A stretch of 64,000 nucleotides of DNA from Flavimarina sp. Hel_I_48 (GTDB lineage: Bacteria; Bacteroidota; Bacteroidia; Flavobacteriales; Flavobacteriaceae), in contig NZ_JPOL01000002.1 of the NCBI RefSeq assembly GCF_000733945.1, forward strand, positions 988,501 to 1,052,500. Reading direction: 5' to 3'. A program made the translations under genes and the position numbers. The notes below the pieces were generated by a model. It worked only from the letters and a program-made list of their open reading frames with translations. It searched no databases and was not told where the DNA came from. Positions 1 through 64,000 of this stretch are shown one piece after another; the stretch's first letter is position 1, and every line of letters starts with the position of its first letter.

Positions 1-57
1 CAAAAAGCACGCTTTCCTAAACAACCTAACCAATAATCTTTAATTTCTTATTTCGCC

Positions 58-1368
58 CTAATCTATATATTTTTTATAGTTATCAACGTCGATTCGTGAT
101 CCCAGATCATGCATCAAATTATACAGTCCAAAGAACGTTCTGTTTATGTACAGAAAATGCTTGCTCCCACGATTACCGTTCATTTTTCTAAGCTCTGTAT
201 CTTTTGAATACTTTTCACTAAGTTCCCCTATCTTGCTGAAAAAATTATCATCCTTAAAATCAAATTTTTCAGAGTGAAAGGGCTTCGTCAACAAACTGAG
301 CATCTCATAAAAAATATCTGAAAAGAATTTCAATTCTTCCGGGCTATCATCCCTTCGCAATATTTCCAGTTCAAACATTTTTTGCCTAAACAGTTCAGGA
401 TTATCTATGTTTTCAGGATTTGCAAGTTCAAAATAAGGCTCATAAAATTCCTGTGGTACTTCTTTGATACACCCAAAGTCTATTGCGACCAGATTATGTT
501 CCTCATCAACTAAAAAATTGCCGGGATGTGGATCTGCATGCACTTGCTTGAGTACGTGCATCTGGTACATATAAAAATCCCATAAGGTCTGCCCTACCTG
601 ATCTGCAACCGCCTGATCTGTATTATGAGCGGTAAACTCACTTATATGTTCCCCCTGCATCCAGTCCATCGTGATAATGCGCTCACTTGAGAGTTCTGGA
701 TAATATTTTGGGAATTTAAGGTGCCCTATATGATCACACAAAGTTGTGATGTTCATACTTTGCTTTACTTCAAGCAGGTAATCTGTCTCTTCGAGCAGTT
801 TTTGCTCTACTTCTTTGAAGTATTTTTCCTTATCCTTCCCCCTCAGGTTAAACATCCGGGTAGCGATAGGCTTCACTAGAGCCAAATCACTACTGATACT
901 ACTTGCGACGCCGGGATATTGTATTTTCACAGCAAGTTTTTTCCCATCCAATGTTGCCTGGTGTACCTGGCCAATACTGGCCGCGTTCACACTTTCGCTA
1001 GTAAATGTATCAAAGATATCTTCCGGATATTTATCGAGGTATTTTTTAAAGGTCTTACGTACCAGAGGCGCAGATAACGGTGGCACCGAAAACTGGGAAA
1101 GCGAAAACTTTTCCACATAAGCCTTTGGCATAATATTTTTTTCCATACTTAGCATTTGCGCCACTTTAAGCGCACTGCCTTTCAGGCTTTTTAAACTGTC
1201 ATATATATCTTCTGCGTTGTCTTCGTTGAGTTCGTCACGAGTTGTAGAAGAGTCAAAAGCTTTTTTACTGTAATATTTAGCATAATTACCGCCCAATTTC
1301 ACCCCCGTAGTGACCAGTTTGCTGGCTCGGGCTAGTTTATTCGTTGGTATATGATCTATGGTTTTCAT
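58..1368 (-). CDS. ABC1/AarF (UbiB-like) atypical kinase
   Basis: 436-residue protein of the ABC1 (AarF/UbiB/ADCK) protein-kinase-like family. Seen: a KGSALKVAQ stretch near residues 63-71 where the family has KxGQ (the Gly is Ala here), AASIGQVHQA (the Ala-rich replacement of the P-loop), AVKIQYPG with the ATP-binding Lys, the catalytic-loop HADPHPGNF and the metal-binding DFG. Relatives act in ubiquinone biology or lipid homeostasis, but Bacteroidota use menaquinone, so the role here is open. It lies 12 bases after a TetR-type gene and is probably cotranscribed with it. Family call is secure, function is not. Confidence 0.88.
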   Translation of the reverse strand: MKTIDHIPTNKLARASKLVTTGVKLGGNYAKYYSKKAFDSSTTRDELNEDNAEDIYDSLKSLKGSALKVAQMLSMEKNIMPKAYVEKFSLSQFSVPPLSAPLVRKTFKKYLDKYPEDIFDTFTSESVNAASIGQVHQATLDGKKLAVKIQYPGVASSISSDLALVKPIATRMFNLRGKDKEKYFKEVEQKLLEETDYLLEVKQSMNITTLCDHIGHLKFPKYYPELSSERIITMDWMQGEHISEFTAHNTDQAVADQVGQTLWDFYMYQMHVLKQVHADPHPGNFLVDEEHNLVAIDFGCIKEVPQEFYEPYFELANPENIDNPELFRQKMFELEILRRDDSPEELKFFSDIFYEMLSLLTKPFHSEKFDFKDDNFFSKIGELSEKYSKDTELRKMNGNRGSKHFLYINRTFFGLYNLMHDLGSRIDVDNYKKYID

Positions 1369-1380
1369 ACTAAAATTTAA

Positions 1381-2073
1381 TTAAGCTTTTACAAAACGAT
1401 CTTTGAACAAAAATTTGCCAAGATCAAGAACACTCTCTAAGGGCGTCGTTTCAAAAACATCAAAGATCGCTTTTACAGACTTCTCGATAGCAATGTCTGT
1501 CTTTTCAAAACCAGCGGAATTATCATCCATCCAGTATTTCAACAAGAACAGCATTTGCACCCAGGCACCTTCACTAAAAATCCGCACCGGGTTTTTTACC
1601 AGTTTAGAATTTTTCTCCTCATTCCCACGTTCAATAAGGTCTGCAGCAAAATCTTTGAATTCAAGACGTAATTTGCTCAACTGCTTGAGATTTTTCATCT
1701 TATCATTGCGCTCCCGCAACGTGAAAAGAACATAACTGCGGTTTGCCGTAAGCAGTTCAAAAAAAGTAAAAAAGAAAGAGAGCATTTTTTCCTTATTGGG
1801 ATAATTTACATATCCCTTATCCTTGTTTAGAACCAGAATTGTATTCTCATAAAAGGCAACCCATATATGTTCCCGCAACCCTTCAAAGCTTCCAAAGAAG
1901 TTATAGAAATCAGCTTCTTCCATTCCATTTTCCTTCGCAAACTTATAGACGCTTTTAGGACGTTCCCCGTTCTCGAGAACATAGTCCATATAAGTAGAAA
2001 TTATGATTTCTGCTGTAGGCTCTATTTTAGTAGTAGTCTGTGAAGTAACCTGTTTCTTAATTTTAGCTGCCAT
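1381..2073 (-). CDS. TetR-family transcriptional regulator
   Basis: 230 residues. The N-terminal 25-75 region has the TetR helix-turn-helix pattern (IISTYMDYVLENG ... VYKFAKENGMEEADFYNFFGS), and the rest is a helical C-terminal domain of the kind that usually binds ligand or dimerises. It precedes the ABC1 kinase gene by 12 bases, so the pair is probably one transcript and the regulator may control both. A TACTTTTA box (2092-2099, minus sense) just upstream resembles the -7 consensus with its last base changed. No ligand can be named. Confidence 0.85.
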   Translation of the reverse strand: MAAKIKKQVTSQTTTKIEPTAEIIISTYMDYVLENGERPKSVYKFAKENGMEEADFYNFFGSFEGLREHIWVAFYENTILVLNKDKGYVNYPNKEKMLSFFFTFFELLTANRSYVLFTLRERNDKMKNLKQLSKLRLEFKDFAADLIERGNEEKNSKLVKNPVRIFSEGAWVQMLFLLKYWMDDNSAGFEKTDIAIEKSVKAIFDVFETTPLESVLDLGKFLFKDRFVKA

Positions 2074-2386
2074 AACAAATCTGTTGTTCCGTAAAAGTAA
2101 TTCTGTTTAACGCTAATAAAAAACCCTTGAACAAAATTTTGAGTTAAAGTTCTTTCATGAGAAATGAAAGCTGTTTGCTAGGTCTTTAGCGTGCAAATCC
2201 TACGATTCTAATATCAGGGATGATTTCAATATTCGTTTCAGAATTGTCGTGCTTTTTACTATTTACTTACAAACCAATGCCACTTTGTCACGGCATCCTT
2301 CACTGGTATTTTTTTTGACATACTTAAAAAAGAGAACACTAATTGTAGAACACATCGCCACCGGGCGATCTTAAATAACATAACGT
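2074..2386. other. Divergent intergenic region between tetR-like gene and htpG
   Basis: 313 bases between divergent genes. No clear TAnnTTTG box is visible on the htpG side. The copies TGTCA (2286-2290) and TGACA (2316-2320) form a loose inverted pair upstream of htpG and could be a stress-regulator site, but this is weak. I see no ORF or RNA gene here. Confidence 0.4.
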
Positions 2387-4282
2387 ATGTCAACAGGTAA
2401 AATAAATGTTGCTGTAGAAAACATCTTTCCACTTATTAAGAAGTTTTTGTACAGCGATCACGAGATCTTTTTGAGGGAACTTGTGTCTAATGCAACTGAT
2501 GCAACTTTAAAATTGAAGCATCTTACTAATATAGGGGAAGCCAAAGTAGAATATGGTAGTCCCTATGTTGAAGTTAAGATAGATGAAGAAGGTAAAAAAC
2601 TTCATATTATAGATCAGGGTGTGGGTATGACCGAAGAGGAAGTACGCAAATACATCAATGACATTGCCTTTTCTGGTGCAGAAGAATTTCTTGATAAGTA
2701 CAAAGAAGCTGGTAAAGAAAGCGGAATTATAGGTCATTTTGGTCTTGGTTTCTATTCGGCTTTTATGGTTGCTAAAAAAGTGGAGATCATTACAAAATCT
2801 GCCATTGATCAGGATGCTCCTGCCATGCACTGGGAATGTGATGGTTCTCCGGAGTTTACCCTTACGGAAACTGAAAAAAACACACATGGTTCTGAAATCA
2901 TTTTGCACATTGCAGATGATAGCGAAGAATTCTTGAAAAAATCAAGGATTCAGGAACTTTTGAGCAAGTACAACAAGTTCATGCCTATCCCAATTAAATT
3001 TGGTACCACAGAGGAGGAAATTCCTTTGCCGGAAGATGCCGCGGAAGACGCAGAACCTGAAACTAAAACCGTTGATAATATAATCAACAATCCCAACCCG
3101 GCGTGGACCAAGCAGCCAACAGAACTTGAGGAAAAAGACTATAAAGGTTTTTACCGTGAGCTGTATCCCATGCAATTTGAGGAGCCGCTTTTCCACATTC
3201 ACCTGAATGTTGATTATCCTTTCAACCTTACAGGGATTCTTTATTTCCCCAGGTTAAACCAGGACATGAATGCACAACGTGACCGCATTCAGTTATATCA
3301 AAATCAGGTATTTGTAACGGATAACGTTGAAGGTATCGTTCCAGAATTTTTGACCATGTTACGTGGTGTGATTGATTCTCCTGATATTCCGCTTAACGTT
3401 TCCCGTTCCTATTTGCAGGCTGATGGCGCCGTAAAGAAAATAAGCAGCTACATTACCAGAAAAGTTGCTGATAAGCTTAACCAACTCTTTAATGATGATC
3501 GTGCCGATTTTGAGAAAAAGTGGAACGATATTAAAATCGTTATTGAATATGGTATGTTGAGCGAAGATAAGTTCTTTGAAAAAGCCCAGAAATTTGCACT
3601 TTACCCTACCGTAGATGGAAGCTTCCATACTTTTGATGAATTACAGGAAAAAATAAAGGAAAAGCAAACCGATAAAGATGGCAAACTGGTCGTGCTTTAT
3701 GCTTCTGAACAGGATAAGCAACACCAATATATTAAAGCTGCAAAAGCAAAAGGTTACGATGTATTGCTTCTTGATTCTCCAATAGTTCCGCACTTGATTC
3801 AAAAGATTGAAGGTGAGAAGGAAAATATAAGTTTTGTACGTGTAGATGGTGACCACGTTGACAATCTGATCAAAAAAGATGAAGACCAGATTTCTAAACT
3901 TTCTGATGAGGAAAAGGAAACTTTAAAAACAACGCTTGAGGAAACTATCGCAAATAAGTCCTATAATGTGCAATTACAGCCTATGGATAGCGGTTCTGCT
4001 CCCTTTATCATCACGCAGCCAGAATTTATGCGTCGTATGAAAGAAATGCAACAGACCGGCGGCGGTGGTGGCATGTTTGGTATGGGCAATATGCCAGATA
4101 TGTACAACCTTGTGGTAAATACTAACCATGAACTGGTTTCCGAAATTCTAAATACCAAGACCAAGAAAAAGCAGGAACGTTTGATCAAACAATCCCTTGA
4201 TCTTGCTCGTCTTTCTCAAGGTCTATTAAAAGGCGCAGAGCTTACTGATTTTGTAAAGCGCTCCTATGATATGATCAAATAA
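2387..4282 (+). CDS. htpG: Molecular chaperone HtpG (Hsp90)
   Basis: 631-residue bacterial Hsp90. The N-terminal GHKL ATPase shows the helix FLRELVSNATDA with the catalytic Glu and Mg-binding Asn, the ATP-lid motifs IIDQGVGMT and IGHFGLGFYSAFMVA, and the middle-domain LNVSRSYLQAD carrying the catalytic-loop Arg. An acidic linker lies near residues 210-230, and a Gly/Met-rich patch (GGGGGMFGMGNMPDMY) in the C-terminal dimerisation part resembles client-binding surfaces. The cytosolic Hsp90 MEEVD tail is absent, as expected for bacteria. It is a single-gene unit closed by a strong terminator. Length fits the family. Confidence 0.97.
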   Translation: MSTGKINVAVENIFPLIKKFLYSDHEIFLRELVSNATDATLKLKHLTNIGEAKVEYGSPYVEVKIDEEGKKLHIIDQGVGMTEEEVRKYINDIAFSGAEEFLDKYKEAGKESGIIGHFGLGFYSAFMVAKKVEIITKSAIDQDAPAMHWECDGSPEFTLTETEKNTHGSEIILHIADDSEEFLKKSRIQELLSKYNKFMPIPIKFGTTEEEIPLPEDAAEDAEPETKTVDNIINNPNPAWTKQPTELEEKDYKGFYRELYPMQFEEPLFHIHLNVDYPFNLTGILYFPRLNQDMNAQRDRIQLYQNQVFVTDNVEGIVPEFLTMLRGVIDSPDIPLNVSRSYLQADGAVKKISSYITRKVADKLNQLFNDDRADFEKKWNDIKIVIEYGMLSEDKFFEKAQKFALYPTVDGSFHTFDELQEKIKEKQTDKDGKLVVLYASEQDKQHQYIKAAKAKGYDVLLLDSPIVPHLIQKIEGEKENISFVRVDGDHVDNLIKKDEDQISKLSDEEKETLKTTLEETIANKSYNVQLQPMDSGSAPFIITQPEFMRRMKEMQQTGGGGGMFGMGNMPDMYNLVVNTNHELVSEILNTKTKKKQERLIKQSLDLARLSQGLLKGAELTDFVKRSYDMIK

Positions 4283-4303
4283 ATTAGTTTTTATTTATTT
4301 CTC

Positions 4304-4338
4304 AAAGCAGCCCCGAAAATTCGGGGCTGCTTTTTTTT
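4304..4338 (+). terminator. Intrinsic terminator of htpG
   Basis: Perfect GC-rich stem AGCAGCCCCGAA / TTCGGGGCTGCT followed by a run of T, 22 bases after the htpG stop codon. Confidence 0.93.
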
Positions 4339-4623
4339 GCCTACTCTCCAAACAAAACAGGTTTTTCAGATTCTAAGATCAGAAAAGTTCTTGTAGCGTT
4401 CTCTATTTCATAAAACCTGTGATCATACGTATTATTCCTTTTTTGCATTTTAATTTTAGTAAACTGTAAACGCTATGATGCAAACCATCTTGCCATTTAA
4501 ATATTCCATAAATATCGATTAAATGGTAAAAATGAGGCAGATTTTAGTTAAAAACGCCTGATTTATGTTCAAATTTCCTTGAAAAATTACCGTGAAATGT
4601 GATTTTAATTTACCTGAGATGTT

Positions 4624-4631
4624 TAATTTTG
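4624..4631 (+). promoter_or_regulatory. -7 promoter box of the thiamine operon
   Basis: TAATTTTG matches the Bacteroidota TAnnTTTG box. The implied start of transcription (about 6-8 bases on) falls right at the 5' edge of the TPP aptamer. No good -33 TTTG box is seen. Confidence 0.6.
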
Positions 4632-4635
4632 AGTG

Positions 4636-4711
4636 GCTTTAGGGGTATTCTGAAAAGAATTGAGACAGTCCCTTTGAACCTGAATCGGTTAAGACCGTCG
4701 TAGGGAAAAGT
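4636..4711 (+). promoter_or_regulatory. TPP riboswitch (THI element)
   Basis: The aptamer core is readable: AGGGGTATTC, then TTGAGACAGTCCC (the conserved GAGA loop), then CTTTGAACCTGAATCGGTTA and the closing CGTAGGGAA, which pairs with the 5' strand. It sits about 60 bases upstream of thiM, so thiamine pyrophosphate should repress the operon. Downstream hairpins are visible near 4711-4740, but there is no T-run terminator, so control of translation initiation is the more likely output. Confidence 0.93.
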
Positions 4712-4771
4712 TTATAAACTTCTTTTATCATAAAGAGGTTCCTTCAGCCATTTTTCTAACTAAAAGAAACA

Positions 4772-5581
4772 ATGATGAACGAGAACCTTTGGAACAACAT
4801 TAAACTTCTCAGAGAAAAGTCCCCGTTGGTGCACAACATCACAAATTATGTGGTGATGAACAACACGGCAAATGCACTTCTTGCAATCGGTGCTTCCCCT
4901 ATCATGGCGCACGCCCATGAGGAAATGGAAAGTATGGTGAACATCTGCCAGGTGCTGGTGGTCAATATTGGAACCTTAGATGAATACTGGGCAACTTCTA
5001 TGATACTAGCCGCTAAACACGCAAATACGCTCAAGAAACCGTGGGTTCTGGATCCCGTGGGCGCAGGCGCCACTCCGTATCGCAATCAAGTCCTGACAGA
5101 TCTACTAAAACTTCAGCCAACGATCATTCGAGGGAATGCCTCTGAAATACTGGCCCTTGCCAAACACAATACCACGAACACAAAAGGCGTGGATAGTTCC
5201 GCGGAAAGTAGTGAAGCCATTGAGGCTGCCAAGGTTTTAAATGACAAATATGGTAGCGTGGTCTGCGTCTCTGGCGCAACAGATATTATTCTGGATAACC
5301 AACGGGAAATCCACCTCAAAAACGGCCACGAATTGATGTCAAAAATCACCGGAATGGGTTGTAGTGCCACTGCCATTGTTGCGGGGTTTGCCGCGGTCAT
5401 CCCTAACAAAGTCGATGCAGTGACGACCGCGATGGCAATTCTGGGCGTTGCTGGGCAATTAGCCGCGCAAGACAGCAAGGGTCCAGGGAGTTTGCAAATG
5501 CATATTCTTGACAAGCTTTATAATCTCACAGAAGAAGAATTTAATTCCACTTTAAAATTACAAGTTGAACGTAAGCAATAA
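4772..5581 (+). CDS. thiM: Hydroxyethylthiazole kinase ThiM
   Basis: 269 residues. Phosphorylates 4-methyl-5-(2-hydroxyethyl)thiazole with ATP, the salvage route for the thiazole half of thiamine. Seen: the N-terminal PLVHNITNYVVMNNTANALLA, the mid-domain VLDPVGAGATPYR, the IRGNASEI stretch and the anion-hole/catalytic GMGCSATAIVAGFAAV with its Cys. There are two possible starts (4772 or 4775, adjacent ATGs). First gene after the TPP riboswitch; its end overlaps thiE by 17 bases. ThiM in place of ThiG/ThiH/ThiS points to salvage, not de novo synthesis, at this locus. Confidence 0.95.
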   Translation: MMNENLWNNIKLLREKSPLVHNITNYVVMNNTANALLAIGASPIMAHAHEEMESMVNICQVLVVNIGTLDEYWATSMILAAKHANTLKKPWVLDPVGAGATPYRNQVLTDLLKLQPTIIRGNASEILALAKHNTTNTKGVDSSAESSEAIEAAKVLNDKYGSVVCVSGATDIILDNQREIHLKNGHELMSKITGMGCSATAIVAGFAAVIPNKVDAVTTAMAILGVAGQLAAQDSKGPGSLQMHILDKLYNLTEEEFNSTLKLQVERKQ

Positions 5582-6206
5582 GCAATTTCCATTTAAGCTC
5601 TATTTGGTACTTTCGGAAGAGGCGTGCATTCATAAACACTTTCTCCAAGTTGCAGAAGAAGCGGTCAAGGGAGGAGTTGATGTTGTACAACTACGGGAAA
5701 AGAACTGTGACACATTGGTTTTTCAACAAAAGGCGCTTAAGCTCAAAGAACTTTTGGAAACCTATGATGTGCCACTGATCATCAATGACAATTTAGAGGT
5801 TGCTATAAATGTAAACGCCTATGGAATCCATGTGGGCACTTCAGACATTCCACCATCCAAAGTAGCCCAATTATGGACAAAAACGCCCTGTATTGGCTAT
5901 TCTATAGAAGATTTGGATCAGCTGACAACCAGGGAAACGGCGGCAGCGGATTATCTGGGTATAAGTCCGGTTTTCAAAACATCCACAAAAACCGATACCA
6001 TCATAGAATGGGGCCTGGAGGGAATTAATAAAATAAAGAGTTTGACGGATAAACCTTTAGTGGCCATAGGCAACATGAACGCTAAAAATGTACAGGAGGT
6101 CATACAGGCAGGAGCGGATTGTATCGCGGTAGTTTCAGCGATATGTGCCTCAGCACATCCTGTAAAGGCAGCAGAACAACTTAGAAACGAAATCGAAAAG
6201 GCATGA
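5565..6206 (+). CDS. thiE: Thiamine-phosphate synthase ThiE
   Basis: 213 residues; couples HMP-pyrophosphate with thiazole phosphate to give thiamine phosphate. TIM-barrel motifs: VVQLREKN near residue 40, IINDNLEVA with substrate-binding Asn-Asp, GIHVGTSDIP, YLGISPVFKTSTK and the phosphate loop VAIGNMNAKN. No ATG exists before residue 165 or so. The frame opens at a TTG inside the end of thiM, giving a 17-base overlap and probable translational coupling. Its stop overlaps thiD by 4 bases. Confidence 0.94.
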   Translation: MNVSNKQFPFKLYLVLSEEACIHKHFLQVAEEAVKGGVDVVQLREKNCDTLVFQQKALKLKELLETYDVPLIINDNLEVAINVNAYGIHVGTSDIPPSKVAQLWTKTPCIGYSIEDLDQLTTRETAAADYLGISPVFKTSTKTDTIIEWGLEGINKIKSLTDKPLVAIGNMNAKNVQEVIQAGADCIAVVSAICASAHPVKAAEQLRNEIEKA

Positions 6207-7045
6207 TTCAAAAAAAATATAAATATCCATCTGTGCTCACCATAGCTGGATTTGATGGCAGCGGTGGTGCCGGTATACAGGCAGATATTAAAACCATATC
6301 CGCATTGGGCTGTTATGCAACTTCGGTATTGACCGCGCTTCCAGTCCAAAACACCACGGGGGTAAAATCCATTTTTAATATCCCAGAACATGTTGTGGGT
6401 GATCAGATCGATGCAATTCTTGAAGATATTTTTCCTGATGCCGTTAAGATAGGCATGGTGCACACCTCAAAATTGGTCAACATCATTACCGAAAAACTCA
6501 AAGATTTTCCAGAATTACCTATCGTTTTTGACCCTGTAATGGTCGCTACCAGCGGTCATAAACTTATTCAGGAAGAAACGATCGAAACCATTATTAAAAA
6601 ACTTTTCCCTTTAGCGGCAGTACTTACGCCTAATCTGGACGAGGCTGCTATTTTAGCAAAAATGGAAATTCACAATGTGGAAGACATGAAGCTTGCCGGA
6701 AGCAAAATAATGAAGTTGGGATGTAAATCGGTTTTGCTGAAAGGCGGCCATTTAAAGTCCGAAAAACTTACTTCCCTCTATTTTTCTGCGGATGGCATGG
6801 TTGAAACTTACACGTTCCAGAAATTCGATACGAATAATACACACGGTTCTGGCTGCACGCTATCTTCCGCAATTGCTTCTTATATCGCTCGGGGCGCATC
6901 GTTAGAAGAGGCAGTTCGTCAAGGGCAAAACTATATTCATCAGGCGATTTTAGAAGGTAAAGATGTCGCCGTAGGAAAGGGCAACGGACCGGTAAATCAC
7001 TTTTTTAATCCTCAAAAACTTATAAAAAATGAATTGGACAGATAA
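6203..7045 (+). CDS. thiD: Hydroxymethylpyrimidine/phosphomethylpyrimidine kinase ThiD
   Basis: 280-residue ribokinase-fold enzyme that phosphorylates HMP twice. Seen: the N-terminal TIAGFDGSGGAGIQADIKT, VFDPVMVATSGHKL, LTPNLDEAAIL, VLLKGGH and the anion-hole/catalytic NTHGSGCTLSSAIAS (here with Cys after SG). The start overlaps thiE as ATGA and the end overlaps tenA by 17 bases. Together with TenA it salvages the pyrimidine half of thiamine. Confidence 0.95.
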   Translation: MIQKKYKYPSVLTIAGFDGSGGAGIQADIKTISALGCYATSVLTALPVQNTTGVKSIFNIPEHVVGDQIDAILEDIFPDAVKIGMVHTSKLVNIITEKLKDFPELPIVFDPVMVATSGHKLIQEETIETIIKKLFPLAAVLTPNLDEAAILAKMEIHNVEDMKLAGSKIMKLGCKSVLLKGGHLKSEKLTSLYFSADGMVETYTFQKFDTNNTHGSGCTLSSAIASYIARGASLEEAVRQGQNYIHQAILEGKDVAVGKGNGPVNHFFNPQKLIKNELDR

Positions 7046-7682
7046 CGCCTGGTCACAAATTGAAGCTATTTACGAGCAAACCATTACTATGCCATTCATA
7101 AAGGAACTACAAAATGGCTCTTTACCTCTGGAAAAATTTCAGTTTTATATGAGTCAGGATTCTTTTTATCTGGAACACTTTGCGCGAAGCCTGGCACTAA
7201 TCGCAGCAAGGGCACAAAATATTGATCACGCATTGACTTTTACCCGCTTCGCGGAAGGTGCCATTGTGGTAGAAAAAGCACTGCACGATTCATATTTTCA
7301 AGAATACGGCCTTGCCCACCGCGGCATCATAGAACCCACCTCCCATCATTACATATGTTTTCTAAAGAGTACCGCGGCCCTGGAGCAGGTAGAAGTAGCT
7401 ATGGCTGCAGTTTTACCCTGCTTCTGGATCTATAAAAAAGTAGGGGATTATATCTATGAAAATAAAAAAGCCGGGGATAATCCTTATAACAAATGGATTG
7501 AAACCTATGCAGGAGAAGAATTTGGTTTACTGGTAGAACAGGCGAAATCCATTTGTGACACTGTAGCAGATAATCTTACTGCATGCAAACAGGAAAATAT
7601 GACCGAAGCCTTCGTTACGGCGAGCAGGTTAGAGTTTATGTTCTGGGACAGTGCTTATAAAGTACAATCCTGGAAAGTTTAA
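7029..7682 (+). CDS. tenA: Aminopyrimidine aminohydrolase / thiaminase II TenA
   Basis: 217 residues, the usual TenA length. TenA releases hydroxymethylpyrimidine from aminomethyl-HMP, a breakdown product of thiamine, feeding ThiD. Seen: the N-terminal FIKELQNGSLP, FYMSQDSFYLEHFARSLAL, the catalytic-Cys segment AVLPCFWIYKKVG near residue 138 and the C-terminal Glu segment RLEFMFWDSAY. It starts within the end of thiD. Last gene of the operon, followed by a shared terminator facing secDF. Confidence 0.94.
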   Translation: MNWTDNAWSQIEAIYEQTITMPFIKELQNGSLPLEKFQFYMSQDSFYLEHFARSLALIAARAQNIDHALTFTRFAEGAIVVEKALHDSYFQEYGLAHRGIIEPTSHHYICFLKSTAALEQVEVAMAAVLPCFWIYKKVGDYIYENKKAGDNPYNKWIETYAGEEFGLLVEQAKSICDTVADNLTACKQENMTEAFVTASRLEFMFWDSAYKVQSWKV

Positions 7683-7825
7683 TTTAAAGTATCTAAAAAC
7701 TGTTGAAATCAACCAAAAAACAGGCATTTCTGGTCATTATTTCGATTAAATATGTCATTCTGAAATCAGTATAATACTTTATGATTTCGTTCTACAGACG
7801 GTTAAATTCCTGAATTAACTGCAAA

Positions 7826-7867
7826 AAAAAAATCCGCTGAGCTTTATAAGAGCCAGCGGATTTTTTA
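7826..7867. terminator. Bidirectional terminator between tenA and secDF
   Basis: AAAATCCGCTG ... CAGCGGATTTT stem with A-rich and T-rich flanks, between convergent genes, so it can serve both. Confidence 0.88.
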
Positions 7868-7882
7868 TTATTTTAAGAGTGC

Positions 7883-10800
7883 TTAGTGAGCCACTTCCTC
7901 TTCTTCTCTTTCTATTTTGTGCTTCAATGCTTTCTTTTCTACGGTATCAAACATGACCGGAGTCGCAATAAAGATTGAAGAATACGTACCTACCACAACC
8001 CCTACTATAAGTGCGAACATAAAGCCCATGATACTTGCACCACCAAAGATAAAAATGGCAAGCAACACAATCAAGGTTGTCATCGAGGTGTTCAACGTAC
8101 GGCTAATGGTACTGTTTATCGCCTGGTTGATAATGGTTCCCATTTTTCGGGTTGCATCGTGCTCATTAAGATATTCACGGATACGGTCAAACACAACCAC
8201 GGTATCATTCAGCGAGTAACCAATTACGGTAAGGATCGCCGCGATAAAAGATTGGTCAATTTCCATGTTAAATGGAAGGAACTTATAGGTCAATGAGAAG
8301 ATCCCAAGCACTATAATTACATCGTGGAATACAGCGACAACTGCACCAAGTGAAAATTGCCATCTGCGGAAACGAAGCAGGATATATAAGAATACAACGA
8401 TAAGCGAACCTATAACCGCCCAGAGGGAATCTCTTTTTATATCATTTGCAATAGTAGGACCCACTTTGTTATACCCTAGAATACCTATTTTTTCATCATT
8501 GGAACCTTTAATAAACTGGTCGTAAGTGATGCTCGCAGGAAGATAGGATTTCAATGCTGTAAACAGTTTTTGCTGAATCTCATTATCAATCTCTGTACCT
8601 TCGTCTTCAATCTTATATTTGGTCGTGATTTTTAACTGGTTGGCATCCCCGTAGGTTTTTGCCTGTGCACTACCAAATTCAGCAGTAAGGTTACTTTCTG
8701 CATCACTAGCATTGACCGGGTGGTCAAAACGCACGGTATAGTTTCTTCCTCCCACAAAGTCAACACCTTGATCAAGGCCGTTAGTAAAGAAGGAGATGAT
8801 ACTAATGAGAATCAATACACCACTAAATGTATACGCGATTTTACGTTTACTAAGAAAATCAACATTCGTATTCTGGAATAAAGTTCTCGTTGCTGGAGTT
8901 GAAAAGGCCAATACTTTTCCATTTTTTCCGTAGCTGTCAATAAATAGACGGGTGATGAAAATTGCAGTAAACAAAGAAGTAGCGATACCTATCATCAACG
9001 TGGTCGCAAAACCCTGAATAGGTCCTGTACCGAACAAGAACAAGATCAATGCAGTTAAAAACGTAGTGATGTTTGCATCTAAAATAGAGGACAATGCGTT
9101 GTTAAAACCATCTTTAATGGCATCCCGCTGCGATTTGCCTTTAGCCATTTCTTCCTTGATCCTTTCAAAGATAAGTACGTTCGCATCTACAGACATACCT
9201 ATGGTCAAAACGATACCTGCAATACCCGGCAAGGTAAGAACCGCTCCAAGACCGGCGAGAATTCCAAATATAAATAGAATGTTTACCGCAAGTGCAATAT
9301 CAGCATACCAGCCGGCTTTGCCATAGTAAAAGATCATCCAGGCAAGAACAAGTAAAAGTGCCAGAAGAAACGAGGTTAAACCACTATTTATCGCTTCCTG
9401 ACCAAGTGATGGCCCTACCACATCATACGAGATGATTTTAGCGGAAGCAGGAAGTTTACCTGCTTTTAGAACATTCGCAAGATCCTGTGCTTTATTTACG
9501 GTAAAATTCCCGGATATTTCAGTGGCACCATTAGGAATTTCCTGTTTTGCAGTTGCTGCAGAATAAACCACATCATCAAGAACAATGGCGATCGCATTCC
9601 CCTGCTGTGCTACTTCACGTGTTATTTTTGCCCATTGCGAAGGTCCCTGACCTTCAAAGTCGATACCTACGGAAGGAAGACCCGTCTGCGTATATTGCTG
9701 TCTTGAATCCTGTACGATATCACCATCCATAGCGGCAGTACCGGCACGGTCAGATTGTAGAGCGTACAAAGGAACTATATTGGAATCTTCACTTTCGGTA
9801 ACTCCCCAACGGAATTTAGCGAAACGCAAATTCTGAGGGCGTTCACGTATGATTTCTGGTTTAGAAAGATATCTGTTTATCGTAGCGGTATCCTGTACAG
9901 CGGCATAACCCAAAACGGCCGTTTGTGGGTTCTGCTGAATGTAAGGGTTAAACTGAAATATCTCAAATAAAGGATTGTTGCCAGCTGCAGCACTGGTAGT
10001 ATCTTCTTCACTGGCAAGCAGGTCATTGATCGCATCATCTTCGTCTGATTCGGTAGTATCCTGAGCGACTGCGGCATCGTCTGCCGGTGCTATTAGTTCT
10101 TTAAGGGTATTGTTTGCATTAAAAAGATATTCTGCAACATCACCGGCAAAGTAGGTTTTGTAAAACTCTAATTGTGCAGTACTTTCCAATTGAAACTTCA
10201 CACGCTCAATATCGGTAGCGCCGGGAAGTTCTATAAGGATACGCGAGCGGTTATCTAGACGCTGAATATTGGGCTGAGTAACACCGAATTTATCGATACG
10301 GTTGCGCAACACTTCAAAAGCAGAATTTATGGACTCGTCCACTTCCGTACGTAAAACGTCTATCACTTCATCATTGCTCATGTTGAAGTTAACCTTTTCC
10401 CCCAGTGTCGTATTTGCAAAAAGATCTGGAGAGGCGAGGCTATTGTCGCCAGGGATATTCTGGTAAGCTTCGTTGAAATCTTCAAGAAAATCCTGCTGAC
10501 TTGTTTTTTGAGCTTCGGCAGCCTCACTAAGCGCCTGGTTAAATGCCGGGTCCTGGCTGTTGTTGCTCAGGCCTCGTAAAATATCTGCTACAGAAATTTC
10601 CAAAATGGCGTTCATACCACCTTTAAGGTCAAGCCCTTTGTTGAGTTCTTTTTCCTTAGCGTCATTATACGTAATACCTACGGCAATAGGATCATTTCCT
10701 ATGGAATCCAGATATATCTTTTTCACCTCGCCCCTACGCTCCACATAATCGTCAGTGGATGCAGGCACCTTGCTTTCCGCAAAAACCTCTGCCTTATCCT

Positions 10801-10894
10801 CTACGGAATTGGTAAAATAGGTGAACGAGAGTTGGTATAAACTTACCAGCCCAAATAAAATCGCAAATACCTTGATGAGTCCTTTATTCTGCAT
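7883..10894 (-). CDS. secDF: Protein translocase subunit SecDF (fused)
   Basis: 1003-residue fusion of SecD and SecF, the proton-driven factor that helps pull proteins out of the Sec channel on the periplasmic side. Seen: an N-terminal membrane helix, GLDLKGGMNAILEI (SecD signature), a large periplasmic part with ELPGATDIERV, GMSVDANVLIFERIKEE in the SecD TM4 region, then the SecF half with QGVDFVGGRNYTV and GYSLNDTVVVFDRIREYL. About twelve membrane helices are expected. Residues about 262-300 are an acidic, Ala/Thr-rich low-complexity insert in the periplasmic domain. Single gene, with its own promoter at 10957-10964. Confidence 0.97.
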   Translation of the reverse strand: MQNKGLIKVFAILFGLVSLYQLSFTYFTNSVEDKAEVFAESKVPASTDDYVERRGEVKKIYLDSIGNDPIAVGITYNDAKEKELNKGLDLKGGMNAILEISVADILRGLSNNSQDPAFNQALSEAAEAQKTSQQDFLEDFNEAYQNIPGDNSLASPDLFANTTLGEKVNFNMSNDEVIDVLRTEVDESINSAFEVLRNRIDKFGVTQPNIQRLDNRSRILIELPGATDIERVKFQLESTAQLEFYKTYFAGDVAEYLFNANNTLKELIAPADDAAVAQDTTESDEDDAINDLLASEEDTTSAAAGNNPLFEIFQFNPYIQQNPQTAVLGYAAVQDTATINRYLSKPEIIRERPQNLRFAKFRWGVTESEDSNIVPLYALQSDRAGTAAMDGDIVQDSRQQYTQTGLPSVGIDFEGQGPSQWAKITREVAQQGNAIAIVLDDVVYSAATAKQEIPNGATEISGNFTVNKAQDLANVLKAGKLPASAKIISYDVVGPSLGQEAINSGLTSFLLALLLVLAWMIFYYGKAGWYADIALAVNILFIFGILAGLGAVLTLPGIAGIVLTIGMSVDANVLIFERIKEEMAKGKSQRDAIKDGFNNALSSILDANITTFLTALILFLFGTGPIQGFATTLMIGIATSLFTAIFITRLFIDSYGKNGKVLAFSTPATRTLFQNTNVDFLSKRKIAYTFSGVLILISIISFFTNGLDQGVDFVGGRNYTVRFDHPVNASDAESNLTAEFGSAQAKTYGDANQLKITTKYKIEDEGTEIDNEIQQKLFTALKSYLPASITYDQFIKGSNDEKIGILGYNKVGPTIANDIKRDSLWAVIGSLIVVFLYILLRFRRWQFSLGAVVAVFHDVIIVLGIFSLTYKFLPFNMEIDQSFIAAILTVIGYSLNDTVVVFDRIREYLNEHDATRKMGTIINQAINSTISRTLNTSMTTLIVLLAIFIFGGASIMGFMFALIVGVVVGTYSSIFIATPVMFDTVEKKALKHKIEREEEEVAH

Positions 10895-10956
10895 TATGAT
10901 CTACTATTAATTAATTGAGGTAGAAAACCTTCCTCCCCGTCAATTTATAAAACGTG

Positions 10957-10964
10957 CAAATATA
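10957..10964 (-). promoter_or_regulatory. -7 promoter box of secDF
   Basis: Minus-strand TATATTTG matches TAnnTTTG and implies a leader of roughly 55 bases. The 420 bases from here to the nrdJ promoter are A+T-rich. I looked for a cobalamin riboswitch there and saw none, and there is no ORF. Confidence 0.6.
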
Positions 10965-11385
10965 GGGTTTCAATGGAATAATGCCAATAATTATCATTTA
11001 GATTTCCTTAACGGAAAAGCTAAAAATAAAATCAAATAATAATATTTACAACTATATGTTTTACAGCTATTTACACAAAAATAACTTTAAAGAATAAATG
11101 GAGTCACCACAAGAATGCTTGGTTTTGAAGCACAGGAATACAATCAAAAACCAAATTGCAATGCGCTTCGAGAATTGGATTTTCGATGAAAAATCACCCT
11201 TCCGCAGCTGATTATCAATAGATCACAACTTCTTAAAAATTCAACACCAACTTTACAAACAAATTAAATTAATTTGTAAACTATTTGCTGTTAATAAATT
11301 AATAATTATCTATATATCAATATTTTACATATATAAATCGGTAAACTTTATGAATCTTCGAAGTGATTTGTTTCTTAAATATACA

Positions 11386-11393
11386 TACTTTTG
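11386..11393 (+). promoter_or_regulatory. -7 promoter box of nrdJ
   Basis: TACTTTTG fits TAnnTTTG, with TTTG at 11367-11370 upstream (spacing somewhat short). It lies downstream of the first in-frame ATG (11363), so that start cannot be on this transcript. Confidence 0.55.
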
Positions 11394-11434
11394 TGCTTTC
11401 CAATTTCGAGAATAAACCGCAAAATATCAGTTTT

Positions 11435-13987
11435 ATGTCTATAAAAGTCTCTCCATCAAATACTCCTGTCTTTACACAGGAAGAAGCCTTTAATGCTGCC
11501 CTGGCTTATTTTAAGGGTGACGACCTTGCCGCACGGGTTTGGGTCAATAAATACGCCCTCAAAGATTCTGATGGAAACATTTATGAGAGCACGCCAGACG
11601 CCATGCACAAGCGTATCGCCAAAGAAATCGCACGCATAGAATCGCGTTATCCCAACCCCATGGGCGAAGACGAGGTTTTTGATCTTATACGCGACTTTAA
11701 ATATATCGTGCCTCAGGGAAGTCCCATGGCGGGAATAGGCAACCCGTATCAGGTGGGTTCCCTTTCTAATTGTTTTGTAATAGGCAACAACGGCAATTCT
11801 GACTCTTACGGCGGTATCATGAAAATTGATCAGGAACAGGTGCAGCTCATGAAACGTCGTGGTGGCGTGGGGCACGATCTTTCTCATATACGCCCCAAGG
11901 GTTCCCCGGTAAAAAATTCGGCATTGACCTCAACCGGATTGGTACCTTTTATGGAGCGCTATTCTAATTCAACCCGGGAAGTCGCCCAGGACGGTCGCCG
12001 CGGTGCGTTGATGCTTTCGGTTTCCATCAACCATCCTGATGCAGAAGATTTTATTGATGCGAAGATGGAACAGGGAAAAGTTACCGGTGCCAATGTTTCT
12101 GTGCGTATTGACGACGGCTTTATGCAAGCGGTTAAAAATCAGGCGAAATACACTCAAAAATACCCGATTTTCAGTAAAAATCCGGTAAATCAGAAAGAAA
12201 TTGACGCTGAAAAACTCTGGAAAAAAATCGTCCATAATGCATGGAAATCGGCAGAACCGGGCATTTTATTCTGGGATACCATTATTAATGAATCAGTGCC
12301 TGACTGTTATGCAGATCTGGGCTACAAAACGGTCTCCACAAATCCTTGTGGCGAGATTCCGCTTTGCCCCTACGATTCCTGTCGTTTGCTGGCTATTAAT
12401 CTCTTTTCATACGTAGAAAATCCGTTTACGGATGAGGCGACTTTCAATTTTGAACTGTTCAAGAAACACATTGGCAAGGCGCAGCGCATCATGGATGATA
12501 TTATTGATCTGGAACTTGAAAAAGTAGATGCCATTTTAGCTAAAATAGATGCAGATCCAGAAGGGGACGAAGTCAAAAATGTAGAGCGCAACCTATGGCT
12601 CAATATCAAGCAAAAAGCTGAAGAAGGCAGAAGAACCGGTATAGGCATTACTGCCGAAGGGGATATGCTGGCTGCCCTTGGTATCAAGTACGGAAGTGAA
12701 AAAGGAACCGAGTTTTCGGTGGAAATTCATAAAACCATCGCGGTGGAAGCCTATCGCGCTTCGGTTTACGCTGCAAAAGAACGTGGTGCCTTCCCTATTT
12801 TTGATTCCGAAAGGGAAAAAGAAAACCCTTTTATACAGCGTCTTAAAAAAGCAGATGAAAAACTGTATTATGACATGCTAGAATATGGACGTAGAAATAT
12901 CGCCTTGCTTACTATCGCTCCTACAGGTACGACTAGTTTGATGACCCAGACCACCTCCGGTATCGAACCGGTTTTTCTACCGGTCTACAAACGCCGTAGA
13001 AAAGTAAATCCAAATGATAAGGATGCGCGGGTAGATTTTGTAGATGAAACGGGCGATTCCTGGGAAGAATATGTCGTTTTCCACCACCGTTTTAAAGAAT
13101 GGATGAAAATCAACGGTTACGATACAGATAAAAATTACAACCAGGAAGAACTGAATGTTCTAATCAAGAAATCCCCTTATTTTGAAGCAACATCTAATGA
13201 TGTGGACTGGCTCAATAAAGTTCGCATGCAGGGCGCGGTGCAAAAATGGGTAGATCACAGCATAAGTGTTACCATTAACTTGCCCAATGATGTCGACGAA
13301 GCTTTAGTGGGTAATTTATATCTGGAAGCATGGCAGGCTGGCTGTAAAGGCGTAACGGTTTACCGTGATGGTTCCCGTTCTGGCGTTTTAATTTCAAACG
13401 AGGAAAAGAAAGAAGAAAAAGATAGCGACCTAACGGCATTCCCCACAAAACGTCCACAAATCTTAGATGCTGATATTGTTCGTTTTCAAAACAATAAGGA
13501 AAAATGGATTGCTTTTATTGGGTTGATCGGCGGGAAACCTTACGAGATCTTTACCGGAATGGCAGATGATGAAGATGGAATCTTGTTGCCACGATCTGTA
13601 GAAAGCGGTGTTATCATCAAAAACCGGAATGAGGACGGAACTTCACGTTACGATTTTCAGTACAAAAACAAGCGGGGTTATAAAACAACCATTGAAGGGC
13701 TTTCCCATAAGTTTGACCCGGAATATTGGAATTATGCAAAACTGATTTCGACCACCTTGCGTTATGGTATGCCCATTGAAAAAGCGGTGGAATTGACAAA
13801 CAGCCTCCAACTGGACAGCGCCTCTATCAATACCTGGAAAAATGGTGTTGCCCGCGCCTTAAAGCGCTATGTTGAAGATGGAACGGTAGCGCACAAACAA
13901 AAATGTGAAAATTGCGGTTCTACCGAATTGATTTATCAGGAGGGATGCCTTACCTGCAAAGATTGCGGCTCTTCTAAATGTGGATAA
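11435..13987 (+). CDS. nrdJ: Adenosylcobalamin-dependent (class II) ribonucleotide reductase
   Basis: 850 residues from the ATG at 11435; an in-frame ATG at 11363 is upstream of the promoter box and rejected. Reduces ribonucleotides to deoxyribonucleotides using coenzyme B12, without oxygen and without a small subunit. Seen: LSNCFVIG with a redox Cys, STNPCGEIPL (the Asn/Cys/Glu active-site triad), IAPTGTTSLMTQTTSGIEP (substrate phosphate loop) and a C-terminal Cys-rich tail CENCG...CLTCKDCGSSKCG that probably reloads the active-site disulfide or binds zinc. No cobalamin riboswitch and no B12 synthesis genes are nearby, so the cofactor may be imported. Confidence 0.95.
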   Translation: MSIKVSPSNTPVFTQEEAFNAALAYFKGDDLAARVWVNKYALKDSDGNIYESTPDAMHKRIAKEIARIESRYPNPMGEDEVFDLIRDFKYIVPQGSPMAGIGNPYQVGSLSNCFVIGNNGNSDSYGGIMKIDQEQVQLMKRRGGVGHDLSHIRPKGSPVKNSALTSTGLVPFMERYSNSTREVAQDGRRGALMLSVSINHPDAEDFIDAKMEQGKVTGANVSVRIDDGFMQAVKNQAKYTQKYPIFSKNPVNQKEIDAEKLWKKIVHNAWKSAEPGILFWDTIINESVPDCYADLGYKTVSTNPCGEIPLCPYDSCRLLAINLFSYVENPFTDEATFNFELFKKHIGKAQRIMDDIIDLELEKVDAILAKIDADPEGDEVKNVERNLWLNIKQKAEEGRRTGIGITAEGDMLAALGIKYGSEKGTEFSVEIHKTIAVEAYRASVYAAKERGAFPIFDSEREKENPFIQRLKKADEKLYYDMLEYGRRNIALLTIAPTGTTSLMTQTTSGIEPVFLPVYKRRRKVNPNDKDARVDFVDETGDSWEEYVVFHHRFKEWMKINGYDTDKNYNQEELNVLIKKSPYFEATSNDVDWLNKVRMQGAVQKWVDHSISVTINLPNDVDEALVGNLYLEAWQAGCKGVTVYRDGSRSGVLISNEEKKEEKDSDLTAFPTKRPQILDADIVRFQNNKEKWIAFIGLIGGKPYEIFTGMADDEDGILLPRSVESGVIIKNRNEDGTSRYDFQYKNKRGYKTTIEGLSHKFDPEYWNYAKLISTTLRYGMPIEKAVELTNSLQLDSASINTWKNGVARALKRYVEDGTVAHKQKCENCGSTELIYQEGCLTCKDCGSSKCG

Positions 13988-14016
13988 TTCCGCTAAAAAC
14001 TGCCTATAAAGCACAA

Positions 14017-14044
14017 AAGAACCGCCTTTTAGGCGGTTTTTTTT
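14017..14044 (+). terminator. Intrinsic terminator of nrdJ
   Basis: AACCGCCT TTT AGGCGGTT stem followed by eight T, about 30 bases after the stop codon. Confidence 0.93.
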
Positions 14045-14096
14045 GTTTGGGGTTCGCGAGAAATGATTTGAGACAGTGGCTTCGGTACAAATACCG

Positions 14097-14326
14097 TTGC
14101 GCTTTCGCTTCACGGAATTCACTCAGCCACCAGAACTTTCTATAAAAATTTTGTTGTGCTCTCGCTTCACGGAATTCAATCAGCCACCTAGAATTTTCTA
14201 TATAAATTTTTGTTGCGCTTTCGTTTCACGGAATTCACCCAGCCACCAGAACTTTCTATAAAAATTTTGTTGTGCTCTCGATTCACGCAATTCACTCAGC
14301 CACCAGAACTTTCTATAAAAATTTTG
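14097..14326. repeat. Short tandem repeat block (four 57-59 bp units)
   Basis: Units begin at 14097, 14154, 14213 and 14270, each with the pattern TTGtGCTcTCGcTTCACGg, AATTCACTCAGCCACCAGAA, CTTTCTATAAAAATTTTG and scattered substitutions. The core CACTCAGCCACC is nearly the complement of GGTGGTTGAGTG in the adjacent long units. ORFs running through the block are a product of the repeat and are not called as genes. No spacer/repeat organisation of the CRISPR kind. Confidence 0.9.
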
Positions 14327-14895
14327 TTGTGCTCTCGCTTCACGCAATTCACTCAGCCACCAGAACTTTCGATGTAAATTGTTCTTCTAAAAACTCCTCT
14401 TTTCAAATAAAGAAACGACCCAGGCTCTTAAATTTTGAACCTGAAATTCGCTGTAGGTGGTTGAGTGTCCCGATTTTTCATCGGGATGTATCGAAACCAC
14501 CATAACTTTCTATAAAAATTTTGTTGTGCTCTCGCTTCACGCAATTCACTCAGCCACCAGAACTTTCGATGTAAATTGTTCTTCTAAAAACTCCTCTTTT
14601 CAAATAAAGAAATGACCCAGGCTCTTAAATTTTGAACCTGAAATTCGCTGTAGGTGGTTGAGTGTCCCGATTTTTCATCGGGATGTATCGAAACCACCAT
14701 AACTTTCCATATAAATTTTGTTGCGCTCTCGATTCACGCAATTCACTCAGCCACCAGAACTTTCGATGTAAATTGTTCTTCTAAAAACTCCTCTTTTCAA
14801 ATAAAGAAATGACCCAGGCTCTTAAATTTTGAACCTGAAATTCGCTGTAGGTGGTTGAGTGTCACGATTTTTCATCGGGATGTATCGAAACCACC
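14327..14895. repeat. Long tandem repeat block (three 197 bp units with hairpin)
   Basis: Units begin at 14327, 14524 and 14721 (exact 197-base period); the third is cut at 14895. Each starts with a copy of the short unit, continues through a unique middle and ends with a nested inverted repeat: outer GGTGGTT / AACCACC, inner CCCGAT / ATCGGG (14456-14501, 14653-14698, 14850-14895). Units 1 and 2 differ at very few positions, so amplification looks recent. The hairpins recall REP/MITE-type intergenic elements. No transposase is in the window. Confidence 0.9.
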
Positions 14896-14929
14896 GGCAA
14901 TAGCTTTCAAAGCATCATAAAGCAACAAA

Positions 14930-14962
14930 AAACGGCCGATTTTAAGGTAAAATCAGCCGTTT
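14930..14962 (-). terminator. Terminator of mdh
   Basis: AAACGGC / GCCGTTT outer stem and GATTTT / AAAATC inner stem separated by one bulge. In the minus sense it follows mdh and ends in T-rich sequence. Confidence 0.85.
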
Positions 14963-15003
14963 TACATAATTATTTAAAACTATCTCGCTTGTGAAATAAT
15001 TGA

Positions 15004-15930
15004 TTATAGTTCAAGCAGGTCATTGGTTTTCTTGACCGCTTCTGCGCTTTCTTTCATTTTGCTCTTCTCGGCATCGGTAAGATCGATTTCAACGATTTCT
15101 TCGATACCATTTTTGCCCAAAATTACGGGAACACCTATAGAGATATCGCTAAGGCCATATTCACCCTCAAGCATAACAGAGCAAGGGAACATTTTTTTCT
15201 GGTCACAGGCAATGGCCTGGACCAATCCTGAAACTGCTGCACCCGGAGCATACCATGCAGAAGTTCCCAGCAGTTTAGTAAGGGTTGCACCCCCTACTTT
15301 AGTATCTTCCATCACTTGTTCTAAACGATCTTCTTTAATAAATTTAGAAACAGGTACGCTATTGCGTGTTGCAAGTCGCGTAAGTGGGATCATACCCGTA
15401 TCGCTGTGACCGCCCAAAACCATACCATCCACATCAGAGATAGGACATTCCAGCGCTTCCGCAAGACGGAATTTGAAACGTGCACTATCAAGCGCACCGC
15501 CCATACCTATGATTCTGTTTTTAGGCAAATCTGTTGTTTTGTGCACCAGGTAAGCCATCGTATCCATAGGATTACTTACCACAATAATAATTACCTCTGG
15601 AGAGTGCTTAATTAAGTTGGAAGCCACCTCTTTAACAATACCTGCATTGATCCCTATAAGTTCTTCACGGGTCATGCCCGGCTTACGCGGAATACCACTT
15701 GTGATTACGGCCACATGGCTATCTGCTGTTTTACTATAATCATTGGTGCTTCCAGAGATTCTGGTATCAAAGGCATTTAATGAAGCTGTTTGCATAAGGT
15801 CCATCGCTTTTCCTTCGGCCACACCTTCCTTGATATCAAGAAGTACGACTTCTGACGCAAAATTCTTCATTGCGATATATTCGGCACAACTGGCACCTAC
15901 TGCTCCTGCTCCTACTACGGTAACTTTCAT
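15004..15930 (-). CDS. mdh: Malate dehydrogenase
   Basis: 308 residues from the ATG at 15930, where the protein begins MKVTVVGAGAVGASCAEY. The frame opens 19 codons earlier, but that stretch is Asn/Ser/Lys-rich and not conserved in character. LDH-like MDH: Rossmann GAGAVGASC, the NAD-specifying Asp in VVLLDIKEG, the substrate Arg loop GIPRKPGMTREEL, VSNPMDTMAY and the catalytic His in LGGHSDTGMIPL. Oxidises malate to oxaloacetate in the TCA cycle. A -7 box lies at 16020-16027. Confidence 0.96.
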   Translation of the reverse strand: MKVTVVGAGAVGASCAEYIAMKNFASEVVLLDIKEGVAEGKAMDLMQTASLNAFDTRISGSTNDYSKTADSHVAVITSGIPRKPGMTREELIGINAGIVKEVASNLIKHSPEVIIIVVSNPMDTMAYLVHKTTDLPKNRIIGMGGALDSARFKFRLAEALECPISDVDGMVLGGHSDTGMIPLTRLATRNSVPVSKFIKEDRLEQVMEDTKVGGATLTKLLGTSAWYAPGAAVSGLVQAIACDQKKMFPCSVMLEGEYGLSDISIGVPVILGKNGIEEIVEIDLTDAEKSKMKESAEAVKKTNDLLEL

Positions 15931-16019
15931 ATTTGATTTACTTTTATTGTTATAATTGCTATTAGTATTAAAACGTTCAGAAATCAACTTGAATACGTCG
16001 AAAACTGCCCAATTTTATT

Positions 16020-16027
16020 CAAAAATA
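16020..16027 (-). promoter_or_regulatory. -7 promoter box of mdh
   Basis: Minus-strand TATTTTTG matches TAnnTTTG and gives a leader of about 80 bases to the start at 15930. Confidence 0.5.
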
Positions 16028-16097
16028 CTGATTCTTTAACAGTTTTATGTGAACTTAGTTTTAAAGTTGAATAAAAATGAAAAGCTATTTTCAAATT

Positions 16098-17099
16098 TTA
16101 CCGAAAGCTAAAAGCGACACCAGCACTTAGATTATTGTACTCCTGAAGCGTATAATCTGCAAAAACCTTAAAAAACCCGAGGCTCAAACGCGCGCCAATA
16201 GAAGACCTGAAACTTGACGGTTTGAGGGCAATAGCGATGGGATCTGTAAATGTGGTACTTTGTATTCCCCCTGTATAATCTACGGTATAGGTGCCCAGGA
16301 CATCCAGTTCAGATTTGCCACCTGTGTAGCCCAGGCTACCGTAAACACTTATAAATGGAAAATCCAAAGAAGCAAGACCCTGGACTGTATAAGACTTCAA
16401 ATTAAATTCCGCTTTTTGATTATCGCCTTCTATAGAAGAATTATTTGCCAAATCATAATCCACATCCATACTGGAAAAAGCCCCCAAAAGGGAAACATTG
16501 AGCGGAAGATTATCCAACGGACCAAAATACTGCATTAGATTGTGTTTTAAACCAACACCAAAAAGACTGCCTTTCACATCATTACTGCCCACCTTTGGTG
16601 TATATCGCAGCATAAGATCTGTATCGTACAAAAGACCAACACCTGCCTGCAGCACGGGAGCGGGCATTGCATTGAGCGGAAGATCATCCTTTACGCCTTC
16701 GGGCATGGTAAAAGTAGCGCTGCCACCACGGGTGACAACAGTAACCTCAGCAGGCGTTGCATCACCGCCCACTGTGGGCGTAACACCCGGGGAAGCGGTA
16801 ATTGTATTTTCAAATTGCAAATCAGAAAAGGAGAAAAGTTCCTTTTTTGAAGGAATAAAAGCGGTATTTGCCGCAATGGTAATATCAAAACCTAATTTAT
16901 TGTGGGTTTTGGCCGTATGGTACCAGCCGCCGCTCATGGAGTAAACCATACCTTCCATCGCGGGAGCGATATAGGCTTCCATCAATGTGCTGGCGTCAGT
17001 TTTTCCGGCGGTAATCACACCATCAAAACCACTATAATTTTGTGATCTTAAAGTAAAGATCACAAAAAACAACACAGTTGTAATAACAAGTTTTTTCAT
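16098..17099 (-). CDS. Predicted outer-membrane beta-barrel protein (DUF6588-like)
   Basis: 333 residues with a signal peptide (MKKLVITTVLFFVIFTLRSQ, cleavage near residue 19-20). The body alternates Gly, aromatic and polar residues as in beta-strands and ends in LSAGVAFSFR, close to an outer-membrane barrel C-terminus. A Thr/Pro/Gly-rich stretch near residues 100-130 looks like a surface loop. It resembles Bacteroidota proteins grouped as DUF6588; no substrate is known. It sits between gyrB and mdh on the same strand, but terminators and promoter boxes suggest separate units. Confidence 0.65.
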   Translation of the reverse strand: MKKLVITTVLFFVIFTLRSQNYSGFDGVITAGKTDASTLMEAYIAPAMEGMVYSMSGGWYHTAKTHNKLGFDITIAANTAFIPSKKELFSFSDLQFENTITASPGVTPTVGGDATPAEVTVVTRGGSATFTMPEGVKDDLPLNAMPAPVLQAGVGLLYDTDLMLRYTPKVGSNDVKGSLFGVGLKHNLMQYFGPLDNLPLNVSLLGAFSSMDVDYDLANNSSIEGDNQKAEFNLKSYTVQGLASLDFPFISVYGSLGYTGGKSELDVLGTYTVDYTGGIQSTTFTDPIAIALKPSSFRSSIGARLSLGFFKVFADYTLQEYNNLSAGVAFSFR

Positions 17100-17181
17100 A
17101 ATTCTATAGATAAGGGGTTAATTTTTAGAACACTAAAAATAAGATAAATGGATTTACACCTGCCTTTTAAGCATAAAAAAA

Positions 17182-17209
17182 CCCGTTTTTAGATAAAAAC
17201 GGGCTTTTT
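17182..17209 (-). terminator. Terminator of gyrB
   Basis: CCCGTTTTT / AAAAACGGG stem with a T-run on the minus strand, 20-50 bases past the gyrB stop codon. Confidence 0.9.
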
Positions 17210-17228
17210 ACTATGAATATTGACCTAT

Positions 17229-19175
<1,947 letters not shown>

Positions 19176-19263
19176 TTATTAGGTTGTGCCATTTTTAATA
19201 TTCCTGAAAACATAAAATTTTGATTGAAATTGAGTTTCTGGGAATAGATTTTTGGCTAGCAAA

Positions 19264-19271
19264 CAAATATA
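19264..19271 (-). promoter_or_regulatory. -7 promoter box of gyrB
   Basis: Minus-strand TATATTTG matches TAnnTTTG, leaving a leader of about 90 bases. In the rest of the 320-base gap to the next gene I see no further feature. Confidence 0.55.
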
Positions 19272-19520
19272 AGGCATCATACGCCTTTAGCTAAGGAAAA
19301 GCCCCTTTAAACGTCTTAAGTTATCAACAGGTAATCAAAAAAACACTCGTGTTCCCTAAGCAATGACATAAAAAAATCAGTACTGAGAATCCTTGAAGGT
19401 AAAGGATGATCAGCATTATTAAATCCTTTTAGGCTTATTCGTGAAATGAATTAAATAAGTTATACAGATTGACTATTTTTAAAACTGCCGATGTCCACGC
19501 TAAAAATTAAAAAATTACCC

Positions 19521-20342
19521 ATGAATTTGAAAAACGTACGTATTAAAAGGAAGTATGAAGCCTGCATTATCATGCTCGCAGTGTTACTGTTTATGGGCTC
19601 TTGTGGTAGTACAAAAGAAGACCCGGCAGACTGGCAAGACCTTTTTAACGGAAAAAATCTGGAGGGCTGGACTCCAAAAATCTATCATCATGAATTGGGC
19701 GACAATTACGCCAATACTTTTCGGGTTAAGGATGGAACCATAGAAGTAAATTATGACGAATATGAGCAGTTTAATGAACGCTATGGGCATTTATTCTACA
19801 AGCAGCCTTTTTCAAGTTTTCATCTAAAGTTCCGTTATAAATTCACGCAACAGTGGATGGAAGATGCGCCCGTTTATACCTACAGGAACAGCGGCGTTAT
19901 GTTTCACTCACAAGATCCAAAAACCATATTGAAAGAGCAGGATTGGCCTATTTCCGTGGAATATCAAATGCTCGCTGATGCCGAAGATGGAAATCCTCGG
20001 CCTACGGGAAATATGTGTTCCCCGGGAACTGAAGTGATTTTTGAAGGGGAGATGGACCCCCGGCATTGTATTGAATCCACTTCTCCCACCATTCCCTGGA
20101 ACGAATGGGTGGAGGCAGACCTTATCGTTTATGGCGACTCACTCGTCATCCACAAAGTCAATGGAAAAACGGTTCTTCAATACACCAAACCGCAAATAGG
20201 TGGTGAGGTTGCCAACGGCTTTGACCCTGAAATGAAAAAAGATGGCCAACTGCTTAATAGCGGTTATATCGGCCTGCAGGCCGAAGGACAGGGCGTTATT
20301 TTTAAGAATATAAAAATCAAGGATTTATCGAATAAGGAATAA
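19521..20342 (+). CDS. DUF1080 (3-keto-disaccharide hydrolase-type) lipoprotein
   Basis: 273 residues from the ATG at 19521 (another ATG lies ten codons upstream). Lipoprotein signal ends at LLFMGSC, followed by GSTKEDPAD, whose Lys-Glu-Asp right after Cys resembles the Bacteroidota surface-export signal. The rest is a single DUF1080 concanavalin-like domain: WQDLFNGKNLEGW at its start, FHLKFRYKF, YRNSGVMFHSQ, SVEYQMLADAE, and GYIGLQAEGQGVIFKNIKI at the end. Relatives hydrolyse 3-keto-glycosides or occur in sugar-use loci; none is adjacent here, so the substrate is unknown. Confidence 0.85.
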   Translation: MNLKNVRIKRKYEACIIMLAVLLFMGSCGSTKEDPADWQDLFNGKNLEGWTPKIYHHELGDNYANTFRVKDGTIEVNYDEYEQFNERYGHLFYKQPFSSFHLKFRYKFTQQWMEDAPVYTYRNSGVMFHSQDPKTILKEQDWPISVEYQMLADAEDGNPRPTGNMCSPGTEVIFEGEMDPRHCIESTSPTIPWNEWVEADLIVYGDSLVIHKVNGKTVLQYTKPQIGGEVANGFDPEMKKDGQLLNSGYIGLQAEGQGVIFKNIKIKDLSNKE

Positions 20343-20385
20343 AATGCCACAAAGTGGAAATGAGCTAAAATGTAGTTCTTAAGAA

Positions 20386-20435
20386 CAAAAAACCTCCAAA
20401 AATCATCGATTTTCGATGATTTTTGGAGGTTTTTC
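20386..20435. terminator. Strong bidirectional terminator
   Basis: Near-perfect stem AAAACCTCCAAAAATCATCG / CGATGATTTTTGGAGGTTTT between convergent genes (DUF1080 gene and asnB), with A- and T-tracts on both sides. Confidence 0.93.
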
Positions 20436-20455
20436 AGTAAAAATAGGTTGTTTAC

Positions 20456-22129
20456 CTACCCTTTCACATAAGCATCTGTATGTACGTTTGCAATGGCGCG
20501 ACCACTGGGATCGTTCATGTTTTTAAAGGCTTCGTCCCACTCTAAAGCAATCTTGGTACTACAGGCGACCGAGGCTTCCTGTGGTACGCAAAGTGCAGCG
20601 GCATCACTGGGAAAGTGCTCTTCAAAAATGCTTCGGTAGTAAAATTCCTCTTTGTTCTGTGGGGTTTGTATGGGGAATTTGTAACGTGCGTTTGCAAGTT
20701 GCTCATCGCTTACGCTTTCGTTAACTGTTCTTTTTAACGTATCTATCCAGCTGTAGCCCACGCCGTCAGAAAACTGTTCTTTCTGGCGCCATGCGACTTC
20801 TTTTGGCAAATAATCCTCAAAAGCTTTACGAATCACCCATTTTTCCATGCGCTCCCCGTTGATCATTTTATCCTGTGGGTTGATGCTCATGGCTACATCC
20901 ATAAATTCTTTGTCTAAAAACGGTACACGACCTTCAATCCCCCACGCGGCAAGTGATTTGTTTGCCCGTAAACAATCGTACATGTGCAATTTGCTCAATT
21001 TACGTACGGTCTCTTCATGAAATTCCTTTGCATTTGGTGCTTTGTGGAAATATAAATAACCGCCAAAAAGTTCATCTGCCCCCTCACCGGAAAGTACCAT
21101 TTTTACGCCCATGGATTTGATCACACGCGCCATTAAATACATGGGCGTAGAAGCACGAATTGTGGTGATATCATAAGTTTCCAGATTATAGATTACATCG
21201 CGAATGGCGTCAAGTCCTTCCTGAATGGTAAATTTTATCTCATGGTGCACCGTACCAATGTGGTCTGCTACTTTTTGCGCAGCGGCCAAATCTGGCGAAC
21301 CTTCAAGCCCTACGGAAAAAGAGTGCAATGTGGGCCACCATGCGGCAGAAGTATCATCTGATTCTATGCGCTTATCCGCATATTTTTTAGCCACCGCAGA
21401 AGTTATTGACGAATCAAGACCTCCGGAAAGCAGCACACCATAAGGCACGTCAGACATCAATTGTCTGTGAACGGCAGCTTCCAGCGCATCCTTGATCTTT
21501 TGGATATCGGTCTCATTGTCTTTGACCGCATCATATTCCATCCAGTCCCGCTTGTACCATTGTTTAAGTTCGCCATCGCGGCTATGCAGGTAATGACCCG
21601 GAGGAAACAATTCTATTTTTGTACAGGTTCCCTCAAGTGCTTTCAATTCTGAAGCCACATAGAAAGTACCATTTTTATCCCATCCCATATACAATGGGAT
21701 AATCCCCATGTGGTCACGGGCTATAAAGTATTCATCCTTTTCAGTATCATAAAGGGAAAAAGCGAAAATACCGTTCATTTCATCCAGAAAATCGGGGCCT
21801 TTTTCCTGGTATAATGCCAATATAACTTCACAATCTGATTCTGTTTGAAAGTCGTATGTGTTCTTTAAAGTTTTGCGTAGTGCGCGGTGATTATAGATTT
21901 CTCCATTTGCGGCAAGAACCAGTTTTCCATCAGGGCTCAATAAAGGCTGTTTTCCAGAGGCAGGATCTACAATGGAGAGACGCTCGTGCGCCATGATGGT
22001 TTTTTCATCACTGTACACACCATTCCAGTCAGGACCGCGGTGACGTACTTTTTTAGACATTTCCAATAATTGTGGTCGCAAGTCTTCAGACTTTTGCTTG
22101 AGGTCGTAAGCGCAAACTATTCCGCACAT
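20456..22129 (-). CDS. asnB: Asparagine synthetase B (glutamine-hydrolysing)
   Basis: 557 residues, matching AsnB of E. coli in size. Makes asparagine from aspartate, glutamine and ATP. The N-terminal class II glutaminase begins with the catalytic Cys2 (MCGIVCAYD), with RHRGPDWNG and ANGEIYNH for glutamine binding. The synthetase half has the PP-loop GVLLSGGLDSSITSAVA, SVGLEGSPDL and LSGEGADELFGGY. Single gene, no operon partner; upstream CATCTTTG in the minus sense is close to, but not, a consensus -7 box. Confidence 0.96.
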   Translation of the reverse strand: MCGIVCAYDLKQKSEDLRPQLLEMSKKVRHRGPDWNGVYSDEKTIMAHERLSIVDPASGKQPLLSPDGKLVLAANGEIYNHRALRKTLKNTYDFQTESDCEVILALYQEKGPDFLDEMNGIFAFSLYDTEKDEYFIARDHMGIIPLYMGWDKNGTFYVASELKALEGTCTKIELFPPGHYLHSRDGELKQWYKRDWMEYDAVKDNETDIQKIKDALEAAVHRQLMSDVPYGVLLSGGLDSSITSAVAKKYADKRIESDDTSAAWWPTLHSFSVGLEGSPDLAAAQKVADHIGTVHHEIKFTIQEGLDAIRDVIYNLETYDITTIRASTPMYLMARVIKSMGVKMVLSGEGADELFGGYLYFHKAPNAKEFHEETVRKLSKLHMYDCLRANKSLAAWGIEGRVPFLDKEFMDVAMSINPQDKMINGERMEKWVIRKAFEDYLPKEVAWRQKEQFSDGVGYSWIDTLKRTVNESVSDEQLANARYKFPIQTPQNKEEFYYRSIFEEHFPSDAAALCVPQEASVACSTKIALEWDEAFKNMNDPSGRAIANVHTDAYVKG

Positions 22130-22339
22130 AATCTAATTTTTTATAATGTTTATAAAGCCAAAGATGCATTTATACTTCTAATTCCTAAAGCAAAATCATC
22201 AATTTAGTTTCAATTTAAAACATATTCTATAATTTCAATTTTAATATGAAACATAATCGCAATCTTTTTCTAGCTTGAATTTAAAAATTGCAAGTTCTTA
22301 TTTTATAGAGAAGTTAACAAGCCTTCAAGCGCCACATTG

Positions 22340-22347
22340 TATATTTG
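22340..22347 (+). promoter_or_regulatory. -7 promoter box of the DUF2911 gene
   Basis: TATATTTG matches TAnnTTTG, about 28 bases before the start codon. Confidence 0.6.
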
Positions 22348-22375
22348 ATTACTAATAAATTTAAATCTAAATACA

Positions 22376-22915
22376 ATGAAATCATTTTTTATAACAAGCT
22401 TGATGCTGACTCTTTTATTTGCGGCGCCCCTTCAAGCTCAGGAATTCCCGGAAGCTGACAAAAGCCCTATGGATATTGCTATGTTCCGTGCACAGGATAA
22501 GAGTCCGCTCATACGTGTAATTTACAGCAGACCTTCTAAAAATGACCGTGTGGTTTTTGGTGAATTACAGCCTTATGGGGAAGTATGGAGAACGGGAGCT
22601 AATGAATCTACCGAAATCAAACTTTACCAGGATATGATGATAGGTGATAAAAAGGTAAAAGCGGGAACATACACATTGTTTACCATTCCGGGAGAAAAAG
22701 AATGGACCGTGATCCTTAATAAGGATAATGATACCTGGGGAGCTTATGGTTATAAAAAAGAACGTGATATGGTACGTATTACCACACCAGTTCGTAAGGC
22801 AGATAAAATCATCGAGTCTTTCTCAATGGCCTTTCAGCCAAGCGAGGGTGGTGCAGATATGTTAATGGGATGGGATAATACCTATGTACAGGTTCCATTT
22901 ACCACTACAATGTAA
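22376..22915 (+). CDS. DUF2911 secreted protein
   Basis: 179 residues. Signal peptide MKSFFITSLMLTLLFAAPLQAQ with cleavage after AQA-type residues near 20-22. The mature part is a single DUF2911 domain, recognised by VIYSRPSKNDRVVFGEL, YGEVWRTGANESTEI, KAGTYTLFTIPGE and WTVILNKD. The family is common in Bacteroidota and has no established function; a periplasmic or exported location is inferred. Own promoter box and own terminator, so a single-gene unit. Confidence 0.9.
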   Translation: MKSFFITSLMLTLLFAAPLQAQEFPEADKSPMDIAMFRAQDKSPLIRVIYSRPSKNDRVVFGELQPYGEVWRTGANESTEIKLYQDMMIGDKKVKAGTYTLFTIPGEKEWTVILNKDNDTWGAYGYKKERDMVRITTPVRKADKIIESFSMAFQPSEGGADMLMGWDNTYVQVPFTTTM

Positions 22916-22942
22916 GATTGAAAACCTTATAAAATTTAAAAA

Positions 22943-22966
22943 ACCCCTCTCACGAGGGGTTTTTTA
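22943..22966. terminator. Terminator shared by the DUF2911 gene and queE
   Basis: ACCCCTC TCAC GAGGGGT stem followed by a T-run, between convergent genes. Confidence 0.9.
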
Positions 22967-23584
22967 TTACGGTATATTCAAGTATTTATGGGTCTGAAGA
23001 CTGATTTTCCATTTGGGATTGTTCATCACATACTCAACAATGTGCGGAGTCATTTTCTCGCGCACGCTCCATTCTGGCTGTAAATAAAGTTCGCAATGAG
23101 GCGCCACTTTTGCGGCATGTTCCTCGGCAAAAGCAAAGTCAGATTTATTATAAACAATTACCTTGAGTTCGTGTGCTGCGGGATAAATTTCCGCGGTGGG
23201 CAGCATTCGTTTTTTGGGAGAAAGACAGATCCAGTCCCAATCCCCTGTAAATTTGTAGGCTCCGGACGTTTCTATATGCACCTGCATTCCCTCTTTTTTC
23301 AACCGTTCCGTCAAGCGGCTCATATCCCACATTAGGGGTTCGCCGCCGGTAACTACAACGGTGTTACTATATTTTGAAGCATTGGCCACAATTTGTGAAG
23401 CCTCTGTGGGCGGGTGAATCGCTGCATCCCAACTTTCTTTTACATCGCACCAGTGACAGCCTACGTCGCAACCACCCAGTCTAATAAAATAGGCCGCTTT
23501 GCCGGTATGATGCCCTTCCCCCTGTATGGTATAAAACTCTTCCATCAAGGGCAGGAGCTCGCCCAGCTTTACCCTATCCTCCAT
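22967..23584 (-). CDS. queE: 7-carboxy-7-deazaguanine synthase QueE
   Basis: 205 residues from the ATG at 23584. Upstream in-frame starts reach 23680, but the minus-strand promoter box at 23616-23623 rules out the longest; 23599 or 23608 remain possible. Radical SAM enzyme of 7-deazaguanine (queuosine) synthesis, turning carboxytetrahydropterin into CDG. Seen: EEFYTIQGEGHHTGKAAYFI, the cluster motif GGCDVGCHWCD (CX3CX2C), VVTGGEPLMWD, and the tail CELYLQPEW plus SLQTHKYLNIP. No queC, queD or queF is in the window. Confidence 0.95.
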   Translation of the reverse strand: MEDRVKLGELLPLMEEFYTIQGEGHHTGKAAYFIRLGGCDVGCHWCDVKESWDAAIHPPTEASQIVANASKYSNTVVVTGGEPLMWDMSRLTERLKKEGMQVHIETSGAYKFTGDWDWICLSPKKRMLPTAEIYPAAHELKVIVYNKSDFAFAEEHAAKVAPHCELYLQPEWSVREKMTPHIVEYVMNNPKWKISLQTHKYLNIP

Positions 23585-23615
23585 GTTATCAATCGCCATT
23601 TTTGTCATAAGGGGG

Positions 23616-23623
23616 CAAAGGTA
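23616..23623 (-). promoter_or_regulatory. -7 promoter box of queE
   Basis: Minus-strand TACCTTTG matches TAnnTTTG; it places the start of transcription near 23609 and so decides against the far-upstream start codon. Confidence 0.55.
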
Positions 23624-23757
23624 CGCAAATCTCAGATTTAAAGGATTGTGATCTTTATAGAAAAATAAGGATGTGGCCATACGAATGAATTTTTAAACCG
23701 ATATAAAAAGACAGGTTCAAAAAGTGCGTATAGGAGCAATTTTCTTTCTGTAATACT

Positions 23758-23765
23758 TACTTTTG
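23758..23765 (+). promoter_or_regulatory. -7 promoter box of the HerA-like gene
   Basis: TACTTTTG matches TAnnTTTG, about 20 bases before the ATG at 23785. Confidence 0.6.
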
Positions 23766-23784
23766 ACGAAAATTGGTGCAAACT

Positions 23785-25305
23785 ATGTCAAACGCAAAAA
23801 ATTTTAGGGCAACCCTTGAAGCAGGTAATTCCTTTGAAGGTGATTTTATCACACTGGGTGCTGCTATGTTTGAGGGGGAAGTACTTACACATGCACACAT
23901 AAACGTACCGCTAAAAACCCTCAACCGCCATGGTCTCATTGCCGGGGCTACCGGTACGGGAAAAACCAAGACGCTACAGGTATTAGCCGAAAATCTATCC
24001 CTAAAAGGTATTCCCGTTCTACTTATGGACATCAAGGGGGACCTCAGCGGACTCGCAAAACCTGGTGTAAACCACCCAAAAATAACGGAAAGACAGGATA
24101 AAATAGGATTATCTTATGAACCAACCGGCTTTCCGGTCGAATTATTGAGCCTTTCTGAACAGGGCGGTGTACGTTTGCGCGCCACCGTGACTGAGTTTGG
24201 TCCCATACTTTTTTCACAGATCCTGGACGCAAGTGATGTACAGGCCGGTATAATTTCGGTATTGTTCAAATATTGTGATGATCATGACTTACCACTGCTA
24301 GATCTTAAAGACTTTAAAAAAGTGTTGCTTTACGCCAATAACGAGGGCAATAAGGAAATCGAAAAAGAATACGGCAGTATTTCCACTGCTTCCACGGGCG
24401 CAATCCTAAGAAAAATCGTAGCCCTTGAACAACAGGGTGCTGCGCTTTTCTTCGGTGAGAAATCCTTTGATGTTCAGGATATAAAAAGGCTGGATACCAA
24501 GGGTCACGGCGCAATTAATATCGTACGCCTAACAGACATTCAGGACCGGCCCAAGCTGTTTTCAACATTTATGCTGAGTTTATTGGCTGAAATCTACAGC
24601 ACATTCCCAGAACAAGGCGATAGCGGGCAACCTGAACTGGTCATTTTTATTGACGAAGCGCACCTTATTTTTGATCAGGCCTCTAAAGCACTTCATGATC
24701 AGATTGAAAACATGGTAAAGCTTATCCGTTCTAAAGGGGTGGGACTTTATTTTATTACTCAAAACCCCACGGATGTGCCCGAAGGTGTTTTAAGTCAGTT
24801 GGGCTTAAAAATACAACACGCCTTGCGCGCCTTTACGGCAAAAGACCGAAAGGCGATAAAGCTTACCGCGCAGAATTACCCCATTTCAGAATTTTATGAT
24901 ACGGAAAGCGTACTGACTTCCCTGGGTATAGGGGAAGCCCTGGTTTCTGCACTTGATGAAAAAGGCCGGCCTACCCCACTGGCTGCCACATTGATGCGCG
25001 CACCGGTATCCAGGATGGATATTCTTAGCCCAGAAGAGCTTGAAGAAGTATACCGAAAATCAGAACTTACTGCCAAATACAATGAAACCATAGACAGGGA
25101 GAGCGCCTATGAACTCCTTACCAAAAAATTAGAAGAGGCAAAAACCGAAGAAATCAAGCAGAAAACACAGGAAGAACGAAAAAAAATGAGTTCGTCTTCC
25201 TCATCTGATATGGGTCAAGCCACTCAAAAAGCAATTCTCAAAGTATTGACCAGCACCACCGTTATACGGAGCGTTCTGGGCATTCTGGGAAAAATGATCA
25301 AATAA
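23785..25305 (+). CDS. HerA-like ATPase, DUF853 (YjgR) family
   Basis: 506 residues from the ATG at 23785 (the open frame begins four codons earlier at a TTG). Seen: Walker A GATGTGKTKT near residue 55, LLMDIKGDLSG, Walker B LVIFIDEAHLIFD, sensor-like LYFITQNPTDVP, and a charged, helical C-terminus (KKLEEAKTEEIKQKT) typical of the family. FtsK/HerA-type ATPases act on DNA as hexamers; the DUF853 branch itself has no settled role. A lipoprotein gene follows after 25 bases, but no functional link is evident. Confidence 0.9.
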   Translation: MSNAKNFRATLEAGNSFEGDFITLGAAMFEGEVLTHAHINVPLKTLNRHGLIAGATGTGKTKTLQVLAENLSLKGIPVLLMDIKGDLSGLAKPGVNHPKITERQDKIGLSYEPTGFPVELLSLSEQGGVRLRATVTEFGPILFSQILDASDVQAGIISVLFKYCDDHDLPLLDLKDFKKVLLYANNEGNKEIEKEYGSISTASTGAILRKIVALEQQGAALFFGEKSFDVQDIKRLDTKGHGAINIVRLTDIQDRPKLFSTFMLSLLAEIYSTFPEQGDSGQPELVIFIDEAHLIFDQASKALHDQIENMVKLIRSKGVGLYFITQNPTDVPEGVLSQLGLKIQHALRAFTAKDRKAIKLTAQNYPISEFYDTESVLTSLGIGEALVSALDEKGRPTPLAATLMRAPVSRMDILSPEELEEVYRKSELTAKYNETIDRESAYELLTKKLEEAKTEEIKQKTQEERKKMSSSSSSDMGQATQKAILKVLTSTTVIRSVLGILGKMIK

Positions 25306-25330
25306 CAATAACCTCAAAATTAAAGAACAC

Positions 25331-25882
25331 GTGCAACATTTCAAAACGCTGGCTGCCAGCTTTATGCTTTCCATTTTACTCATTTCCTGTAAAGGGGACG
25401 ATCCATTTACCATTACCCCTACCAGTGTGGGGCCGCTTACGCAGAAAACACAGGTAAGTGAAGTCAGTACTTTATTTGCTAATGACAGTATTATTGATAA
25501 AAATTCCACGGAAAACCGCCAGAATGACTCTGGGATAATTACTATTTATGAAAAAGGCGGAGAAAAATTGTTGAGCCTGATCACTGCTACAAAAGCAGAT
25601 ACCGCAACCATCAAAACCATTCAGATTTTTGATTCCCGCTACAAAACGGAAAAAGGGATTTCCACATTGAGTACTTTTAAAGAGTTACAGGACGCCTACA
25701 CGATAAACAAAGTAGAATCTTTGCTAAGTACTATTATCGTATTTGTAGATGAGATCAATGCCTATTTCACAATAGACAAAAAAGAACTTTCCGGCGAACT
25801 GCAATTTGGTCCTGGTACTAAAGTAGAACCAGCTCAAATACCGGATAAGGCCAAAATCAAATATTTTATGCTGGGCTGGTAA
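25331..25882 (+). CDS. Hypothetical lipoprotein
   Basis: 183 residues starting at GTG (25331); the next Met would cut into the signal peptide. Lipoprotein signal with Cys in SILLISC, followed by KGDDPF, an acidic pattern like the Bacteroidota surface-export signal. The mature part is Thr/Ser/Ile-rich with no domain I recognise. It lies 25 bases after the HerA-like gene and may be cotranscribed. Confidence 0.7.
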   Translation: MQHFKTLAASFMLSILLISCKGDDPFTITPTSVGPLTQKTQVSEVSTLFANDSIIDKNSTENRQNDSGIITIYEKGGEKLLSLITATKADTATIKTIQIFDSRYKTEKGISTLSTFKELQDAYTINKVESLLSTIIVFVDEINAYFTIDKKELSGELQFGPGTKVEPAQIPDKAKIKYFMLGW

Positions 25883-25983
25883 TATCGTTCAATTGAATCA
25901 ATCACTTAGTGATTTTTGAGTAACAACCGGTTAACGTATTCATTTCAGTATTGCTTTTAACTGAAAAATAATTTTTATAAGCA

Positions 25984-26601
25984 ATGATCAACTTCGGTAA
26001 ACATATCAAATGGCTGAGGTGCTTTGCCCTTCTTTTAATTGCTTCGTGCGCCGGGAGAAAAGATTATTACACGGTTCCCACGTTCTCGGCTACGCACCTC
26101 AATGCGGTTATTGAAATTCCGGCAGGTACTAATAAGAAGATTGAATATGATCATAACACAAGGAATTTTTTACCGGACCAGCGCCAGGGTAAGGACCGGT
26201 ATATAGCATTTCTAGGGTACCCTGGCAGTTATGGTTTTATTCCGTCTACCTATAGTGATCCCGCACGGGGAGGCGACGGCGATGCCCTCGATATTCTCAT
26301 ACTGGGCGCATCAATGTCCACCGGGAGTGTACAACAGGTAATCCCCCTTGGGGTACTAAAGTTAGTGGATGATGGGGAACTTGACTATAAGGTCATTGCT
26401 ATCCCCACAGATCAAAGACTACAGCATATATATGCGGCAAACTGGGAAGCATTCAACAAAAACTATCCCGCTGCGCGCGAAATTATAGGACTTTGGTTCA
26501 CTAATTATGACTCGCAAAATGAAACAACCATCCAAAGCTGGGGCGATGAAAAAGAAGCACTAGCTGAAATCAAAAAATGGCAGATAAAATCACGACAATA
26601 G
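25984..26601 (+). CDS. ppa: Inorganic pyrophosphatase (family I) with lipoprotein signal
   Basis: 205 residues. Family I pyrophosphatase core: VIEIPAGTNKKIEYD (catalytic Glu/Lys), GYPGSYGFIPSTY, the metal-binding GGDGDALDILIL (D-x-D-x-x-D) and PLGVLKLVDDGELDYKVIAIP with the further acids. Unlike the textbook cytosolic enzyme it begins with a lipoprotein signal (CFALLLIASCAG, Cys near residue 22), so it is predicted to sit in the periplasm or on a membrane and hydrolyse pyrophosphate there. All metal ligands I can identify are kept. No operon partner is obvious. Confidence 0.92.
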   Translation: MINFGKHIKWLRCFALLLIASCAGRKDYYTVPTFSATHLNAVIEIPAGTNKKIEYDHNTRNFLPDQRQGKDRYIAFLGYPGSYGFIPSTYSDPARGGDGDALDILILGASMSTGSVQQVIPLGVLKLVDDGELDYKVIAIPTDQRLQHIYAANWEAFNKNYPAAREIIGLWFTNYDSQNETTIQSWGDEKEALAEIKKWQIKSRQ

Positions 26602-26704
26602 CCGATTATGGCCATTATTGATCACTTCTGAATTAAAATCGCGTTAATTACCTGTACGTCAACACTTGTTTTTGATACTTTTACGGCTCAAAATTATACT
26701 GATA

Positions 26705-26890
26705 ATGATCAAAACACTCGCCCTTATCCTTACCCTTGCCGGAGCTATCGCTTTGGTAATAGGTGTCATGGGCATTTTTGGAAGTCTCAACGTGGGTCTA
26801 AGCCCCTGGGCGCTTGGTATTCTTGGTATTATTTTTTTCTTCGCCGGTATTTCCCTGCTCAAGTATGCTAATCAATCTGGTAAAGGCTGA
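26705..26890 (+). CDS. Small two-helix membrane protein
   Basis: 61 residues from the ATG at 26705, nearly all in two hydrophobic segments (LALILTLAGAIALVIGVMG and LGILGIIFFFAGISLL) joined by a short Gly/Ser turn; the tail is KYANQSGKG. An upstream TTG at 26666 overlaps the likely promoter region (TACTTTTA at 26676-26683), so the shorter start is preferred. No family recognised. Confidence 0.6.
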   Translation: MIKTLALILTLAGAIALVIGVMGIFGSLNVGLSPWALGILGIIFFFAGISLLKYANQSGKG

Positions 26891-26922
26891 TTTTTTTGCC
26901 CTTAAATCCCTTCAATAACCCT

Positions 26923-26930
26923 TACCTTTG
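26923..26930 (+). promoter_or_regulatory. -7 promoter box of the alpha/beta hydrolase gene
   Basis: TACCTTTG matches TAnnTTTG, 24 bases before the ATG at 26954. Confidence 0.55.
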
Positions 26931-26953
26931 AAATCTTTAAAAGATTGCTTTTT

Positions 26954-27841
26954 ATGCGTAGCAGTTTTAAAAAAATAATTGCCAAGTTACTGGGTGGCTA
27001 CATAAACCTACTCGCTTATATTGCACCAGATAAGGCGGCAGGCAAGGTATTTTCGTTGTTCAGTACCCCCAGACAAGGTAAAATCAGAACCCACCATACA
27101 GATTTTTTAAACCCTGCACGTCATGAAAGGATTCCATTTAAAAATATGGAGTTGCAGGTATATATCTGGCCGGGTGAGGGTGAAACCGTCCTTCTCGTAC
27201 ATGGCTGGGAAAGTAACACCCACAGGTACAAGATGCTGATAAAAGAGTTGCAGCAAAAAAACTATAGAATCATTGCCTTTGATGCCCCTGGACATGGCTA
27301 TAGTGAAGGGTTCAGTTTATATGTCCCACTTTACGATGAAGCCATGCAGCTTATAAAAGAAAAATATGAGCCCACGTATATTGTGGGTCATTCTATAGGG
27401 GCGATGACCGCTATTCACAACCAGAGCAAACATCCAGATACGCATGTAAAACGCATGGTCATTCTGGGTGCCCCAGACAAACTTGAAGATATGCTTGCGG
27501 ACTCTGAAAAATTATTGGGACTCAGTAACAGGACTACTCAAGTGATGGATGCCTATTTCAAAAAACGCTTTGGATTTATCAAAAAAGAATTTTCAAGTGC
27601 GGCATTGGCTAAAAAAATACAAATTCCCGGTCTTATCATTCATGATAAGGATGACAGCATTACCCCCTCCTATGGATCTAAAGCCATTCATAATAATTGG
27701 CCGAAATCAACACTCGTTTACACCACCGGTCTCAACCACTCGCTGTATGGTGAGGCCGTAGATAAGGTGATTTTAAAATTTTTACAAGGAGAAAAAATTC
27801 CTTCTGAAGACATTGTCGTACAATCGGCATCGCTCGCTTAA
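26954..27841 (+). CDS. Alpha/beta hydrolase
   Basis: 295 residues from the ATG at 26954 (a TTG three codons earlier is rejected). Alpha/beta hydrolase fold: oxyanion-hole LLVHGWESN, FDAPGHGYSEG, the nucleophile elbow VGHSIGAMTA (Ser), an Asp region IHDKDDSITP and the catalytic His in GLNHSLYGE. All three catalytic residues are visible. N-terminus is amphipathic with no clear signal peptide. The substrate cannot be predicted. It ends 21 bases before the rluF-like gene, so they may share a transcript. Confidence 0.9.
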   Translation: MRSSFKKIIAKLLGGYINLLAYIAPDKAAGKVFSLFSTPRQGKIRTHHTDFLNPARHERIPFKNMELQVYIWPGEGETVLLVHGWESNTHRYKMLIKELQQKNYRIIAFDAPGHGYSEGFSLYVPLYDEAMQLIKEKYEPTYIVGHSIGAMTAIHNQSKHPDTHVKRMVILGAPDKLEDMLADSEKLLGLSNRTTQVMDAYFKKRFGFIKKEFSSAALAKKIQIPGLIIHDKDDSITPSYGSKAIHNNWPKSTLVYTTGLNHSLYGEAVDKVILKFLQGEKIPSEDIVVQSASLA

Positions 27842-27862
27842 TCCCATATTAAACCTTACTTC

Positions 27863-28672
27863 ATGACGCAGGACAAACTCACCCGCTTAAATAAATACCT
27901 CAGCGAGATAGGTTTCTGTTCCCGCAGAAAAGCTGACAAACTAATAGAAGAAGGCCGCATCACAATTAATGGGGAACTTCCAGAAATGGGCATCAAGGTA
28001 ACCGGGAATGAAGAAATCAGGGTAAATGGTAAAAAAATAGAGAACCAGCAGGATAAACCTGTGTATCTCGCCTTTAATAAACCTGTTGGGATTGTTTGCA
28101 CGACAGATACCCGGGTAGAGAAGGATAATATCATTGACTTTATAAACTATCCTACGCGCATCTTCCCCGTGGGACGACTTGACAAAGCTAGCGAGGGTCT
28201 TATATTTTTAACTAACGATGGTGATATCGTAAATAAGATTTTACGTGCCCGAAATCAGCATGACAAAGAATATATTGTTGAGGTAGACAAGCCCATCACC
28301 CAGCGTTTTATTGACGAGATGGCCTCAGGAGTACCCATTCTGGAAACCGTAACCCGTAAGTGTGAGGTGACGCAAATGGGGAAAAAACGCTTTAAGATCA
28401 TTCTTACACAAGGGCTCAACCGCCAGATACGCAGAATGTGTGAATACTTAAATTATAATGTGACCCGGCTAAAAAGAGTTCGCATTATGAACATTCAACT
28501 TGATATAGCTGTAGGTAGCTACAGGGAATTCACCGCAAAAGAATTGGAAACCATTCAGGAATTAGTAAGTGAAAGCAAGGGAATCCCAAGTCAGGATGAG
28601 CTCAAAAATTCTGACTTAAAGACAGAAAATGAAATTCCGCGAGGCAAAAGAAGACGCAGCAAACCATTATAA
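27863..28672 (+). CDS. rluF: RluF-type 23S rRNA pseudouridine synthase
   Basis: 269 residues. S4 RNA-binding domain at residues 6-55 (TRLNKYLSEIGFCSRRKADKLI), then the RsuA/RluB-family catalytic domain: YLAFNKPVGIVCTTD, the catalytic-Asp motif VGRLDKASEGLIFLTNDG, KEYIVEVDKPI and LTQGLNRQIRRMCEYLNY. The sequence is closest in pattern to RluF (U2604-type), though RluB/RluE/RsuA relatives look similar. C-terminal 40 residues are basic and poorly conserved. Confidence 0.85.
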   Translation: MTQDKLTRLNKYLSEIGFCSRRKADKLIEEGRITINGELPEMGIKVTGNEEIRVNGKKIENQQDKPVYLAFNKPVGIVCTTDTRVEKDNIIDFINYPTRIFPVGRLDKASEGLIFLTNDGDIVNKILRARNQHDKEYIVEVDKPITQRFIDEMASGVPILETVTRKCEVTQMGKKRFKIILTQGLNRQIRRMCEYLNYNVTRLKRVRIMNIQLDIAVGSYREFTAKELETIQELVSESKGIPSQDELKNSDLKTENEIPRGKRRRSKPL

Positions 28673-28764
28673 ATTTTGTTTATCACCGGTAATAAACATC
28701 TGTTAAGAAAAAACATAAGATCAAAGTTTCTTATTACTTTTAGCAGTCTAAAATTATTTGAATT

Positions 28765-29013
28765 ATGGCTAAAAATACCCGCCCCAGCATCAAAAATGAA
28801 GAGCAGTATGATGCGCTTTTAGAAAAAGGGTATAGCCAGCAAAAGGCCGCGCGTATCGCTAATTCCCCTAATGCGGGTAAAAAAGGTGGCAAAGCCGAGG
28901 ATTATGAACAGCGCACCAAACAGGAACTTTACGATCAGGCAAAAAAAGTGGGTATTTCCGGTAGATCTAAAATGACCAAGAAAGAACTTATTGATGCCCT
29001 TAGGAATAATTAA
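28765..29013 (+). CDS. Small basic protein, DUF7218-like
   Basis: 82 residues, rich in Lys and Gln. The N-terminal half ([28 protein letters not shown]) resembles the DUF7218 group; the C-terminal half ([20 protein letters not shown] then [12 protein letters not shown]) reads like a Rho-N/SAP-type helix-loop-helix that binds nucleic acid. Function unknown, nucleic-acid binding inferred. A TACTTTTA box at 28735-28742 is a near-consensus promoter. Confidence 0.7.
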
Positions 29014-29057
29014 ATTTTACCAATAAACATAATCAATACAAAATAGCCACTTACTTT

Positions 29058-29477
29058 ATGCCAGCACCCTTTCATCTTGCAATACCCGTAGATAATGTTG
29101 CCAAAGCCCGTGCTTTTTATCGCGATACACTCGCCTTGGAAGAAGGCCGAAGCAGCGAAGATTGGGTTGATTTTGATTTCTTCGGCCATCAGCTGGTGAT
29201 TCATTATAAACCTAAAGAAGAAAATGCATCTACGCATCACAATGCCGTAGATGGTAAAGCTGTTCCCGTGCCTCATTTTGGCGTAGTGCTCGAGTGGGAG
29301 CAATTTCACGGGTTTGCCGAAGATCTCAAACAAAAAAATATAGATTTTGTTATAGCGCCCTACATCCGTTTTGAAGGGCAGGTAGGTGAACAGGCAACCA
29401 TGTTTTTCTACGATCCCTGTGGTAATGCACTTGAATTTAAAAGTTTTAAGGATATGAGTCAACTTTTTGCTTCATGA
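29058..29477 (+). CDS. VOC/glyoxalase-family protein
   Basis: 139 residues made of the two beta-alpha-beta-beta-beta modules of the vicinal oxygen chelate fold: [20 protein letters not shown] at the start, [11 protein letters not shown] at the second module and [15 protein letters not shown] at the end. Metal-ligand candidates are His in the first strand, His of HFGV and Glu of LEFK. Substrate unknown. Its stop overlaps the permease gene as ATGA, so the two are probably translated together. Confidence 0.88.
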
Positions 29478-30517
29478 GTACAAATAAACTCAAACCTCAA
29501 CTCGTACGTCAGTTATTTTTACTGCTCGTTATACTCTTTCTTACCGTACTTATTTTCAAAGAGATTACACCTTACCTCTCTGGATTTTTAGGCGCAATAA
29601 CATTATATGTGCTTTTACGTAAATGGATGAAGGCATTGGTCAAAAAGAAATGGGGAAGGCCCTGGGCTGCTGGCTTCCTTATGATGATGTCATTTTTGGT
29701 AATCCTTGTCCCCATCAGTCTTATCGTGATGATGCTTACATCAAAAATAAGCAAGGCGGTTAAAAATTCTGAACGCGTAACACAAGCCATCAAATCACAG
29801 ATAAACACATGGGAATCTGATCTGGGCTACAATCTAAGTGACTCTATAGACACCAACTCCATAACAGAATGGGTATCTACAAATCTAAAGGCACTGGCAG
29901 GAAGCACTTTTAACGTCGCCATAGCCATAGGTATCATGTATTTTTTACTTTATTATATGCTTGTTTATAGCAAGCAGATGAAAGAAAGTATTTATGACTA
30001 TATACCACTGGGCAATAACAATCTAAAGGTAATAGGCAAGGAAAGTATTGCCATGGTACGATCTAATGCACTGGGGATTCCGTTAGTCGCTGTTGCCCAG
30101 GGTATTGTCGCGTTAATAGGCTATTTGATATTTGGTGTTCCAGATCCTTTTTTCTGGTTTGTGATCACGGCCATAGGATCAATGATCCCTTTTGTGGGTA
30201 CGCTTATAGGTATCGTACCTGTCGTAATCCTTATGGTTTCCTCTGGTGATACGGCACAGGCCATAGGTATTGCTATTTACGGGATTGTTGTCGTAGGTTC
30301 TACAGATAATGTCATAAGGCTTTATGTTCTGGAACGTCTCGCCAATGTTCACCCCCTTGTTACGCTCATAGGTGTGCTTGTGGGCGTACCTTTATTTGGC
30401 TTTATCGGTTTGATTTTTGGACCTTTACTTATCAGTTTATTTCTGTTGATTTTGAAGATCTACAAAAATGAATATGGTGAATCAACACTAGCAAAAGCGC
30501 AGGGTGAACAACTTTAA
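29474..30517 (+). CDS. AI-2E-family transporter
   Basis: 347-residue membrane protein of the AI-2E (TqsA/PerM-like) exporter family. About eight hydrophobic helices; recognisable family features are the N-terminal helix pair, the amphipathic central region with many charged residues (about 90-140), and the C-terminal [13 protein letters not shown] and [20 protein letters not shown]. The family has members tied to autoinducer export or Na+/H+ antiport; the substrate here is not known. Overlaps the VOC gene by 4 bases. Confidence 0.88.
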
Positions 30518-30622
30518 TGTCGGCAGGGTTCTTTCGGTAACAGTATATAACATCACAGAAAGGAAATTTTACTAGAAAATAGGATTTTTCGGTATCGTCC
30601 ATAAAAATTGTATAAAATACCA

Positions 30623-30662
30623 AAAAACGGTTGGGGATCTATTTGATTTCCAACCGTTTTAA
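30623..30662 (+). terminator. Terminator after the AI-2E-type gene
   Basis: AAAACGGTTGG ... CCAACCGTTTT stem, about 105 bases after the stop codon; the distance makes assignment to this transcript an inference. Confidence 0.75.
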
Positions 30663-30759
30663 CATATAGGATTTCCAATAAATTCATGCAAATTCGCTGT
30701 TTCTGCGGAATCTATGCTGAAAACCTTTTCTACACCTATTGCTTTAAATATATAATTAG

Positions 30760-30789
30760 TTGGCAAAAGCATCTAAAACATTAAATTTG
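30760..30789 (+). promoter_or_regulatory. Promoter of ppgK-like gene (-33 and -7 boxes)
   Basis: TTG at 30760-30762 and TAAATTTG at 30782-30789 separated by 19 bases, a textbook Bacteroidota arrangement. Leader is about 70 bases and contains a small hairpin (TCCGCAATGCGGA). Confidence 0.7.
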
Positions 30790-30866
30790 TCATCCGCAAT
30801 GCGGAAAAAAATAAGTTTAGGTCTTCCGAAGTAATATTCCGGTAAGGCTTCCAGTAAATAAAAATT

Positions 30867-31631
30867 ATGGAATTATTAGGTATTGATGTAGGTGGTTCAG
30901 GTATAAAAGGTGCTCCGGTAGATCTGATCAATGAAGATTTTTTAGGAGAACGTTTTAGGCTGGACACCCCTATTCCACGTAAGCCTAAGGCGATGATTGA
31001 AACAATAGGTCAGGTTGTAAAAGAATGGGACTGGAAGGGACCGGTAGGCATAGGCTTTCCTACTGTAATTCATAATGGCAAAGCATTACAACATGGCAAT
31101 CTTGATCCAGAATGGTTAGGGCTGCAGGTAGATGACATGATCGCTCAGCATATAGGCCTGCCCGTTGCGGTAATTAATGACGCAGATGCCGCCGGCCTGG
31201 CAGAAGTGACTTTTGGCGTAGGAAAAGATGTTGAAGGTTTAGTGATGACGGTTACCATAGGTACGGGTATAGGCACCGGACTTTTTTACAACGGTCAGCT
31301 CATCCCTAATTTTGAACTTGGACAAATGCGCTACAAGAAGAAAAAAACCATTGAGGAATACGCATCCCGAAAGGTACGTCGCGACAATGATATGAGCTTC
31401 AAAAAGTGGGGCAAGCGCTTCAATAAATTTCTGCAGATGGCAACTACGGTGACCAGTCCTGACCTTATCATTATAGGCGGCGGTGCCAGTAAAAATATTG
31501 ATGAATACAGGAAATATCTGGATGTTCAGGTTCCCATACGGGCAGCTAAAACCGAAAATCACGCGGGTATAATAGGCGCGGCCCTTTGTGCAAAACATTT
31601 TCTGGTAGAAAAAAAGGATTCTGAAATCTAA
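30867..31631 (+). CDS. ppgK: Polyphosphate glucokinase-like ROK kinase
   Basis: 254 residues, a size typical of PpgK. ROK/hexokinase fold: phosphate-1 loop GIDVGGSGIKGAPV, GIGFPTVIHNG, catalytic Asp in VINDADAAGLAE, phosphate-2 loop TIGTGIGTGLF and adenosine-region IIIGGGASKN. The ADAAGLAE context and the lysine-rich patch MRYKKKKTIEEYASRK fit polyphosphate glucokinases that phosphorylate glucose from polyphosphate (or ATP). The usual ROK zinc-binding CXCGXXGC is absent, as in that group. Single gene with promoter and terminator. Confidence 0.88.
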   Translation: MELLGIDVGGSGIKGAPVDLINEDFLGERFRLDTPIPRKPKAMIETIGQVVKEWDWKGPVGIGFPTVIHNGKALQHGNLDPEWLGLQVDDMIAQHIGLPVAVINDADAAGLAEVTFGVGKDVEGLVMTVTIGTGIGTGLFYNGQLIPNFELGQMRYKKKKTIEEYASRKVRRDNDMSFKKWGKRFNKFLQMATTVTSPDLIIIGGGASKNIDEYRKYLDVQVPIRAAKTENHAGIIGAALCAKHFLVEKKDSEI

Positions 31632-31658
31632 ATTTCAGGGAAGACAGTCTATTTCATA

Positions 31659-31699
31659 CTAAAAACGGTCATTTTCTTATCGAAAATGACCGTTTTTTA
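31659..31699. terminator. Bidirectional terminator between ppgK-like gene and folD
   Basis: AAAAACGGTCATTTTC / GAAAATGACCGTTTTT stem between convergent genes. Confidence 0.93.
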
Positions 31700-31713
31700 T
31701 TGAAAAAATCAAT

Positions 31714-32601
31714 TTAATATTTTTCTCCACGGTGCCTTTCCCTGGCCAATAAAGTATTTTTAAGCAACATCGCAATGGTCATAGGCCCCACTCCCCCAGG
31801 CACGGGAGTAATGAAACTTGCACGTTTACTTACATTTTCAAAGTCTACATCTCCTGCCAAATAATAACCCCGTTCTTCATTTTCATCAGGAACCCGGGTT
31901 ATACCTACATCAATAACTACTGCGTCATCCTTAATCATCTCCACTTTGAGGAAATTCGGGATACCTACGGCAATAATTACAATATCAGCCTGGGACGTGA
32001 TCTGGGTGATATTTTTTGTGAATTCATGGGTAAGGGTTACGGTAGAATTACCGGGAAAACCACTTCTACCCATTAAAATACTCATGGGACGTCCCACAAT
32101 ATGACTTCGGCCTATAACTACGGTATGTTTCCCTTTTGTAGGTATATCATAGCGCTCCAAAAGCTCCAGTATTCCAAAAGGTGTCGCCGGGATAAAAGTG
32201 CTCATATCAAGGGACATTTTACCAAAATTGGTAGGATGAAATCCGTCAACATCTTTGTCAGGATTGACTGCGAGCAATACTTTCTGCGTATCTATCTGGG
32301 GCGGAAGCGGCAACTGCACGATAAAGCCGTCTATATTGTCGTCTTCATTCAGTTCTTTGATCTTTTTCAAAAGTTCAAGTTCACTGCTGGTACTGGGCAT
32401 GCGGACTAATGTAGATTCAAATCCTATGCGTTTGCAGGCTCGTACCTTACTGTTTACGTACGTCATGCTGGCACCATCATTACCTACGATAATTGCGGCA
32501 AGATGCGGGACTTTTTCTCCCCGTTCTTTCATTTGTGTAACCTGGCCGGTTATCTCTTCCTTAATATCATTGCTGATTTTTTTGCCGTCTAGGATCGTCA
32601 T
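31714..32601 (-). CDS. folD: Bifunctional methylenetetrahydrofolate dehydrogenase/cyclohydrolase FolD
   Basis: 295 residues. Interconverts methylene-, methenyl- and formyl-tetrahydrofolate. Seen: SMTYVNSKVRACKRIGF with the catalytic Tyr-x3-Lys, the QLPLPPQID loop, DVDGFHPTNFGKM, the Rossmann VIGRSHIVGRPMS and the C-terminal TPVPGGVGPMTIAMLL. Lies downstream of ffh on the same strand, separated by a 48-bp palindrome; a possible own promoter is TAATTTTG at 32649-32656 (minus). Confidence 0.96.
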   Translation of the reverse strand: MTILDGKKISNDIKEEITGQVTQMKERGEKVPHLAAIIVGNDGASMTYVNSKVRACKRIGFESTLVRMPSTSSELELLKKIKELNEDDNIDGFIVQLPLPPQIDTQKVLLAVNPDKDVDGFHPTNFGKMSLDMSTFIPATPFGILELLERYDIPTKGKHTVVIGRSHIVGRPMSILMGRSGFPGNSTVTLTHEFTKNITQITSQADIVIIAVGIPNFLKVEMIKDDAVVIDVGITRVPDENEERGYYLAGDVDFENVSKRASFITPVPGGVGPMTIAMLLKNTLLARERHRGEKY

Positions 32602-32686
32602 TCTAAAAATTGTAAGTTAAAAGTTCAAGGTTAGAAGTTGTAATGTTTCAAAATTAATGAGCAACCTGAAACATAAAATCTCAAAC

Positions 32687-32734
32687 TGAACAAAATGAGG
32701 TAATAGCTGATCAGCTCTTACCTCATTTTGTTCA
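32687..32734 (-). repeat. 48-bp near-perfect palindrome covering the end of ffh
   Basis: Arms TGAACAAAATGAGGTAA (32687-32703) and its exact complement (32718-32734) enclose the inner palindrome AGCTGATCAGCT, with one mismatched pair. The right arm is the last five sense codons and the stop codon of ffh, so the left arm is an inverted copy of a gene end. It may act as an ffh terminator, though the T-run after it is weak. Confidence 0.85.
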
Positions 32735-34046
32735 TCATCTGCATCATCTGGCGACCACCGCCTCCCTGCATCATTTTCATCATCTTACCCATTTGATTGA
32801 ACTGTTTCAGCAATTGGTTTACTTCTTGTACGGTAGTACCAGAACCTTTACTAATACGTTTTTTACGGCTACTATTGATGATTGTAGGCTCTGTGCGTTC
32901 TGCCGGGGTCATACTGTGAATGATGGCTTCAATACCTTTAAAGGCGTCGTCATCAATATCAAGACCTTTTAAGGCTTTACCGGCCCCGGGTATCATCCCG
33001 ATCAGATCTTTCATGTTACCCATTTTTTTGATCTGCTGAATCTGCTTTAGGAAGTCATCAAAACCGAACTGATTTTTGGCTATTTTCTTCTGTAACTTAC
33101 GAGCTTCATCTTCGTCAAACTGTTCCTGGGCGCGCTCCACGAGGGATACAACATCACCCATTCCCAGGATACGATCTGCCATTCGGGAAGGATAGAAAAC
33201 ATCAAGCGCTTCCATTTTCTCACCTGTACCTATGAATTTTATAGGTTTGTTTACCACAGATTTAATGGAAAGTGCCGCACCACCACGGGTATCACCATCT
33301 AATTTAGTCAGTACAACCCCGTCAAAATTGAGACGCTCGTTAAAGGCTTTTGCGGTGTTTACCGCATCCTGTCCTGTCATAGAATCCACTACAAACAGGG
33401 TTTCCTGAGGTTTAACGGCAGCGTGAACATTGGCGATTTCGGTCATCATGGCCTCATCTACGGCAAGACGGCCGGCAGTATCAATAATCACTACGTTGTG
33501 ACCATTTTGTTTCGCGTGCGCAATCGCCGCCAGAGAAATCTTAACCGGATCTTTTTCTTCCCTATTGGAAAAAACCTCAACACCCACCTGCTCTCCTACT
33601 ACGTGAAGCTGGTCTATTGCCGCCGGGCGGTATACGTCACAGGCAACAAGCAATGGTTTTTTGGTTTTCTTGGTTTTTAGGTAATTGGCAAGTTTACCGG
33701 AAAAAGTGGTCTTACCAGAACCCTGAAGACCAGACATCAATATGATACTGGGGTTTCCGGAAAGATCAATACCCTCGGCATCGCCACCCATAAGTGTGGT
33801 AAGCTCATCCTTGACCAGTTTGACCATGAGTTGGCCAGGCTTCAGTGAAGTCAATACATCCTGACCCATCGCACGTTCTTTTACCGTAGTGGTAAAATCT
33901 TTTGCAATTTTATAGTTCACATCGGCGTCTACTAAAGCGCGGCGCACTTCTTTAAGGGTTTCGGCAACATTTACTTCCGTAATCTGGCCGTGCCCTTTAA
34001 GCACGTGCATCGCTTTGTCCAGCTTATCACTTAAATTATCAAACAT
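32718..34046 (-). CDS. ffh: Signal recognition particle protein Ffh (SRP54)
   Basis: 442 residues. GTPase that delivers nascent membrane proteins to the translocon with the 4.5S RNA and FtsY. N domain at residues 1-90, G domain with P-loop GLQGSGKTTFSGKLANY, DVYRPAAIDQL, DTAGRL, TKLDGDTRGGAAL and GTGEKME, then the M domain with MIPGAGKALKG and a Met-rich end (MGKMMKMMQGGGGRQ then MMQMMNKMR) for signal-peptide binding. All GTPase motifs are present. -7 box at 34072-34079. Confidence 0.97.
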   Translation of the reverse strand: MFDNLSDKLDKAMHVLKGHGQITEVNVAETLKEVRRALVDADVNYKIAKDFTTTVKERAMGQDVLTSLKPGQLMVKLVKDELTTLMGGDAEGIDLSGNPSIILMSGLQGSGKTTFSGKLANYLKTKKTKKPLLVACDVYRPAAIDQLHVVGEQVGVEVFSNREEKDPVKISLAAIAHAKQNGHNVVIIDTAGRLAVDEAMMTEIANVHAAVKPQETLFVVDSMTGQDAVNTAKAFNERLNFDGVVLTKLDGDTRGGAALSIKSVVNKPIKFIGTGEKMEALDVFYPSRMADRILGMGDVVSLVERAQEQFDEDEARKLQKKIAKNQFGFDDFLKQIQQIKKMGNMKDLIGMIPGAGKALKGLDIDDDAFKGIEAIIHSMTPAERTEPTIINSSRKKRISKGSGTTVQEVNQLLKQFNQMGKMMKMMQGGGGRQMMQMMNKMR

Positions 34047-34071
34047 AGGTTTTGATTCAAAATTTAGAGCA

Positions 34072-34079
34072 CAAATTTA
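34072..34079 (-). promoter_or_regulatory. -7 promoter box of ffh
   Basis: Minus-strand TAAATTTG matches TAnnTTTG, about 26 bases before the start codon. Confidence 0.55.
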
Positions 34080-34263
34080 AGGATTCCCACGTGAATGCTA
34101 AAGTTTATTTGACAGGGAACAAAGAGGACATTCTACGACGCTACCAGGCTTTAAAACTTGCTTTTTTCCGTATCAAAAAAAGCTAAATAGAGTTGAATAT
34201 TCCATCAAAAAATGACAATAATCAAGCGGAAATCAGCTCAAATAAGCCGGTTTTAAGCAAAAA

Positions 34264-35133
34264 TCAGCGGTATTTGTGCATTCTCGAAATAACCAGTACA
34301 TGAGGAAATGTAATTGCGGCCAGAAACGAAAAAAAGATTGCGAGCAAAAGGTACTCATCGCCCCAAAAGAAATAAAGAACCACTCCAAGACCCAATAATG
34401 CGGCTGCCCAATACTTCCAGGCGTATCCCAGGTAACCTGTTACGGTACTTTTAGAAACGCCACCATAGAGGTATTCAATTTGCTCTTTGATGGAAGGAAT
34501 GGAATGCCATATCACAAAATACACGGCAAAAGCCCATAAAAGTGTTGCCGTATTAAAAATTACAACAAATACGATTGTAAAAAACAGCTCCTGAAGCCAT
34601 GACGTTTTCAACCTTTTTTTCCAGGCCAAAAAAGCGATGGTTACAAGTGTAAGAGCAGCAAGACAAAATAAAGATTTATCAAAAAATGCCGAAGTAAGGG
34701 TTAAGCCTGACATTTTAATAATAACCTGTTGAACTTCTTCAGGATGTGCGGCAAATAAAAGCGCGAAAATAAAAAGTCCGTAAATTATGTAGAATAATCC
34801 ATTTAATAAATTACCTTTTTGAAGTTTGATTTCCCAGTGCTGCTCCCCAAAATGATAGGCGCTAAAAAGCACAAAAACAGGTAGCGCCCAATGAGGCAAA
34901 AGAATGAACAATGCCGCAATTAAACCAACGGCCGCTATGTAGTAAAAAAGGTTTTTTAAGGAGATTGTATTCTCGTCGCCCTTGGATTTCTTGAGTAAAA
35001 TCAGATCATTTGCGCCATGCATGATCCCAATGGTCAAAATAAGGACCACGGCGATCATATCTTCCACCCAGGAAGGAAAGCAGACACTTATTCCCAGGGC
35101 TATAAACGAACTAACAAGCATGAAATTCCGCAT
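34264..35133 (-). CDS. blh: Brp/Blh-family beta-carotene 15,15'-dioxygenase
   Basis: 289-residue integral membrane protein with about eight helices. The family splits beta-carotene into two retinals for rhodopsins. All four histidine motifs thought to hold the iron are visible: GIMHGANDL (residues 37-45), SAYHFGEQHW (91-100), FVIWHSIPS (about 208) and FPHVLVISRM near the C-terminus. No rhodopsin gene is beside it; the carotenoid operon is 21 kb away. Start: the -7 box at 35138-35145 is so close that the ATG at 35133 would be almost leaderless, and the ATG at 35121 is the alternative. Confidence 0.9.
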   Translation of the reverse strand: MRNFMLVSSFIALGISVCFPSWVEDMIAVVLILTIGIMHGANDLILLKKSKGDENTISLKNLFYYIAAVGLIAALFILLPHWALPVFVLFSAYHFGEQHWEIKLQKGNLLNGLFYIIYGLFIFALLFAAHPEEVQQVIIKMSGLTLTSAFFDKSLFCLAALTLVTIAFLAWKKRLKTSWLQELFFTIVFVVIFNTATLLWAFAVYFVIWHSIPSIKEQIEYLYGGVSKSTVTGYLGYAWKYWAAALLGLGVVLYFFWGDEYLLLAIFFSFLAAITFPHVLVISRMHKYR

Positions 35134-35137
35134 GCTT

Positions 35138-35145
35138 CAAAAATA
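35138..35145 (-). promoter_or_regulatory. -7 promoter box of blh
   Basis: Minus-strand TATTTTTG matches TAnnTTTG but lies only 5 bases from the annotated start codon. Confidence 0.4.
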
Positions 35146-35258
35146 CCTGCTTTGGGAAAAATAGGTTATTTATTAACTTAAGTATATAATTTGAAGCAGT
35201 GTATAACCGAAACCAATTGTAAAAGATCAGCCTTAAAGAAACCGGAAGCAAAAATTTA

Positions 35259-35804
35259 TCAGCATTTATCAGTATCTAAAATGGCGTATTCATAAGTATC
35301 TGACCACCCTTCTTTTAAAGGCAATACTTTTCTTTTCCGTCCCTCCCTAATCATTCCTGCTTTTTCCAGAACCCTGATGCTGCCTGTATTGTTCACGGCA
35401 CAACCTGCTTCTATGCGATGAAGGCCCAGGGCGCCAAACCCTAAATCGAGAATTGTCTTCACCGCTTCGGTAGCATAGCCTTTTCCCCAGTAATCCACAT
35501 GGAGTTTATACCAGAGTTCAGCTTTTTTGAATTTTTTCTTACCGGGATTTAAAGCGATAAGCCCAATAAATTCTTCTTTTTCCCGAAGTATAATTTTAAA
35601 AACATGATTATGAGGATCTGGCAACGCTTTTCCTCCTATCCATTCTTTGATTATTTTTTCTGTTTCTGCTAAATCCTTCGGAATTCCCAGTGTATTGTAG
35701 CGGTCAGTTTCCGGGAGTGTATGTAATTTATGAATTTCTGATACGTCTTCTAAAGTTATCGGTTTTAAAATCAGGCGTGTGCCAGCAAGCGAATCTGATG
35801 ACAT
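35259..35804 (-). CDS. GNAT-family N-acetyltransferase (RimJ/RimL-like)
   Basis: 181 residues. RimJ/RimL-type GNAT fold: GTRLILKPITLEDVSEIHKL at the start, FIGLIALNP, AELWYKLHVDYWGKGYATEA with the acetyl-CoA phosphate-binding loop, HRIEAGCAVNNTGSIRVLEK and AGMIREGRKRK at the end. Such enzymes acetylate N-terminal amines of proteins or small molecules; the substrate is unknown. 47 bases downstream of the toxin-like gene and possibly on its transcript. Confidence 0.88.
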   Translation of the reverse strand: MSSDSLAGTRLILKPITLEDVSEIHKLHTLPETDRYNTLGIPKDLAETEKIIKEWIGGKALPDPHNHVFKIILREKEEFIGLIALNPGKKKFKKAELWYKLHVDYWGKGYATEAVKTILDLGFGALGLHRIEAGCAVNNTGSIRVLEKAGMIREGRKRKVLPLKEGWSDTYEYAILDTDKC

Positions 35805-35851
35805 AATTATATAAGATTGTAAAATAAGAAAGGATTTATAGAAATCGGTTT

Positions 35852-36349
35852 TTATTCTAAAAGTTGGTTTAAATTATTTAAAACACGCTTAAACTTTTGA
35901 ATATCATTTATCAGGGTTTTTCTGATTTTGATTTTCATTTGCCGAATATCTTCATGAGCAGCAAGCATATCATTTACCATAATACCCACTTTGTTGGCAC
36001 GCTGATTTTCAGTGATAAATGGCAAAATATTCTCTGCTAAATCATGGAGTTTTATATTGACGTTTTCTTTCGTATCAGAAAGAGTTGGCTGATTTTCCTT
36101 CCAGAAGTTATTTTGAATATTAGCACCATTCAAATCTGCAACCCATTGGATATAAAAATCTTTATGTTTTTTATCTTCAGCACCTGAATCCCAACTAAAA
36201 TAGTGTGGGGAACGCAACAATTTCCACTGAGAATAAATTGCTTTTTTCTTCTGGTAATTAGTTCTGAAATAATCAATTTCATTGGTGATATAGGTGTGAT
36301 AATCCCCGAAAAAGTTAGAATCCACCAGAAATTGAAGAAATAAGGTCAA
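35852..36349 (-). CDS. Unknown protein, candidate toxin partner
   Basis: 165 residues with no domain I recognise. Charged and largely helical; the C-terminal 50 residues (DMLAAHEDIRQMKIKIRK onwards) look coiled-coil. The start is TTG at 36349, overlapping the upstream stop as TTGA, with GTG at 36325 as an alternative; no ATG exists until late in the frame. No RelE/ParE catalytic pattern, Nudix, HEPN or nuclease motif is visible. The coupled position behind an antitoxin-like gene is the only hint of function. Confidence 0.6.
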   Translation of the reverse strand: MTLFLQFLVDSNFFGDYHTYITNEIDYFRTNYQKKKAIYSQWKLLRSPHYFSWDSGAEDKKHKDFYIQWVADLNGANIQNNFWKENQPTLSDTKENVNIKLHDLAENILPFITENQRANKVGIMVNDMLAAHEDIRQMKIKIRKTLINDIQKFKRVLNNLNQLLE

Positions 36350-36588
36350 ATATGATCATTATATTTGGCTGCTATTTCTAAATGCTGTTTGTATTTTCCA
36401 GCTTTGAAATCTGCTTCTGATTGATCAATCCGCCTATTCAACTCTTCTTCAGTCATGCGCTGAAAATTACCGTTTTCAGCCAATTTTCGCTGCTTTTTGA
36501 GCAGTTTTTCAAGCTTTGATAGCGTATCTTCGCTGTGAATATCTAAAAATTCCTGTATAAACTTGATTTTTCTTGATTGGAAATCCAT
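36346..36588 (-). CDS. Antitoxin-like small protein
   Basis: 80 residues. The layout, an N-terminal helix (RKIKFIQEFLDIHSEDTLSK), a Lys/Gln-rich middle and a Glu-rich C-terminal helix (MTEEELNRRIDQSEADFKAG), resembles Bacteroidota antitoxins normally paired with RelE/ParE toxins, where the C-terminal part wraps the toxin. It is followed with a 4-base overlap by an unrecognised gene and has a promoter box directly upstream. Antitoxin role is inferred from layout and context. Confidence 0.65.
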   Translation of the reverse strand: MDFQSRKIKFIQEFLDIHSEDTLSKLEKLLKKQRKLAENGNFQRMTEEELNRRIDQSEADFKAGKYKQHLEIAAKYNDHI

Positions 36589-36604
36589 AGTATTTGTGCT
36601 TACT

Positions 36605-36612
36605 CAAATATA
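36605..36612 (-). promoter_or_regulatory. -7 promoter box of the antitoxin-like gene
   Basis: Minus-strand TATATTTG matches TAnnTTTG, 17 bases before the start codon. Confidence 0.6.
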
Positions 36613-36661
36613 TTTAATATTTTCGAGTGGCTTATCCTTTATACCACAAGAAGTTACAGCA

Positions 36662-38440
36662 CTACATTTGCTCCGGAACCTGAATACCAAGAAGCGCAAA
36701 TGCCGATGCGATCACCTCGCCCACTTTGCGCGATAGCGCTACGCGGAAACTTATTTCCTCTGCCGTATCTGCGCCCAGAATGGAAACCTGCTGATAGAAC
36801 GAATTAAATTCCTTAACCAGATCATAAGTGTAGTTCGCCAGCAATGCCGGACTCAAATTTGCCGCTGCCAGCTGAATGGTTGCGGGATATGCGGAAATGA
36901 GTTTCAGCAGCTCTTTTTCTTTGGGATGCAATTGCGTTCGTTCAATTTCCTGTTTTACCCCGGTTTCTTCCGCGGTACGCAAAATGGACTGAATGCGCGC
37001 GTAGGTATATTGAATAAACGGCCCGGTATTTCCCTGAAAATCCACAGATTCTTCCGGATTGAAGAGAATACGTTTTTTAGGATCTACTTTCAGGATATAA
37101 TATTTCAACGCCCCAAGGCCTATAACTTTGTATAAATCTTCTTTTTGGGTATCAGTAAAGCCTTCGAGCTTGCCCAGTTCCGTTGAGATTGTTTTTGCGG
37201 TGGAAGACATCTCAACGATAAGATCATCAGCATCAACTACCGTCCCTTCACGGCTTTTCATCTTTCCACTGGGAAGATCTACCATACCATAACTAAGATG
37301 TGATAAATGCTCTGCCCAGCTAAAACCTAACTTTTGAAGGATGAGAAAAAGCACTTTGAAGTGATAATCCTGCTCGTTGCCCACAGTGTAGATCATACCG
37401 CCCACATCTGGATGGTCTTTTACACGTTGTATCGCGGTACCTATATCCTGCGTCATATACACGGCCGTGCCGTCGCTGCGCAACACAAGTTTTTCATCAA
37501 GGCCGTCTTCGGTGAGATCGCACCATACAGAACCATCTTCTTTCTCATAGAAAACACCTCTTTTGAGTCCGTCTTCTATATTGTCCTTACCCAGTAAATA
37601 CGTGTTGCTTTCATAATAATAAGAGTCAAAATCAACGCCCAGATTTTCATAAGTCTGTTCAAAACCGGCATAAACCCACGCGTTCATTTTCTCCCAGAGC
37701 GCAACGGTTTCTGGATCACCGGCCTCCCATTTGCGCAGCATTTCCTGCGCTTCAAGAATCAATGGCGCTTGCTTTTCAGCCTCTTCTTTTGTTTTTCCCT
37801 GCGCGATTAAATCGGCTTGTTCTTCTTTATAAACCTTATCAAATTTCACATAATAATTACCTGCCAGCTTATCTCCCTTAAGACCTGAACTTTGCGGCGT
37901 TTCTTCGTTACCAAATTTCTTATAGGCGACCATACTTTTACAAATATGGATACCGCGATCATTGATAATCTGGGTTTTATAGACTTTTGTGCCGGAAGCT
38001 TTTAAGATTTCAGCAACCGAATAGCCTAACAGATTATTACGGATATGCCCCAGGTGCAAGGGTTTATTGGTATTGGGCGAAGAATATTCCACCATGACCG
38101 CTTTTCCGCTTTCAGGCGTGCGGCCAAAATCTTTTTGAACTTCGATTTCCTTAAAGAAATCAAGATAATAGGCATCTGTGATCACCAGGTTCAAAAACCC
38201 CTTAACCACATTAAAATCGGCTATTTCCGGGGTGTTTTCGACCAGATATTGCCCTATTTTAGTACCTATTTCCACCGGGTTTCCCTTGATACTGCGCAAC
38301 AGCGAAAACACCACCACGGTAACATCTCCCTCAAAATCCTTACGGGTAGGTTGCGTTTCTACTTCTGCTATACCTTTTTCAAATATTGCCTGTACTGCTT
38401 TTTTGACCTCGGCCGCTATTTTATCCTGAATCTGCATCAT
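36662..38440 (-). CDS. argS: Arginyl-tRNA synthetase
   Basis: 592 residues from the ATG at 38440 (38437 also possible). The open frame extends to 38482, but a promoter box at 38456-38463 excludes that. Class I synthetase: N-terminal Add-1 domain, SSPNTNKPLHLGHIRNNLLG carrying the HIGH-type motif, DQDYH-like VGNEQDYHFKVLF, the KMSKS-region SGKMKSREGTVVDADDLI (Lys-Met-Lys-Ser), and a DALR anticodon-binding domain ending in LGIQVPEQM. Charges tRNA-Arg with arginine. Confidence 0.97.
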   Translation of the reverse strand: MMQIQDKIAAEVKKAVQAIFEKGIAEVETQPTRKDFEGDVTVVVFSLLRSIKGNPVEIGTKIGQYLVENTPEIADFNVVKGFLNLVITDAYYLDFFKEIEVQKDFGRTPESGKAVMVEYSSPNTNKPLHLGHIRNNLLGYSVAEILKASGTKVYKTQIINDRGIHICKSMVAYKKFGNEETPQSSGLKGDKLAGNYYVKFDKVYKEEQADLIAQGKTKEEAEKQAPLILEAQEMLRKWEAGDPETVALWEKMNAWVYAGFEQTYENLGVDFDSYYYESNTYLLGKDNIEDGLKRGVFYEKEDGSVWCDLTEDGLDEKLVLRSDGTAVYMTQDIGTAIQRVKDHPDVGGMIYTVGNEQDYHFKVLFLILQKLGFSWAEHLSHLSYGMVDLPSGKMKSREGTVVDADDLIVEMSSTAKTISTELGKLEGFTDTQKEDLYKVIGLGALKYYILKVDPKKRILFNPEESVDFQGNTGPFIQYTYARIQSILRTAEETGVKQEIERTQLHPKEKELLKLISAYPATIQLAAANLSPALLANYTYDLVKEFNSFYQQVSILGADTAEEISFRVALSRKVGEVIASAFALLGIQVPEQM

Positions 38441-38455
38441 TTTTTTTCTAAGCGG

Positions 38456-38463
38456 CAAAGATA
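38456..38463 (-). promoter_or_regulatory. -7 promoter box of argS
   Basis: Minus-strand TATCTTTG matches TAnnTTTG, 16 bases before the ATG at 38440. Confidence 0.55.
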
Positions 38464-38646
38464 TGTAAAGCCACCGCCCCATTCAACCTGTATGGCAGCT
38501 TCCTTTGTTTTTGTTTATAATTTATTTGGCAAATACTTTAAGGGATTTTGAATATTTTTACTGGAAAAGAAACCAATTTTAGGAGAAAATCTGCCGATTT
38601 CTATATAAAAACCCGGCATTTTTCTTCGATACCAACGCTATTTATC

Positions 38647-39045
38647 ATGAATACTGAGAAAGAATATCCCGTACAAAAAACCGAAGCTGAATGGAAGGAA
38701 CAACTGGGCGAAGAACGCTACCATGTACTTCGCAAAGCGGGCACAGAGCGCGCCCATACCGGTAAATACAACCTGCACTTTGAAGATGGCACCTATAAAT
38801 GTGGCGCCTGTAATGCAAAACTATTTGAAAGCGACAGCAAATTTGAAAGCAGCTGTGGCTGGCCCAGTTTTAGTGACTCTATAGACGGTGCGATAGAATA
38901 TGTAAAAGATAAATCCTTTGGTATGATTCGTACCGAAATTCTTTGTGCCAACTGTGGCAGCCATCTGGGCCACGTATTCAACGACGGTCCCACGCCTAGC
39001 GGAGAACGCTATTGTGTGAACTCGGCCTCTGTTGATTTTGAATAA
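38647..39045 (+). CDS. msrB: Peptide methionine sulfoxide reductase MsrB
   Basis: 132 residues from the ATG at 38647; the open frame reaches 33 codons further up but that part is unlike MsrB. Reduces methionine-R-sulfoxide in proteins. Seen: YHVLRKAGTERAHTGKYN, the two zinc CXXC pairs CGAC and CANC, CGWPSFSDSI, GSHLGHVFNDGPTPSGERYC and the catalytic Cys in RYCVNSASVDF. No signal peptide, so cytosolic. No MsrA gene or fusion is adjacent. Confidence 0.95.
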   Translation: MNTEKEYPVQKTEAEWKEQLGEERYHVLRKAGTERAHTGKYNLHFEDGTYKCGACNAKLFESDSKFESSCGWPSFSDSIDGAIEYVKDKSFGMIRTEILCANCGSHLGHVFNDGPTPSGERYCVNSASVDFE

Positions 39046-39212
39046 GTAATCCCCCTAGTATGTCTTCCTTTCGTCGTGCCTCCTCATCGGAGACAAGAGG
39101 GGGAACCTCTGACTCGAACATCAAACTAAAAATTGTTTGAACCACTGAAAATGCCAATTTGAAAAATTGGAACGGTAGTTGCTTCAAACTAATTGAACTT
39201 TAAACAAACACT

Positions 39213-39716
39213 ATGAAAAAGATATTTGGACTAATAGGAATTTTTGCGCTTGTGCTCACAGGATGTTCTGGAGAAGATGGACGGGATGGTTTGGACGGAT
39301 TAGATGCTCCCCTTCCTAACGTATTTGAGGAGAATATAACTTATGAATACAATGCAACAGACAACAATTGGGTTTCTGAAATACTGGGATATGAAGGCAC
39401 TGTGAACGGTGATATATTTTTGGTTTATTTGAATGTGGGTGATAATGTTTATTCCCCGATGCCCATAAGTTTCTTTGACGAAGAAGGAACTTTTCAATAT
39501 GAATTTAACCATAATGCATCATCAGTTCAATTAACTATTGAGGGCGACAATGATTTAAGCAATCTTTCGGCAGACAGGACAAATAATAAATTAATTAGGG
39601 TTGCTATTATTCCAGCAGCCTTATCTGAGGATTTTTCTACTGAGGAGTTATCTGATTTTAATGCTGTTTTGAGTAAATTAAATCTTTCTGAAACCGATAT
39701 CAAACACTTCAATTAA
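39213..39716 (+). CDS. Hypothetical lipoprotein with short collagen-like stretch
   Basis: 167 residues. Lipoprotein signal MKKIFGLIGIFALVLTGC, then SGEDGRDGLDGLDAPLP, a few Gly-x-x triplets as found at the start of many Bacteroidota lipoproteins, with acidic residues that could direct surface export. The rest is beta-rich and acidic, with no family recognised. The upstream 39046-39120 stretch has a loose inverted repeat (CCCCCT / AGGGGG). The UDG-like gene starts 23 bases downstream. Confidence 0.75.
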   Translation: MKKIFGLIGIFALVLTGCSGEDGRDGLDGLDAPLPNVFEENITYEYNATDNNWVSEILGYEGTVNGDIFLVYLNVGDNVYSPMPISFFDEEGTFQYEFNHNASSVQLTIEGDNDLSNLSADRTNNKLIRVAIIPAALSEDFSTEELSDFNAVLSKLNLSETDIKHFN

Positions 39717-39739
39717 GAATTATCGTTGATAAATTATCC

Positions 39740-40315
39740 ATGAAAGGCTTACTTAAGGAAATACGAGCATGTTCCTTATGTGAGCCTTTTTTGTCTTTAG
39801 GGGCAAATCCTATACTTTCCGCTTCTGCAAAATCAAAAATCCTATTGATAAGTCAGGCGCCGGGGCGCATTGCGCACGAGAAAACCCATGCCTGGGATGA
39901 TCCCAGTGGTAAACGGCTCAAAGAGTGGCTGGGCGTAGATGATGAGACGTTTTACAATCCTGATAATTTTGCCATTCTGCCCCTGGGTTTTTGTTTCCCT
40001 GGGAAGGCTAAAACTGGTGATCTTCCCCCGCGGCCGGAATGTGCACCGCTATGGCAAAATAAGGTTCTTAACAAAATAAAAGGTGATCCCTTAAAAATTC
40101 TGATAGGTAATTATTCCCAGAATTATTACCTCAACGACGGTCTAAAACTCACGCAGCGGGTCAAAAACTTTACAGAATATCTGCCCGATTACGCTGTAAT
40201 TCCACATCCCTCTCCTGTAAACAGGTTCTGGACTATTAAAAACCCCTGGTTTGTAGAGGAAATCCTTCCTATTCTCAAGGAAGTCATCCAGGATCGTTTA
40301 AATGGTAGCAAGTAA
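39740..40315 (+). CDS. Uracil-DNA glycosylase superfamily protein, Fe-S type
   Basis: 191 residues. UDG-fold motifs: LLISQAPGRIAHE (motif I region, Ala-Pro-Gly) and VIPHPSPVNRFW (motif II with HPSP). Four Cys sit as in [4Fe-4S] UDGs: C11-x2-C14 and, further on, CFPGK...PEC with 15 residues between. This suggests a divergent family 4-like enzyme that removes uracil or another damaged base. No catalytic Asp/Asn can be assigned with certainty at motif I, so activity is inferred. Confidence 0.85.
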   Translation: MKGLLKEIRACSLCEPFLSLGANPILSASAKSKILLISQAPGRIAHEKTHAWDDPSGKRLKEWLGVDDETFYNPDNFAILPLGFCFPGKAKTGDLPPRPECAPLWQNKVLNKIKGDPLKILIGNYSQNYYLNDGLKLTQRVKNFTEYLPDYAVIPHPSPVNRFWTIKNPWFVEEILPILKEVIQDRLNGSK

Positions 40316-40339
40316 CTTTAGTTTCAGGCATTTTATGTG

Positions 40340-40347
40340 TAATTTTG
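40340..40347 (+). promoter_or_regulatory. -7 promoter box of lpd
   Basis: TAATTTTG matches TAnnTTTG, 27 bases before the start codon. Confidence 0.55.
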
Positions 40348-40373
40348 CACCTTAATTCTGAGAAAAATAAATC

Positions 40374-41750
40374 ATGAGCAAATACGATATTATTGTTTTA
40401 GGAAGTGGCCCGGGAGGCTATGTAACTGCCATTCGCGCTTCACAACTGGGTTTTCAGACCGCAATTGTAGAGAAGGAAAGCCTGGGCGGCGTTTGTTTAA
40501 ACTGGGGGTGTATCCCCACAAAAGCATTGCTAAAAAGCGCACAGGTTTTTGAATACCTTAAACATGCAGAAGATTATGGCCTCACCTTAGAAAATCCCGA
40601 TAAGGATTTTGGCGCAGTGGTAAAACGCAGCCGTGACGTTGCCAATGGCATGAGCAAGGGGGTTCAATTTCTCATGAAAAAGAACAAAATAGACGTCATT
40701 GAAGGCTACGGAAAATTAAAACCAGGCAAGAAAATTGACGTTGATGGCACAGAATATAGCGCAGATCATATAATTATCGCCACCGGTGCACATTCCCGTG
40801 AATTGCCAAATCTTAAACAAGATGGCAAAAAAGTAATAGGATACCGCCAGGCAATGACCCTGGACAAGCAGCCTAAAAAAATGATCGTAGTTGGTTCAGG
40901 AGCAATAGGTGTTGAGTTCGCCAGCTTCTACAATACCATGGGCACAGAGGTTACCATCGTAGAATATTTACCAAATGTTGTTCCGGTAGAAGATGAAGAA
41001 GTTTCCAAGCAATTTGAGCGTTCTTTAAAAAAGGCGGGTATCAAGGTGATGACAGATTCTTCGGTAGAAAGTGTTGATACTTCTGGAGAAGGGGTTGTTG
41101 CTACCGTAAAAACCAAAAAAGGTGAAGAAAAATTGGAAGCCGATATCGTACTTTCTGCAGTAGGTATCAAAACCAATATTGAAAATATAGGCCTGGAAGA
41201 TGTGGGCATCATTACAGATAAAGACAAAATTACCGTAAACGACTGGTACCAGACCAATATGCCTGGTTATTACGCGATAGGTGACGTAACCCACGGCCCT
41301 GCACTTGCGCATGTCGCTTCCGCGGAAGGTATTCTTTGCGTTGAAAAGATCAAAGGCATGCACGTGGCAAAACTGGATTATGGCAACATTCCCGGTTGTA
41401 CCTACGCCAGCCCTGAAATTGCTTCTGTAGGGCTAACCGAAAAACAAGCCAAAGAAGCCGGTTACGAACTTAAAATAGGGAAATTTCCATTTTCGGCTTC
41501 CGGTAAGGCCAGCGCTTCCGGTAACAAAGAAGGTTTTGTGAAAGTTATTTTTGACGCCAAATATGGCGAATGGTTGGGATGCCACATGATAGGCGCCGGC
41601 GTAACTGATATGATTGCCGAAGCTGTCTTAGGACGCAGACTTGAAACTACAGGTCATGAAGTTCTTAAAGCGATTCACCCTCACCCTACCATGAGTGAGG
41701 CGGTGATGGAAGCTACCGCGGCCGCTTATGACGAAGTGATCCATCTATAA
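40374..41750 (+). CDS. lpd: Dihydrolipoyl dehydrogenase (E3)
   Basis: 458 residues. FAD enzyme that reoxidises dihydrolipoamide in the 2-oxo-acid dehydrogenase complexes and the glycine cleavage system. Seen: FAD loop VLGSGPGGYVTAIRASQLG, redox disulfide GGVCLNWGCIPTKALL, NAD loop VVGSGAIGVEFASFY, the second FAD contact YAIGDVTHGPALAHVAS and the active-site His-Glu in HPHPTMSEAVMEA. No E1 or E2 gene is adjacent. Followed by two look-alike terminators. Confidence 0.97.
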   Translation: MSKYDIIVLGSGPGGYVTAIRASQLGFQTAIVEKESLGGVCLNWGCIPTKALLKSAQVFEYLKHAEDYGLTLENPDKDFGAVVKRSRDVANGMSKGVQFLMKKNKIDVIEGYGKLKPGKKIDVDGTEYSADHIIIATGAHSRELPNLKQDGKKVIGYRQAMTLDKQPKKMIVVGSGAIGVEFASFYNTMGTEVTIVEYLPNVVPVEDEEVSKQFERSLKKAGIKVMTDSSVESVDTSGEGVVATVKTKKGEEKLEADIVLSAVGIKTNIENIGLEDVGIITDKDKITVNDWYQTNMPGYYAIGDVTHGPALAHVASAEGILCVEKIKGMHVAKLDYGNIPGCTYASPEIASVGLTEKQAKEAGYELKIGKFPFSASGKASASGNKEGFVKVIFDAKYGEWLGCHMIGAGVTDMIAEAVLGRRLETTGHEVLKAIHPHPTMSEAVMEATAAAYDEVIHL

Positions 41751-41803
41751 CAGTTGCAGGTTAAAAATTATTAAGTGGCTCGATAATTCAATCGAAATTT
41801 TAT

Positions 41804-41853
41804 TAAAAAACCGCTCTTTAGACCCGAAAACTGGGTTATAAGAGCGGTTTTTT
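41804..41853 (+). terminator. Terminator of lpd, first copy
   Basis: AAAAAACCGCTCTT ... AAGAGCGGTTTTTT stem with T-run, 55 bases after the stop codon. The inner loop also has CCCGAAAACTGGG. Confidence 0.9.
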
Positions 41854-42081
41854 AATTGATTATTGTCTGTAATCTTATATAAAATCTATTGTTCGTCATA
41901 CTAAACTTGTTTCAGCGTCGCACTGGCATCTCCTGATTGTTATAAAACTTTAAAATAAAGATACTTGAGTAAATTACGCAACCCTGAAAATTTAGGATAG
42001 CTATCCGAAGAGGATAACGGTCGATTGTGCAAAAGCAATTGGAAAGTTACATGTTGCAGATTAAAAATTGAATATTTCGAC

Positions 42082-42132
42082 TAAAAACCGCTCTCTTTAC
42101 CCGAAAAATGGCCAAAAAGAGCGGTTTTTTTT
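42082..42132 (+). terminator. Second terminator-like hairpin, copy of the first
   Basis: AAAAACCGCTCT ... AGAGCGGTTTTTT, with the same GTTGCAG-TTAAAAATT lead-in as the first copy about 280 bases upstream. The sequence between them (41856-42080) has no ORF or other feature I can see. It may also serve recQ from the other strand. Confidence 0.8.
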
Positions 42133-42247
42133 GTTTCTAGATGCTCTGAAAATTGTAAACGTGATAGGATAACAATCCTAATGAAGCGCTTTATGTGATC
42201 CTGGAATACATTTAGGTTGACTTTATTTACTAAGAATTGAGTATTTA

Positions 42248-44446
42248 TCAATTCGCTACTTCACTAAAAAATTTAATACGGTACAACCTTAGTTCGTCAT
42301 CATCGTAATCACCATCAAACTCTTCCATAGCAGCTTCTATATCATCCGTTTCGGCATCCATAAAATAGTCGTGAAGTTCTTCTAACTGGTCTTCGTCAAG
42401 AATTTCATCGATCCAGTAATTGATATTCAGTTTTGTACCACTAAATACGATAACTTCCATTTCCTTCACAAAATCTGGCATTGAAAGGCCTTTAGCGGAA
42501 GCGATATCCGTTAACGGTAATTTACGGTCAACGTTTTGAATGATATATAGTTTTAAAGCACTGTTGGATCCGGTAGATTTAACGACAAGCTCATCTGGTT
42601 TTATAATATCGTTCTCCTCAACATACTTTTGAATGAAGTCAATAAACTCCCTTCCGTATTTTTTTGCCTTTCCTTCGCCTACGCCAAAAACATTGGACAT
42701 TTCTTCTATAGTGGTAGGATATTTTATCGCCATATCTTCAAGGGAAGGATCCTGAAAAACAACATAAGGCGGAACTCCTTTTTTCTTACCTACTTTTTTG
42801 CGGAGGTCACGCAGCATGGAAACCAGCTTATCATCAAACCCGCCAGAAGCTTTAGTTGGTACCTGCGCATTAGCGGAAGCTTCCGTATCAAAAACATGAT
42901 CTTCTGTCATAAGGAAAGAATGCGGTTTCTTTAAAAAAGCCTTTCCTTTATCTGTAATTTTGATCACCCCATAAGTCTCAATGTCCTTTTTAAGATAGCC
43001 TCCTACGAGCACCTGACGCAATAGTGCATTCCAGTAATGTGAATTTTTATCGCTCCCAATCCCGAAGTAACCCTCTTCATCGGTCTTGTGCGAACTGATG
43101 ATGGCATTTGATTTTCCCATTAGGGTAAAGACAAGTTCTTTACTCTTATATATCGCATCCGTTTTGCTAACCACCTGCAACAACTGTAAAACCTGTTCTC
43201 TAGCTTCCTGCTGTTTTTTAGGGTTGCGCATATTATCATCAAGGTCACCACCCGACATGGTTTTATTGTCAAATTCTTCACCAAAATAATGCAGGATGAA
43301 CTTACGACGCGACATGGATGTCTCGGCATAGGCAACAACTTCCTGAAGTAGGGCATGACCTATTTCCTGCTCTGCCACGGGTTTGCCGCTCATAAATTTT
43401 TCAAGCTTTTCTATATCTTTGTATGCATAGTAGGCAAGGCAATGCCCCTCACCGCCATCACGACCAGCACGACCCGTTTCCTGGTAATAACTTTCTATAC
43501 TCTTGGGAATATCGTGATGAATTACAAAACGCACGTCTGGTTTATCTATTCCCATTCCAAAAGCGATCGTCGCAACCACCACATCAGTATCTTCCATCAG
43601 GAACATATCCTGATGTTTTGCCCTGGTCTTAGCATCAAGTCCGGCATGATAGGGCACCGCAGACACCCCATTCACCTGAAGCACCTGAGCGAGCTCTTCC
43701 ACCCTTTTTCTGCTCAAACAATAGATGATTCCACTCTTACCATCATTCTGTTTTACGAAGCGAATGATATCTGCATCTACATTTTTTGTCTTGGGACGTA
43801 TTTCATAATAAAGGTTGGGCCTGTTAAAAGACGCCTTAAAGGTATTGGCACTACTTATACCCAGGTTTTTAAGAATATCTTCCTGGACCTTAGGTGTAGC
43901 CGTAGCGGTAACCGCAATAATGGGTATGTTGTCACCCAGCCTTTTGATAATATGCCGCAAATTTCTATATTCTGGTCTAAAATCATGGCCCCACTCGCTG
44001 ATGCAATGCGCTTCATCAATAGCAACAAAGGAAATTTCCTGTTCTTTTAAAAAATCGACATATTCCTCTTTGGTAAGTGATTCTGGCGCAACATAGAGCA
44101 GTTTTGTGATGCCATTGCAAATATCTTCCTTGACCTGTTTTACTTCAGATTTGTTGAGCGAAGAATTTAAGACATGGGCAATACCATGTTCTTTACTTAT
44201 ACCACGTAAGACATCTACCTGGTTTTTCATCAGGGCAATCAAGGGTGAGACCACAATTGCGGTACCCCCTTCAATGAGCGCAGGCAACTGGTAGGTCAGT
44301 GATTTACCACCTCCTGTAGGCATGATAACAAAGGTATTTTCTTTGTTAACTATACTGGTAATAACCTCTTCCTGCAGGCCTTTAAATTCGCTAAATCCAA
44401 AATATTTCTTTAGCTCGGCGTGTAAATCTATTTCTTTTAAACTCAT
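42248..44446 (-). CDS. recQ: ATP-dependent DNA helicase RecQ
   Basis: 732 residues from the ATG at 44446 (MSLKEIDLH); the open frame continues upstream into the divergent kpsF promoter and is rejected. 3'-5' helicase. Seen: motif 0 FKGLQEEVITSI, Walker A MPTGGGKSLTYQLP, DEAH box AIDEAHCISEWGHDFRPEY, ATATPKV, motif V/VI ATIAFGMGIDKPDVRFVIHH and YQETGRAGRDG, then the RQC part and an HRDC domain (residues 525-600), with a C-terminal acidic tail. The RQC zinc cysteines seen in E. coli RecQ are not evident. Divergent from kpsF. Confidence 0.95.
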   Translation of the reverse strand: MSLKEIDLHAELKKYFGFSEFKGLQEEVITSIVNKENTFVIMPTGGGKSLTYQLPALIEGGTAIVVSPLIALMKNQVDVLRGISKEHGIAHVLNSSLNKSEVKQVKEDICNGITKLLYVAPESLTKEEYVDFLKEQEISFVAIDEAHCISEWGHDFRPEYRNLRHIIKRLGDNIPIIAVTATATPKVQEDILKNLGISSANTFKASFNRPNLYYEIRPKTKNVDADIIRFVKQNDGKSGIIYCLSRKRVEELAQVLQVNGVSAVPYHAGLDAKTRAKHQDMFLMEDTDVVVATIAFGMGIDKPDVRFVIHHDIPKSIESYYQETGRAGRDGGEGHCLAYYAYKDIEKLEKFMSGKPVAEQEIGHALLQEVVAYAETSMSRRKFILHYFGEEFDNKTMSGGDLDDNMRNPKKQQEAREQVLQLLQVVSKTDAIYKSKELVFTLMGKSNAIISSHKTDEEGYFGIGSDKNSHYWNALLRQVLVGGYLKKDIETYGVIKITDKGKAFLKKPHSFLMTEDHVFDTEASANAQVPTKASGGFDDKLVSMLRDLRKKVGKKKGVPPYVVFQDPSLEDMAIKYPTTIEEMSNVFGVGEGKAKKYGREFIDFIQKYVEENDIIKPDELVVKSTGSNSALKLYIIQNVDRKLPLTDIASAKGLSMPDFVKEMEVIVFSGTKLNINYWIDEILDEDQLEELHDYFMDAETDDIEAAMEEFDGDYDDDELRLYRIKFFSEVAN

Positions 44447-44478
44447 CAATGCTTGGGTTAATCTTAGGCAATTTTGCA

Positions 44479-44486
44479 TACATTTG
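44479..44486 (+). promoter_or_regulatory. -7 promoter box of kpsF
   Basis: TACATTTG matches TAnnTTTG; TTG at 44453-44455 may be the -33 box. It lies downstream of the first in-frame ATG (44449), which supports the TTG start at 44542. Confidence 0.55.
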
Positions 44487-44541
44487 CATTTTAAATATAC
44501 TAAAATCTTTAGGACAAACAAACGGCAAAAAAACATATCTT

Positions 44542-45510
44542 TTGAATATTCATGAGCAGATTTTGGCCAGTGCCAGGCATACAATTGAGACAGAGCGCGA
44601 CGCCGTAGCCGATCTCGCCCCTTTATTAGACCATGAATTTACTGATGCCGTTAATCTAATATTTAACAGTGTAGGTAGGGTTATACTTACAGGAATTGGA
44701 AAAAGTGCTATAATTGCGCAGAAAATCGTCGCTACTTTGAATTCTACCGGAACCCCATCTATTTTTATGCATGCTGCTGATGCCATTCATGGTGATCTGG
44801 GAACAATTGTTAAAAACGACATCGTCATCTGCATTTCAAAAAGTGGAAATAGTCCAGAGATCAAAGTATTGGTTCCGCTTATAAAAAAAATGGGTAATTC
44901 CCTTATTGCACTTACCGGTTCCAGAAATTCCTTTTTGGGTTTACAGGCAGATTTTGTCATTCATGCAAAAGCGGAAAATGAGGCTTGCCCACACAATTTG
45001 GCACCCACTACAAGCACTACCACACAGCTCGTGATGGGGGATGCAATTGCCATAGCCCTTCTTGAACTGCATGGTTTTACGACTAAGGATTTTGCAAAAT
45101 ACCATCCCGGTGGCACTCTGGGCAAAAAATTATATTTACAGGTAAAGGATATTGTAAAATTACACGACAGACCTGTAATATCACCCGGCGCATCTGTAAA
45201 GGATGTGATCATAGAAATTTCAAAGAAAATGCTTGGCGTTACCGCTGTGGTAGACAATAATAGGTTACTGGGCGTAGTTACTGATGGTGATATACGTCGT
45301 ATGCTTGAAAAAAATGATATATTGACCGGCTTAACAGCCCGGGACATAATGAATACAAATCCCAAGGTTGTCAATGAAAATGAAATGGCAGTTACTGCTA
45401 TGGATATTCTTGAAAATAATAGTATATCTCAATTACTCGCGATTGATGATGATGGCAGGTATACTGGCGTCATTCATTTGCATGACTTAATAAAAGAAGG
45501 AATTATATAA
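44542..45510 (+). CDS. kpsF: Arabinose-5-phosphate isomerase KpsF/GutQ
   Basis: 322 residues from the TTG at 44542, the family's normal length; the ATG at 44449 lies before the promoter box. Converts ribulose-5-phosphate to arabinose-5-phosphate, the first step to Kdo of lipopolysaccharide. SIS domain (GRVILTGIGKSAIIAQKIVA, SKSGNSPEIKVLVPLI, HNLAPTTSTTTQLVMGDAIA, FAKYHPGGTLGKKL) and two C-terminal CBS domains from about residue 200. The stop shares a base with the tatC start, so they are coupled. Confidence 0.94.
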   Translation: MNIHEQILASARHTIETERDAVADLAPLLDHEFTDAVNLIFNSVGRVILTGIGKSAIIAQKIVATLNSTGTPSIFMHAADAIHGDLGTIVKNDIVICISKSGNSPEIKVLVPLIKKMGNSLIALTGSRNSFLGLQADFVIHAKAENEACPHNLAPTTSTTTQLVMGDAIAIALLELHGFTTKDFAKYHPGGTLGKKLYLQVKDIVKLHDRPVISPGASVKDVIIEISKKMLGVTAVVDNNRLLGVVTDGDIRRMLEKNDILTGLTARDIMNTNPKVVNENEMAVTAMDILENNSISQLLAIDDDGRYTGVIHLHDLIKEGII

Positions 45511-46358
45511 TGGCAACAAAAACCAATAAGCCAGAGGGGGAAATGTCTTTTCTGGATCATCTTGAAGAATTACGCTGGCACCTGATAAGGGCCACGCTTG
45601 CGGTAGTGATCATAGGCGTGCTGGCATTTATCTTTAGGGACTTCATCTTTAACCAGATCATATTTGCACCATCGTATCCCGATTTTATATCCTACGAATA
45701 CTTATGCAAAATATCGCAGGTTTTTGGTTCTTCAAACGGCTGCGATACAGAAATGAATTTTATCATTCAAAACCGTACGATGGCAGGGCAATTTAGTGCA
45801 GCTATATGGACGTCGATAATGACTGGCTTTATTTTGGGATTTCCATATATTATTTATGAGTTCTGGCGTTTTGTGGCTCCGGGACTTCACCCTAACGAAC
45901 GTAAAAATTCGCGTGGCTTTATCTTTGTTTCTTCCTTTTTGTTCTTTTTAGGCGTTCTTTTTGGTTTTTACCTTATTGCGCCTTTATCAATAAATTTCCT
46001 GGCAACATTTACCGTTGGCGATCAGGTTAAGAATGAATTTGATATTAGCTCTTATATAGGTCTGGTTCGAATGAGTGCCCTGTCAGCAGGCCTTATTTTT
46101 GAACTGCCTATAATTATTTATTTCTTTACCAAAATAGGACTGGTAACACCCGAATTTTTACGGAAATATAGAAAATATGCACTGGTTATCGTCCTCATTG
46201 TTTCCGCAGTGATTACACCGCCAGACATCTCCACACAGGTTATTGTTTCTATCCCAATTTTAATTTTATACGAGGTAAGTATTTTTATATCTGCTTTCGT
46301 GGTCAAACAAGAAAAACGCAGGTTGAAAAAAGAAAAACACCTACGTACGGGAGCATAG
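45510..46358 (+). CDS. tatC: Sec-independent protein translocase TatC
   Basis: 282 residues, six predicted membrane helices. Receptor of the twin-arginine pathway. Seen: MSFLDHLEELRWHLIRA, the first-loop region and FWRFVAPGLHPNERKNSRGF with the conserved Pro-Gly-Leu. It has a longer first periplasmic loop with two Cys (CKISQVFGSSNGC). No tatA/B gene is in the window. Overlaps kpsF by one base (TAATG). Confidence 0.95.
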   Translation: MATKTNKPEGEMSFLDHLEELRWHLIRATLAVVIIGVLAFIFRDFIFNQIIFAPSYPDFISYEYLCKISQVFGSSNGCDTEMNFIIQNRTMAGQFSAAIWTSIMTGFILGFPYIIYEFWRFVAPGLHPNERKNSRGFIFVSSFLFFLGVLFGFYLIAPLSINFLATFTVGDQVKNEFDISSYIGLVRMSALSAGLIFELPIIIYFFTKIGLVTPEFLRKYRKYALVIVLIVSAVITPPDISTQVIVSIPILILYEVSIFISAFVVKQEKRRLKKEKHLRTGA

Positions 46359-46385
46359 TATAACCTTTTATCCTTAATAATTTAT

Positions 46386-46748
46386 ATGTCAACAAAAACT
46401 GGTCAAGTACAGGAATTCAATGATTACCGTTCAAAAATGAACGATAAGATTCTTGGCGATAAGAACAAAATCATCAACAGAATATTCAATCTGGATACCA
46501 ATGCATTTATGCCCGGCGCCCTTGATGTCAAGACTAAAGAACTCCTGGGCCTCGTTGCCTCTACTGTATTGCGCTGCGATGATTGTGTGCGTTACCATCT
46601 GGAAAGCTGCCATAAAGCGGGCGTTACCAAAGAAGAAATCATGGAAACGCTGGGAATAGGCACCTTAGTAGGTGGTACCATTGTTATACCGCACCTGCGT
46701 AGGGCCTATGAATTTTGGGAAGAGCTTGAACAAAGTCAAACAAATTAA
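46386..46748 (+). CDS. Carboxymuconolactone decarboxylase/AhpD-like protein
   Basis: 120 residues. AhpD-type domain with the redox motif LRCDDCVRYHLESCHKAG (CXXCXXXH) and the family-typical helix IMETLGIGTLVGGTIVIPHL. Such proteins act as disulfide reductants for peroxide or other oxidised substrates. It stands between tatC and lptB in a likely four-gene unit; no link to LPS is evident. Confidence 0.92.
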   Translation: MSTKTGQVQEFNDYRSKMNDKILGDKNKIINRIFNLDTNAFMPGALDVKTKELLGLVASTVLRCDDCVRYHLESCHKAGVTKEEIMETLGIGTLVGGTIVIPHLRRAYEFWEELEQSQTN

Positions 46749-46789
46749 ATTGCTTGCCATTGCGGCTTGATCCTTGCTAAAACTTAGTC

Positions 46790-47530
46790 ATGATATTACG
46801 CGCAGAAAATTTAGTCAAATCATATAAGGGCCGTGAGGTTGTAAAAGGTATTACCGTAGAGGTTAAGCAAGGGGAAATCGTAGGATTACTGGGGCCTAAC
46901 GGTGCCGGTAAAACCACTTCCTTCTACATGATCGTGGGGCTGATAAAGCCAAACGGAGGTACGATACACATGGATAAAACCAATATCACTAAATTTCCCA
47001 TGTACAAACGGGCGCAAATTGGCATAGGTTACCTTGCCCAGGAAGCTTCGGTTTTTAGAAAATTGAGCATTGAAGATAATATTCTCAGTGTATTGCAAAT
47101 GACCAAGCTGAGCAAAAAAGAGCAGCGCGCCAAGATGGAAGAACTGATAGAAGAGTTTAGTCTGGGCCATATACGCAAAAGCCGGGGAGACCTGCTTTCT
47201 GGCGGGGAACGCCGCCGTACCGAAATTGCACGTGCACTTGCGACCAACCCTAATTTTATACTTCTTGATGAGCCTTTTGCCGGGGTAGATCCCGTGGCCG
47301 TAGAAGATATACAGCGCATTATCGCCCAGCTGAAAGATAAGGACATAGGCATTCTTATTACAGACCACAATGTTCAGGAAACCCTCGCGATCACAGATCA
47401 TACCTACCTAATGTTTGAAGGCAGCATATTAAAACATGGCGTGCCCGAAGAACTTGCTAGTGATGAGATGGTACGCAAAGTCTATCTGGGTCAAAACTTT
47501 GAACTGCGGAAGAAAAAAATATTTGATTAA
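46790..47530 (+). CDS. lptB: LPS export ABC transporter ATP-binding protein LptB
   Basis: 246 residues. Walker A GPNGAGKTTSFYMIVGLI, Q-loop region, signature LLSGGERRRTEIARALA, Walker B FILLDEPFAGVDPVAVEDI and H-loop LITDHNV, plus the LptB-typical YKRAQIGIGYLAQEASVFRKL. Powers LptFG extraction of lipopolysaccharide from the inner membrane. Its placement after kpsF (Kdo synthesis) fits a shared LPS theme. Ends before a convergent Nudix gene. Confidence 0.95.
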   Translation: MILRAENLVKSYKGREVVKGITVEVKQGEIVGLLGPNGAGKTTSFYMIVGLIKPNGGTIHMDKTNITKFPMYKRAQIGIGYLAQEASVFRKLSIEDNILSVLQMTKLSKKEQRAKMEELIEEFSLGHIRKSRGDLLSGGERRRTEIARALATNPNFILLDEPFAGVDPVAVEDIQRIIAQLKDKDIGILITDHNVQETLAITDHTYLMFEGSILKHGVPEELASDEMVRKVYLGQNFELRKKKIFD

Positions 47531-47625
47531 TCAGCTAATTAAGTATAAAAACACCCCCTTTAGATCCCAAAATGTGGCATTTTTATATTAAATCGATGTT
47601 ATTTATATGTTTGATTATCATGATG

Positions 47626-48246
47626 TTAATCAAAATAAACATCCCCTCCTTTTTCTTCTAAATCAATCAGTAATTTTAGTTGGCTTTCTACTATTCTATC
47701 GGTAGAAAGTTCGGGAAGCTCATTGAGCGCATACCATCCTACTTCTTGAATATCAAAATTGGGAGCTACCTCCCCATCTTCTATCTCGCAATAAAATATA
47801 ATTTTGTAGAGATAATATGCCTCTGGCGGGTGTGGGTGGCATTTTTTATCAAATACTGCCAGCAAGCGTGTGGGCTTAACAATAAAGCCAGTTTCTTCCT
47901 TTACTTCTTTTATTATAGATTCTGAAGCGGTCAGGCCAATTTCTGACCATCCCCCGGGAATGGTCCATTTGCCATCAACTTGCTCCTTTACCATTAAAAT
48001 TTCTCTTTTCCCGTTTAAAATCAGCGCCCGAACGTCAACTTTTGGTGTGGGATAATCGTTTACGGGAAGAAAAAAACTTTCCAGAACTTCTACCTCCTTC
48101 TGGCTTATTACACTCATCATTTCAAGGGAAATACGTCGCAGTTCCTCATAACGTTCGGTGTCATAATTATTATCATTATACACTAACCCTGCTTCCGCAA
48201 GGGATTTGACTTGTTTGATCATATTCAGTAAAAAGGTGCTGGCCAT
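47626..48246 (-). CDS. Nudix hydrolase with N-terminal Nudix_N_2-like domain
   Basis: 206 residues. The N-terminal 60 residues (MIKQVKSLAEAGLVYND then YDTERYEELRRISLEMM) match the extra helical domain found before some Nudix enzymes acting on X-linked nucleoside diphosphates. The Nudix box is GGWSEIGLTASESIIKEVKE, then ETGF. In this branch the first Glu and the Arg of the consensus are replaced (here Leu and Lys); the metal-binding EVKEE is kept. Substrate not known. Confidence 0.9.
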   Translation of the reverse strand: MASTFLLNMIKQVKSLAEAGLVYNDNNYDTERYEELRRISLEMMSVISQKEVEVLESFFLPVNDYPTPKVDVRALILNGKREILMVKEQVDGKWTIPGGWSEIGLTASESIIKEVKEETGFIVKPTRLLAVFDKKCHPHPPEAYYLYKIIFYCEIEDGEVAPNFDIQEVGWYALNELPELSTDRIVESQLKLLIDLEEKGGDVYFD

Positions 48247-48604
48247 TATAATTGCTTTGAGAGTATGTGTCTGCTATTTAAAATAATAAGGAAACTTTAT
48301 TTAGTTAATTAAATGAACCGTTCATAAAACGATAATAACACTTGACTGGAATTATGGCTATAGGCTGATAAAATTTTAAGAACAGTGATCTATTGAGCCT
48401 CTGAAACCGAAAGACATTAAACGTTGAAGCCTATCAAAATCTTTACGGTCTCTTAAAATATGTTGGGTTTTTATTTTTGTTAGTATATTGCGTGCTCATT
48501 TGCAAACAAATTACGTTGACTACGAGATAGTCCCGTTATATTTCCCCTTAAATTAAAGATACAAAAAACTCCTTCTGGAGCATCTGTTCTTAACCCCACA
48601 TATC
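48247..48604. other. Intergenic region upstream of the phosphoesterase-like/barrel gene
   Basis: 358 A+T-rich bases between divergent genes. TATATTTC (48537-48544), with TTG about 20 bases before it, is one base from the -7 consensus and could drive the large gene. A small inverted repeat GACTA / TAGTC lies just upstream. No ORF or RNA gene seen. Confidence 0.35.
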
Positions 48605-51600
48605 ATGATTAAAAAATTAAATTTGAAAATAATTCCACGCACTTTTCTGGCCTTTTTGGTGATTTCCTGTGCTACCTACAAACCTCAGCTCAAAGAGGGT
48701 GAACAAGCTCTGGGGAAAAGTATTGAAAAGCAGCCCACCTATACATTTTTTATTGCTGGCGGTTTTGGAAACCAGAAAAATGCAAGTCAAGGCAACGCAA
48801 CACTTTCTTTGCTAAAAACAACACTTGATAATGCTCCCGAAGAGAGCACGATGCTCTTTACCGGTGACTATATTAGTCCAGATAAAAAGAACTGGAAAAA
48901 AGATACGCTTCTTCTCAACCGCCAACTCGAGGTCCTGGAGAATTTTAAGGGCAAAACATACTTTATTCCCGGGATCAATGAATGGAAAAGCAAAAATGCC
49001 AAGCAAATCGAGGAGGTAGAAGATTATCTAAAAGACAAAGGTCTCGAAGACAAAACAGAAGTAAGACCGAACAATGTTTGCCCACTAGAATACTATACCA
49101 TCAATGAAAATCTTGATCTTTTGCTCATAGACTCCAACTGGTTGCTGAATGGGTGGAACGGTGTGGAGTACATCAATCAAAAATGTGGAAATATTGATAC
49201 GCCACGGCGCTTTTCAGAAGAATTACAAGGGTATATAAGCGACGCACAAGATAAAAACCTGGTTATCGCCATGCATCACCCCATTTTTGGAAATGGTGAA
49301 TATGCTGGTAAAATCACCTTTAAAGATGCATTACTTCCCATTCCTGGAATTAGTACGATAATAGAGGGAGTAGGTATTCTGGGATCCTTCTCGCCTAAAA
49401 TGCTAAATTCAAGACCTTATGGCTATTACCGTGTCCTTATGGCTGCAATGGCACAGCGTTCTGATAGGATAACTTTTGTTTCTGGACATGAAGAAAACCT
49501 CCAATTATTACAGGCAAAAACTACCCCGCAGATCATAAGTGGTTCTCTGGGAAGTGTACAGGCCACCCGCAGGGCTGATGAGACCTTAACGGCTATAGGT
49601 GGCAGATTGCCCTTTGAAGGTATTTACACACATGGCGCGAGCGGTTTTGCAAGACTGGATTATTTTGAAGATGGTTCTTCTGAAGTGACTTTTATAACCC
49701 CAGAAGACAAAATCGAAGACGTACGACTTCCGGTTTTACCTGCTTTTTCTGAATATAACGGAGATTATACAGATACGCTAAAAGGACAGGACACTATACA
49801 GGTGGGGATGTTTGACAATCCAGACGATTTTAAACGTTCTGGCTTCTACAAATTTTTGTGGGGCGACCGTTATAGGGATTATTACACTAAGCCGGTAACT
49901 GCACCCATAGTAAAGCTAGATACGTTGTATGGCGGTATGAAAATCGTCAAAAAGGGCGGTGGACAACAATCAAGTTCCCTGCGTATGGCAGATTCCCAGG
50001 ACAGACAGTTTAATATGCGTTCCCTACGCAAAAACCCTATACAGGCATTAGGGGCACAGTTACCTGGGATCACTTTTGAGGCAGAAGCTTATGAAAATAC
50101 CATAGCAGATGATATATTTTCTGACTTTTTTACCACCTCATCGCAATATATGCAACTTCCCATTTACACGCTCGCTACGGCCGCCGGGGTGAATCATTCG
50201 CGACCCCGACTGTTTTACGTACCAAAACAGGAGTTTTTGGGTAGTTTTAATCAGTTTTATGGCGATGAATTATACTTTATAGAAGAACGCCCTTCTGAAG
50301 AACAAAAAGATTTTGAAGGCTATAGCATTGCAAATCCAAAAGTGGAAGGGACCGTGGGCGATTTTGAGAGCACCACAGATATGCTTGAAGCGCTTCATGA
50401 GGATGAAAAGTATAAAGTAGATCAGCAAACTTTCATACGTACACGATTGTTCAACATGCTCCTGGGTGACTGGGACCGGCATCAGGATCAATTTAGATGG
50501 GTAGAATATACCATCAGCGATGATGAGGTTCTTTTTGTGCCCGTGCCCCGCGACCGGGACAATGCATTCCCAAAATTTGGTGGTGTGGCACTTCCCATCC
50601 TACAATGGTTTATGCCCATTACAAGATCCTGGGTATCCTACGGGCCAGAAATCAATAGCGTAAAATGGTTCAACAACCGTGGCTATAGCCTTGATCAGGC
50701 ACTTATTACTAATTATAGTGCTGAAGAGTGGGTTAAACAGGCAAAAAGTATTCAGAATGATCTCACAGAAGCAGATATTGAAACCGCTTTTGATGAGCTT
50801 CCGCCAGAGTTACGCAACGACAGTACTTTTACATTTATAAAATCAAGTTTTAGGCAACGTCTTAAGGATTTACCACAATATGCCGAAGAATACGGAAGTT
50901 ATCTAAACAAGAAAATTGTACTTCACGGAACGGAAAAAGACGATGTTTTTGATATAGAAAGGCTGGAGAATGGTAAGACCCGTGTCGTTATTAAAAGGGA
51001 TAAAAGCGATAATAAGAATCCATTGATTTATGATCGTACCTTTAACAAAGAGGACACAAAAGAAATCTGGATCTACGGTCTTAATGATGATGACCAGTTC
51101 AACGTTTTTGGTGAAGGTAGCGGCAGCATTTTTGTTCGTATTGCCGGTGGTTATGGTGAAGATACATATAATGTCACAAACAAGAAAGGCTTAAAAATAT
51201 ACGATCTGCCTTATGAAAAGAGCACATACGAAGCCAAGAAACCGCGCAAGCAGCTTACGAATCTATATACTACCAATAATTACAACTGGCGCTATATAGA
51301 AGCCAGCGCAAATACATTTGTGCCCGCTGCCGGTTACCGACTGGATGATGGCGTTTTTATAGGTGGAAAAGACACATATACCCTTAATGGTTTTAATGGA
51401 AATCCATTTAGACAGCAACATTCGCTAGCGGCTAAATATTACTTTACATTCAATGCCATTGAGCTTAAATATAAGGGTGTATGGGCCAATGCCATTCCCC
51501 GCTGGAATTTTGAAACACAGGCCTATTACACAAGCAATCAGTTTGCTACCAACTTTTTTGGTTACGGAAATGAAAGCGTAAACCGTGAGGAGGAATTGGG

Positions 51601-52330
51601 TCGTAATTATTTCAGGGCCCGTATGGAACAGTTTAAGGTACGTGCCGGTTTGACTTTTCTGTCGCTCAAAGCGTACGCATTGTTTGAGAATTATCGCGTC
51701 AATGAAAGCTTAAACAGGCTTTTTAACTCAAATAACCTTGATCCCAATGTTTTTGACAGTCAGTCGTACGTAGGCGCGGAAACTACCGCATATTATAACA
51801 TTGATGATGCTGATGATTTCCCTACGCAGTCCTTATACATAGGGGTTACGGCAGGTTATAAATTCAACACTTCTGTAGCTGACAATAATTTTGGTTACGT
51901 TATGGCAAATATTGAGTTTTCACAAAAATTAATTGAATCCGGTAAATTGGTATTTGGGACTACCCTCGAGGGTAAAACCAACTATGGCGGGGATTATTTC
52001 TTTTATCATGCACCTTCCCTGGGCGGTGACAATGGGTTGCGCGGTTTTAGGGATCAGCGCTTTACCGGTGATGCCTACTTTTATCAAAGCTCAGACCTGC
52101 GGTTAAGACTCCAGGAATATAAAACCGGCGTCCTGCCAGTAGCTATCGGTATTTTTGGTGGATTTGATTATGGCCGTACCTGGTTGTCTGGCGATCCTTC
52201 AAGTAAATGGCATACCTCGCAAGGAGGTGGCATCTGGATCAGCGGACTCAGTTCTTTTGGGTTAAGTTTCGGTTATTTCAATTCTGTGGAAACAAATATC
52301 TTTCAGGTTGGTTTTGGATTTGGTTTCTAA
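48605..52330 (+). CDS. Lipoprotein with degenerate metallophosphoesterase domain, kinase-like middle and Omp85-like barrel
   Basis: 1241 residues. Lipobox Cys22 (FLVISC). Residues about 45-310 have the calcineurin-like phosphoesterase layout, but metal motifs look lost: GGFGN (52-56) where relatives have D-containing blocks, GDYIS (87-91), GINEW (123-127) for GNHxW, and SGHEENLQ (about 293-300) for GHxHN; MHHP (about 223) is kept. A middle region has LLGDWDRHQDQFRW (about 617-630) and VPRDRDNAF (about 646-654), reminiscent of HipA/Fam20-type kinase loops. From about 905 on it is a beta-barrel with GGDNGLRGFRDQRF (Omp85-type RGF) and a terminal Phe. Function unknown. Confidence 0.85.
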   Translation: MIKKLNLKIIPRTFLAFLVISCATYKPQLKEGEQALGKSIEKQPTYTFFIAGGFGNQKNASQGNATLSLLKTTLDNAPEESTMLFTGDYISPDKKNWKKDTLLLNRQLEVLENFKGKTYFIPGINEWKSKNAKQIEEVEDYLKDKGLEDKTEVRPNNVCPLEYYTINENLDLLLIDSNWLLNGWNGVEYINQKCGNIDTPRRFSEELQGYISDAQDKNLVIAMHHPIFGNGEYAGKITFKDALLPIPGISTIIEGVGILGSFSPKMLNSRPYGYYRVLMAAMAQRSDRITFVSGHEENLQLLQAKTTPQIISGSLGSVQATRRADETLTAIGGRLPFEGIYTHGASGFARLDYFEDGSSEVTFITPEDKIEDVRLPVLPAFSEYNGDYTDTLKGQDTIQVGMFDNPDDFKRSGFYKFLWGDRYRDYYTKPVTAPIVKLDTLYGGMKIVKKGGGQQSSSLRMADSQDRQFNMRSLRKNPIQALGAQLPGITFEAEAYENTIADDIFSDFFTTSSQYMQLPIYTLATAAGVNHSRPRLFYVPKQEFLGSFNQFYGDELYFIEERPSEEQKDFEGYSIANPKVEGTVGDFESTTDMLEALHEDEKYKVDQQTFIRTRLFNMLLGDWDRHQDQFRWVEYTISDDEVLFVPVPRDRDNAFPKFGGVALPILQWFMPITRSWVSYGPEINSVKWFNNRGYSLDQALITNYSAEEWVKQAKSIQNDLTEADIETAFDELPPELRNDSTFTFIKSSFRQRLKDLPQYAEEYGSYLNKKIVLHGTEKDDVFDIERLENGKTRVVIKRDKSDNKNPLIYDRTFNKEDTKEIWIYGLNDDDQFNVFGEGSGSIFVRIAGGYGEDTYNVTNKKGLKIYDLPYEKSTYEAKKPRKQLTNLYTTNNYNWRYIEASANTFVPAAGYRLDDGVFIGGKDTYTLNGFNGNPFRQQHSLAAKYYFTFNAIELKYKGVWANAIPRWNFETQAYYTSNQFATNFFGYGNESVNREEELGRNYFRARMEQFKVRAGLTFLSLKAYALFENYRVNESLNRLFNSNNLDPNVFDSQSYVGAETTAYYNIDDADDFPTQSLYIGVTAGYKFNTSVADNNFGYVMANIEFSQKLIESGKLVFGTTLEGKTNYGGDYFFYHAPSLGGDNGLRGFRDQRFTGDAYFYQSSDLRLRLQEYKTGVLPVAIGIFGGFDYGRTWLSGDPSSKWHTSQGGGIWISGLSSFGLSFGYFNSVETNIFQVGFGFGF

Positions 52331-52374
52331 AAAATTATTTAGAAAGCAATCCTAAAAAATATTGCAAACTGAAG

Positions 52375-52432
52375 CATCCTTCAATTAGTACCATTTCGCA
52401 AAGAACAGGTAATTAGTTGAAGGATGTTTTTT
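52375..52432 (+). terminator. Terminator of the phosphoesterase-like/barrel gene
   Basis: Long stem GCATCCTTCAA ... TTGAAGGATG followed by seven T. Confidence 0.9.
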
Positions 52433-52475
52433 TGTACCCTATTTTGCGGAACACTTAGCGTTTAAATACTTCGGA

Positions 52476-52506
52476 AGGATTTTTTCCCTTATTTAGGATT
52501 TTTTCC
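52476..52506. repeat. Double AGGATTTTTTCC element upstream of the exonuclease gene
   Basis: Two exact copies of AGGATTTTTTCC at 52476-52487 and 52495-52506, 19 bases apart from start to start, immediately upstream of the -7 box at 52517-52524. Each has a GGA-N5-TCC dyad. Position suits a transcription-factor site; no regulator is known. Confidence 0.5.
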
Positions 52507-52516
52507 TATTTTGGGT

Positions 52517-52524
52517 TATCTTTG
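52517..52524 (+). promoter_or_regulatory. -7 promoter box of the exonuclease/GIY-YIG gene
   Basis: TATCTTTG matches TAnnTTTG, 24 bases before the start codon. Confidence 0.55.
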
Positions 52525-52547
52525 AGCTTCATCCCTAAATTTATTGA

Positions 52548-53954
52548 ATGGCTCCCCAGCGCTATAGCATTATTGATGTGGAAACTACCGGAAAAGGTTT
52601 AAATGGAAACCGCATCACCGAAATTTGCATCGTCCTTATTGAAGATGATACGGAGATCGAGAAATTTACCTCTCTTGTAAATCCTGAAAGTATAATTCCG
52701 CCTTTTATCACTGGGCTTACGGGAATTGACAATGCAATGGTCAAAAACGCCCCAAAATTTGATGAAATAGCTGATGAAATAGAACGCATGACCAGAGGTT
52801 CTATTTTTGTCGCGCACAATGTGAATTTTGATTACAATGTGATCCGAAGTGAATTTAGGGCTATAGGTAGGGATTTTAACCGAAAAAAGTTATGCACTGT
52901 TCGACTTTCGCGCAAGCTCATCCCGAAGTTATATTCTTACAGCCTAGGGAAACTTTGTACCTCATTGGGAATACCGCTCAATAACCGGCACCGGGCAGAA
53001 GGCGACACAGATGCAACCGTACTTTTGTTCAAAAGGATTTTAAGCCTGGACCCAGAAAAGGAAGTAATACGTACTTTTCTGCATGCGCGCAGTAAAGAAG
53101 CCACGCTCCCACCCCACATCAATAAAGAAAACATAGAAAATCTCCCGGAAAAGTCCGGTATTTACCTGTTTTTAGACCAAAAAGGGAAGATTATTTATGT
53201 GGGAAAAGCAAAAAATATAAGGCAGCGGGTCACCAGCCACTTTTACAGTAAAAAGAATAGTGAATACTTACTGGCACAAGAAACCTATCGCATTGATTTT
53301 GAAGAGACCGGCAACGAACTAATAGCGCTCTTGCTTGAAGCAGAACAAATAGCCAAACACTATCCCAAATACAACCGCGCGCAGAAAAAAACGCAAAACC
53401 CTTTTTGTATTGTTGCTTATAAAAACAGAGCGGGCGCGAAACAGCTTACACTTATCCGTTCTAAATACAAGGATAGCGCGCTTGATTATTTTTTTACACG
53501 TGCAAAGGGAATAGAAAGGCTGGAACAGCTTTGTGAAGAGTTTGAACTTTGCCCCAGATTTTGCGGTCTTCAGGATACAAACGGTCGTTGTTCGCACTAT
53601 AAAATAAATTCCTGCAACGGTGTTTGTGTAAAAGAAGAAGCGGTTGCAGATTATAATGTGCGCGTAGACAAAGCGATAAGGGCATTAACACGTAGAAACC
53701 AGGATTTTGTTATTTCCTGCACAGGGCGCAATCTAGAAGAAAAAGCCATTGTTCTTGTAAGGGAAGGGATTTATCGCGGCTATGGTTATATAGGCAACAA
53801 TGAGCAGATAACAGATTTTGATGCCTTGGAAAAATCCATTATTCCGCAAAAAAATACGTATCACACAGAGCGCATTTTAAAAAGTCATATTCGCGAATTT
53901 GGAGATAGCTGTATACTCACTACGGAAGAAATTATGGAAAAAATTGCCATTTAG
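52548..53954 (+). CDS. DnaQ-like exonuclease fused to GIY-YIG nuclease
   Basis: 468 residues. N-terminal DEDDh 3'-5' exonuclease: IIDVETTGKGLNGNRITEI, FVAHNVNFDYNVI, RAEGDTDATVL with His before it. From about residue 195, a UvrC-type GIY-YIG domain: LPEKSGIYLFLDQKGKIIYV, GKAKNIRQRVTSHFYSK, NELIALLLEAEQIAKHYPKYN. The C-terminal 150 residues contain a Cys-rich part (CPRFCGLQDTNGRCSHYKI, then CNGVC). The exonuclease-UvrC architecture is known in DNA repair (Cho-like). Both catalytic centres look intact; a role in excision repair is inferred. Confidence 0.92.
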   Translation: MAPQRYSIIDVETTGKGLNGNRITEICIVLIEDDTEIEKFTSLVNPESIIPPFITGLTGIDNAMVKNAPKFDEIADEIERMTRGSIFVAHNVNFDYNVIRSEFRAIGRDFNRKKLCTVRLSRKLIPKLYSYSLGKLCTSLGIPLNNRHRAEGDTDATVLLFKRILSLDPEKEVIRTFLHARSKEATLPPHINKENIENLPEKSGIYLFLDQKGKIIYVGKAKNIRQRVTSHFYSKKNSEYLLAQETYRIDFEETGNELIALLLEAEQIAKHYPKYNRAQKKTQNPFCIVAYKNRAGAKQLTLIRSKYKDSALDYFFTRAKGIERLEQLCEEFELCPRFCGLQDTNGRCSHYKINSCNGVCVKEEAVADYNVRVDKAIRALTRRNQDFVISCTGRNLEEKAIVLVREGIYRGYGYIGNNEQITDFDALEKSIIPQKNTYHTERILKSHIREFGDSCILTTEEIMEKIAI

Positions 53955-54016
53955 ATTAAAACACTAAAATCTCCTTAAGACTAGGCTTAATCATTGTTAA
54001 AGAGCGTTAATCGTTT

Positions 54017-54030
54017 TCTGTCTTGACAGA
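54017..54030. promoter_or_regulatory. Inverted repeat upstream of the alcohol dehydrogenase
   Basis: TCTGTC TT GACAGA, a perfect 6-base-arm palindrome about 40 bases before the start codon, overlapping TTGACA. It may be an operator. Confidence 0.4.
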
Positions 54031-54066
54031 CTTTTACTAGATTAAATAAATAAATAAAAAAAATTT

Positions 54067-55158
54067 ATGAGTCAAGTAGAAACTGCTGAAAAAGCAACAG
54101 ATAATAAAAATAATACACAAGTTAAAGCATACGGTGCAAAGGCTGCTGATGCAGACTTGAAAGAAATGCAGATCGAAAGGCGTAAGCCCACTAAAGATGA
54201 TGTGCATATTAAAATTACTTATTGCGGTGTTTGTCATAGTGATATTCATCAAGTGCGCAATGATTGGAAGAATTCAGTCTATCCTGTAGTTCCCGGTCAT
54301 GAGATCGTAGGTGAAATTACCGCTGTAGGTGAAAATGTCAAAAATTTTAAAGAAGGAGATCTTGTAGGTGTTGGGTGTATGGTTGATTCTTGCCAGACAT
54401 GCGATTCTTGCAAAGAGGATCTGGAGCAATTTTGTGAGAATGGGGCAACAATGACCTATAATTCTAAAGATAAGCACTTAGAAAACCGACATACTTTTGG
54501 TGGATATTCAGAAAGTATCGTAGTGAACAAAGAATTTGTTCTTAGCGTACCCAAAAGTTTAGACACGAAAGCTGTCGCACCTTTATTATGTGCTGGTATT
54601 ACCACCTATTCCCCATTACGTACCTGGAATATTAAAAAAGGTGATAAAGTAGGTGTAATAGGCCTTGGCGGTTTAGGTCATATGGGTATTAAATTTGCTC
54701 ACGCCATGGGCGCACACACCGTTATGATTACAACATCTCCTGAAAAAGCAGAAGATGCCAAACGCTTAGGGGCTGACGAAGTCTTGATTTCGAAAGATGA
54801 AAAAGCTATGAAGGAGCAAGCGGGAAGTTTTGATTTCCTTTTAAATACTGTTCCGGTAGGTCATGATACAAATCCATATATAAACATTCTCAAAAGAGAT
54901 GGTACCATGGTAATGGTGGGAGCAATTGAACCTATTGAAGTGAACGGGGCCGGCCTTATCATGGGAAGAAAACGTATAGCAGGTTCTATTATAGGTGGAA
55001 TCAAAGAAACTCAGGAAATGCTTGACTTTTGTGGGGAGCATGACATTGTTTCTGATGTAGAAATGATTGATATGAAAAATATAAACGACGCTTATGAACG
55101 CGTCGTGGATGGCGATGTAAAATACAGATTCGTTATTGATATGAAGTCATTGAACTAA
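54067..55158 (+). CDS. Zinc-dependent alcohol dehydrogenase (NAD(P)), YahK/CAD-like
   Basis: 363 residues. Medium-chain zinc dehydrogenase: catalytic zinc at ITYCGVCHSDIHQVRNDW and GHEIVGEI, structural zinc at CQTCDSCKEDLEQFC, and the cofactor loop GLGGLGHMGIKFAHAMG. The pattern fits the cinnamyl-alcohol-dehydrogenase/YahK group that reduces aldehydes with NADPH. N-terminal 25 residues before the domain are Lys/Asn-rich and longer than in YahK. Single gene with an operator-like palindrome upstream and a strong terminator. Confidence 0.93.
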   Translation: MSQVETAEKATDNKNNTQVKAYGAKAADADLKEMQIERRKPTKDDVHIKITYCGVCHSDIHQVRNDWKNSVYPVVPGHEIVGEITAVGENVKNFKEGDLVGVGCMVDSCQTCDSCKEDLEQFCENGATMTYNSKDKHLENRHTFGGYSESIVVNKEFVLSVPKSLDTKAVAPLLCAGITTYSPLRTWNIKKGDKVGVIGLGGLGHMGIKFAHAMGAHTVMITTSPEKAEDAKRLGADEVLISKDEKAMKEQAGSFDFLLNTVPVGHDTNPYINILKRDGTMVMVGAIEPIEVNGAGLIMGRKRIAGSIIGGIKETQEMLDFCGEHDIVSDVEMIDMKNINDAYERVVDGDVKYRFVIDMKSLN

Positions 55159-55181
55159 ACTTCTTAGAATAATAAATTTTT

Positions 55182-55220
55182 AAAAGGCCAACGTCCATAA
55201 GGATGTTGGCCTTTTTTTTT
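55182..55220 (+). terminator. Terminator of the alcohol dehydrogenase gene
   Basis: AAAGGCCAACGTCC / GGATGTTGGCCTTT stem followed by a T-run. Confidence 0.93.
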
Positions 55221-55269
55221 AGTTTGTTACAATTTGACCAACACCTTAATTTTATCACAAAAGACCTCA

Positions 55270-55303
55270 TTTGTTTATCTAAAAACACAGTTTATTAAAC
55301 AAA
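55270..55303. promoter_or_regulatory. TTTGTTTA / TAAACAAA inverted repeat upstream of the MerR gene
   Basis: Arms at 55270-55277 and 55296-55303 with 18 bases between, directly upstream of the -7 box (55309-55316). The spacing and position fit an operator for the downstream MerR-type regulator acting on its own operon; this is inferred. Confidence 0.5.
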
Positions 55304-55308
55304 AAATG

Positions 55309-55316
55309 TAAATTTG
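55309..55316 (+). promoter_or_regulatory. -7 promoter box of the carotenoid operon
   Basis: TAAATTTG matches TAnnTTTG, 33 bases before the regulator's start codon. No other promoter box is obvious between the operon genes. Confidence 0.6.
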
Positions 55317-55349
55317 AGATACTAAACTTCAGTAAAAGAGCTTAAATTA

Positions 55350-56252
55350 ATGAATGCCGTCAAAACCAAATTCAGCATAAAAGATCTAGAGAATTTGGCC
55401 GGGGTTAAAGCTCACACCATACGCATCTGGGAAAAACGCTACAACCTCCTTGAACCCGATAGAACCCCAACCAATATACGCACATATACCTTAAAAGACC
55501 TTCAGAAATTGCTGAACGTTACTTTTTTACTGGAACACAATTACAAGATTTCTAAAATTGCCCAGAATGACAATAAGGCAATTATAAAAATGGTAAAACA
55601 AATTGTGGAGCAGAAAGAAAAACCTAAAAATCATCAGGCGCTTAATTCTTTCAAGATTGCAATGATGAACTTTGATCAGCAATTGTTTGCTAAAACATTT
55701 GATTCCCTTTCAGATAAACTACAGTTTAGAGATATATTTTATCAGGTTTTGATACCATTACTGGAAGAAATAGGGCTTTTATGGCAGACGAATACCATAG
55801 ATCCCTCCCATGAACATTTTATTACAAACCTCATAAAGCAAAAAATTCTGCTTAAGATCGAAGAATACCAGATTGAACATATACCTGATAAATCAAAGGT
55901 ATTTGTACTTTTTTTACCTGAAAATGAAATCCACGATCTGGGGCTATTATTTTTAAATTATGAGATCGTAAGCCATGGTTATAAATGTATTTATTTAGGC
56001 CAAAGTATCATGATCGAAAATTTGAAATATTTGAACCAGAACCAACCTAACGTACATTTTGTATCTTATTTTACGGTTAAGCCAGAAGACACTTCGGTTT
56101 CTGATTATGTAAAAATCTTTAATAAAGAGATGGAAAATGACCATATTCCCCTTTATATTTTCGGCAGGAAAGCGCTGCGTGAAAACATAAAGAACCTGCC
56201 CTCAAATGCGCAGGTAATCAAATCTATTGACTCTTTTATTGAAGATTTATAA
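55350..56252 (+). CDS. MerR-family regulator with B12-binding domain (CarH/LitR-like)
   Basis: 300 residues. MerR winged helix at residues 8-75 (GVKAHTIRIWEKRYNLLEPD). From about 100 on, the CarH-like cobalamin module: W145 followed nine residues later by E155-H156 (the CarH W-x9-EH motif in the four-helix part), and E193-I-H195-D-L-G198, the Rossmann ExHxxG whose His is the lower cobalt ligand. The residue after the Trp is Gln146; in CarH it is the His (132) that binds cobalt after light. Expected to control the crt genes, possibly as a B12-bound repressor released by light. Its stop abuts the crtI start. Confidence 0.88.
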   Translation: MNAVKTKFSIKDLENLAGVKAHTIRIWEKRYNLLEPDRTPTNIRTYTLKDLQKLLNVTFLLEHNYKISKIAQNDNKAIIKMVKQIVEQKEKPKNHQALNSFKIAMMNFDQQLFAKTFDSLSDKLQFRDIFYQVLIPLLEEIGLLWQTNTIDPSHEHFITNLIKQKILLKIEEYQIEHIPDKSKVFVLFLPENEIHDLGLLFLNYEIVSHGYKCIYLGQSIMIENLKYLNQNQPNVHFVSYFTVKPEDTSVSDYVKIFNKEMENDHIPLYIFGRKALRENIKNLPSNAQVIKSIDSFIEDL

Positions 56253-57710
56253 ATGAAAAAGAAAATTAGCATCATAGGTTCCGGTTTTTCATCGCTTTCC
56301 GCAGCGTGTTACCTGGCACAACAGGGACATGAAGTACATCTATATGAAAAAAATCGAACCATAGGTGGTCGTGCGAGACAATTAAAGCGGGACGGATTTA
56401 CTTTTGATATGGGGCCTTCCTGGTTCTGGATGCCTGATGTTTTTGATCGTTTTTTTGCCGATTTTGGTAAAAAACAATCAGATTATTATACTCTAGAAAA
56501 ACTGGATCCTGCGTATCGGGTTTATTTTGGGAAGGATGACTACATCACTATTGAAGACACTTTAGATAAAATAAAAAAGGTTTTTGAAGCAGAAGAACCG
56601 GGAAGTGCAAAAAAACTACAGCACTTTATAGATAAGGCCAGGGACAATTATGACGTCGCCATTAAAGATATTGTCTATCGCCCTGGAGTTTCACCACTTG
56701 AGCTTGTCACACCAAAAACGATCGTTAAAATAGGTCGCTTTTTTAGTACGATTAGTAAAGATGTACGTAGTGCATTTACCAACCCAAAACTGATTCAAAT
56801 TCTTGAATTCCCGGTTCTTTTTCTGGGAGCAAAACCTTCTGATACACCCGCTTTTTATAGTTTTATGAACTATGCAGACTTCGGCTTGGGAACTTTTCAT
56901 CCTAAAAACGGTATGTATTCAGTCATTGAAGGTATTGAATCCCTTGCCCGGCAATTGGGCGTGAATATACATACAGATAGTGTCGTCAATCGCATACGTA
57001 CCGAAGGAAACACGGCAGTGGGTTTAGAAATTAACGGAAAAAGTATATTATCTGATATCGTTTTGAGTGGTGCAGATTATCATCATACCGAAACGCTATT
57101 GCCGGAATCTTTGCGACAATATTCAGAGAAGTATTGGGACAGTAGGGTTTTTGCGCCCTCTTCCCTCCTCTTTTATATAGGTTTTGATAAGAAGATTGAA
57201 AACGTAAACCACCACAACCTCTTTTTTGATACTGATTTTACAAGGCACGCCAGAGAAATCTATGACGAGCCAGAATGGCCCACAGATCCGCTTTTTTATG
57301 CCAATTTCCCATCAAAAACTGATAAATCAATGGCTCCAGAAGGTAAAGATGGCGGCTTTTTTCTTATTCCCATTGCGCCAGGCCTTTATGATTCTCAAGA
57401 GCTGAGAATAGAATATTTTGATAAGATCATAGATCGTTTTGAGCACTTAACCAATCAAAAAGTGCGAAAAAATATTATATTTAAGGAATCTTTCTGTGTA
57501 AAAGACTTTCGGCAAGATTACAATTCCTACAAGGGCAACGCTTATGGGATGGCAAATACATTGTTGCAAACAGCCTTTCTACGACCAAACCTGAAAAGCA
57601 TGAAAGTGAAGAACCTGTTTTTTACAGGTCAATTAACGGTTCCCGGCCCTGGCGTTCCGCCTGCGCTAATTTCTGGCAAACTGGCTGCGGGACTTATTGA
57701 AAAACAGTAG
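56253..57710 (+). CDS. crtI: Phytoene desaturase CrtI
   Basis: 485 residues. FAD-dependent desaturase that turns phytoene into lycopene. Seen: the N-terminal dinucleotide loop IIGSGFSSLSAACYLAQQGH, YEKNRTIGGRARQL, FDMGPSWFWMPD and the C-terminal FTGQLTVPGPGVPPALISGK. Starts with no gap after the regulator's stop and lies 6 bases before crtB, so they form one operon. Confidence 0.95.
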   Translation: MKKKISIIGSGFSSLSAACYLAQQGHEVHLYEKNRTIGGRARQLKRDGFTFDMGPSWFWMPDVFDRFFADFGKKQSDYYTLEKLDPAYRVYFGKDDYITIEDTLDKIKKVFEAEEPGSAKKLQHFIDKARDNYDVAIKDIVYRPGVSPLELVTPKTIVKIGRFFSTISKDVRSAFTNPKLIQILEFPVLFLGAKPSDTPAFYSFMNYADFGLGTFHPKNGMYSVIEGIESLARQLGVNIHTDSVVNRIRTEGNTAVGLEINGKSILSDIVLSGADYHHTETLLPESLRQYSEKYWDSRVFAPSSLLFYIGFDKKIENVNHHNLFFDTDFTRHAREIYDEPEWPTDPLFYANFPSKTDKSMAPEGKDGGFFLIPIAPGLYDSQELRIEYFDKIIDRFEHLTNQKVRKNIIFKESFCVKDFRQDYNSYKGNAYGMANTLLQTAFLRPNLKSMKVKNLFFTGQLTVPGPGVPPALISGKLAAGLIEKQ

Positions 57711-57716
57711 AAGTAC

Positions 57717-58556
57717 ATGAAAGAAATTTTTGACAGCGTATCATTAAAGTGTTCGCAAATGGTTACAAGGTCGTACAGCACTTCATTTTCGACGGCGACG
57801 CAAATGCTTGCTCCCAGTATTAGACAGGACATCCACAACATTTATGGATTTGTACGTTTTGCAGATGAAATCGTAGATAGTTTTCACGATTATGATAAAA
57901 AACAACTTTTTGAAAGGTTCAACACAGATCTTGAAAATGCCCTTATTGAAAAGATTAGTTTAAATCCCATACTCAATTCTTTTCAGCATACCTATCACCG
58001 CTTTGGGATTCAAAAAGAACTCGTGGATTCTTTTATGAAAAGTATGCGCCTGGACCTTACAAAAAGTGATTACCTCACAGAAGCAGATTATAAAGAATAT
58101 ATTTATGGTTCTGCTGATGTTGTGGGACTTATGTGCCTAAAGGTATTTGTGAACGGAAATCAGGAAAAATATGAAGAGCTTCGCGAAAGTGCGATGCGAC
58201 TGGGATCTGCATTTCAAAAAGTGAATTTCTTACGGGATCTCAAAGCTGATTACGAAGAACTTAGCCGCAGTTATTTTCCCAACGCTAACTTGGAAGAACT
58301 CGATGAACCCAGCAAACAAAAGATAATTGATGAAATTGAAGCTGATTTTGCCCTTGGTTTAGCAGGTATTCATATGCTACCGGTAGAAGCAAAATTTGGT
58401 GTATATACCGCATACCGTTATTATAGAAAACTACTTAGTAAATTAAAAAGTACGCCTTCCATTGAAATAAAAAATACACGTATACGTGTACCCAACTATG
58501 TAAAAGCTTCACTATTGGCCCGTAGTTATGTAAAATACAGATTAAACCTTATTTAA
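57717..58556 (+). CDS. crtB: Phytoene synthase CrtB
   Basis: 279 residues. Joins two geranylgeranyl diphosphates into phytoene. The two Asp-rich motifs are present: GFVRFADEIVDS (D-x3-D) and NFLRDLKADYEELSRSYFP. Squalene/phytoene synthase fold throughout. No crtE (GGPP synthase) is in the window, so the precursor comes from elsewhere. One base separates it from crtZ. Confidence 0.95.
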   Translation: MKEIFDSVSLKCSQMVTRSYSTSFSTATQMLAPSIRQDIHNIYGFVRFADEIVDSFHDYDKKQLFERFNTDLENALIEKISLNPILNSFQHTYHRFGIQKELVDSFMKSMRLDLTKSDYLTEADYKEYIYGSADVVGLMCLKVFVNGNQEKYEELRESAMRLGSAFQKVNFLRDLKADYEELSRSYFPNANLEELDEPSKQKIIDEIEADFALGLAGIHMLPVEAKFGVYTAYRYYRKLLSKLKSTPSIEIKNTRIRVPNYVKASLLARSYVKYRLNLI

Positions 58557-58557
58557 A

Positions 58558-59010
58558 ATGCAGACGCTTATCTGGATACTTGTTTTTTTGACCACATTTT
58601 GTCTAATGGAATTTATGGCATGGTTTACCCATAAATATGTTATGCATGGTTTTTTATGGTCGTTACATCGTGACCATCACCATAAAGACCATGGCTCATG
58701 GTGGGAGCGTAATGACTTTTTCTTTATTTTTTACGCCCTGGTAAGTATAGGTTGCTTTCTATTGTGGCGTTATGAAGATGTCTGGATAGGATTACCCATT
58801 GGGTTGGGGATATTTGCTTACGGTATGACTTATTTTATGGTTCACGATATTTTTATACATCAGCGCTTTAAAATCTTCCGTGACGCCAATAATTGGTATT
58901 CTAAAGGATTGCGCCGTGCGCATAAAATTCACCATAAACATTTGGAAAAAGAAGAAGGTGAGTGCTTCGGCATGTTGTTGCCACCTATCAAATTCTTTAA
59001 GACCAAATGA
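58558..59010 (+). CDS. crtZ: Beta-carotene hydroxylase CrtZ
   Basis: 150 residues, a membrane di-iron hydroxylase. His boxes HKYVMH, HRDHHHKDH, HDIFIH and HKIHHKH are all present, with hydrophobic segments between. Adds 3-OH groups to beta-carotene to give zeaxanthin. Lycopene cyclase (crtY) is not nearby, so the ring-forming step is encoded elsewhere. Overlaps the next gene by 4 bases. Confidence 0.94.
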   Translation: MQTLIWILVFLTTFCLMEFMAWFTHKYVMHGFLWSLHRDHHHKDHGSWWERNDFFFIFYALVSIGCFLLWRYEDVWIGLPIGLGIFAYGMTYFMVHDIFIHQRFKIFRDANNWYSKGLRRAHKIHHKHLEKEEGECFGMLLPPIKFFKTK

Positions 59011-59714
59011 GTTTCCTCACCGCCGAATGGCGAAAATTGTGTTTTGCCAACTATCAAATAGATCCCGAGATCTTAAAACCTTATGTTCCCTTGGGAACAG
59101 AACTTGATTTTTTTGAAGGTAAATGTTATGTAAGCCTGGTAGGGTTTCTTTTTGATAAAGTCAAATTAAAAGGGATTTCCGTTCCGTTTCATACCCGCTT
59201 TGAAGAAATCAATTTACGCTTTTATGTTACCCGAATGATTGATGGAAAAAAGCGTCGAGGTACTGTTTTCATTTCTGAAATTGTAGCAAAACCAGCAATT
59301 GTACTTGTTGCAAATCTACTCTACAATGAAAAGTACAGCCTAAAGAAAATGCATTACAACCACCATATTACTACCACAGAAAATACAATAAGTTACGCTT
59401 TAAAAAACCGCGGAAAATGGCAACAAATTGCCCTTACGACCGAAAATATTTCAAAACCATTTGAATCTGGCAGCAAAACAGAATTCATTACTGAACATTA
59501 CTGGGGATATAGCAAAAAAGATGAAAATAAAACCGTTGAGTATGAAGTTCGCCATCCTCAATGGGAAGCTTATGAAGTGATAAATCACAGCATTGAAATT
59601 GACTTTGGGCAATTATACGGCAAAGCTTTCTCTAGTTTAAGTAAACAAATACCAGATTCTTTACAATGTATGGAAGGCTCTCCCATTAGCATTGAAGGAA
59701 AGAAACTGATATAA
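59007..59714 (+). CDS. DUF2071 (YqjF-like) protein
   Basis: 235 residues of the DUF2071 family, which has an acetoacetate-decarboxylase-like fold. Recognised by LTAEWRKLCFANYQIDPEIL, KPYVPLGTELDFFEGKCYVS, LRFYVTRMIDGKKRRGTVFI and the C-terminal WGYSKKDENKTVEYEV and VRHPQWEAYEV. Overlaps crtZ as ATGA, so it is translated with the carotenoid genes. Function unknown; the tie to pigment formation is only by context. Confidence 0.88.
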   Translation: MSFLTAEWRKLCFANYQIDPEILKPYVPLGTELDFFEGKCYVSLVGFLFDKVKLKGISVPFHTRFEEINLRFYVTRMIDGKKRRGTVFISEIVAKPAIVLVANLLYNEKYSLKKMHYNHHITTTENTISYALKNRGKWQQIALTTENISKPFESGSKTEFITEHYWGYSKKDENKTVEYEVRHPQWEAYEVINHSIEIDFGQLYGKAFSSLSKQIPDSLQCMEGSPISIEGKKLI

Positions 59715-59903
59715 AACGTTTAATTAATTCGTTTTATATAAATCCACGCTTCTAAAGCATTTTATTTAAGAACTTCCTAGATTCTTCTTCCAGGTAACTA
59801 TTTACAATCTCAGCCTTTTTAAATAGTTTTAAAACCTATAACAAAAAATAGTTCATATTTAACACCTGTCTTATTCCGTTAAAGTTCGTTCTTGAATATT
59901 GTA

Positions 59904-59941
59904 ATTAGGAATAATTCCATAATTTTGTAAATATTCCTAAT
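59904..59941. promoter_or_regulatory. Palindrome enclosing the dinB promoter
   Basis: ATTAGGAATA (59904-59913) and TATTCCTAAT (59932-59941) form perfect 10-base arms around the -7 box TAATTTTG (59920-59927); GGAATAATTCC at 59908-59918 is a further dyad sharing the left arm. Bound repressor would block the promoter. In the 190 bases before this (from 59715) I see nothing else. Confidence 0.7.
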
Positions 59942-59944
59942 TTT

Positions 59945-61165
59945 ATGAAAAGAACGATTCTTCACCTTGATCTTGATACCTTTTTTGTCTCATGTGAACG
60001 TAAAATGGATAGTAGCCTTAATAACAAACCAGTCATAGTGGGCGGCACTGGAGATCGTGGTGTGGTAAGTGCTGCAAGTTATGAGAGCAGGTCTTATGGC
60101 GTTCATTCTGGAATGTCTATCAAATTGGCCAGGCAGTTATGCCCACAAGGGATTTACATACGCGGCAATGCATCTACCTACACCAAATATTCTAAAGATG
60201 TTACCGAAATAATCCAACGAGAAGTTCCTGTACTCGAAAAAGCAAGCGTAGATGAATTCTATGCGGATCTTACAGGTATGGATAAATTTTTTGGTTGTTA
60301 TAAATTTTCTTCTGAACTGCGCAGCAAAGTAATCAAGGAAACTGGCCTACCTATTTCCTTTGGACTTTCGGCAAATAAAACGGTGTCTAAAGTGGCAACA
60401 AATGAAGCGAAGCCTAATGACCAACTCAAAATAGACAACGGTTTTGAAAAAATATTTTTAGCTCCTCTTTCCATTAAAAAACTGCCCATGGTAGGGCAAA
60501 AAACCTTTCAGACTTTTTGTAACCTGGGCGTAAAAAAAGTGTCACTGGTTCAGCAAATGCCGGTAGAAATGATGATTTCTGTATTTGGCAAAAATGGCCG
60601 TGTGATCTGGGAACGTGCCAATGGCATTGATAATTCACCTATTGTAGCGTATCACGAGCGACAGTCTATCTCCAGTGAACGCACGTATGGGCAGGATACC
60701 ACAGATATTCAAAAATTAAAAACCACCATTCATGCCATGGCAGAAAATCTCGCATTTCAGCTAAGGCGTGGCAACAAATTGACATCTTGTATTACCGTGA
60801 AAGTTCGTTATTCAGATTTTCAAACGTACTCCAAACAACTAAAAATCCCCTATACAGCGGCAGACCATAATTTGATACCTCAGGTAATGGAGCTTTTTGA
60901 AAAATTGTACAACCGCAGGTTGCTTATACGCCTGGTAGGTGTACGTTTTAGCGGCCTTACGCAAGGGCATTACCAGATCGATCTTTTTGAAAATACAAAC
61001 CGAACCGTAAATCTTTATAAAGCTATGGATACCGTAAGGCTACGTTACGGTGACCGAAGTATCATGCGAGCAGCTGCCATGGGTGAAGGCGCGCGAACAA
61101 TAGGTAATCAGGGAAATCCTTTTAATGGTCAACCACCCATAGTGCTGGCGCATCGTCATCAATAA
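59945..61165 (+). CDS. dinB: Y-family DNA polymerase (DinB/Pol IV)
   Basis: 406 residues. Lesion-bypass polymerase. Palm motifs: HLDLDTFFVSCERKMDSSLN near the start and ASVDEFYADLTGMDKFFG with the catalytic Asp-Glu; HhH region PMVGQKTFQTFCNLG; little-finger domain from about 240. C-terminus QPPIVLAHRHQ is short and carries no recognisable clamp-binding motif. It pairs with the DnaE-type gene after a 111-base gap holding a palindromic element, and is preceded by the operator-like palindrome. I see no LexA- or ImuA-like gene next to it. Confidence 0.94.
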   Translation: MKRTILHLDLDTFFVSCERKMDSSLNNKPVIVGGTGDRGVVSAASYESRSYGVHSGMSIKLARQLCPQGIYIRGNASTYTKYSKDVTEIIQREVPVLEKASVDEFYADLTGMDKFFGCYKFSSELRSKVIKETGLPISFGLSANKTVSKVATNEAKPNDQLKIDNGFEKIFLAPLSIKKLPMVGQKTFQTFCNLGVKKVSLVQQMPVEMMISVFGKNGRVIWERANGIDNSPIVAYHERQSISSERTYGQDTTDIQKLKTTIHAMAENLAFQLRRGNKLTSCITVKVRYSDFQTYSKQLKIPYTAADHNLIPQVMELFEKLYNRRLLIRLVGVRFSGLTQGHYQIDLFENTNRTVNLYKAMDTVRLRYGDRSIMRAAAMGEGARTIGNQGNPFNGQPPIVLAHRHQ

Positions 61166-61166
61166 T

Positions 61167-61264
61167 TCCCACCCTAACCCTCCCAAAGTGAGGGAACAAA
61201 AAAACTCCCGCTCACGATTTATGCACAAGCGAGACTCCTCCCCTTCGGGGAGGCCAGGTGGGGA
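61167..61264. repeat. Imperfect 98-bp hairpin element between dinB and dnaE-like gene
   Basis: Left CCCACCCTAACCCTCC and right GGGGAGGCCAGGTGGGG are largely complementary, with inner hairpins CCCTCCCAAAGTGAGGG and CCTCCCCTTCGGGGAGG. This REP/MITE-like form is often met in flavobacterial intergenic DNA. Confidence 0.7.
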
Positions 61265-61276
61265 AAACTTTTAATT

Positions 61277-64000
61277 ATGTACCTCAATTGCCACTCTTAT
61301 TTTAGCTTGCGCTACGGCACAATGTCTGAAGAAGAATTATTGAATTTGGCCATTAAATATGGCTGCGAAACCCTTGCGCTTACAGACATCAACAATACTT
61401 CTGCGTGTCTAAGCTTTGTGCGCAAAGCTGCAGATCTTACCATAAAACCTATTTTAGGTGTCGATTTTAGAAATGGGATCAAACAATGCTACGTGATTTT
61501 GGCCAGAAACAATGATGGCTTTCTTGAAATCAATAATTTTTTGTCTATTTATTTACACAAAAAAGCCAATTTTCCGGAAAAAGCACCGGTTTTTGAGAAT
61601 GCTTTTGTGATCTACCCTTTTGAAAAAGCGCTGGAATTAGACTTGAGTACATTGGCCAAAAATGAATTTATAGGCATTTCAATCAAAAATCTGCGTAAAC
61701 TTCGATTTTCAAGGTATAGTGATTTTGCTGAAAAACTGGTGTTTTTACATGCGGTGAGCTTTCGCGATAAGCGCGACTACAACATACACCGTTTGCTGCG
61801 TGCGATAGATAATAATGAACTATTGAGCAAACTTGCCAAAGAGCAACAGGCAGATTTTGATGAACGTTTTGTGGAACAATACCTTCTTGAAAAAACCTTT
61901 ATTGACTTCCCATATATACTTGAAAACACCCAAAAATTGACCGATTTATGTTCTATTTCATTCGATTTTTCGAAAGACAAACCTTCACAAAACTTAAAAA
62001 CCGTAGAAGGTAGCGACGCATTAGATTATAAAAAATTAGTGCAACTATGTGAGGAAGGATTACCCAGACGCTATAAAGTGATCACTCAAGATATAAAGGA
62101 TCGCCTTGTCAAAGAGCTTGATCTTATACAGCAAAAAAACTTTGTTTCCTTTTTTATTATCAATTGGAAAATTATTCAATATGCTCAAAATAAAGGTTAT
62201 TACCATGTAGGTCGCGGTAGCGGTGCAAATAGTATTGTTGCCTATTTACTGGGCATAACAGATGTAGACCCTATAGCACTTGATCTCTACTTTGAACGTT
62301 TTATGAATCTTTATCGTATTAATCCACCTGATTTTGATATTGATTTTTCTACCTGGGACCGTGAAGATGTAACAAGATTCATATTTGAGGAATTTGGTAA
62401 AAAAGGTCAGGCAGCTTTACTGGGATCTTATGTAACTTTTAAACACAGCGGCGCAGTTAGGGAACTGGGTAAGGTTTTCGGTATACCGAAATATGAAATT
62501 GACAAATTGAGCAACGGGAAATATGACATGAACAAACTAGATGAACTGTCTAAATTAGTGCTTAAATACGCTGCCTATTTATTTGAAAAGCCCAATTATC
62601 TAAGCATCCACGCTGGTGGAATTTTAATTTCAGAAAGACCCATTCATTATTTTTCAGCAACTCATTTACCACCTAAGGGCTTTCCCACAGTACAGTTTGA
62701 TATGCACATTGCAGAAGACGTGGGACTTTATAAATTCGACATTTTGGGCCAGCGAGGTCTGGGAAAAATAAAAGATGCGATAGCGATTATTAAAGAAAAT
62801 CATCCAGATGTAACATTATTAGATATTCACGATACACAACCTTTATTTGATGACGATAAGATAAATGCGATGATTGCGCGGGCAGATTGTATAGGCTGTT
62901 TTTATGTTGAATCGCCTGCGATGCGCATGCTTTTACAAAAACTGGGCGTGAATGAATATCAAATGCTTGTAGCTGCAAGTTCAATTATTAGACCTGGTGT
63001 AGCAAAAAGCGGCATGATGCGCGAATATATTTTAAGACATATAAACCCGGAAAAACGTAAAGAAGCCCATCCCGTACTTTGGGATATTATGCCAGATACC
63101 TATGGAGTGATGGTTTATCAGGAGGATGTGATCAAGGTAGCACATTATTACGCTGATCTTGATCTTGGTGAAGCTGATGTTTTAAGGCGTGGAATGAGCG
63201 GAAAATATAGGTCCCGAGAAGAATTTCAGGCAGTGAAACAGAAGTTTATTGACAATTGCCTAAAAAAAGGGGAACCTGAAGAAATGATATTAGACGTATG
63301 GCGTCAGATTGAAAGTTTTGCCGGTTATGCATTTGCTAAAGGACATTCAGCCTCTTATGCTGTAGAAAGCTATCAAAGCCTTTATTTGAAATGCTATTTT
63401 CCATTAGAATATATAGTTGCGACAATTAATAATGGTGGTGGCTTCTATAATATGGAAACTTACGTCCACGAAGCTAAAATGAAAGGAGGTACAATCAACG
63501 CGCCTTGTATTAATATAAGCGAAATACAAACTATAATTATAGGCAAGAATATCTACTTGGGCTTTCAGCACATTCAACAATTAGAGAAAAAAACTATAAT
63601 TAAAATCATTAATTCAAGACAGTTTGGAAAATTCTCAAGTTTAGATGATCTCATTGAGCGTGTTCCATTGAGTATAGAACAGTTGGATTTGTTAATTCGT
63701 ATAAATGCATTTAGAAGCATTCGTTCTGACAAGCGCAATCTTCTGTGGGAAGCGCATTATAGAGAAAATAACACATTGAAAAACGAACTACAACAGCAAT
63801 TCTTTAAAGTCTCCATACGTGATTTCGTTTTGCCAAAATTTGAAATCACTTCTCTGGAAGAAGCCTTTGATCAACTTGAAATCCTAGGATTCCCTTTATT
63901 TAGCCCTTTTATATTGTTGAGAGAAGTACCAGATAATAGACTGTTGTCATTTGACTTAAAACCATATTTAAATAAAACAATTGTGATTTATGGTTATTTG
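61277..64000 (+). CDS. DNA polymerase III alpha subunit (DnaE-type), partial at the window end
   Basis: Open from ATG 61277 to the window edge, 908 residues without a stop. C-family polymerase with the usual catalytic acids: YHVGRGSGANSIVAYLLG, PPDFDIDFS (about 351-357) and GLYKFDILGQRGLG (about 485), plus LRRGMSGKYRSREEF and FAGYAFAKGHSASYAVESYQ. The N-terminal PHP domain looks degenerate: LNCHSYFS has Asn for the first His of HxH, and LTDINN has Ile for the His of LTDHxN. The region after about 800 is the start of the OB part. Pairing with dinB suggests a lesion-bypass (DnaE2-like) role. Confidence 0.93.
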   Translation, partial: MYLNCHSYFSLRYGTMSEEELLNLAIKYGCETLALTDINNTSACLSFVRKAADLTIKPILGVDFRNGIKQCYVILARNNDGFLEINNFLSIYLHKKANFPEKAPVFENAFVIYPFEKALELDLSTLAKNEFIGISIKNLRKLRFSRYSDFAEKLVFLHAVSFRDKRDYNIHRLLRAIDNNELLSKLAKEQQADFDERFVEQYLLEKTFIDFPYILENTQKLTDLCSISFDFSKDKPSQNLKTVEGSDALDYKKLVQLCEEGLPRRYKVITQDIKDRLVKELDLIQQKNFVSFFIINWKIIQYAQNKGYYHVGRGSGANSIVAYLLGITDVDPIALDLYFERFMNLYRINPPDFDIDFSTWDREDVTRFIFEEFGKKGQAALLGSYVTFKHSGAVRELGKVFGIPKYEIDKLSNGKYDMNKLDELSKLVLKYAAYLFEKPNYLSIHAGGILISERPIHYFSATHLPPKGFPTVQFDMHIAEDVGLYKFDILGQRGLGKIKDAIAIIKENHPDVTLLDIHDTQPLFDDDKINAMIARADCIGCFYVESPAMRMLLQKLGVNEYQMLVAASSIIRPGVAKSGMMREYILRHINPEKRKEAHPVLWDIMPDTYGVMVYQEDVIKVAHYYADLDLGEADVLRRGMSGKYRSREEFQAVKQKFIDNCLKKGEPEEMILDVWRQIESFAGYAFAKGHSASYAVESYQSLYLKCYFPLEYIVATINNGGGFYNMETYVHEAKMKGGTINAPCINISEIQTIIIGKNIYLGFQHIQQLEKKTIIKIINSRQFGKFSSLDDLIERVPLSIEQLDLLIRINAFRSIRSDKRNLLWEAHYRENNTLKNELQQQFFKVSIRDFVLPKFEITSLEEAFDQLEILGFPLFSPFILLREVPDNRLLSFDLKPYLNKTIVIYGYL

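Follow-up and report, generated by a model that had tools for sequence, protein, structure and literature searches.

What would a CarH-like regulator sense if it keeps the residues that hold adenosylcobalamin (AdoCbl) but lacks the histidine that ligates cobalt after light has broken the Co–C bond? The question is posed by a gene heading a carotenoid (crt) operon in Flavimarina sp. Hel_I_48, in a window of 64,000 nucleotides (the whole stretch of DNA analysed here; Table 1). A sequence-only reading had offered two answers: that the protein binds B12 and senses light differently, or that it senses B12 itself.

Our best explanation, which we hold to be probable, is that this is a predicted AdoCbl-dependent, CarH-like repressor, which light would release with no bis-His ligation involved and which would head a photoprotection regulon. 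The basis of this reading – residues, fold, conservation, operator, targets and co-occurrence – is computed throughout. The new part is a predicted operator that tracks the regulator across Flavobacteriaceae, together with its predicted regulon.

Architecture and cofactor-binding residues

The protein joins a MerR-type DNA-binding domain (PF13411, 2.7e-14) to a B12 domain, and its recognition helix, R25-I-W27-E28-K-R30-Y31, follows the RxWERRY-like pattern of CarH and class I LitR proteins. The Wx9EH motif of the adenosyl cap (as defined in PMC8156234) is present as W145, E155 and H156, and the ExHx2G motif of the lower ligand as E193, H195 and G198. The second half of the B12 motif (x41-SxV/T-x22..27-GG) is degenerate: S239-Y-F replaces SxV/T, 40 residues after G198 instead of 41, and a single Gly (FG272) occupies the place of GG. 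From the SignatureFinder signature of light-responsive B12 domains, GxxW (G142-L-L-W145) and EH (E155-H156) are found; GxxH reads N192-E-I-H195, with Asn for Gly, and GxxxP reads G217-xxx-M221, with Met for Pro. Asn stands at position 192 in 54 of 62 Flavobacteriaceae loci, and position 221 is Pro in 59 of these 62; among the nearest 120 proteins, Met or Gln is found there in 88.

In phmmer searches of PDB sequences, W145-Q146 falls on W131-H132 of Thermus thermophilus CarH (3whp, 5c8d; whole-sequence E of about 1e-12), and a MAFFT alignment that includes the CarH of a Thermus plasmid record gives the same pairing, so that both place Gln, not His, at the CarH-132 position; the alignment result which the sequence-only reading had named as a refutation did not appear. 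The sequence-only reading was therefore right about this residue and, from the translation and alignments, about the AdoCbl-binding ones (W145, E155/H156, H195). With Q146 in place of the histidine that follows Trp and serves the bis-His photoproduct, such a photoproduct is unlikely. Since the protein also scores 68.6 bits against the CarH equivalog NF052513 (NCBIfam; cut-off 400) and departs from the second half of the B12 motif, we call it a variant and not CarH, although every indirect sign suggests a CarH-like mode of action.

The degenerate half-motif would suit an alternative in which B12 is not the signal and light acts through another photoreceptor or antirepressor (LOV, cryptochrome or CarS-like, for example) that lifts the repression. 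Myxococcus xanthus CarA acts without B12 (PMC8156234), and the partner of class II LitR is a LOV protein (PMC9758184). We consider such a mode unlikely, given that H195 is kept in all 62 Flavobacteriaceae loci and H156 in 59, and that among the best 80 named loci of 591 no conserved partner gene was seen beside the regulator (its neighbours only being covered), crtI following directly in 79. A CarA-like loss of B12 use was rejected as the leading view on account of Wx9EH, which is kept here and absent from CarA.

The residue at the CarH-132 position among relatives

Of 199 Flavobacteriaceae genomes representing 198 genera, 171 have a match to the regulator (E <= 0.001), 150 of them at E < 1e-50. 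The names of its near homologues put the window close to Leeuwenhoekiella. Directly after Trp, the 62 Flavobacteriaceae loci carry Gln (59), His (2) or Gly (1); at 38 loci belonging to other families in the class the residue is Leu (10), Gln (9), Met (5) or another, but never His; and His occurs once in 17 loci from other classes of the phylum. Gln likewise occupies this position in 119 of 120 homologues (the best 120 of 8000 scored) and in 78 of the best 80 named loci of 591, the other two (L278, L288; both Kordia) having His; organisms overlap between the sets of 62, 120 and 80. The idea that Gln146 is a loss confined to one genome was rejected, Gln being the family state in all three homologue sets. 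The lower ligand H195 is also kept in 31 of the 38 loci from other families and in all 17 from other classes. B12-ligand residues are strongly kept in Flavobacteriaceae, and the photoproduct His is the exception among the Bacteroidota sampled. A 2016 paper is said to speak of a 'semi-conserved histidine' of LitR.

A missing His132 in a light-responsive B12 domain is not new, because the SignatureFinder study (PMC11796333) describes CtMerR with Arg, SasPcob with Gln and AbDPcob with Tyr at this place, all responsive to green light; the earlier treatment of the loss as unusual went too far. Among CarH proteins themselves the His is common, not universal: 'many' myxobacterial ones carry it, in the wording of PMC9304148.

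The loss could nonetheless weaken signalling, since in one study the H132A variant of T. thermophilus CarH photolyses and mostly stays tetrameric in light (PMC10442372; an earlier report had disassembly), which counts against our best explanation. That result, like the prevalence of Gln146 in Flavobacteriaceae, would fit a sensor of B12 occupancy, in which the presence of AdoCbl rather than light sets repression and photolysis, with no His132, leaves the DNA bound. We think such a sensor improbable: proteins with Gln or Arg at the His132 place do respond to light, and natural His forms of the regulator exist (L050, L119, L278, L288). Where counted, the genomes of these forms keep the inverted repeat described below – six exact sites in G561 (L050) and three in G550 (L119) – so Gln and His forms may serve the same circuit.

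The genome encodes a PF01923 adenosyltransferase, so the AdoCbl cofactor can be made; the family is matched in 184 of the 199 genomes. PF01923, the only adenosyltransferase family looked for, had no match in four regulator-bearing genomes (G401, G439, G453, G455).

Two side observations concern the spread of the gene. A second, distant CarH-like clade exists in Flavobacteriaceae, comprising L101 (G134), with Gly after Trp, and ten genomes whose best E lies between 1e-37 and 1e-45. A flavobacterial regulator–crt cluster also turns up, probably through mis-binning, on two contigs whose titles name Bifidobacterium breve and a Klebsiella pneumoniae MAG (L319, L324).

The crt operon

The sequence-only reading had placed the regulator at the head of an operon of crtI, crtB, crtZ and a DUF2071 gene. 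Family matches bear this out for crtI, crtB and DUF2071; the remaining gene had no Pfam or NCBIfam match at 1e-3, and we take it to be crtZ-like from its His-box patterns. Of the best 80 named loci, only L254 (Leeuwenhoekiella) has a DUF2071 gene closing the crt run; inspection by eye showed one in L165 of the same genus as well.

Table 1. Features of the window discussed in the text (strand given as a point where neither applies).
Feature	Position	Strand	Remarks
TetR_C_23 protein, possible target	1381..2073	-	followed by an ABC1 kinase gene, 58-1368, strand -
Weaker operator-like repeat	2102..2135	.	2 mismatches; between divergent htpG and the TetR_C_23/ABC1 pair
htpG (HSP90), possible target	2387..4282	+	
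Terminator-like hairpin and T run	55182..55219	+	between upstream gene and regulator; by eye
Predicted operator TTTGTTTA-N18-TAAACAAA	55270..55303	.	half-sites 55270-55277 and 55296-55303
Promoter element TAAATTTG	55309..55316	+	fits the Bacteroidetes -7 consensus TAnnTTTG
CarH-like MerR/B12 regulator	55350..56252	+	300 aa, ATG start; ORF list, domain search, alignments
Regulator codon W145	55782-55784	+	
Regulator codon Q146	55785-55787	+	
Regulator codon H195	55932-55934	+	
crtI-type phytoene desaturase	56253..57710	+	NF058655, 728.7 bits (cut-off 640)
crtB, phytoene synthase family	57717..58556	+	PF00494
crtZ-like hydroxylase	58558..59010	+	His boxes; no family match
DUF2071 protein	59007..59714	+	PF09844

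A predicted operator that tracks the regulator

The predicted operator is a perfect inverted repeat that ends five bases before the -7 element. Of 61 Flavobacteriaceae promoters of the regulator, 49 contain TTTGTTTA or its complement within 150 bp upstream, whereas 30 rounds of shuffling gave a mean of 3.7 and a maximum of 9; outside the family the half-site precedes the regulator at 8 of 56 loci (shuffle mean 2.4). Among the best 80 named loci of 591, the regulator's own promoter contains the half-site in 76; it is fused to TAnnTTTG in 68, and in 61 it begins precisely 25 bp ahead of the start. The shuffles are an independent control; the reversed half-site, present in 33 of these 80 loci, is not, as it overlaps the true motif.

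Across 12 genomes, TANNTTTGTTTAAC was found at 48 sites and the reversed pattern at 27, and 11 of the 48 (in 10 of the 12 genomes) lie at the regulator. As the half-site alone is weak (the remaining 37 sites against 27 reversed), the analysis turned to the inverted repeat, searched in the general exact form TTTGTTTA-N17..20-TAAACAAA. This occurs 239 times in 123 of the 199 genomes, and the reversed pattern 28 times in 27. Of the genomes with the regulator (E < 1e-50), 117 of 150 have the exact repeat, against 6 of 49 others (p 1.4e-16, a value overstated because the genomes are related). The dependence is seen among near-complete genomes (105 of 136 with the regulator, 4 of 29 without) and among crtB-bearing ones (117 of 150 and 4 of 27), and no link to the regulator is found for the reversed pattern (19 of 150 and 8 of 49). 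The 33 regulator genomes that lack the exact repeat include that of a congener, G531. Position within the genome also differs: a gene start is no more than 350 bp away in 64 of the 73 repeat rows examined, and 6 rows fall inside a long ORF, against 13 and 14, respectively, of 27 reversed sites.

Could another factor own the repeat and travel with the regulator? The link between the two is one of co-occurrence, the repeats are inverted and not direct, and two of the 11 genomes having the distant homologue alone do contain the exact repeat. Yet the half-site sits in the regulator's own promoter in nearly all of the best 80 named loci, and the repeat depends on the regulator even among genomes that carry crtB, so that we judge a separate owner quite improbable. 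The half-site also contains TAAACA, in agreement with TnnACA, the core of the repeat nAnnTnnACAn bound by CarH, a weak match considering that 150 AT-rich bases hold six agreeing at 4–5 of 5 positions.

The predicted regulon

In the regulator's own genome, repeats with at most two mismatches number 12, against 10 for the reversed control (not split by mismatch); the nine with exactly two mismatches were rejected as a class, being no better than chance. The best three sites (at most one mismatch) lie at the crt operon (no mismatch), at an operon of a flavin-reductase-like gene, a photolyase/cryptochrome (PF00875, PF03441) and a DPRP photolyase-related protein (one mismatch), and in the space that separates two DoxX-like genes from an amine-oxidase-type flavoprotein, a DoxX/oxidoreductase pair (one mismatch). 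The window's weaker htpG site was retained because two relatives (L214, L234) have an exact repeat at the same place, flanked by htpG and by a TetR_C_23 gene that is followed by a gene of 442–444 aa.

Targets in relatives were counted from the 73 rows, representing 72 distinct sites of the 239 (L185 and the first L214 row are the same site). Rows were taken in listed order, except that two regulator-adjacent regions (L251, L252) were chosen knowingly and three omitted, and the share of crt targets is therefore not unbiased. Eight rows have crtI or the regulator downstream of the repeat, five an SRPBCC–photolyase operon and one rhodopsin/blh. Pfam matches to the 93 genes nearest the repeats include fasciclin (17), MnmA-type (10, divergent neighbours of fasciclin genes), crtI-type (7), HSP90 (4), GHMP kinase (4) and PMSR (2); a GTP cyclohydrolase I and a desaturase were each seen once. 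Many sites precede genes without an obvious link to light. Genes near the reversed sites matched none of the regulon gene classes.

These predicted targets – photolyases, crt genes, rhodopsin/blh, folE and msrA – point to light or photo-oxidative stress, and no B12 transport or synthesis gene was noticed among the 25 commonest of the 82 Pfam families in the 93 genes, which tells further against a sensor of B12 occupancy. Of the two answers first offered, B12 sensing in preference to light is less supported; the sequence-only observation is confirmed and its interpretation borne out in part.

The commonest target class consists of fasciclin-domain genes, divergent from mnmA in L186, L188, L189, L191, L195, L222, L229, L230, L231 and L249. 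Their products are possibly bacterial carotenoid-binding proteins, by analogy with the algal fasciclin protein AstaP, which, according to PMC7477208 and PMC10147662, binds carotenoids and is induced by photo-oxidative stress. The repeat or half-site also occurs between rhodopsin and blh genes (L170, 6717-6805; L220, 2494-2527), a hint that rhodopsin expression, too, might be set by the regulator.

A proposed mechanism

The evidence is most simply read as an AdoCbl light switch, as the adenosyl cap and lower ligand are intact and the predicted targets photoprotective. In the dark, H195 would hold AdoCbl base-off, with W145 and E155/H156 capping the adenosine, and the AdoCbl-bound oligomer would cover the TTTGTTTA/TAAACAAA sites at the promoters of its own crt operon and of the photoprotection regulon. 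In light, Co–C cleavage would release adenosine and cobalt would take up water or hydroxide and no second His, Gln146 standing where His132 would ligate; the cap helix would then shift, the oligomer loosen and the DNA be released. Under this reading Gln146 implies a light state like that of SasPcob, which PMC10979010 describes as a water- or hydroxide-ligated monomer with no large domain swing.

Several observations stand against the AdoCbl light switch: the degenerate SxV/T and GG, N192, M221 and the inverted arrangement of the repeats; the regulator genomes without an exact repeat and the six non-regulator genomes with one; the four regulator genomes without a PF01923 match; and, in the regulator's own genome, a number of sites with at most two mismatches (12) little above that of the reversed control (10).

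Implications

Flavobacteriaceae are common in sunlit water, and genome comparisons suggest that the regulator may switch a programme of protection from sunlight, made up of pigments, DNA-repair enzymes and stress proteins and common to many relatives. A broader statement has, in our estimate, an even chance of being right: that many Flavobacteriaceae run a wide sunlight-protection regulon through one B12 photoreceptor, a Gln form without bis-His ligation that reads inverted repeats; a single light switch, and with it the supply of AdoCbl, would then be linked to carotenoids, photolyases, rhodopsin/retinal, isoprenoid supply, protein repair and fasciclin proteins, the last possibly carriers of carotenoids. 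As it specifies a regulator, a 34-bp site and target genes, the prediction is directly testable, and it ties the light response to the supply of B12. The natural series of Gln, His and other residues at one place also bears on whether CarH-type signalling needs bis-His ligation.

Among the papers listed by searches of an open-access collection we found none on a CarH-type light regulon in Flavobacteriaceae, and no paper in that collection from 2018 on contains all four of the words CarH, Bacteroidota, cobalamin and photoreceptor. Chryseobacterium lacus makes carotenoids induced by light without car or lit genes, according to PMC7064467.

Comparison with known systems

One close known system is that of CarH and class I LitR, exemplified by T. 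thermophilus CarH (PDB 5c8d-5c8f), with which the regulator shares a MerR head, a four-helix cap with Wx9EH, a Rossmann part with ExHxxG, the overall fold, and carotenoid and photolyase genes as neighbours, those of Thermus carH being phr and a phytoene synthase gene. From the T. thermophilus protein the regulator differs in having Gln for His132, in its degenerate SxV/T and GG and in an identity of 20%; CarH operators are direct repeats, whereas the one predicted here is inverted. CtMerR of Chloracidobacterium (8jbs/8jbt) and the photocobilin SasPcob (8j2w/8j2x) carry the full four-part SignatureFinder signature, of which the regulator has two parts; unlike the regulator, CtMerR has a divergent DNA-binding domain and SasPcob a bilin domain. 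Myxococcus CarA shares the MerR/B12 architecture and the control of carotenoids, and differs in lacking Wx9EH and working without B12. The class II LitR proteins of Pseudomonas (PplR/PmlR) resemble the regulator in a light regulon that includes phrB, folE and cryB (PMC9758184) but have no more of the B12 domain than its four-helix part and act with a LOV protein partner.
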